Source of the DNA: a virus
IMG/VR virus record: IMGVR_UViG_3300007074_000073
Coordinates: 1-28,576 of that record
DNA: 28,576 nt
Direction: 5' to 3' (one strand)
In this document: piece by piece, positions 1 to 28,576 of the stretch
Layout: every line of letters begins with the position of its first letter
Position numbering within the stretch: the stretch's first letter is position 1
Notes under the pieces: model-generated
What the model was told of the DNA's origin: nothing
Database searches by the model: none
Seen by the model: only the letters and a program-made list of their open reading frames with translations
Program-made: the position numbers and the translations under genes

Positions 1-3000
1 AATTTGTTGAGCACGTACAGCACGGCGTCATTGAGAGAGTTTATTTCCGGCTCTCTCTCCTGGCTGACGATATTCCGCAAGAACACCTCGCCTTTGGTGG
101 CTTCGCCGGTGCTCTCGTCGAAATCCTCGATCGCGCGCAGGCGGTAATATTCCTGATCTCCAAAGAACGGGTCGATGTTTTCCCGCTTCTCAATGGCGGT
201 ATCAGTCATATCCTCGGGATTGAACGTCCCCTCGTCCCAAGGCGCGTTCCGGGCTTCGGCTTCCTCGCGGGCTTCTTTGCGGGCTTTGGCGATGGCGGTG
301 TTCTTCTCACCGGCGGCAATCAGCCGGCTGGGATCGAACGAACCCTCTTCGAAGATATCACCGATATAGCGGGCTTCCTCGCGGGCGGTCGAGCGGGCGC
401 CTTCCTGTTGGATCACGGTCGGCCCGCGGAATTTCACTTCCAGCTTATTGATAGGCCCGTTCTTCTTCACAAAGGCGTCATATTCGCTGTTCAGGCGCTT
501 CCGGGCCGCGGTGGCGTTGGCAGTGTCTTTTCCCAAGTCAGCCGCATACACAGCCCGCAGAGCGTCGCGAATGGGTATCAGAGCCCTGATGCGATCCATT
601 TCGCCTTTGGTCTTGCCGCCCTTGACGCCTTTGCCCCGGCGTTGGAGCTTCCGACCGACACCGCTTTCCATCTGATAAAGCTCGCCGTCCGTGTGAACGT
701 AGTATGAGCCCTCTTTCTGCTCGGTCGTACCGAAGTCAGCCTCGGCCCTGCCGGTCGTGTCTTTCCAGTCCGACATGATGTCGATCGGGAATGTATCAAT
801 CTGCTTCTGGATTGGCCCTTCGAGCGAAACGCCCTTCTGACCGCGAACGGCATACCGCCCAAGGTACAGCTTGTCGAAAAAGCCCTGCTCGCCAAGGATG
901 CGATCGGGATTGTCGTTGAAATACTGGTTCGAATTACCCAGTGTTTCCGTGCCCTCTTTGTTGGGCAGGCTGACAGATCTGGTCTGCGTCCACTTATCCG
1001 CGGGAACGGCGGCCTCGAACGGCGCATCCGGGTCTTTCTTACGCAAAAAGATAATGTCGGTCGTGACGCTCGTTCCGGCGTTGCCAGCAAAGGCCGTATC
1101 GGGCAGGCGGATAGCCGCCACCAGGTCCGCGCGCTCTGCCAGATATTCACGGGCCTCGCTGTCGAGCTTGTTCATGGTGCCGGCAGACGTAATGAACGCC
1201 AGCAGGCCGCCGGGTCGCACCGCATCGAGCGACTTCGCAAAGAAATAGTCATGCAGCAGGAACTTCTGCGGGTACTTCGGATCTGTCTGGATCGAGATAT
1301 CAGCGAAAGGCGGGTTGCCGATCACCATGTCATAGGTATCGGTCGGGAGCGGGCTGCGCGTGAAATCGTCCTGCCGGATACCAGACTGCGGGTAAAGCAG
1401 GCGGGCAATGCGGGCGGTCGTGTGGTCAAGCTCAAGCCCGCTATAATCGACCCGCGCGGCGACCGTCTCCGGCGCCATACCGATGAAGTTGCCCGAACCC
1501 ATGCCGGGCTCGAACACCTTGCCGCCCTTGAACCCAAGGCGTTCCACCGCCGCCCACATCGAGCGGACAATAGTTTCGGATGTGTAATGGGCATACTGGA
1601 TCGACCGTTGCGCCGTCCGGTATTCGGTATCGGAAAGCATGCTCTGCAATTGGGCCCCGATTTCCTCGAACCCCTTACCGAAGTTGCCGTCCGCGTCTGG
1701 GAACGCGCCTTTGATGCCGCCCCAGCCGACATACAAAGCGAGTTCTCTTTGCTCGCCATGCGTGGCGTTTCTGCCCTCTGCCTCAATCTCACGCATCAAC
1801 TCGATCGCGCGAATATTGCCAGTGGCCTTCGCCTTCGGGCCGCGGCTCTCGTCCAGTGCGCCGGGCTCGATGGTGTAGTTTTTGCCCTTTACGCTGTCGC
1901 GCTTACCCTTTCGTCCTGCGGAAACTCTATCAGGGCTGCTATTACCTGACGTTCCGCTTCCCGCCGGTGAGGCTGTTTTACCTGGCCGCTTTCCTCCTTC
2001 GGTGCGTTCGCTGTCAGGTCGGCCAGCATCCGGTACGCTTCCTCCGTTTTCTCCTGCAGGTGTTGATCCATCTTCCCCGATGTCCTCAGTTCCCTGAACA
2101 TCTGTGGGGCTTGCTCCTGCATCGCTCGCAGGTACGGCATTTTGAATTCCATCATCAGTCTCCGTTTCAGTGATTTCGTTCGCCGGCGTCATGCCGGTAG
2201 TGTCCATCCCCGGCCAATTGCGGGCCGCCTCGTAGAAGGATTTCAGGTACGGGCGGATACCTTCGCCCAGGTCGCCAACCATCGCGGCGGAGTATTTCGC
2301 GAATGAACGCGCCCCAGCCTCGATGTGGTAGCCGGCAAGCGTAATGCCGTGCATCATAATTTCAGGGTCAACGCCGGATGATATATTTCCCAGCTTCTTC
2401 CGCAGAGCTTCGCGCGCCTTTTCGGCTGCGCTCTGTGTGAATATCTTGTTCTCACCGCCGTATCCCGGCTCTTGATCGGGTTTTGATTCTGGCGCAGGAA
2501 TTCCCATGGGCGCCGCGGAATCCTGCGGTTTAGGTTCTTGGTTGGTGCCCTTGAGAGCGTCCAATTCAGCGAATGCCTTTTCGAGAACGGCCTTTGTCGG
2601 GAACTCGCCAGACTCCACTTCCCAGTAGGGCTCACCAGCGCGACGGCTTCCCGGCCCGTTGGTCCCACGGGTAACGATAGTTCCACTGGGCATGTGGATG
2701 GTTTGCACCACGTTTCCAGCAGTATCCGTGCGCGAGCGGCCCTTGTAGCCGGCGCCGAACTCTTTCCACGGCCCGTATACGATGTCGCCATCGGGCTTCG
2801 CAATAGGTGCGTCAAGGGTGCCAACAACAGGGCTTTTGTCCCCGAGGCCCAGCTTTGCAAGCAACTGGTCTGCGTGTTCGTTCGTTTTAACCCGGGCCGT
2901 GACCTTGCCGATTTCTCCGCCTTTTTCAATCGAGAAAATAGACGCTGGCGCACCAGCGTAATCCGTGACGGTGTATCCGTCCGGCAGTTTCCCGGCGATA

Positions 3001-6000
3001 TAATCGATTATGCCCTCTCGGGCGGAGCGGTCTGCTTTACGGGCGGCCATGAATAAGCCCGCCTCTGTGATATCAGTCAATTCACGGGCCATTTCCCCAG
3101 CGGTCATGTCGACGGAGAGCCAACGGTTTGGGCCACCACGGCTTACGCCGCTGTTTCTGGTGACGCTGCGCGCCACAATGGAAATACCACCATTCGGCCC
3201 AGACAGAGCGGCCCCAATCTGCATATACACACCGCTCTGATCGGGGCGGTACAACTCAAGATACACATCGCCAGAAACCGCAATGCCGCCTTCATTGATA
3301 CGGACGGAATTCCCCAGCTTGCCTTTTTTCTTGCTCGGCCCCGGCTCGAAACCATCAGCAATCATAATCTCAGCAATAGCGCGCGCGAACTTCCGGCCGT
3401 CAGCGAGGAAGCGGTTTTTCGTCGGGCCGCCGTCATTGTCGCCGTCGACGCCGCCCTCGTCGGGGTGCGGGATTACCGTGTTCGACCAGTCTTCCATCTT
3501 CGTGCCGGCCTTCGGGTGGATCTCCCCACCGCGCTCGGCGTCCGTCTTCCCGTCCCTGCCGACTTTGTTGATGAACACGCGGGGGCCGCTGTTTCCGGCC
3601 TTTTCTGCATTCACCTTCTCGATAAGATCGCGGGTCTTCGTGCTCGGCGCCGGCAGGTTGCCATCCTGATCCGCGCTTGGGAACTCAGCGACTTGGTTGA
3701 GCAAATCGACGATCGGAGCATCGAGGCGAATGATCCTGATCTCCGCGCCTTCATCAACCTTCGCCATCCACTGATGATGACCGTCAACGATATGGCCGTC
3801 CTTGGAGACCAGTATCGCGCGATCGCCGCCCTCGAACGACTTGGCCTTGGCAACCTTCTTCTCGGAGAATTCCGCCTGTGTCGGCTTGAGCGAGTCCGCC
3901 TGAACGGTTTCTTCCGTGCCGTCGATGTCGCGCGCCTTCAAGAAATTGGCGAGCGCACCCCGATGCTCGGCCTTGACCTGGGGCATGCTGTCCCGGGGGA
4001 TACCGAGCGAGCCCGAATCCTTGGCAAACTCCACCCATTCGCCGTCGACCTTTTCGCCGCGGAACTTGGTGTTTTCCCCGGCTTCGGGAACGGCGGAATC
4101 AGTCTTATTGTCCTCTTGGCCGAAAAGGTTATTTGAGTTATCAGCCGCGCCTTCTTCTTCTGATATAATTCCATCGTATATGATCTGTGCATTGTTGCCG
4201 CGGAGCCATTTCGACACATCGGCAGACCCCGGTTCGTCGCGCTCAGATAGCGCCGCCTGATATCCCTGCAAATATGGCTGTATCTGGCCTTCCGAGAAGC
4301 CGTAGTTACTCCTGTTGAACGGCTTGCCGTCCACACCATCACGATAACCTTGGGTCATTTTAAACGCGACGGAGCTGGTGCGATCCACATCACCAGAAAC
4401 GGATTTGAATATCCTCTTAAAATCCTTGTTCATCCACGTTTTTAGGTGGGTTTGCTTACTTTTTTCAAACCCTTCGGCATTACCAGACTGCTCCTGAACA
4501 AACGGGCGCCCCTTCCTGAACTCTCCATCGCGCGTGATATGTCCAACAACCACATTGCTGGCGTTCGTTATCAGGACGTTCTGGCGCTCGCTTTCGGGCG
4601 CCCCGGAAGCGTTGACGGTGTTTTCCCACCGCGCACGCAGATCCTCATAGGAATCGATCGGGAACGCCTCTCCTTTGATGCCGATTTGTGCGTTGACAGG
4701 CCCCTTGCTCGATATGTCAGCAAAGACCGCCAGATCGGCCCGGCGCTGGTCCGCCTCGATCTCTGCGCCCTGCTCTACCGATAGCTCGACCTCCCCGTCT
4801 TCGTTTACAGGAGGCTGCGGTCCGTCATCATTCTGGTTGGCCGCATCGGTTTCCGCCTCTATCTCGGCGGCCTTCTGGGCTTCCGTGACCTTTGGGTCTG
4901 TCTGAACGGTGGGCATGCCCATTCCAGAGGCAATGATGCTCTCATCAAAGGCGTCCGACATCGCGTCGGCGGACGGGTCCGACATTTTCTGGGCATACAA
5001 CAACTCAGCCAGATCATTCAGAACTTGTTGCAAGTGTTCTGCATTGTTGGCTTGGAACGCTGTTGTTCTCGGATCATTTGCGCCGGTTCCGCCTCGAATG
5101 ATGGTTTGGGCGGCTACAAAATCGCCCTCACTATTCAAGATCAGATCGTTCATAAAGATGCCGTTAGCAGCGGTTCCTATCTCTGTCAGCTTCGGTGCTT
5201 CAAAAAATTCAGCGGTTTCGACTATCTTGTAACCGCGGTCTGTTCTTTCCAGCCGGACACCAACCGGATAACCTTCTGGGTCGTCGACACCTTCCTTAAC
5301 CAGCGCGGTCTGGGCTTCCGTGACCGGGCCGATATCAGGGGTTTTGATTTTGGGGTCGGCTGGCGCCGGCGGAACGGTCGGCTTCGGCGCCATCATGTCG
5401 GTAGGTGCCGCCGGCTCGGGGGTGGAGGGAATCGACCCCTCTGCCGGCGGCGAGGCAACCACATCAGCCGGCACAGGAATACCGGCCGGCGCAGTCGCCT
5501 CTTCCCCGGCCCGTGTGGCTTCGGGGTCGGGAACGGAAATCGGGCTGATGGTGACACCACCGCGCGATAGCTCGGATGACAGGGCTTCGAACTCGGTGCC
5601 GTCTTCCAGGCGCACGGTAACGCCCGTGTCCTCGATGTTCAGGGAATCGACGCTCTCCGTGAATGCATCCTCGACGATGCCGGTTTGCACCAGTCCATCG
5701 GGGTGCTGGATAACAACGGGAGTGCCAATCGGGGGAAGTGTGGCGCCGTCGAGTTTCTCGTTCGCACCCTTCTGCGCGAGCGCGTCAGCGATGATCGCCT
5801 TGCCTGCACTGATTGTCTCGTCGGGGATGACGCTCGCCCGGTCGCCATCGTTAAGCTGCGGGATGGGCATGCGCGCACGATCGCCGCGGGGCTGGCCGGG
5901 GATGGCCGAACCTGTCTTGCGGCCCACCAGAGCTGCGGCGACGGGAACCTCAACAACGGCTGTCGGACCCTCTGCCAGTCCTTCAAGCAGGATCTCACCG

Positions 6001-7073
6001 GGCTTAAGCTCACCATCGGCGGCGAGGCCCGCAAGCGTCTCGCCAGTCGCGCCGGCGACGGCCTGAACGGGCATTTGCGCCACCACGTTCGCAGCCTCAC
6101 GCGCGGCGGGGCTCAACGTCCTGCCGCCTATAACCGCCGGGGCAATCATCTTGCCAGCGATGCCGGCGGAAATCATATCCAAGAACGCGATGGGCAGACC
6201 CCGGGCATTGGCCCTCTCTCTGGCGATAGTCAGCACTTCGGGGTCAAGGAACGCCTCTGCAATCGCCTTCTCGTCGGTCACGTCGACGCCAATCTCTTGA
6301 AGCGTCTGGATCAGGGAGAGCCCGTGCTCTGCCATAAACGAACCAGCGCCAAAGCCAAGGGCGGGGCCGGCAACCGCACTCAGGGCTATCCCGGGGGCCA
6401 TCAGCGGCAGGCTTTGCATTGCAACACGCGCGATCGATGCCGGGTTGTCCCAAGCTGCCTGTGCGGCCTCTCCGAACGTCTTGGCCTCGGAGATCTCCTG
6501 CAAGCCCGGATCTTGCGGCAATTTGGCGATAGCTTCCTGCTGTCCGGCGATACCCTTGAACTGGCGGACTATATCCTTTTCGTACTTTCCCCGCATTTTT
6601 GCGCGGATATCCTCACTCGCCTGGGCATACATCGAGATTTCAGGATTGCGGCCCGCGCGCTGCATGAGCACCGAGAGCCCCTTTTCGTTACCGGCGGCGC
6701 GGTGTTCGTCGATCTGTGCCATGAGACGCAGTTTTTCAGCATGACCACTGGCAACGATGGCGCGGCCAGCTACCGCCAGATTGCGCCCGCCAGTCTCAAG
6801 CGGGTCGGCAAAGTTCCGGTCTACGAATGATTGGTCTTGGAAGGAAAGCCGGGGGAAGGCGGAATCTTCTGCCGGGGCAGCCGTTTGCGCCGCCGCCCCA
6901 GCATCTTCGAACGGGTTGAAGTCGAGTTCTTCAAGCCTGCTCGATGCGGCGTTCCCACTTGCCGGTGTGGTCGTATCGTTTTCGAACGGATTGCCGTCCA
7001 GTTCGATAAGGTCGGATGAAATCTCAGAGTCGTCGTCTTCGAAGGGGTTATATTCCAACGGCTCTAAGGGCAT
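1..7073 (-). CDS. Giant polyvalent phage protein with ParB-like and N6-adenine methylase domains (partial, C-terminus outside window)
   Basis: One frame is open from the ATG at 7073 to the left edge (at least 2357 codons). Visible parts: three NPFE repeats (residues 9, 28, 53); a helical region; a long hydrophobic Gly/Ala segment (about 205-360) that could cross or coat a membrane; acidic and proline-rich linkers; a ParB/sulfiredoxin-like stretch with DGHHQW at 1097-1102; a conserved block GITLAGYHIEAGARSFAKY at 1576-1594; a low-complexity linker (1640-1729); then an N6-adenine methylase with motif I FEPGMGSGNF (1854-1863) and motif IV NPPF (1920-1923). Proteins with this build usually continue into a SNF2-type helicase, which would lie left of the window. 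The family (polyvalent proteins of phages and conjugative elements) is thought to enter the host with the DNA and protect or reprogram it; last place after the internal virion genes fits that. Its start follows the upstream stop directly, with AAGGTG as a fair ribosome site. Methylase call is firm; ejection is inferred. Confidence 0.9.
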   Translation of the reverse strand, partial: MPLEPLEYNPFEDDDSEISSDLIELDGNPFENDTTTPASGNAASSRLEELDFNPFEDAGAAAQTAAPAEDSAFPRLSFQDQSFVDRNFADPLETGGRNLAVAGRAIVASGHAEKLRLMAQIDEHRAAGNEKGLSVLMQRAGRNPEISMYAQASEDIRAKMRGKYEKDIVRQFKGIAGQQEAIAKLPQDPGLQEISEAKTFGEAAQAAWDNPASIARVAMQSLPLMAPGIALSAVAGPALGFGAGSFMAEHGLSLIQTLQEIGVDVTDEKAIAEAFLDPEVLTIARERANARGLPIAFLDMISAGIAGKMIAPAVIGGRTLSPAAREAANVVAQMPVQAVAGATGETLAGLAADGELKPGEILLEGLAEGPTAVVEVPVAAALVGRKTGSAIPGQPRGDRARMPIPQLNDGDRASVIPDETISAGKAIIADALAQKGANEKLDGATLPPIGTPVVIQHPDGLVQTGIVEDAFTESVDSLNIEDTGVTVRLEDGTEFEALSSELSRGGVTISPISVPDPEATRAGEEATAPAGIPVPADVVASPPAEGSIPSTPEPAAPTDMMAPKPTVPPAPADPKIKTPDIGPVTEAQTALVKEGVDDPEGYPVGVRLERTDRGYKIVETAEFFEAPKLTEIGTAANGIFMNDLILNSEGDFVAAQTIIRGGTGANDPRTTAFQANNAEHLQQVLNDLAELLYAQKMSDPSADAMSDAFDESIIASGMGMPTVQTDPKVTEAQKAAEIEAETDAANQNDDGPQPPVNEDGEVELSVEQGAEIEADQRRADLAVFADISSKGPVNAQIGIKGEAFPIDSYEDLRARWENTVNASGAPESERQNVLITNASNVVVGHITRDGEFRKGRPFVQEQSGNAEGFEKSKQTHLKTWMNKDFKRIFKSVSGDVDRTSSVAFKMTQGYRDGVDGKPFNRSNYGFSEGQIQPYLQGYQAALSERDEPGSADVSKWLRGNNAQIIYDGIISEEEGAADNSNNLFGQEDNKTDSAVPEAGENTKFRGEKVDGEWVEFAKDSGSLGIPRDSMPQVKAEHRGALANFLKARDIDGTEETVQADSLKPTQAEFSEKKVAKAKSFEGGDRAILVSKDGHIVDGHHQWMAKVDEGAEIRIIRLDAPIVDLLNQVAEFPSADQDGNLPAPSTKTRDLIEKVNAEKAGNSGPRVFINKVGRDGKTDAERGGEIHPKAGTKMEDWSNTVIPHPDEGGVDGDNDGGPTKNRFLADGRKFARAIAEIMIADGFEPGPSKKKGKLGNSVRINEGGIAVSGDVYLELYRPDQSGVYMQIGAALSGPNGGISIVARSVTRNSGVSRGGPNRWLSVDMTAGEMARELTDITEAGLFMAARKADRSAREGIIDYIAGKLPDGYTVTDYAGAPASIFSIEKGGEIGKVTARVKTNEHADQLLAKLGLGDKSPVVGTLDAPIAKPDGDIVYGPWKEFGAGYKGRSRTDTAGNVVQTIHMPSGTIVTRGTNGPGSRRAGEPYWEVESGEFPTKAVLEKAFAELDALKGTNQEPKPQDSAAPMGIPAPESKPDQEPGYGGENKIFTQSAAEKAREALRKKLGNISSGVDPEIMMHGITLAGYHIEAGARSFAKYSAAMVGDLGEGIRPYLKSFYEAARNWPGMDTTGMTPANEITETETDDGIQNAVPASDAGASPTDVQGTEDIGEDGSTPAGENGGSVPDAGRPDSERTEGGKRPGKTASPAGSGTSGNSSPDRVSAGRKGKRDSVKGKNYTIEPGALDESRGPKAKATGNIRAIELMREIEAEGRNATHGEQRELALYVGWGGIKGAFPDADGNFGKGFEEIGAQLQSMLSDTEYRTAQRSIQYAHYTSETIVRSMWAAVERLGFKGGKVFEPGMGSGNFIGMAPETVAARVDYSGLELDHTTARIARLLYPQSGIRQDDFTRSPLPTDTYDMVIGNPPFADISIQTDPKYPQKFLLHDYFFAKSLDAVRPGGLLAFITSAGTMNKLDSEAREYLAERADLVAAIRLPDTAFAGNAGTSVTTDIIFLRKKDPDAPFEAAVPADKWTQTRSVSLPNKEGTETLGNSNQYFNDNPDRILGEQGFFDKLYLGRYAVRGQKGVSLEGPIQKQIDTFPIDIMSDWKDTTGRAEADFGTTEQKEGSYYVHTDGELYQMESGVGRKLQRRGKGVKGGKTKGEMDRIRALIPIRDALRAVYAADLGKDTANATAARKRLNSEYDAFVKKNGPINKLEVKFRGPTVIQQEGARSTAREEARYIGDIFEEGSFDPSRLIAAGEKNTAIAKARKEAREEAEARNAPWDEGTFNPEDMTDTAIEKRENIDPFFGDQEYYRLRAIEDFDESTGEATKGEVFLRNIVSQEREPEINSLNDAVLYVLNK
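1889..2155 (-). CDS. TnpV-like small protein nested out of frame in the giant gene
   Basis: An 88-codon ORF lies wholly inside the giant gene in another frame of the same strand. A GGAG Shine-Dalgarno (2160-2163) sits 4 nt before the first and 7 nt before the second of two tandem ATGs. The product has a natural composition and an ordered pattern: YLRAMQEQAPQMF, then SGKMDQHLQEKTEEAY, then a charged variable stretch, then AERQVIAALIEFPQ. That matches my recollection of the TnpV family (YL...P..L..SGKL..HL.E...A...L, with a C-terminal hydrophobic helix), small proteins carried by mobile elements and of uncertain role. The giant gene encodes only a Gly/Ser/Asp/Pro-rich linker here (its residues 1640-1729), and its next conserved block starts just after this ORF's stop. 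So this frame may be the older, functional one. Family match is from memory, without an alignment score; expression is inferred. Confidence 0.7.
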   Translation of the reverse strand: MMEFKMPYLRAMQEQAPQMFRELRTSGKMDQHLQEKTEEAYRMLADLTANAPKEESGQVKQPHRREAERQVIAALIEFPQDERVSATA

Positions 7074-7973
7074 TTACTTCACCTTGTAATATTTCTCGCC
7101 TTTCTTCACGACCCAGCCATTCGCACGGTCGGACCATCTGGCGCCTGGATAATCTACTGGCTTTTTGCCTTTTTTAGTAGATGTAGATTTCTCCGACGGT
7201 GCAGGGGTCTTCTTCGGCGCGGGGGCGGGCTTGTCTGCCGTCTTCTTTGCCTTCGTTTTACCCGGCCCCTTACCGTCACCGGCGCGGTCGCGGTAGATCT
7301 CCATTGTCCGGTTTTCGATCCAGCGAGAGCGGTTTCCGTCGCTCTCTTTGAAATCGGTTGAGTCACTGTTCCACAAGCTCGCCTTGTCGTCAGCCTCTTC
7401 CTTGGCCTGCTTGTTTGCCGACCGGAACGCGGGGCTCTTCGGATCGATGGCCTTCTCTGCCTTCGTCGGTGCAGCCTGCTCTGCCCAAGGATGGCTACGG
7501 GCTTTCAGATCCTTGTAGACCTCGGGCCACTTGGTTTCTTCGCCGTTAATGCCCTTCGTTGTGTGGCGCTCAACCGCGGCGTTCCATATGCGGGAATCGC
7601 GGGCCGACATATCCTTTGCCTTCAAACCGGATTTTTTCACATCGATGCGGTTCTTGCGGTTCAGATCATTCTCGCGCGATTGGAAGTCCTGATCGTATTT
7701 CTTACCCAGAATGGCATTGGTGAAACTGATATCGGCCATAGTCTCCGCGTGTTTGAAACCGTTTTTTTGTAGCCGGTCGCGCTGGCCGCGGCTGAGCACG
7801 TTTTCGCCGGATGCGTGATCACGGGTCTTTTTGCTCTCGCCCGCCTGGAAGTTCTGGCGCAGTTCGAGAAGCTTCTTATCGCGCTGGAAGGCAGCCCGCG
7901 ACTTGCCCTCATGGATCATGGCGTCGCCTACGCCTTCCGCGAAGCCACCTATGATCTTCCCAAGATTAGCCAT
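7074..7973 (-). CDS. Probable internal virion protein, lysine-rich
   Basis: A 299-residue protein of no family I can name. The N-terminus is a short Gly-rich helix (ANLGKIIGGFAEGVGDAM). A long, highly charged helical stretch follows (about 20-200), full of K, R, D and E. Next come a low-complexity Lys/Pro/Ala tail (about 232-272) and a compact end containing WSDRANGWVVKKGEKYYKVK. The basic Pro/Lys linker suggests contact with DNA or acidic partners. It lies 2 nt after the upstream gene, and its stop touches the ATG of the giant gene, so the genes are probably co-translated. Position in the block after the tail and lysis genes suggests a DNA-ejection or internal core protein; this is from context, not homology. 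Confidence 0.75.
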   Translation of the reverse strand: MANLGKIIGGFAEGVGDAMIHEGKSRAAFQRDKKLLELRQNFQAGESKKTRDHASGENVLSRGQRDRLQKNGFKHAETMADISFTNAILGKKYDQDFQSRENDLNRKNRIDVKKSGLKAKDMSARDSRIWNAAVERHTTKGINGEETKWPEVYKDLKARSHPWAEQAAPTKAEKAIDPKSPAFRSANKQAKEEADDKASLWNSDSTDFKESDGNRSRWIENRTMEIYRDRAGDGKGPGKTKAKKTADKPAPAPKKTPAPSEKSTSTKKGKKPVDYPGARWSDRANGWVVKKGEKYYKVK

Positions 7974-7975
7974 GC

Positions 7976-8671
7976 TCAGACACCCCCGGGGCCAGCCGGC
8001 GGCGGTCCACCGGGCGCCGGCTGCTGGCCGCCATCCAGCGGCGGCGGTCCACCGGCCGCATTGATCTGCGATGCTTTTTCTTCAAGGCCCGGTACAACCT
8101 CTTCAAGCCTACCTTCCTCGTCTGCCCGCGACATCGCTTGGAAGTCAGCGGCGATACCCTCTTTATCGAGATTGCCGGTTTCCTGCTCTTGGGTGCCCCA
8201 CATATCCAGCGCCCTTAGAAGCGCCTTTTCCTGCTCTTCCGGCGTGAACGTATGCACACCAGCGGCCTCTGACAGTTCCGCGATTTGTCCCAAGATCTCG
8301 ATCCCACCCTGGAACAGAATGTCACCCGAAACCTCAATTCCTGACTGGGCCGCTGAATCACGCAAACCAGTGACGACCATGACCGTGGCGGCTGCAAGCC
8401 CTTCCATCGGGTTTTCAGTCGCCTCTACCCGGCTCAAGATCTTCTCTGCCGTGCCATCGGCAAAGATCTGGCTGATCGCGTTGTCAACGAACTTGTCATA
8501 CTGCGCCTGTTCTTCGGGCGTAACAGTATCGCCCTGGTCGTTTGCAAGGACGTTCTGCCCGGGCTGGGGCGTCTCGCCCGCGCGAGCGGGGCCAGTGGGC
8601 GCCGGGGCGCCGCCGGGAGCCGGAGCACCGCCAGCGGGGGAAAGAAGGCCGTTCTGATTCGGGTTCTGCAT
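7976..8671 (-). CDS. Probable internal virion protein with Pro/Gly-rich ends
   Basis: A 231-residue acidic protein. Both ends are low-complexity (PAGGAPAPGGAPAPTGPA near the start and GGPPPAGPGG at the end). They flank a helical, acidic core (about 50-200) with an Ala/Val/Gly-rich segment near 92-104. Start at 8671 is supported by an upstream TAAGGAAA, with only 12 nt to the preceding stop. No catalytic motif is visible. The flexible-end/helical-core design and the neighbours suggest a small core or ejection protein. Function is inferred from context only. Confidence 0.75.
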   Translation of the reverse strand: MQNPNQNGLLSPAGGAPAPGGAPAPTGPARAGETPQPGQNVLANDQGDTVTPEEQAQYDKFVDNAISQIFADGTAEKILSRVEATENPMEGLAAATVMVVTGLRDSAAQSGIEVSGDILFQGGIEILGQIAELSEAAGVHTFTPEEQEKALLRALDMWGTQEQETGNLDKEGIAADFQAMSRADEEGRLEEVVPGLEEKASQINAAGGPPPLDGGQQPAPGGPPPAGPGGV

Positions 8672-8683
8672 TTGCTGGTTTCC

Positions 8684-9574
8684 TTACGCTGCTGCGGGTT
8701 GCGGCTGGGCGGCGGGTTCGGGCTGGTTTTTAATGAACACTGTCCGGCCCTTGCCCGGGTCATAGACCCACTGCCCGTTCTGATAGCTCGGATCGAACTT
8801 CTGATCGGGTGTAGGCCTGCTAGGATCTACACTCAGGTTGTTATTGCCCGGCTGCAACAGACCATTCAAACTGCCGTGGTTCGCGGCGATACGAGCGGCC
8901 TGCGATGCCTCAAGCTCTTTCTGCCCGGCAACCTTTACCTTCATCGCGTTTTCTTCATCATCGTCATTGGCGAAGGCCGCACCGACACCCTTGAGCGCAC
9001 CACCCAGAAGCGTCTGGTTTTTGGTGATGAAGTTCCCGGCCTGCGAAAGCAGGCCGTTGGTGGGGGCCGTGGCTGCGGTGTTGGCTGCTGCTGGTATCGC
9101 TGCGGGGGCTGCTGTGCCCGCGTTTGCTGCCGCCTGCGCTACACCGGGGGGAAGTGACCCGCCGACATTGCCGCCGACATTAAACCCGACATTCGGCCCG
9201 GCGCCTGGCGTAGTAGCGGCGCCGGGGGCCGCTGCCGGCGCCAAGCCTGCTGTACTCGCCGCCGTGATACCGAGAGCCGAAGAAACGCCACCAGTGACGG
9301 CACCGCCGGCAGCACCCATCAGGATACCTTTGCCGATATTGCCCCCCGTAACGGCCGATGTGAGCCCCCCGGCGACGGCACCGCTTATACCGTAACTAAG
9401 AACGGTCCCCATCGTGGTTCCAAGGAACGGTAAAGATGAGCCCGCCGAGAGCAGGAATGCGCTCCCAATCCCCGCTGTGAAGTAGGTAATCGCGACGGCA
9501 ATGATGATCTTGCCAATCACTGAACTGGTGACTTTCTTAAAAGCCTTCTTGATGCTCTTGAATATGCCGCTCAT
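8684..9574 (-). CDS. Glycine/alanine-rich, membrane-active internal virion protein
   Basis: A 296-residue protein. A basic amphipathic N-terminus (FKSIKKAFKKVTSSVIGK) is followed by a hydrophobic segment (about 23-45) and a long Gly/Ala/Val stretch with GG/AAGGAV repeats (about 60-105) typical of membrane-inserting segments. A disordered Ala/Pro/Gly linker (about 105-175) comes next, then a soluble C-terminal part with DDDEE near 204. The first ATG overlaps the stop of the GNAT gene as ATGA, so translation is probably coupled. Such glycine-zipper proteins in the internal-protein block of podoviruses are expected to help form the DNA-ejection channel. Homology was not tested; the role is inferred from composition and position. 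Confidence 0.8.
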   Translation of the reverse strand: MSGIFKSIKKAFKKVTSSVIGKIIIAVAITYFTAGIGSAFLLSAGSSLPFLGTTMGTVLSYGISGAVAGGLTSAVTGGNIGKGILMGAAGGAVTGGVSSALGITAASTAGLAPAAAPGAATTPGAGPNVGFNVGGNVGGSLPPGVAQAAANAGTAAPAAIPAAANTAATAPTNGLLSQAGNFITKNQTLLGGALKGVGAAFANDDDEENAMKVKVAGQKELEASQAARIAANHGSLNGLLQPGNNNLSVDPSRPTPDQKFDPSYQNGQWVYDPGKGRTVFIKNQPEPAAQPQPAAA

Positions 9575-10029
9575 GGTAATTTCCTCTTCCGCGATATGAT
9601 ACCGAGCCGCGTGTAGCCCAGGCGATTGTGAATTTTCTCGATCCGGGCGGGGTCTTCAATGCCATCAGAAGCGCCTAGCCAGATCTCTACGACATTCTCG
9701 ATGGAAAATGCCCAGTTCTCAAAGGCCGTTAGCAGGGGAATATACCCGCCGCGGCCCGCGTTCGAAACGTAAGTCAGAATATCGGTCGCGTATTTCACCT
9801 TGAGGAATTGATACAGCCGATCGGTAATCCCGATGATGTATCCCTCGACCATGCCGGCGACATCCCACACAATAATGGTTCCGTTCCCAGACCTGATCGA
9901 TTCCATGCAGAATTCTTTCAGGCTGTTCTCGTCCATTTTGTAGTGCGCGTAACTGCTGCGCCGATGAGATTCCTTCACCAGCGTAACGACGCGGGGGATA
10001 TCCCCAAACTTGGCAATCCGAACAGTCAT
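9571..10029 (-). CDS. GNAT-family N-acetyltransferase
   Basis: A 152-residue protein of typical single-domain GNAT length. The opening MTVRIAKFGDIPRVVTLVKE is the usual GNAT beta1/alpha1 signature. The central strand pair is GTIIVWDVAGMVEGYIIGI, and the C-terminal part (IEKIHNRLGYTRLGIISRK) matches the terminal 'F..GF...G' strand pair. The acetyl-CoA loop is not canonical: GRGGYIPLLTAFENWA occupies the place of the R/Q-x-x-G-x-G/A loop. It overlaps its upstream gene by one base (TAATG) and its downstream gene as ATGA. The substrate is unknown. Acetyltransferases in phage structural blocks could modify a virion or host protein, but nothing here shows which. Confidence 0.8.
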   Translation of the reverse strand: MTVRIAKFGDIPRVVTLVKESHRRSSYAHYKMDENSLKEFCMESIRSGNGTIIVWDVAGMVEGYIIGITDRLYQFLKVKYATDILTYVSNAGRGGYIPLLTAFENWAFSIENVVEIWLGASDGIEDPARIEKIHNRLGYTRLGIISRKRKLP

Positions 10030-10538
10030 TAAACCTGTATCGCTGACGTTTCCCAGTCCAGATCGATGCCGTAAAGCTGCTCGACAAGATTCATATCGCT
10101 GTCACGCAGAGCGGCGAAATGGCTCAGATACTTGTTCCGCGCCGTAACATTGAGGTCGTTGTTCTTCACAAGCTCGGCCTCAAGAGCCCCGTACTTCTTC
10201 TGCACTTCCAGCACCGCAGCGGTGGAATACTGCTTGTTATGCGCGGCAATATTAGAGCTGGCGATGCGCTCGGAACTGGCTTGGCTCTGCGACGCGAGGT
10301 TCTTCTGTGCGACCTGCCCGGCTTCCTGCCCTGCGATCGGCAGCGCAACGTCAATCTGTGCCTTCTGCGACGCCTGGGCAGCCATCGAGCTATTCGCCAG
10401 ACCGCGCTTGTTGGCGTAGCGGGCGCCGGATGCGCGCGCGCCGGCCATCAGCGGGTTGTCTTTCTGCAAGAGCCCCTGCAGGCGCCCTTGAACGCCATCG
10501 TCTTCGGGGGTCCATTTGCCGTTTGCATCATATGCCAT
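10029..10538 (-). CDS. Probable small internal virion protein
   Basis: A 169-residue, mostly helical protein rich in Ala, Gln, Ser and Asn (for example SSMAAQASQKAQIDVALP and QKNLASQSQASSERIASSN). It begins with an acidic, aromatic N-terminus and ends with a short acidic tail (GIDLDWETSAIQV). It has no membrane segment or Cys motif. Ala/Gln-rich helical proteins of this size, placed just before glycine-rich membrane-active proteins, are common in the internal core of T7-like and related podoviruses. The name is inferred from position and composition. Its ATG lies 2 nt after the stop of the 93-residue lysis-block gene. Confidence 0.75.
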   Translation of the reverse strand: MAYDANGKWTPEDDGVQGRLQGLLQKDNPLMAGARASGARYANKRGLANSSMAAQASQKAQIDVALPIAGQEAGQVAQKNLASQSQASSERIASSNIAAHNKQYSTAAVLEVQKKYGALEAELVKNNDLNVTARNKYLSHFAALRDSDMNLVEQLYGIDLDWETSAIQV

Positions 10539-10540
10539 GT

Positions 10541-10822
10541 TCAGCCTTTCGCTTTCTGTTTCCGCCGGATCTCGTCAAGTTCTTCACGGAGTTCCCGGCA
10601 TTGTTCTTTCTCGGTTCCGCAGGTTTTGCCGTAGCGGTCCTGCAATGACCATATCCGCCGGGTGAGGCCATCAGCTTTATCGCGGAGTATCTTCTGATCG
10701 AGACGCTCGGAAAGCTGTGCAAATTCGACATGCAGAGCATATCGCGCATCAACGGCAAATGCAGCACTGATAAACATTACCAGCCCTGCAATTACCGAAA
10801 GAATGAGATTAAAGGGTTTCAT
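10541..10822 (-). CDS. Small membrane-anchored coiled-coil protein, possible inner-membrane spanin
   Basis: 93 residues: a hydrophobic N-terminal segment (about 5-25, LILSVIAGLVMFISAAFAV) acting as signal anchor, then a charged helical region with heptad-like spacing (about 30-90). Two cysteines lie about six residues apart (CGTEKEQC) and the tail is very basic. An N-terminal anchor plus periplasmic coiled coil, directly after a holin (ATGA overlap at 10819-10822), is the layout of an inner-membrane spanin. No sequence identity to a named spanin can be claimed, and no lipoprotein partner with a clear lipobox was found nested or adjacent. It could also be an unrelated lysis regulator. Confidence 0.75.
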   Translation of the reverse strand: MKPFNLILSVIAGLVMFISAAFAVDARYALHVEFAQLSERLDQKILRDKADGLTRRIWSLQDRYGKTCGTEKEQCRELREELDEIRRKQKAKG

Positions 10823-11463
10823 TTGAACACCTTGTCGTAGAGCGATTTTGCCTTGCCGGCGATTCCTGCAATGCCCGGGCTATCTCCGGTGCCCCTCGCA
10901 ATGCCAACCTGCCGCAGCGTCATGTAGGTAATGATGATGCTGCCCGCGGTCGGTGAGAACCATGTGTAGATTGCGACGAACCCGGATGAATCTGTCAGCA
11001 AGACCGATGCGAGATAATCGATCTGGGTCTTGGCGGTGCCGAAGGCTGAACTCAGGAGGTTATGCAACGCGATCGGCATGTCGATCAGAAACACCGCCCA
11101 GATGGGGAAAATCAGGGTACGCAGGCACCAGCGGACCACCCAGGGCCGCGTCGTCATACGCATTTCGGCAACCTTCGCAGCGGTTTCCGGCGGGAGTGCG
11201 TCAAGCACCTTGGCCGTCACGCTGCCCTGCTCGTTCCGCAGGCGGTTCGTCTCGGCCTTGTACAGATCGAGCTTGGCCGACATGGCTTCCCGCCATTTCT
11301 CGCGCTGTTCCTCGGTCATGTTGCCGACTTCGGCCTCAAGACCTTCGGGCGTGGTCGCAGTCGACGGCGTTCCGGTAACGGCTTCCACGACCGCCTTGCC
11401 TTCATCGAACAGGCCGGCGACCAGTTTTACACCTTCAAAGATAAGGGGGAGTGCTGCAAACAT
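10819..11463 (-). CDS. 3TM holin (gene-transfer-agent type)
   Basis: I place the start at the ATG at 11463, directly after the stop of the DUF5675 gene. The frame is open 31 codons further up, but that extension is Arg-rich overlap without family character. The 214-residue product has a weak N-terminal hydrophobic helix (AALPLIFEGVKLVAGLF), a charged helical middle, then RPWVVRWCLRTLIFPIWAVF and a last hydrophobic helix (GFVAIYTWFSPTAGSIII). This order and the 'TRPWVVR' entry to the second membrane segment match the 3TM holins first linked to alphaproteobacterial gene transfer agents. It would form the inner-membrane lesion that lets lysis proceed. Next to DUF5675 and a spanin-like gene it makes a lysis cassette. 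Confidence 0.82.
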   Translation of the reverse strand: MFAALPLIFEGVKLVAGLFDEGKAVVEAVTGTPSTATTPEGLEAEVGNMTEEQREKWREAMSAKLDLYKAETNRLRNEQGSVTAKVLDALPPETAAKVAEMRMTTRPWVVRWCLRTLIFPIWAVFLIDMPIALHNLLSSAFGTAKTQIDYLASVLLTDSSGFVAIYTWFSPTAGSIIITYMTLRQVGIARGTGDSPGIAGIAGKAKSLYDKVFK

Positions 11464-11465
11464 GA

Positions 11466-11927
11466 TTATTTCAAATCCCTGTTGACTATCTCGATGAACA
11501 CGGCCTCGCCGGCGTCGATTGCATCGTAAACCTGTTTTGCGATCGCGTGGTAGCAATCAGTGGATGCGAGAACCTTTGGGGGTTTGCCCGGCACTGCCAT
11601 CGCGCCATAGCCCACCAGCAAGCATCCATCGGTGTGGTCGGTCGTATTCCCGATATGGATATAGACAAACGTGAAGCCCGGGACATCCTGCAAATGCAAC
11701 ATTCCGCGGTGGCGATCGCCAAATTTTTCCGTATACCGCTTGTGCATCCCGCCGTCAGCGCGGATCTTGATTTCGTAGGTGCCGGCAGGAATCCGCGTCT
11801 CACCGTCGATCTTTTCCGCCCGGGGCTCGTCTTCCAGCGTGAAACCCGCCCAGGCGCCGTCAACAAAGATGATGCCGGTAGTGCCAAGCTCGGGGTCGCT
11901 GACAATACGCTCTAGGCGGATTTTCAT
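11466..11927 (-). CDS. DUF5675 family protein, lysis block
   Basis: 153 residues matching DUF5675 almost end to end. Visible signatures are GFTLEDEPRAEKIDGETRIP followed by AGTYEI, then RYTEKFGDRHRGMLHLQDVP and the conserved block YIHIGNTTDHTDGCLLVG. The His, Asp and single Cys of this last block are the best candidates for active-site residues, but the family's chemistry is not settled to my knowledge. It lies between two membrane-protein genes and directly before the holin, and no other endolysin is seen in the window. It may therefore be the cell-wall-acting enzyme or a partner of one; that is inference. Its ATG overlaps the preceding stop as ATGA. Confidence 0.88.
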   Translation of the reverse strand: MKIRLERIVSDPELGTTGIIFVDGAWAGFTLEDEPRAEKIDGETRIPAGTYEIKIRADGGMHKRYTEKFGDRHRGMLHLQDVPGFTFVYIHIGNTTDHTDGCLLVGYGAMAVPGKPPKVLASTDCYHAIAKQVYDAIDAGEAVFIEIVNRDLK

Positions 11928-12331
11928 TTGGCTACCCGCTCTTTCACAAGCTGTTGGAGCAATCCGGTTATTACATCCATTTTTGCTTGCATCCCGGCGA
12001 CAGCAATCGCAACATCATGGGAAGATGAACGATCTGTTGCCAGCGTATTATATATGCGCTCGATTGTTAAAGCATGGTCCTGCTGGGTATCCGTTATCTG
12101 GTCAATCCGTGTCGCCAGCTTTATGATGATCTTAATATTCTCCTGCGTGACTTTTGCCACTTCCGCGTTATTCGACACCCGAATTTCCAGCCCGCCCATG
12201 TAGATCGCGATGTTCGCCATGACGATGGTGACAACGACCGATTGAGCCAGAAGGCCCACCAATAGCGAACCATTGCGCGCCCACCACGGGATTTTAACGT
12301 CTGCGGGGGGAGTTTCTATTTTAGCTGTCAT
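11924..12331 (-). CDS. Membrane-anchored coiled-coil protein of the lysis block
   Basis: 135 residues. A short cytoplasmic head with PWWARNG is followed by one strong membrane segment (about 22-46, containing LLVGLLAQSVVVTIVMANIA). A long amphipathic helix follows (about 55-130), with regular hydrophobic spacing and few prolines. It contains no Cys. The type II anchor plus long helix could be an antiholin, a spanin-like protein or a tail/membrane tether. Its ATG overlaps the stop of the 30-residue membrane peptide as ATGA, and its own stop overlaps the DUF5675 start. It is therefore the second gene of a tightly coupled four- or five-gene lysis cassette. No family is recognised. Confidence 0.8.
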   Translation of the reverse strand: MTAKIETPPADVKIPWWARNGSLLVGLLAQSVVVTIVMANIAIYMGGLEIRVSNNAEVAKVTQENIKIIIKLATRIDQITDTQQDHALTIERIYNTLATDRSSSHDVAIAVAGMQAKMDVITGLLQQLVKERVAK

Positions 12332-12420
12332 TTACGGGCTTTCAAGAGAACGAATACGAGCATGACAATGATTATTGCTTCGCCGGGGCTGATAACACCG
12401 ATTGCCTGTAAAGCTGTCAT
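12328..12420 (-). CDS. 30-residue single-span membrane peptide
   Basis: A 30-codon ORF with a strong AAGGA ribosome site 9 nt before its ATG; the TGA stop overlaps the next gene's ATG as ATGA. The product starts MTALQAIGVISPGEA, continues with a hydrophobic run (IIIVMLVFVLLK) and ends in basic residues. That gives one membrane span with a positive C-terminal tail. Good ribosome site, coupling and location in the lysis block all argue that it is translated. It could be a pinholin-like or holin-modulating peptide. Length alone is compatible with chance, but the combination of signals is not likely to be. Confidence 0.7.
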   Translation of the reverse strand: MTALQAIGVISPGEAIIIVMLVFVLLKARK

Positions 12421-12492
12421 AACTTGTATTCCTTCCGGGTTAGAGATTGATCCTAATTGATATCTATTGTGCGTTTGCGATAGCCAGCACGG

Positions 12493-13191
12493 CTAATCCT
12501 TTCCGAACGAAACAACGATCATGACCTTCCGTTCCAAAGAGGCACTAGCAGTGACACTGATAGTTAATCCAGTCTGTGCCGCGGTAAATTGATCCGCAGC
12601 ACCGGAGTGATTAACAGTGTCCACTATCTCATCAAAATTCTCCGTAATCCCCGCCCATGTGACAGTTCGTCCGCCACCACCGGGAGGCATAAATGCATAC
12701 CCAATAATCACCCCACCGGCCGGGCAATCTATTGTTCCGGTCATCGGATTAGTGGTACTTACCAACGTGTCACTAGCTGTTGTTGCAGCGCCGTAGAGGG
12801 ACCAAACACCAATACCGCAACGGCCTTGCTTTTTAGACCATGCGACAACGATTTCCGCAGAAGTTCCAGAAGGAACTACTGCACTGACCAAAGCAGCACG
12901 ATCATTTGCTGTGCCGCTAGTCACAGACTGTAAAAGAATATCCATTGTTGTGCCAGTCGGATCGGCGGCGACGGTCGGAACGTGTATCTTAACAGAGGAT
13001 AATGTACGGGTTTCTGCGCCACCGCCGACACCGACAACAACCTGCCTATTGGCTGCGGCAATGCCTATATCCATGCCAGTAAAAGTGTATGACGTTGTGT
13101 TGGCTGAATTTATCCCTCTCCCGCCATATGTGAGGGTCAGATCGTTCGAACCGCGAGCGCGCAGTAGGCTGGGGACTATCATCAAAGTCAT
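12493..13191 (-). CDS. Probable distal tail or receptor-binding protein
   Basis: A 232-residue beta-rich protein. It is high in Gly, Thr, Ser and Val, low in charge, with Gly-rich turns (GVGGGAETRTLSS and PPGGGGRTVTWAG). It ends on a strand-like segment (ERKVMIVVSFGKD). No peptidase, lyase or chaperone motif was found. A beta-sandwich of this kind at the end of the tail genes is most simply a fibre tip or receptor-binding domain. It overlaps the fibre gene by one base (TAATG), so the two probably act together. The assignment is from fold-like composition and position. Confidence 0.65.
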   Translation of the reverse strand: MTLMIVPSLLRARGSNDLTLTYGGRGINSANTTSYTFTGMDIGIAAANRQVVVGVGGGAETRTLSSVKIHVPTVAADPTGTTMDILLQSVTSGTANDRAALVSAVVPSGTSAEIVVAWSKKQGRCGIGVWSLYGAATTASDTLVSTTNPMTGTIDCPAGGVIIGYAFMPPGGGGRTVTWAGITENFDEIVDTVNHSGAADQFTAAQTGLTISVTASASLERKVMIVVSFGKD

Positions 13192-14468
13192 TATGTCAGC
13201 CTTGCTTGAAGTGTAAACATCACGCTGTTTCCGGGGATGGTCGAGCCGACTTGCGTGATTTCGAACGATATCCGATCGCCCGCAACTGCCGTTGTGATAG
13301 AGATCACATCATTCGTGTCGTCGGCATTTCCTGTCGCGTCGATTTCCGGCAGGGTGCTGAATATCGTTGTCCCGTTCTTCTTGATATCAAATATCATCGC
13401 CGCACCGGTGGGCGCGGTTTCAGCATATGCCTGAATATCTTCGAACGTGATATCCCGCGTCAAGATAAGCCAGCCGTATTCCTGCACGGCGACATCTTCA
13501 CCCACTCCATCGGCGTCATATCCTGCCGTGAAACCAATATCGTAAGCCCTCTGTTTGTTAGAGGTCGTGATCTCTGATCCTGATTTAGTGGTAAAATCCT
13601 CGTCTGCCACCGCCTGGGACCACGCGATTATAATCCAGTTATCCGGGCTCGCATCATCGGCAAACATAACGAATATCTCGCCGGCGCGGGCCGGTACCAC
13701 ATAATTTCCTGCGACACCGTTTATCGTATCGCTGCCGTTGCGGATCATGGTCAGCGTGTTCGCCGCCGTCGCCCGCATAATGCTGTACCTCTCGGTTTCT
13801 CCGGCAGCGGCGATCGACGGCAAGGTAAGATCGATATCCCCGCTGGTCGGGTCGCAGATAAACATCTTGCCGTTATCGGTATCCGCGACGATCGTGTAAT
13901 CGCTGGATTTGTCTTCAATCGAGGTAACGAGGCCCGAACCGGCTGCTGCTGCTGCTGCCGCAGCGGAGATAGCCGCAGCCTCCTCCGAGTCCGCTGCCGC
14001 CAATTCCGACACCAATGCCGCCGCCGCACTGACCGCCGCCGCTGCCGCTGCTGCAAGCCCTGCTGGCGTGGGCGTGATGATGGAGAAGTTTGTACCGTTG
14101 TGGCGCAGACCGAAAATCCCCGCGACACCACCAGCCGCCGGGTCGCCGCCGTCGAGGGTTTTGATGGCGACCACGCCCAGGCCGTTGACGTTCACCGTGC
14201 TGGCGCCGGTATTGTCGTACAGCGCCAATGACCAGACCTCAAGCCCGACAAAATACGAGGCCGGCGCATAGGGCAGCGTGACAACGTATGCATTCGCGAC
14301 CCCGGTATCCGGGCCGTAATTGATCGTTCCACCCTTCGTCTCGGCTTCGGTCGGCAGTTTGTCGAACCCGGTTTGGGCCGAACTGAAAGCGGAATTGACG
14401 TTGGCCGAACGCGCGAGTGTATTCCGGGCGATCGTGCTCTCATCATGTACAAAATATTCGTTTGTCAT
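13191..14468 (-). CDS. Tail fibre protein
   Basis: 425 residues. The N-terminal part (about 1-130) contains a small beta domain with YVVTLPYAPASYFVGLEVW and NVNGLGVVAIKTLDGGDPA, typical of phage tail-fibre and collar modules that bind the tail. An alanine-rich helical stalk follows (about 133-178), with long Ala runs broken by Glu, Ser and Asp. The middle part with DLTLPSIAAAGETERYSI is the common fibre beta domain seen in many phage fibres. The C-terminal third is beta-rich (for example FDIKKNGTTIFSTLPEID) and may be the receptor-contact head. No enzymatic depolymerase motif was seen. TAATG overlaps join it to the nozzle gene upstream and the distal protein downstream. Confidence 0.82.
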   Translation of the reverse strand: MTNEYFVHDESTIARNTLARSANVNSAFSSAQTGFDKLPTEAETKGGTINYGPDTGVANAYVVTLPYAPASYFVGLEVWSLALYDNTGASTVNVNGLGVVAIKTLDGGDPAAGGVAGIFGLRHNGTNFSIITPTPAGLAAAAAAAVSAAAALVSELAAADSEEAAAISAAAAAAAAGSGLVTSIEDKSSDYTIVADTDNGKMFICDPTSGDIDLTLPSIAAAGETERYSIMRATAANTLTMIRNGSDTINGVAGNYVVPARAGEIFVMFADDASPDNWIIIAWSQAVADEDFTTKSGSEITTSNKQRAYDIGFTAGYDADGVGEDVAVQEYGWLILTRDITFEDIQAYAETAPTGAAMIFDIKKNGTTIFSTLPEIDATGNADDTNDVISITTAVAGDRISFEITQVGSTIPGNSVMFTLQARLT

Positions 14469-16549
14469 TATCTTCCACCTCTGACCTTGCGGCGCATGTT
14501 GTAATATTGTGTGAACCCACTGATGATGTAGGGCTCGGAATGGATAAGCTCTGAGCCGATGCCCAGCGATATATTCGTGCCACGGCCCGGGGTCCGCGAA
14601 ACAGCCGTGCCGACGACCTGCGTATCCCAGTTGAATTCATCCCAGTTCGCCGCATCCCAGAATCCGCCGCCGCCTTCCAGATCGAACGAAATCTCTCCTA
14701 CGCCGGGCTGGTCGGTGTTGCCGTATGAGAAGTCGGCCGTCATGTAGATGTCCGTGTCGGGCTCGGCCTCGATCTCGGCGTAAAGCCAAGAGAATATCTT
14801 AATCATGCCCGGGCTGCCTACATGATTGAAGGCAAAGCGCAGTGTGGCCTCGATCGCTGCACCGTCTGCCGATGTCCCGGCTTCGGCGCGGTACACGAAT
14901 CCATCATCATCACCCAGGAGAACGACTTCCGAGCCGTCAACGTCTTCCTCGGATGTCGCGCAGCGCACGATGAAACCAAGCTGCATGGTGCTGAACGATG
15001 GCTTTTTGCCGCTGGCGTCCATGACCATGACGCTCGCATCCTCGTAAAAGCACCGATATTGGTTCTTCGACTTCACGCGAACGCTGCAAACAGTCTGCAC
15101 TTCGCCCTTCTTCTTTGATTCGAGGAACGGCTTGATCGTCAGTGCCGACAATGTTGCAGCTTCGAAATCGCCATAACTCCTGACCGACGAAAGCTCGCGC
15201 ACACCCTGCGTATCCATATAGATCGGGCGGGCAAGCATCTGGCCTGTGAACGGGTCGGCGCCGGCGTCATTCGGGTATTTGACGAATTCCCAGTCATCGA
15301 TGCTCGTTCCGAACAGGATCGCGGTCTTGTTCCGACCTGTGACGACCAGCGTACCGGCATAATCGTCGAGGAAATTCGTGACTTCATCGCCCAGCCCGAT
15401 CTCTGCCGCGCCAAGCACGGGGTCGAAGCTGTACGGCGTCGTCGTGCCGGAATGCTGGATGGATCCACCCGGGAAGGCGAGGAACAGGTGTTCTTTGAAC
15501 ACGGACACGCGCGAGGGGCGGTCTTCGGTCATGCCGGTAACGATCGGGGTGAAGGTATCACCATCCCATTCGAACGCCTGCCCGGTGCCGTATGCGGCAT
15601 ACAGGCGCTTGCCGTTCGTGGATCCGAAGAAGTTGTGAACGCGGAATGTGAACAGGCCGCCGGCCGGCATGACGTTTTCCGTGCTGTCAGCGGCAATCGT
15701 CGCGACATTCGAGGAACCGCTTGCGATATTCAGGTCTTCCGCCTGGAACGTGCCAAGCTGGCCGTACAGAACGATATACCCTGCCGCGTCGCCGTCCGAA
15801 TAGGAGCCACTGGTCTTGATGATCCGCCGGACCTCCGCCGTCGCGCTCGATGTCGCACCGGTGACTTGATCGAGTTCGAGTATCTCTTCGCTGCCAGACG
15901 TGAAATCGACCACGCGGCCCAGATCCATTTCGACCCAGCCGGTGTGAGAACCGCGGAACATTTTGCAGGTCAGCGCGTCCTCTGTGTCGCGGAAACCGTA
16001 GCGGTCCCCCAAATAACTGATGGCCCCAAGAGTGGGGCCGGAACCGGGAAGGGCGGAAATCGGTAGTCTTGCGGTCGCAATTGCGTCTCGCTGCCATGTT
16101 TTGTCGTCGGTATCGTTTGTCGCCCCCCGCCGTTCCGCTACCCCGTCGCCGGTGGATACCGTTGAGAAAGATACCTGCAGGGGCTCATTGTCCTCGAACA
16201 CATCGTCAAGCTGGGTGAGCACGAGATACCCCGCCGCAGTACCGGCCCCGTAGCTGCCGCTGGTAACGACTGCATCGACGAGAGCGAGTGCAGTCGCCTG
16301 ACTGGTCAGACCGATCACTTCATCGCCCTCAGACACCGCCACAGAGCCCGCATCGAAGTTTAGCACCCAATACGTCTGCTTATGGGGCTCAGGCCGTCCG
16401 TCGACGCGCTCCCAGCCCGCCACACGCGCATAGCCTTGCGGGCGAGCTTCATGGTTCACGCAAGCAATCAGGGAGCCGGGCTGCTTCTCAATAGCCGGTG
16501 TGACCAGATCCATACCGCCGATGCACTTGACGCTGAACTCTTCGCTCAT
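14468..16549 (-). CDS. Tail nozzle (tail tubular protein B-like)
   Basis: 693 residues directly after the adaptor gene (ATGA overlap), the usual place of the podovirus nozzle. The start FSVKCIGGMDLVTPAIEKQP and the QGYARVAGWERVDGRPEP block near 39-54 match nozzle proteins of many podoviruses. Two copies of a small domain are inserted, at about 75-126 and 224-275. Both share G.TS..A, SGSY, and G.AAGY; a third copy sits in the 195-residue head-region protein. The middle has a beta-propeller-like series (LFLAFPGGSIQHSG, TLVVTGRNKTAILFGTS). It would form the distal part of the short tail tube. No lytic motif is seen. Confidence 0.82.
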   Translation of the reverse strand: MSEEFSVKCIGGMDLVTPAIEKQPGSLIACVNHEARPQGYARVAGWERVDGRPEPHKQTYWVLNFDAGSVAVSEGDEVIGLTSQATALALVDAVVTSGSYGAGTAAGYLVLTQLDDVFEDNEPLQVSFSTVSTGDGVAERRGATNDTDDKTWQRDAIATARLPISALPGSGPTLGAISYLGDRYGFRDTEDALTCKMFRGSHTGWVEMDLGRVVDFTSGSEEILELDQVTGATSSATAEVRRIIKTSGSYSDGDAAGYIVLYGQLGTFQAEDLNIASGSSNVATIAADSTENVMPAGGLFTFRVHNFFGSTNGKRLYAAYGTGQAFEWDGDTFTPIVTGMTEDRPSRVSVFKEHLFLAFPGGSIQHSGTTTPYSFDPVLGAAEIGLGDEVTNFLDDYAGTLVVTGRNKTAILFGTSIDDWEFVKYPNDAGADPFTGQMLARPIYMDTQGVRELSSVRSYGDFEAATLSALTIKPFLESKKKGEVQTVCSVRVKSKNQYRCFYEDASVMVMDASGKKPSFSTMQLGFIVRCATSEEDVDGSEVVLLGDDDGFVYRAEAGTSADGAAIEATLRFAFNHVGSPGMIKIFSWLYAEIEAEPDTDIYMTADFSYGNTDQPGVGEISFDLEGGGGFWDAANWDEFNWDTQVVGTAVSRTPGRGTNISLGIGSELIHSEPYIISGFTQYYNMRRKVRGGR

Positions 16550-17244
16550 GCGAGGGGATCTCCCAGTTCAATCGGCGGCGTACAATCACGGATCAGGGAT
16601 TGTCCGCCGGAACTGCGCCGGGCGCGGGAATTGGCGAAGGCCGTCATTGCCTCGTCATGTCCGTTGTAAAGCTCCAAGGCGTAATCAACGATAAGATCAT
16701 GGAACCGGGCGGGCATAAGCGGCACATCGGCATTGAGAGCAAGCGTCTGGCTGTTGAGGCGGTACTCGCCCCGAACGGTGTATGCTGCGTCGGGCGTCGG
16801 CCCAAGGCAGAATTCCCCAGCCGGGGAAACTGCATATTCCGTAGGCCGGCCAGCGGTATGCACACCGATGTCATATACCGCTTTGAAGTTCCGCCAAGGC
16901 ATGAACCGAAGCTGGTTCTCGTCTGCCTTGCCGGTCGCGGTCAGATAGATCGTCGCGGGATACCGACCCATCTGGGGATTATCGACCACCCACTCCGCGA
17001 AGCTGGTGATGTTCCAGCCTGCGGCGGTGTACCGAACCGTATCTGCTGCCGACTGTGCTTCGAATTCGCGATACATCCAGTCCCACGAACCAAGATGATT
17101 CTGGATGCGATTCCAAGCGTCGTTCACATACTCGACAATTTTCAGTTCTTCACCGCTCTGGTTAATAACCGTTGTCGGGCGTGTGCCAAAGATAGCGCCA
17201 GTTTCGCGCGCTACCTTCTGGCAGATTTTCAGATACGTTGCCAT
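16546..17244 (-). CDS. Tail adaptor (tail tubular protein A-like, head-to-tail connector)
   Basis: I choose the ATG at 17244, 5 nt past the upstream stop. The frame extends to an ATG at 17298, but that adds 18 residues overlapping the previous gene. The 232-residue product starts ATYLKICQKVARETG and has the helical bundle of podovirus adaptors, with VNDAWNRIQNHLGSWDWMYR, and an aromatic-rich middle (NQLRFMPWRNFKAVYDIG). The later GRPTEYAVSPAGEFCLGPTP followed by AYTVRGEYRLN is the typical beta-hairpin part of this family. It would join portal to nozzle. Its ribosome site is weak, so coupling with the upstream gene is likely. Confidence 0.82.
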   Translation of the reverse strand: MATYLKICQKVARETGAIFGTRPTTVINQSGEELKIVEYVNDAWNRIQNHLGSWDWMYREFEAQSAADTVRYTAAGWNITSFAEWVVDNPQMGRYPATIYLTATGKADENQLRFMPWRNFKAVYDIGVHTAGRPTEYAVSPAGEFCLGPTPDAAYTVRGEYRLNSQTLALNADVPLMPARFHDLIVDYALELYNGHDEAMTAFANSRARRSSGGQSLIRDCTPPIELGDPLA

Positions 17245-17249
17245 AACGC

Positions 17250-17840
17250 TTAGGCCGCTACGCGCTGCGACTTCGGCATTTCGTCCAGGCGGTGCCATTC
17301 CAAGATTGCAGCACGATCCGGCATTTCGATGACGTTGAACGGATAGGACTGCACGTTGCTGCTGGTTTCCTCGTCCGTTGTCTCGTCCGTTTCGAAGTGC
17401 GTCTCGACCGCATTGACCAGACCGAGATAGTACCGGTACGGCACGTCGATCGGCTTCTTGCGAGGCAGGAGCATGACGATGCCATTCACGCCGACCGGGA
17501 TCGCGCGCTTGCCACCAGCGCCAGCCTGTTCGCCAATAATCAGCTTGACCTTCGGATCATTGGCCGAAATCACACCAGACTGCTGCTGGGCGATGGGCTC
17601 GGGATCTTCGGGGGTGTCCGCTGCGGCGACGGCAGGCGTCAGAGCCTCGTCCATCGAAGGTATGCTCTCGTCCGGTTCGTCGTCCTCGGGAACGGAGATT
17701 GTCGGCAGGAAGTAACACGCCGCGAGCTTGCTCTGGATGGTATCCATCCGGGCGTTTGTCGGGATGTTCAAGCCAATCGCTGTAGTGGCGAAATGCCGAA
17801 GCTGCTCTTCCGTCGCTTCTTCGATGGGAATTCGTTTCAT
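17250..17840 (-). CDS. Hypothetical virion-associated protein with N-terminal SAP-like helices
   Basis: A 196-residue acidic protein. Residues 5-41 (EEATEEQLRHFATTAIGLNI then NARMDTIQSKL) resemble a SAP/HeH-like helix-extended-loop-helix fold. A low-complexity acidic segment follows (about 50-90), then a conserved-looking C-terminal half with PVGVNGIVMLLPRKKPIDVP and PYRYYLGLVNAVETHFET. It occupies the place between head and tail genes where such phages often keep a head-completion protein. The start has a clear AGGAG 6-7 nt upstream. Function unknown; the SAP-like reading is by eye. Confidence 0.75.
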   Translation of the reverse strand: MKRIPIEEATEEQLRHFATTAIGLNIPTNARMDTIQSKLAACYFLPTISVPEDDEPDESIPSMDEALTPAVAAADTPEDPEPIAQQQSGVISANDPKVKLIIGEQAGAGGKRAIPVGVNGIVMLLPRKKPIDVPYRYYLGLVNAVETHFETDETTDEETSSNVQSYPFNVIEMPDRAAILEWHRLDEMPKSQRVAA

Positions 17841-17931
17841 TTTCGTCTCCTGAATGTTGCGCCTGAATCACTTTCCAGGCTATAAATAGACCGTTGATGC
17901 TTCTCCTAGCGTCAGTAGGGTGACGAAAGAG
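17841..17931 (-). promoter_or_regulatory. Leader of the 196-residue gene
   Basis: Minus-strand leader between the hairpin at 17932 and the gene start. It holds an AGGAG ribosome site just before the ATG and an AT-rich TCTATTTATAG that could serve as a -10 region. No convincing -35 is found at standard spacing, so a promoter is only possible. Confidence 0.35.
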
Positions 17932-17974
17932 CCCCACCCCGGTTTGGACTGGCCGGGGTGGGGTTTTTCTTTTA
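17932..17974 (+). terminator. Strong intrinsic terminator, T-tract on the plus strand
   Basis: Perfect 11-bp inverted repeat CCCCACCCCGG / CCGGGGTGGGG with a 10-nt loop, followed on the plus strand by TTTTTCTTTT. Read in the direction of the surrounding minus-strand genes, the hairpin is followed only by GCTCTTTCG, a poor T-tract. As drawn it best stops transcription antisense to the structural genes; a weaker effect in the minus direction, or a role as an mRNA-stabilising 3' hairpin, is possible. Confidence 0.8.
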
Positions 17975-17980
17975 TCCTGA

Positions 17981-18655
17981 TTACGCCGGGTCGGTCGTCA
18001 GAACGGAATAGATAACCTCGACTTCCGCCGTGGAATTTCCGCCGCCGCTAACCGTGAACTCGGCACCGTCATTGCTGATCTGCACCGCTTTGTTGTCGAG
18101 GGCGGTTTCGGCAACGATAAGCTCCGTCAGATTGCCGGAAAGCATCTGCGTGTTCGCTGCGGCGTCAACAAGGCCATCAGCTTCCGCCGCATCGAGCGTC
18201 GCACCGCCCGCATACTTGAGGATCAGGTTGCCGTCTGAGCCAGCGTCATCGAAGGCGGTTGAGACAAAGATCGTCCGAAACCGCCAGCTATGCACCATGA
18301 TCGCGTAACCGGCGCCGGGAGCGGCAACCAGTTCGATGGGCGTCGCGGCGAGATTTTCCAGATTGGCCTGCGTAAGCGCGGTAAGCGACCGGCCCAGAAC
18401 AGGCACGTTGTCGATACCGATGGGAGCCCAGTCGGCAGTGGTAAGGGCGGTTGCCTTGTACCAAGCGACTGCGACCGTATCGAGATACAGTTCACCGACA
18501 TAGTTCGGGGTGACGGCGCCGATCGGCGTCACGATGCCAGAGACGTAATGCTCGCCGCGAGCAAGTGCCCGCAGGATCGTGTCGAGGGAGAGAAACTGAC
18601 CACGGGAAGCGCGTCCGGCGGTCTGCAACATGGTTTTGTAGGTAAGGGAAGTCAT
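17981..18655 (-). CDS. Head-region structural protein, possible head fibre or decoration protein
   Basis: A 224-residue protein, small, neutral and beta-rich. The motif NYVGELYLDTVAVAWYKATA followed by ADWAPIG resembles a module found in phage head-fibre and other virion proteins. The C-terminal half has FRTIFVSTAFDDAGSDGNLI and a closing strand EVEVIYSVLTTDPA. It has no catalytic motif. It is separated from its neighbours by hairpins on both sides and has the leader ATAAGGAAAACCGCG, almost the same as that of the 195-residue gene. This suggests high expression, as expected of a surface protein of the capsid. Function is inferred. Confidence 0.75.
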   Translation of the reverse strand: MTSLTYKTMLQTAGRASRGQFLSLDTILRALARGEHYVSGIVTPIGAVTPNYVGELYLDTVAVAWYKATALTTADWAPIGIDNVPVLGRSLTALTQANLENLAATPIELVAAPGAGYAIMVHSWRFRTIFVSTAFDDAGSDGNLILKYAGGATLDAAEADGLVDAAANTQMLSGNLTELIVAETALDNKAVQISNDGAEFTVSGGGNSTAEVEVIYSVLTTDPA

Positions 18656-18671
18656 TCGCGGTTTTCCTTAT
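18656..18671 (-). promoter_or_regulatory. Ribosome site with shared ATAAGGAAAAC leader
   Basis: On the minus strand reads ATAAGGAAAACCGCGA just before the ATG. Thirteen of its first 14 bases match the leader of the 195-residue gene (19341-19356), and the gene starting at 8671 has the shorter TAAGGAAA. The AAGGA core is the ribosome site; the match beyond it may mark common translation control or a duplication. Confidence 0.6.
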
Positions 18672-18682
18672 TTTGATATGAG

Positions 18683-18712
18683 GGGGCGGCCCCGAATGGA
18701 ACCGCCCCTTTT
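18683..18712 (+). terminator. GC-rich hairpin, T-tract on the plus strand
   Basis: Inverted repeat GGGGCGG / CCGCCCC (7 bp) with a 12-nt loop, followed by TTTT then CATTAG on the plus strand. In the minus direction the hairpin is followed by CTCATATC without a T-run. It sits between the 195- and 224-residue genes. Probable terminator against antisense transcription, or a 3' mRNA hairpin. Confidence 0.5.
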
Positions 18713-18752
18713 CATTAGTGTCGGAACACCAACGGTAGCGTAGAGACGGCTG

Positions 18753-19340
18753 TTACCAGACGGACGTTTGCTCCGCACCGGCGACCGTGGCGGGCTGGTG
18801 CATACCGACATCGTTGCGCGATGCGCGATAGCCGAACAGCTTGCCGTTCGTCGAAGAGCCAGACGGGATCGTGAACCCCTTCTGGTAGTTGTTGCTCTCG
18901 TCGCCCTTGTACGGCAGGAGAGCAACGCTCGATGCGGCAGCGGCAGCAGTGGTGATGCCATAGACGACCTGAGCCGCCACGGTGACATCGTTGGTACCGC
19001 TGTCGTTAAGCCCGGCGTTTTCAGATCCGAACAGGCCGCCGGAGATATCTTCTTCGTCGAAGATAAACCAACCGGCGGCGTCGCCACCAGCCCATGAGCC
19101 GGAATCGAGGATGACTTCACGGATCTTGGCGGAGACGGTCGTGCTCGTCAGTCCGCGGATCGTGTCGCCCTTCTTGATTTCGGTTGTGCCACCGCTCGTA
19201 AAGGCGATGACGGGGTTGAGGAAGGCGGTCAGAAAGGGAGTGCCGTCCGTGAGGTTGAAAAGTTCGAGAACTTCGGGGATGAAACCGAGAGAGACGTTGA
19301 GTGCCGCTCCCGTTCCGTGGATGAAACCATTGCGCTGCAT
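18753..19340 (-). CDS. Head-region structural protein carrying the repeated SGS/AAG domain
   Basis: 195 residues. The opening (HGTGAALNVSLGFIPEVLEL) is a beta/helix segment often seen in phage head proteins that follow the capsid gene. Residues 58-110 are one copy of a small domain: GDTIRGLTS, DSGSWAGGDAAGWF, then an acidic strand. The same domain occurs twice in the tail nozzle. The rest is Gly/Ser/Thr-rich with few charges. It lies immediately after the major capsid gene, beyond a terminator-like hairpin, and has a good AAGGA site. Most likely a capsid decoration or head-stabilising protein; evidence for that is position only. Confidence 0.72.
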   Translation of the reverse strand: MQRNGFIHGTGAALNVSLGFIPEVLELFNLTDGTPFLTAFLNPVIAFTSGGTTEIKKGDTIRGLTSTTVSAKIREVILDSGSWAGGDAAGWFIFDEEDISGGLFGSENAGLNDSGTNDVTVAAQVVYGITTAAAAASSVALLPYKGDESNNYQKGFTIPSGSSTNGKLFGYRASRNDVGMHQPATVAGAEQTSVW

Positions 19341-19356
19341 ATGCAGTTTTCCTTAT
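19341..19356 (-). promoter_or_regulatory. Ribosome site with shared ATAAGGAAAAC leader
   Basis: Minus-strand ATAAGGAAAACTGCAT precedes the ATG of the 195-residue gene. It closely matches the leader at 18656-18671 and contains the AAGGA ribosome site. Confidence 0.6.
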
Positions 19357-19364
19357 CGATGTTG

Positions 19365-19400
19365 AAGAAATCAGGGCGGGGAACTCAATCCCCGACCCTG
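19365..19400 (-). terminator. Probable terminator after the major capsid gene
   Basis: On the minus strand CAGGG-T-CGGGG pairs with CCCCG-CCCTG (10 bp with one bulged base, 8-nt loop), followed by ATTTCTTC. It begins about 14 nt after the capsid stop. The T-rich tail is short, so partial termination or mRNA 3'-end protection is more likely than complete stop. Confidence 0.6.
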
Positions 19401-19414
19401 TTTAGCCCTGTGCT

Positions 19415-20425
19415 TTACAGCGCAGTCGCGGCCACCTCCATACGCTGCATCCACGTCTCATTGAGACGTACCGCCGTATAGTAGGCTTTCCAGGAGACGT
19501 ATCCGCGCTGGCCCATCGGGTCAGATTTGGACGGCGTTCCGGGGTTCAGCACCATCGGCTTGATGGCGTTGGCGCCCTTGAGCGGCACATGACCGAACGC
19601 TTCCATACCTAGGTAGAGCACGGGATAGACATCGGCGCTGGTCCCAGCGGTCGACACCATTTCCGTGCCGCTGCCAGACTTGGCCCCGCCTGCGTCCTCG
19701 AACGGCACCAGTTCGGGCGAGCACACGTAACGAACGCTCTCGACCGACCCCAGTTCCTCGGGGCAGATGGGCTGCCGGCTGCCGTAATTGGCAACAGAGA
19801 GGAAGCCCGGCAGATCCCGAATGTCGGAATCCAGGTTGGTATGAGAGACGGCGACGTACGCCGCTTCAACCGACTGGGTGCCGTATTTCGTCGAAGCGTC
19901 GAGGATGCGCGTGATCTTCTTCGCCTTCTGTGCGGAAAGCGACCGCGTGATGCCACGCTGACCGGCGAGGGTGATCGGCGTATTGACGCTGGAGCGCGCG
20001 GAACCGTTCGAATAACTGGCGTTCGTGCCAGCCTTGACGATGCCGTAGCAGACCATTTCCATCGTCAGCCCGGCCTGATCGCCCGCAAGCATCGATGCGT
20101 CCTTGAGCACCGGGTCTTCCGAGAGATCGTCAACCACATCGGTAATCTCGATGGGGCGGCCATACTGGCGCATGGTTGCAGAAACGTCTTCGTATGACAT
20201 CTTCTGCGCGGTCGGTGTGATGCCTTCTTGCAACGGCACGGTTGCTGCCGCGAACGGGACGGGACGGCGGAATTTCACCGAGATCGCCTTGTTCTTCGGC
20301 ATGGGTTTCGTCATTCCCATTTTACCGAGCACGATTACGGGCTCGGCGTATGAGAGCATTTCGTTGGCGGCCCAGGCAGCGGTACGCTGTCCGATATCGC
20401 CATAGGTTGTCGTTCCATCAGCCAT
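19415..20425 (-). CDS. Major capsid protein, N4-gp56 family
   Basis: 336 residues, near the usual length of the N4-gp56 capsid family (HK97 fold). Recognisable family blocks are TTYGDIGQRTAAWAANEMLS, VIVLGKMGMTKPMPKNKAI followed by SVKFRRPVPF, LQEGITPTAQKMSYEDVSAT, RQYGRPIEITDVVDDLSEDP and a C-terminal QRGYVSWKAYYTAVRLNE. It lies immediately after the scaffold gene (17-nt gap) with a moderate GAGAAAG ribosome site, and is followed by a terminator-like hairpin, as expected for the most abundant virion protein. It would form the icosahedral shell around the scaffold. Confidence 0.95.
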   Translation of the reverse strand: MADGTTTYGDIGQRTAAWAANEMLSYAEPVIVLGKMGMTKPMPKNKAISVKFRRPVPFAAATVPLQEGITPTAQKMSYEDVSATMRQYGRPIEITDVVDDLSEDPVLKDASMLAGDQAGLTMEMVCYGIVKAGTNASYSNGSARSSVNTPITLAGQRGITRSLSAQKAKKITRILDASTKYGTQSVEAAYVAVSHTNLDSDIRDLPGFLSVANYGSRQPICPEELGSVESVRYVCSPELVPFEDAGGAKSGSGTEMVSTAGTSADVYPVLYLGMEAFGHVPLKGANAIKPMVLNPGTPSKSDPMGQRGYVSWKAYYTAVRLNETWMQRMEVAATAL

Positions 20426-20442
20426 GTGCGTAGTCTTTCTCG

Positions 20443-21468
20443 TTATGCCGTTTTGCGCCCAGCTAATTCGTCACTTTTGCGCTGGAAGTGGTCAAAAGCG
20501 TTGTCGAAGCTGTTGCCCGGCCCGTCGCCCGCCGCACCAGTCTTGCTGGGGATATCGGTAGACGAATTTAACCGGCGCTGTCTTTGCGCTTCTAACGGCG
20601 TTGGTTGGGGATCACCTTCGTCGCCTGCGTCAGCTTCGTCGGTGGGTGTATAGATAGGGAGATCCAAGCCCTGCTCGGCCATTTCTGCCTTGAACGTAGA
20701 CACGATATGGGCAACCTCTTTTCCGTCGAGGGTATAGTCAGCGTTCTTCTCGACCACATCACGGACGTATTTCGGGGCGTTTTCAAACCATCCCATAAAT
20801 TCGTCCGAACCCCGAATAGCTGAGTAATCGGGGTGAACGGCTAAGATCTGGGCTTCCTGCTCGTCAATGAACGCTATCTGTCTCTCACCAGAGAGATCAG
20901 CGAACGCGCCATCGAACGTATCCACCTTGCCTGTAACCATATCCATCTTGGCCTCAAGTGCCGCGAAACGTGCATCCACCGGCTCACCAATCTCGGGGTA
21001 ATCGCCTTCGAAATCGGCCCACCCCTTCTTCGGGTCTGCTTCGGGATCTGCGTCAGCGTCTTCTTCGGCGGGGTCGGCAGCGGGCTTAACGTCCTGCTGT
21101 TCCAACCGAGCTTGCAAAGCGGCTGTTTGTGAGCGGCTCTCTTGAAGTGCTCTACTTAATCCGCCGACCGACTTGCGGTCACGGTCCCAACTCTGTTGCC
21201 CTTTCGTGGCGTCCTTATAGGCGGCCACTTGTTCGGGCGTCGCATTTAGCCAGAGCGGGTTGGGATCTTCTTCGTTTGTCTCTGCGGTCGCGGCTGGGTC
21301 TTTGTCAGCGTCGGCCTGGGTTTCGGTATTGTCGTCATCGTTCGTACCGGCGTCGTCTTCACTGCCAGAGAATTCATTGAACGCAGCGTCAAAATCGGCG
21401 TCTGCGCTCTCCACGTCTGGGCGATCATTGTCGTCCAGCGGCGGTAGGTCGGTATCTCTTTCAGCCAT
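20443..21468 (-). CDS. Capsid scaffolding protein
   Basis: 341 residues of typical scaffold character. The N-terminal 80 residues are very acidic and disordered (DDNDRPDVESADADFDAAF). A helical part with RALQESRSQTAALQARLEQQ follows near 104-125, then a second acidic linker (about 130-150) and a helical middle. The C-terminal end (NAFDHFQRKSDELAGRKTA) is basic and helical, like the capsid-binding hook of known scaffolds. It stands directly before the major capsid gene, as in most podoviruses. The start is supported by AGGAG 10 nt upstream. No protease domain is visible, so the scaffold probably exits intact. Confidence 0.87.
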   Translation of the reverse strand: MAERDTDLPPLDDNDRPDVESADADFDAAFNEFSGSEDDAGTNDDDNTETQADADKDPAATAETNEEDPNPLWLNATPEQVAAYKDATKGQQSWDRDRKSVGGLSRALQESRSQTAALQARLEQQDVKPAADPAEEDADADPEADPKKGWADFEGDYPEIGEPVDARFAALEAKMDMVTGKVDTFDGAFADLSGERQIAFIDEQEAQILAVHPDYSAIRGSDEFMGWFENAPKYVRDVVEKNADYTLDGKEVAHIVSTFKAEMAEQGLDLPIYTPTDEADAGDEGDPQPTPLEAQRQRRLNSSTDIPSKTGAAGDGPGNSFDNAFDHFQRKSDELAGRKTA

Positions 21469-21524
21469 CGTTCCGGTTCTCCTGTTTGGCGTCTGGGCGA
21501 TATTGCCCAGCGGCCGGGTAATTC

Positions 21525-21758
21525 CTAGTCAAACACAATGGGCACCCCGGAAGCATCCGAGACAGGCTCGTCAAGCTCCGTTGGTGCCACACCGAGTTTC
21601 AAAAGATCGTTGCCGAACTGTATGCGGCCCCTGAGCATGTCCATGTCGCTGCGTTCGCCACCAATGACGAGGCGCTTCATGCACCGCTCCCTGTCCGCGT
21701 CCAGAGCTTCCTTGAGCACATCCCATTCGAGGCAGTGCGGGGAAATGTATCCAGCCAT
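21525..21758 (-). CDS. 77-residue protein between portal and scaffold
   Basis: A small, mostly helical protein that I do not recognise. It starts AGYISPHCLEWDVLKEALDA and has RCMKRLVIGGERSDMDMLRG and a short acidic tail ending PIVFD. Small genes in this place in other phages encode head-assembly helpers, but no motif proves it. The start overlaps the portal stop by one base (TGATG), so it is very likely translated together with the portal. Composition is normal protein-like. Confidence 0.75.
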   Translation of the reverse strand: MAGYISPHCLEWDVLKEALDADRERCMKRLVIGGERSDMDMLRGRIQFGNDLLKLGVAPTELDEPVSDASGVPIVFD

Positions 21759-23902
21759 CAGATATACCCTCCGCCCTTGCCCATATCAGGGTTGGCGGTC
21801 TGCACGGCCACCTCTGTTGCGATGATCCGTTCCTTGCTGTCCATCTGCATCCTGACCTTCTCAAGCTCAGCGGCTATCTGCTCAAGGCTGACGTTGCGGC
21901 CTTCCGCAAGCGCCATCATCTTACCGTCGCGCTCCATCTGGGCGATTTGCAGTCTGAATCCGCCTTCGGCCTCGATCATCTTAATCTTGCCGGTCAGTTC
22001 TATTTCCTCGGGCGACGGCTGCGGGTTCTCGGCGGCCTTGTCCGCTTCTTCCTTCAACTCGTCGTCGGTCAGCACGAACTGGTCGGCCTTGAGCATGTGA
22101 ACCTTGTAGATCTCGCGGTATAGCTCGACATGCTTGGTCATGCCACCAAAGATCGGGTGATCTGCGAAATTCATCGCAAGCGCCATAAGGTTCTGGGCCT
22201 GCATTTCCCGCACCAGCAACACGGACGAACCGCGCGCCTCGATGTTCATATCGCCCTTGATATCGCCGTTGGGGCTGAATTGCATGTTCCAGTCGTATGC
22301 GCGCTGGATCGTGGGGGTCGTCAGATCGTCATCCCAGTTCTTCACGGCGTTGCGGAACACCACGTTGGAAGCGTTCATCAGCATCGACATACCAGTTGCG
22401 GTCTGTGTCATTTCCGAACTCTGATCTCCCTGCGCTATCAGGGGCATGTTCGTTTCGTCGTCGATGAACTTCATCGCTATATCAATGATCGCCATCAGAT
22501 CGCCGCTGCGGTTCGGTATGTCGAAGATCTCGAACGGCTTGTTTCCAGGAGCTACGGTGCCGGTCTTGAGCCACACCTTGAACGGCGTGAACGAATAGCT
22601 GCCGTTCTGGGGCTCGACGGTTTCCTTGTCGACGACGATCTGCGGGCCTGCCGACACACCGGCATTGTTCAGCGTCATGCGCCACGCCGCGTTGACGGCC
22701 GACTGGCTGTCACGGGCGAGACGAGGAACGCCGCGACCGAAGATGCAGGTATCGTCCTTCTCGAAATTGTAGACCGAATACAGGCTGTCATTGGTTTCCA
22801 GCGAGGAAAGGCCGATTTTCAGAACCTTCCCCTGACAGAACCATATCTCTAGCCGTGTCTCTTCCAGTTCGTCGATGTCATCCAGTTCGACGTGCAGCCC
22901 GTCAACGGTCCCGCTGTCCTGCCCGGCGCCCATGCTCTCGATGATTATCCGAACGTCTGCCGGCTCAAGGCTGCCGTGGTACTCCCAGACGGTGAAGCGC
23001 CGCTCGTTGCCGGTATCACCGGTGCGGAGAATGGCGCGCAACTGGCCGATATACTCGGGCTGCTCACTCTGTGGCCCTTCGTTGAGAAGATCGCGGAGTG
23101 CCTGCTTGCTGAACCCCGGCATTTTCGCCATCGCGCGCAACTGCTTCCGGTTCTGGGAATGGCGCTCGAATTCGAATTCGCTCTCGGCCATCGTTGACGC
23201 CGACATATCGGGGAAGAAGTCGAATGGGTTGGTCCGATGGTACGCCGGGCGGGGGTCGCTGTTGTTTTGCAGGACGTAGACCTTTTGGATGGGATCATAA
23301 CCCCAGCCGCGCTTTGTCCTGTTGCCTGCGACCGGCCCCTTCATAATCCCGCTGCCTATACGAACGGCGTCACGGATTGATACCCGGCACTTCGAGTTGT
23401 AGTTGGCTTCGACAAGCTGATCCTCGATCTCTTCGCTCATGCGGGCTGCACGGTCGCGAGCCTCGGCAATCAGTCCCTTGGCGGCCTTGGCCTGCTCTGC
23501 CCCATCCGGCGCTTCCGCGGCCTTCTTCGCCTCGTCCGTCAACTGCGGGACCGGCGTGGGCATGATGCCCCAGTTCTTGTCGTCGGTCGGGAACAGCATG
23601 TCCGATAGCCGTGCTTCCCAGCTATGGCACTTCGGGCGGGTCATGTTCGCGAAGAGGCGGGATTGGTTCTTCTCGCGGAGTTTCTTCTCCGTTTCGTGGT
23701 CGTACTGCCCGTAATACTGCTGCAGGTCTTCTATCCAGCGGTCTTCGATGGTCTGCCGGCGGCTCTTCTGCTCCGTGGCGAGACGTTCAAGGCCATCCAC
23801 GATTGACGCCATTGCCTCAAGCTTCTTCTCGACATCGATCGCGGGGTCGCGCCCGTCCTCGTCGCCAGTCTCGATTGCTTCGCTGTAGGCTTGGTCGTTC
23901 AT
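21758..23902 (-). CDS. Portal protein
   Basis: 714 residues, in the size range of long podovirus portals (N4 and relatives). An acidic N-terminus is followed by a helical segment (RRQTIEDRWIEDLQQYYGQY). Then come MTRPKCHSWEARLSDMLFPT, a large alpha/beta body including NFEKDDTCIFGRGVPRLARD, and QGDQSSEMTQTATGMSMLMN, a conserved stem/tunnel-loop region of this portal group. The C-terminal 100 residues form a coiled-coil-like helix with many Glu and Gln, the barrel typical of long portals. It lies directly after the large terminase (TGATG overlap) and before the capsid genes. It would form the dodecameric ring through which DNA is packaged and leaves. Confidence 0.92.
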   Translation of the reverse strand: MNDQAYSEAIETGDEDGRDPAIDVEKKLEAMASIVDGLERLATEQKSRRQTIEDRWIEDLQQYYGQYDHETEKKLREKNQSRLFANMTRPKCHSWEARLSDMLFPTDDKNWGIMPTPVPQLTDEAKKAAEAPDGAEQAKAAKGLIAEARDRAARMSEEIEDQLVEANYNSKCRVSIRDAVRIGSGIMKGPVAGNRTKRGWGYDPIQKVYVLQNNSDPRPAYHRTNPFDFFPDMSASTMAESEFEFERHSQNRKQLRAMAKMPGFSKQALRDLLNEGPQSEQPEYIGQLRAILRTGDTGNERRFTVWEYHGSLEPADVRIIIESMGAGQDSGTVDGLHVELDDIDELEETRLEIWFCQGKVLKIGLSSLETNDSLYSVYNFEKDDTCIFGRGVPRLARDSQSAVNAAWRMTLNNAGVSAGPQIVVDKETVEPQNGSYSFTPFKVWLKTGTVAPGNKPFEIFDIPNRSGDLMAIIDIAMKFIDDETNMPLIAQGDQSSEMTQTATGMSMLMNASNVVFRNAVKNWDDDLTTPTIQRAYDWNMQFSPNGDIKGDMNIEARGSSVLLVREMQAQNLMALAMNFADHPIFGGMTKHVELYREIYKVHMLKADQFVLTDDELKEEADKAAENPQPSPEEIELTGKIKMIEAEGGFRLQIAQMERDGKMMALAEGRNVSLEQIAAELEKVRMQMDSKERIIATEVAVQTANPDMGKGGGYI

Positions 23903-26139
23903 CAGTATCCCGCCCTAGAGTCCGCTGCTTCCACTTCCCCCACGATCCGCTTGACCGGGGGGAGCTTCGCTATCTGGATTCCATTCCTCATTAGCGTACA
24001 AGACGCTAGGACTAGAGGGCTGGTCTTCGGCATGACCTTACCATTTAAGTCCCGTCTGAAAACAGCAAATTGTTCCCGCCAGTCTTGGCACGTCGAAAAA
24101 ACCTTCACCTGCCCATTGCTCATCTTCTGCCATGTCGCCGCAACGTCAGCTTCCACGGGGGTTAGCGACATCGCCATCTTGATCCCTGCCTGGCGAAACC
24201 GCAGCACTTCCGCTTCCGTTTCCTTCTTCGTTCTGCCCTGCCCGACCGCCGACACGATGCCCGGCACCCACACGCCGCGCGCTTTCATGGCGTCCGCATG
24301 GGTCGATATGTCGGCATGTTCCCGGCAATGCTCGGTGTAGAGGTACGTTGTCGCCGTGCCGGGGTCCGTCGCTGCCCAGATCACCTGAGTACCAGTCGGG
24401 GTGTATTCGAGCCCGAACACCTTCGGCCAGTGCGCCGGGATCTCGAACGGATCCACTATCAATTGTCCGTCAGCCATCGGGAATACCTCTCCATCGTCGA
24501 TTTCTCTCATTGTGAGCACCAGAGCGTCAGCTTCATCCGGGCTGCGTATGCCCAGCTTCGCCATGACAGGCTTGCTCGTCGCCATCCTCTTGCCCTTGTC
24601 GTTCGTGTAGTACGTCCAGCTTGATAGCTGGGTTATGAGCTTCTGGCAGTCGTCCGGCAGCACGATGCAGTCCTCGATGGGATGCTCGAACCCGGCTATC
24701 TTGTCCCCGGTCAGCCATAGGTACAGTTCGTGCGACCGCTGGAACCTCTCCCGCGTCACCCACCACAGCTCAATCTTGAGGTTGCCGAACATCTCCTTCG
24801 CCGTTCGTCCGTCCGGCCATACATTATCGGTCGGCGGATTACCTGTGTTCACGCCCTTTACCCGCATCGGCCCGGTATCGGCGTTCTTCAACGTGCTCGC
24901 CACACCAGCGCCAATGCCCGGCGCATCATAGTTCAAGTGTTGGCTGTTATGGATCCGCGCGTGTTCGAGCCCCTTGAAGGCCGTGTTCGCTGTATCCGGG
25001 TTGCCCCACGATTCGAGTGGCATGACGACCGGCCCCTTACGTGTGACCGCCACCGATGCACCCTTGCCACCGCCGCCCACGTCCAGCCCGGTGATACCTT
25101 GGAAGGATGGCTTGACCTCGATCAGCTTCTTGAGCTTCTCCGACGACGCCACCCACCGTGCCGGGATGATGATGCCTTCGACCGAAGCGGAGTAGTCGAT
25201 GTCGTACTCGCTCGCGAACACATGCTCGTCCGTGGTCCGGCGCTTCTCCTTTTCCCAAGCCGTGTCCTTCCTCGGGTCGTCGGTGAAGTGGAACCTGAAT
25301 ACCGGGATCTGCCCGCTGTGCGTCTTCCGGGCGAAGACGTTGCCCATGCCGTTGACCGTGCTCGCCCAGATCGCGCAGTCCGTATTGCCGGTGACGGCCG
25401 CGTCGACCATTTCAGCTTGTTCGAGGAACGCCCCTTCATCCACGATGTACATGGACGACCGGCCCGACCGGCCCATGTTCTTGCCGCCCTCACCGGTGAT
25501 TGCGCTCCCGGTCGCCGGGTTGATGATCCTCATGTACCGGCTGTGCTCTCCCTCGTTGAACCCGGCTGGGAGCATCCACCACGGCAAGTGCCGCATCATG
25601 ATCCTGATCTTTTGCAGGATCGTGTCGGGATTGTCGAGTTCGTCCACGTCATCCGTGGTGCGAGAACCGAATGTCGTCTTGAAGCCCGGCTTGAACAGCC
25701 ACCGGTGCAGGGCATACGCGCCGCATAGATACGTGATGCCCATGTCCCGGCTCTTCTCGACCGCGCCGTCCTCCGCGCCTGTCTCCCGCTTGAGCATCCA
25801 CTCCATGAACTCCGCCTGCCGGGGGAACAGGTCGAACGGCACCATTGCCGGTTCGTTCATGGCGATAAGGCGCGGATCATACGTCCAGAGCCAGTCGTTG
25901 CACCAATCGACGATGTTGTCCGCGCAATGGGCCCGGATCGCAGCCCGCGTGAACTCCCGCTCTTCCTCGGTGCCCTCAGTGCTTGACCGTAGTAGGGTGC
26001 TGACACGCCGCTCTATAGATGTCTGCAAGCTCCTGCGATGATTTCCCGCTGATGTCTGCGAGGGTGACGCTGTGCTCAACGGCGGATTGGATGGCCCCGC
26101 CGTTGATGCCGGAGACTTCGACTGTACTGATAACGCCAT
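23902..26139 (-). CDS. terL: Terminase large subunit with extra C-terminal nuclease-like domain
   Basis: 745 residues from the only in-frame ATG before the ATPase domain. The ATPase has a Walker A-like KSRDMGIT (129-136), Walker B MYIVDEGA with Asp-Glu at 234-235, and coupling motif STVNG (260-264). The RNase H-like nuclease has GLDVGGGG (Asp353), NYDAPG (Asp405) and DEADAL (Asp538). A further domain follows (about 569-730) that again looks like a terminase nuclease, starting AHWPKVFGLEY. Its expected acidic residues are replaced: GLE for GLD, VSAV for IDPA, SPLVLAS for DHLMDAT. It is probably inactive. The first 55 residues overlap the small-subunit gene and are Ser/Pro-rich. No ATG or GTG lies further in before Met94; a TTG at 26028 has AGGAG but only 1 nt away. 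Confidence 0.93.
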   Translation of the reverse strand: MALSVQSKSPASTAGPSNPPLSTASPSQTSAGNHRRSLQTSIERRVSTLLRSSTEGTEEEREFTRAAIRAHCADNIVDWCNDWLWTYDPRLIAMNEPAMVPFDLFPRQAEFMEWMLKRETGAEDGAVEKSRDMGITYLCGAYALHRWLFKPGFKTTFGSRTTDDVDELDNPDTILQKIRIMMRHLPWWMLPAGFNEGEHSRYMRIINPATGSAITGEGGKNMGRSGRSSMYIVDEGAFLEQAEMVDAAVTGNTDCAIWASTVNGMGNVFARKTHSGQIPVFRFHFTDDPRKDTAWEKEKRRTTDEHVFASEYDIDYSASVEGIIIPARWVASSEKLKKLIEVKPSFQGITGLDVGGGGKGASVAVTRKGPVVMPLESWGNPDTANTAFKGLEHARIHNSQHLNYDAPGIGAGVASTLKNADTGPMRVKGVNTGNPPTDNVWPDGRTAKEMFGNLKIELWWVTRERFQRSHELYLWLTGDKIAGFEHPIEDCIVLPDDCQKLITQLSSWTYYTNDKGKRMATSKPVMAKLGIRSPDEADALVLTMREIDDGEVFPMADGQLIVDPFEIPAHWPKVFGLEYTPTGTQVIWAATDPGTATTYLYTEHCREHADISTHADAMKARGVWVPGIVSAVGQGRTKKETEAEVLRFRQAGIKMAMSLTPVEADVAATWQKMSNGQVKVFSTCQDWREQFAVFRRDLNGKVMPKTSPLVLASCTLMRNGIQIAKLPPVKRIVGEVEAADSRAGY

Positions 26140-26488
26140 AACCGCGATCCTTTGCCTTGCGGGTGAGATAGAACTTGATGGCCCACGGCTCTTCGGCCTT
26201 GAGCGCCTTCAACAGCCCAGTCTCGGCAATGTCCTTGGTTTCCTCTGCGACCTCGCCGCGATGCTCTTTCAGCTCCGGCCAGCGTTCGAGAGCGTTGTAC
26301 ACCGTCGCACGGCTGCATGATGTCTTGTTCCGCTTGGCGAGCACGGCGGCGGCCTGCGTTATCATCCCGGCGGCCTCGGTCAGCGCGTTAGATATCTGGA
26401 TCTTCGTGAACTTGGGCTTGGCGTTGCCCTTTCTCTTCGCAGCGGGATTGCGTCTAGCTGGCTGCTTCGTCGGGGCGGGCTTTGTCAT
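25976..26488 (-). CDS. terS: Terminase small subunit
   Basis: 170 residues. A basic, disordered N-terminus (about 1-27) is followed by a helix-turn-helix region typical of small terminases, with QAAAVLAKRNKTSCSRATVY and NALERWPELKEH. A helical oligomerisation part follows (EETKDIAETGLLKALKAEEP) and WAIKFYLTRKAKDRGYG, a block commonly seen in small subunits of this type. It would recognise packaging sites and load the large subunit. It begins 107 nt after the preceding gene with an AAGGAG ribosome site. Its 3' end is overlapped by the large-subunit reading frame for 164 nt, which is unusually long. Confidence 0.88.
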   Translation of the reverse strand: MTKPAPTKQPARRNPAAKRKGNAKPKFTKIQISNALTEAAGMITQAAAVLAKRNKTSCSRATVYNALERWPELKEHRGEVAEETKDIAETGLLKALKAEEPWAIKFYLTRKAKDRGYGVISTVEVSGINGGAIQSAVEHSVTLADISGKSSQELADIYRAACQHPTTVKH

Positions 26489-26595
26489 AGCCGTCTCCTT
26501 TTCCTAGTTTAGAATGATCGTAATTGTTTCCCGGACTCCGGGATTGTGCCTTAAGTGGCTGTAATCACACCGTTAAGTGCTTCCTTATTTTCGGC
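26489..26595. promoter_or_regulatory. Intergenic region upstream of the packaging genes with inverted repeat
   Basis: 107 bp before the small terminase gene. It holds a perfect inverted repeat TCCCGGA-C-TCCGGGA (26529-26543), which lacks a T-tract on either side and so looks more like a protein-binding site than a terminator. It also has two copies of TTAAGTG (26551-26557 and 26573-26579) and the AAGGAG site of the terminase gene. No clear -35/-10 pair was found. Confidence 0.4.
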
Positions 26596-27051
26596 TTATG
26601 CATCCTCATTTGCCATGAAATGAGCATATTCCGGGGTATACATATGCATGACCATGTGCTTTATCCCGTGTGCGATGCCCGCGATATACGTGTCGGCAAG
26701 CTCCGGGTTGGTGTTCAACAGGTTCGCCCACGTCGCATGGATAAGCGGGGTCACGCCGTCTTTAAGCCTGCCAACCTTGACGCCGCCCTGATAGATGGCG
26801 AACTCACCACGTCCGACGAACTCGATCCGGTCCGGCCTGGGCATTTGCCCATCTCTCTCCGCTACCTCGCGCTGATATGCGTGGAACGCCGTTTCGAGGT
26901 CGTCCAGTTCGTCAGCCGCGTAGATCTGCTCTTCGCTCTCGCCCATCAGTGCGGACCAATGATCGGCGCTATGACGTGTGAACGTGTTCCATCCCTCGCC
27001 GTCAGTCGTGACCGCGTGAACGTCTGTCGCAATGGCTGTGATAACTTTCAT
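26596..27051 (-). CDS. Hypothetical protein before the terminase genes
   Basis: 151 residues, not recognised. The N-terminus (KVITAIATDVHAVTTDGEGW) is strand-rich. The middle has DLETAFHAYQREVAERDGQM and a beta stretch with EFAIYQGGVKVGRLKDG. The end has a helix with several Met and His (IAHGIKHMVMHMYTPEYAHF). It is acidic overall and has no membrane segment. The ATG follows an AAGGAG site at normal spacing, so it is very likely a real gene. It is the first gene of the minus-strand block, next to the divergent intergenic region, which could suit an early or regulatory role; that is only a guess. Confidence 0.78.
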   Translation of the reverse strand: MKVITAIATDVHAVTTDGEGWNTFTRHSADHWSALMGESEEQIYAADELDDLETAFHAYQREVAERDGQMPRPDRIEFVGRGEFAIYQGGVKVGRLKDGVTPLIHATWANLLNTNPELADTYIAGIAHGIKHMVMHMYTPEYAHFMANEDA

Positions 27052-27223
27052 TGTGCTCTCCTTTGGTGACGATCCGGCGATTTACGTCTTAATGCCCAAT
27101 CGTGCTGTTGACCCCGTTAATGGCTGAACTGGTCTAAAACGCCTTCCCGTAATTAACTTGCGCTTAATCGTGTGCGGCTATAACGTGAACTCGTTTCAGT
27201 CCAACAACAGGAGATTAGCACCA
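27052..27223. promoter_or_regulatory. Divergent intergenic region between minus- and plus-strand blocks
   Basis: 172 bp where transcription diverges. On the plus strand TTGCGC (27158-27163) and TATAAC (27179-27184), 15 bp apart, form a possible promoter for the small genes to the right, followed by an AGGAG site. TTGACC at 27108 lacks a well-placed -10. CCGTTAATGGCTG (27114-27126) resembles the CCGTTAAGTG and TTAAGTGGCTG sequences in the region at 26551-26579. It could be a common operator. The minus-strand promoter could not be placed. Confidence 0.5.
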
Positions 27224-27316
27224 ATGGACCCATTAGACACATGGCTTGTTCTGGGGATGTGCTGGACGGTGGTTATCGGCGGTCTGTTCTATTTCATTGA
27301 TAGGCACACACCTTGA
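27224..27316 (+). CDS. 30-residue membrane peptide, early region
   Basis: A 30-codon ORF starting MDPLDTWLVLGMCWTVVIGG and ending with basic and polar residues. The hydrophobic run (about 8-26) is long enough for one membrane span. An AGGAG ribosome site lies about 10 nt upstream, and its TGA overlaps a TTG start for the next ORF. First gene after the divergent promoter region. Function unknown; small membrane peptides are common among phage early genes. Confidence 0.6.
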   Translation: MDPLDTWLVLGMCWTVVIGGLFYFIDRHTP

Positions 27317-27477
27317 AGCCGGTCACGCTTTCGAACGGTATTGTTCGGCGCGGTCGGGGGCGCGTTGAGCGTACCTTGCGGCGTTGGTACTTGTACCCCG
27401 GCTTTCCCTGTCTCTGTGTCTTGGGCGCGGTCCTCGTGCTCTGGGGCGTGTCTGTCGTTATCGCTTTCACCCACTGA
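27313..27477 (+). CDS. 54-residue basic membrane protein with TTG start
   Basis: The frame has no ATG. Its only plausible start is the TTG at 27313, which overlaps the stop of the preceding ORF as TTGA, with AGG 8 nt upstream. In-frame stops lie just before. The product has a very basic first half (NGIVRRGRGRVERTLRRWYL) and a hydrophobic second half (CVLGAVLVLWGVSVVIAF), a type II membrane topology. The charge/hydrophobicity pattern and coupling support translation; the non-ATG start lowers certainty. Confidence 0.5.
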   Translation: MKPVTLSNGIVRRGRGRVERTLRRWYLYPGFPCLCVLGAVLVLWGVSVVIAFTH

Positions 27478-27494
27478 TCTAGGAGAACAATCAA

Positions 27495-27623
27495 ATGGCT
27501 ACCTCTACCAATCGTTACAATGTCTGCACCAATCGTGGCAATCGTCGGGTTTGGTATGACGCGACGTTCATCACGGGCGGCAATGCGGCGGTCATTGAAA
27601 TCCGCCCAGCGGCGGCGGCCTAG
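27495..27623 (+). CDS. 42-residue hypothetical protein
   Basis: A complete small ORF with AGGAG about 9 nt before the ATG. The product has a basic N-terminal half (TNRYNVCTNRGNRRVWYDAT), then a strand-like GGNAAVIEIRP and an Ala tail. It looks like a short beta hairpin pair. Its stop overlaps a GTG that could start the next ORF (TAGTG). No family recognised. Confidence 0.6.
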   Translation: MATSTNRYNVCTNRGNRRVWYDATFITGGNAAVIEIRPAAAA

Positions 27624-27634
27624 TGCCGGGCTTC

Positions 27635-27721
27635 ATGTTCGATCCGTGGGTCATCAGCGCGATAGTGTGCGCGATGGGCGCGTTCAACTGGCGCATCGTT
27701 AGCCTGCTGGGTGACGACTGA
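27635..27721 (+). CDS. 28-residue hypothetical peptide
   Basis: A short ORF (FDPWVISAIVCAMGAFNWRI near the start) with a weakly hydrophobic centre, perhaps membrane-bound. The ATG at 27635 has no good ribosome site. The in-frame GTG at 27623, overlapping the previous stop, would give 32 residues and allow coupling. Its TGA overlaps the next ATG by one base (TGATG). Support comes mostly from this chain of overlaps. Confidence 0.45.
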   Translation: MFDPWVISAIVCAMGAFNWRIVSLLGDD

Positions 27722-27924
27722 TGCGCGCTGCATACCCAAGGTACTTCAAGACCCCAGAAGGTCGTGCCGTCAGTGTCCGCGCAATGGGGGCTGCCCTGCG
27801 CGCCATCAGGAGCAACCCCAGCGCCGACTATCCCGGATGGAATTGGTTTCCCACCCCCGGATATCACATCCTTAAATCGTTCCGTGACGGCCTTCACGAC
27901 CGGATCAATATGCGCGCGGGCTGA
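27721..27924 (+). CDS. 67-residue hypothetical protein
   Basis: A basic small protein: AAYPRYFKTPEGRAVSVRAM, then a helical Ala/Arg stretch, then YPGWNWFPTPGYHILKSFRD, rich in aromatics. No membrane segment or known motif. It begins at a TGATG overlap with the preceding ORF. The aromatic/Pro-rich centre is unlike a chance frame. Function unknown. Confidence 0.65.
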   Translation: MRAAYPRYFKTPEGRAVSVRAMGAALRAIRSNPSADYPGWNWFPTPGYHILKSFRDGLHDRINMRAG

Positions 27925-27935
27925 TATAGACGATA

Positions 27936-27959
27936 GGGGCGGGGCTTCGGCTTCGCCCC
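27936..27959 (+). other. GC-rich hairpin with TTCG tetraloop
   Basis: GGGGCGGGGC and GCTTCGCCCC pair over 10 positions (two G-U pairs in RNA) around a TTCG loop closed by C-G, the very stable cUUCGg form. It is followed by CCTTCGCC without a T-run, so it is not a standard terminator. It lies between two small genes and may limit readthrough or protect RNA ends. Confidence 0.55.
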
Positions 27960-28005
27960 CTTCGCCTGCACCAGTCCCGGTCAGGATCACAGGAGAACCA
28001 GTCCC

Positions 28006-28218
28006 ATGCCACACCATGTCAAATTGAACATCACCATCGATAGCGGTAATTCCGTGTTCGATGAAATGCCTATATCCGCCCTGATATCTTACTCACAAAA
28101 ATCGCTGACACGGATTGTCGCCAAACTCGCGGATAATGGCAGCGTCAACGGGCCCATCATGGACAAGAACGGCAATGCCATCGGCACCGTGTCAGCTTCC
28201 ATCGAGGTCACAGAATGA
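28006..28218 (+). CDS. 70-residue hypothetical protein
   Basis: A small protein with strand-like ends and a helical middle: PHHVKLNITIDSGNSVFDEM, then SALISYSQKSLTRIVAKLAD, then MDKNGNAIGTVSASIEV. An AGGAG site lies about 12 nt before the ATG. Its stop overlaps the next ATG as ATGA. The alternating strand-helix-strand layout resembles small phage early proteins, but I recognise no family. Confidence 0.7.
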   Translation: MPHHVKLNITIDSGNSVFDEMPISALISYSQKSLTRIVAKLADNGSVNGPIMDKNGNAIGTVSASIEVTE

Positions 28219-28576
28219 CGACCTATAAAACCGAATTCCCCGGCTTCGTGTTGAGCGATCAGGACACACCGATACCAGAGGACTGGGTGGATATTAGCTG
28301 GGGTAATGACGGCTGCCCGTGCTGGAATGCCGGATTGTGCAACGGCAGCGAGATCCGCGTATGGGTCGATTACCAGAACCCCGCTGACCGGCAGCAAGAT
28401 GTCGAGCACCGGTTCTCTGTTCAGGTTGAGGATACCCTCACGTACCACGATACCGACGATTGGGCAGAAGCCCTGTTGACGGTCGCGAAGCTGCAGATGG
28501 GAGACGCCGCGATCGTGCCTAGCCGCGATAGTCGTGACGAGTACCACGCCCGGATGATTTATAAGGTGTCCGTGCT
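28215..28576 (+). CDS. Hypothetical protein, 3' end outside the window
   Basis: Open from the ATG at 28215 to the right edge (120 codons seen). It starts TTYKTEFPGFVLSDQDTPIP and has DISWGNDGCPCWNAGLCNGS, with three cysteines within seven positions of each other that could bind metal or form disulfides. A mixed strand/helix part follows, ending HARMIYKVSV at the edge. It is coupled to the preceding gene by ATGA. Acidic overall. No family recognised. Confidence 0.7.
   Translation, partial: MTTYKTEFPGFVLSDQDTPIPEDWVDISWGNDGCPCWNAGLCNGSEIRVWVDYQNPADRQQDVEHRFSVQVEDTLTYHDTDDWAEALLTVAKLQMGDAAIVPSRDSRDEYHARMIYKVSV

Follow-up and report, generated by a model that had tools for sequence, protein, structure and literature searches.

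A giant DarB-like (methylase-SNF2) gene in a viral contig very probably contains a second, genuine protein-coding gene, which lies nested in its +1 frame, has a start of its own and encodes a TnpV-like protein, and comparison of homologous sequences indicates that this small gene is real, ancient and almost never annotated. The window analyzed here is a virus record of 28,576 bases, in which the relevant features, all on the minus strand, are the following:

3–7073 (−): giant DarB-like polyvalent gene, an open frame of which 2357 codons are present before the contig end cuts it off
2292–2348 (−): GITLAGYHIEAGARSFAKY, a conserved block seen in the main-frame translation, preceding the linker of the giant protein
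2160–2163 (−): GGAG Shine-Dalgarno sequence, 4 nt before the first ATG of the nested ORF and 7 nt before the second
1889–2155 (−): putative nested TnpV-like gene, 88 codons, +1 relative to the giant gene, from the ORF and its translation
894–1856 (−): N6-adenine methyltransferase block encoded in the giant gene, immediately following the linker

An initial annotation of this DNA had described an 88-codon ORF with tandem ATGs and a GGAG ribosome site, and its coordinates, frame and stop were all verified. The ORF lies wholly within the open frame 3–7073(−) at an offset of +1, begins with tandem ATGs at 2155–2150 in the arrangement GGAG-N4-ATGATG and ends with a TAA stop at 1891–1889, and is therefore a complete ORF embedded, in another frame, within an open coding gene. 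The second ATG (2152–2150), which opens the product with MEFK and would give 87 residues, is the likelier start because this residue aligns across the window subfamily and its relatives. Translation of the main frame agrees with the Gly/Ser/Asp/Pro linker that had been placed over the ORF (residues 1640–1729), and the conserved blocks said to flank it are present as described: GITLAGYHIEAGARSFAKY before the linker, which also occurs in the main frames of Atu_ph08 and PBC5, and the methylase block after it. The giant gene matches phrog_10089 (DarB-like antirestriction, E=2e-196), and its methylase block, identical to L004:4001-4963, matches Pfam N6_Mtase (E=4e-11) and Eco57I (E=9e-8). With both a DarB-like profile match and an adenine methylase domain, it belongs with the DarB-like polyvalent proteins (Iyer et al. 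2017, PMC5512222); the window contig stops before any SNF2 helicase C-terminal to the methylase could appear. The survey of polyvalent proteins (PMC5512222) nowhere mentions TnpV or an overlapping gene.

The TnpV-like pattern that had been noticed in the small product was corroborated by profile comparison. Pfam PF14198 (TnpV) matches the window product at E=1.9e-5 and 25.0 bits, below the 27-bit gathering cut-off, and so we call the product TnpV-like rather than a member of the Pfam family; 13 of 33 phage homologues match PF14198 at E≤0.01. Aligned with HHalign to 26 canonical TnpV proteins, the nested profile gave a probability of 96.2 (E 2.2e-9, 72 columns), in an alignment that extends to the end of the TnpV profile and through its C-terminal helix, and the MNLQNW-type proteins alone matched the TnpV profile at E=2.9e-5. 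The nested products share with TnpV of Tn4451-type transposons and ICE-like elements the core P..hY..L...G.L..hL and the C-terminal AEE.V...LI helix, but the phage forms have a shorter N-terminus, and their scores lie near the Pfam cut-off or under it. AlphaFold predicts a four-helix protein (mean pLDDT 83) with no strand of at least 3 residues, but the model had no match in the PDB at E≤0.001, with no Xis among the matches, and no significant match in a viral structure library, where the best was Q8W6J4. A weak PADLOC match to Cas11e (E=0.013) was treated as chance.

The length of the nested ORF has no significance by itself, and a single sequence proves little. When synonymous codons were resampled with the linker amino acids fixed, the nested frame stayed free of stops in 76% of the versions; along these giant genes, +1 ORFs of at least 80 codons are common. 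Both observations are what would be expected of a chance open frame, in which a GC-rich Gly/Ser/Asp/Pro linker merely lacks +1 stops and the likeness to TnpV is accidental. Because the ORF alone proves little, the case for a nested gene rests on comparison with relatives. These were reached only via the neighboring methylase block: used as the sole query, the window ORF retrieved nothing but identical copies among viral contigs and had no match in the phage collection. The stretch from linker to methylase has homologues in 115 phage records, and a +1 ORF of ~100–130 codons lies in the same linker in Erwinia phages Pavtok, Stean and PEp14, in Klebsiella phages SopranoGao and LASTA, and in phages of Ochrobactrum, Agrobacterium, Pseudomonas (Itty13), Vibrio, Microcystis and Burkholderia, in most cases with a recognizable Shine-Dalgarno sequence.

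Scanning viral and genome collections with the nested proteins identified 87 loci, and in 80 of these the ORF lay inside another open frame; 77 of the 80 enclosing frames were long, and the relative offset was identical in every case. To avoid selecting by the nested protein itself, we drew a second sample of 80 viral loci by the methylase block alone, 79 of which were testable. A +1 ORF of at least 80 codons was present at the slot in 76/79 of these loci (median 109), compared to 1/79 for the +2 frame, and when a Shine-Dalgarno sequence and at least 75 codons were required, 78/79 passed here versus 5–18 at each of five other slots within these genes; the sample includes near-copies, so these locus counts are not all independent. 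Among 104 distinct nested starts, 97 were ATG. A Shine-Dalgarno match of at least 4 bases preceded 96% of them and one of at least 5 bases 58%, compared to 29% and 6%, respectively, for control ATG/GTG codons in the same frame elsewhere in the same loci; starts were picked near the beginning of the profile, which favors plausible starts but not Shine-Dalgarno sites. The spacing from Shine-Dalgarno to start peaked at 6–9 bases.

Substitution patterns likewise distinguish the two frames, since the third codon position of the nested frame is the first position of the main frame. In 28 pairs, changes in the nested region fell on main positions 1/2/3 at 49/25/25%, compared to 22/17/61% in the downstream flank. 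In 44 disjoint pairs (no shared locus), 694/655/1147 changes were counted at nested positions 1/2/3, 41 of the 42 untied pairs had more changes at third than at second positions (sign test p=2e-11), and identity over the same bases was 77% for the nested and 64% for the main frame. Pairs formed with the window within its subfamily gave the same contrast (nested 41–61%, main 27–40%), and whole-gene scans of giants of ~4,300–4,900 codons flagged the nested segment in 4/4 pairs. Nested third positions changed at ~0.20 per codon versus 0.32 for downstream main-frame third positions, which shows that constraint acts on the main frame too and that it is no free linker. Selection is evident in the nested frame, and these comparisons support a nested frame under stronger selection with the main-frame linker as its relaxed overprint. 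This agrees with the earlier proposal that the linker was overprinted; neither of the outcomes set beforehand as counting against a nested gene, a product without family likeness or a linker kept while the nested frame is broken, occurred. Comparison therefore rejects a chance open frame, although ORF length alone does not: position, frame, start, Shine-Dalgarno sequence and motif are all kept across deeply diverged loci, the substitution phase tracks the nested frame and the nested product matches the TnpV profile, which together leave accident with next to no probability.

The initial annotation also held that the small gene is kept and translated internally; the first part is consistent with selection in the nested frame, and the conserved start and Shine-Dalgarno sequence make such initiation likely. 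Internal initiation at this conserved site is the simplest reading. Ribosomes would initiate at the Shine-Dalgarno sequence on the mRNA of the giant gene and produce a mildly acidic, four-helix TnpV-like protein of 87–130 residues, and other ribosomes would translate the same DNA as a flexible linker joining two domains of the giant protein. The giant protein is known to be made in phage JC1, where 51 unique peptides of the DarB-like gp69 were detected in purified virions (PMC9144972).

Programmed frameshifting would use the same signals differently: ribosomes on the giant gene would shift by +1 and release a giant protein cut short and ending in a TnpV-like tail, and the Shine-Dalgarno sequence would serve as stimulator. 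Internal Shine-Dalgarno sequences stimulate frameshifting in known cases, and in Sinorhizobium phage PBC5 (L022 / L056) the frame of the upstream part of the giant gene continues straight into the TnpV-like ORF, where the giant gene is split, although this may be a sequencing error rather than a real split. However, the start codon occupies a conserved column 6–9 nt behind the Shine-Dalgarno sequence in most loci, and an in-frame stop no more than 5 codons upstream leaves almost no window for a shift in 16/104 loci. Given the conserved start and the stop just upstream in some loci, we consider frameshifting highly unlikely and retain internal initiation. A separate observation concerns phrog_938, labelled endolysin, whose profile contains the block before the linker and matches 10 nested products, perhaps via a PBC5-type fusion.

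The same arrangement was found beyond phages. Our bacterial sample comprised 300 genomes from the phylum of a Halanaerobiales MAG (G010/G039), with PF14198 present in 19 of them. Within this Bacillota-type group, 20 of 31 PF14198 hits were wholly enclosed by a long second frame, relative to which the nested gene was again at +1, whereas 11 of the 31 canonical TnpV genes examined stand alone; canonical TnpV genes are thus often themselves nested at +1 in giants, like the phage forms. The enclosing frames, mostly >2,000 codons, are giant ArdC/SNF2-methylase frames, one of which (L135) has SNF2 and methyltransferase matches, and the main frame over TnpV is a charged linker rich in Gly/Asp/Pro. 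Twelve Bacillota-type pairs had 32/22/46% of changes at nested positions 1/2/3. TnpV-like genes standing alone also occur in Proteobacteria, more rarely. As judged from these loci, the +1 arrangement is common to nearly all DarB-like genes sampled and to the giants of the Bacillota-type group, and is not particular to the window phage. On Virgibacillus plasmid NZ_CP033047.1 (17103-17435), a TnpV match lies beneath a protein annotated as SNF2-related, and the record lists no TnpV; nested copies can thus escape annotation in public records. Pseudidiomarina sediminum encodes a fusion of a TnpV-like domain with a hydrophobic tail that is probably transmembrane (L138:7784-8572(−)), adjoining McrBC and type I restriction genes in a likely defence island.

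How the overlap arose can be addressed in part. The initial annotation had proposed that three genes were fused by readthrough, which fits the existence of standalone TnpV genes and the stronger selection on the nested frame; the TnpV tree, however, which is rooted only at its midpoint and requires three changes between nested and standalone position, does not settle the direction of change. Fusion over a pre-existing gene is plausible because TnpV genes also exist alone, and we lean toward the nested frame being the older, with the linker arising when reading frames joined over the small gene. A bolder reading, which we put forward tentatively, is that of one ancient overlapping pair: a TnpV-like gene and a giant methylase-SNF2 gene may have been locked in the same relative frame before the phages of Proteobacteria and the ICE-like elements of Bacillota diverged, with the small protein an obligate, hitherto unseen partner of the anti-restriction machine. 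If this is true, many public giant 'SNF2' or 'DarB' entries would conceal a second protein, and their low-complexity linkers would be its shadow.

Alternatively, the nested gene could derive from a homing or transposing element that is open in the host frame. There is precedent for this in out-of-frame HNH insertions in phage methylases (PMC11855218): in ShiLan, as here, a second protein is hidden and the host frame stays open throughout. DNA homology stops within ~30 nt of the nested start in some lineages and breaks at the nested stop in two Agrobacterium pairs, in keeping with insertion, but in many pairs it extends hundreds of bases further upstream. Moreover, ShiLan carries a homing element with an endonuclease, whereas the nested TnpV-like gene is near-universal in its family, present at 78/79 sampled loci rather than sporadically, and Pfam, PHROG and PADLOC profile searches found no endonuclease or recombinase similarity in the nested products. 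Neither the endonuclease domain nor the sporadic distribution that define a homing-endonuclease insertion was thus found, and we regard mobile insertion as exceedingly improbable. A breakpoint peak exactly at the nested start, seen in ten pairs, was not upheld as a rule, as in 143 pairs most breaks lay 300–600 nt upstream. Close pairs in which homology ends within ~30 nt of the nested start include L033/L034, L020/L035 and L049/L052, and L052 has a short repeat of the nested start ~400 nt upstream. These homology ends and the repeat suggest module exchange at this border, without a general rule.

The function of the small protein can be approached through its genomic context. It may work together with the giant protein, serving the methylase-SNF2 machine as a subunit, as a chaperone or as an accessory in DNA transfer; we offer this as a possibility somewhat short of even, since the argument is one of constant linkage, the two being encoded together in phages and ICE-like elements. 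The reports of TnpV that we found treat it as an ordinary transposon gene, and for TnpV of Tn4451 a part in excision has been postulated on the basis of its homology with lambda Xis (PMC3158075). The small protein could accordingly be a recombination-directionality (Xis-like) factor kept in the giant gene for expression, which is compatible with a real nested gene, and many carriers are prophages or ICE-like elements. However, the gene sits with a virion anti-restriction gene in a morphogenesis module, as in JC1, its product is mildly acidic (median −4.9 per 100 residues) and the predicted four helices, lacking a strand of at least 3 residues, have no structural match to Xis; the PDB fold search found no solved excisionase or winged-helix structure at E≤0.001. 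An Xis-like role is therefore unlikely in our view, and we prefer the view that the small protein is a partner of the giant one.

Nested overlapping genes, TnpV and DarB-like polyvalent proteins are each known, and in the searchable (non-subscription) literature we found neither TnpV combined with polyvalent proteins nor a gene nested in a DarB/SNF2 gene. In the embedded spanin genes Rz/Rz1 (PMC5295617), one phage gene likewise lies complete within another, out of frame and with a separate start, but the proteins and their function are unrelated and the Rz host gene is small. Of the annotated DarB-like phage records examined, only that of PBC5 includes the nested protein, listing it as orf33, unknown; the others lack it because annotation pipelines drop long overlaps. 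This would be an unusually widespread same-strand nested gene, and databases have very probably been missing a widespread second protein hidden in the giant anti-restriction genes of phages and bacterial mobile elements. It would also offer an entry point to two questions: how TnpV acts, and how giant injected anti-restriction proteins are assembled or delivered.

Two minor observations concern the giant genes of individual phages. Erwinia phages L122, L123 and L124 have two further +1 ORFs led by Shine-Dalgarno sequences and open in all three, which in PEp14 (L122) are located as follows:

giant gene nt 2465-2692: candidate extra +1 ORF N2, 76 codons
giant gene nt 10658-10879: candidate extra +1 ORF N3, 74 codons

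We do not claim N2 and N3 as nested genes, as their substitution phase is mixed. In Pseudomonas phage Itty13 (L020), a deposited 3.5-kb CDS at 427-3888 is opposite in strand to the DarB-like open frame, and the wrong strand was probably annotated.
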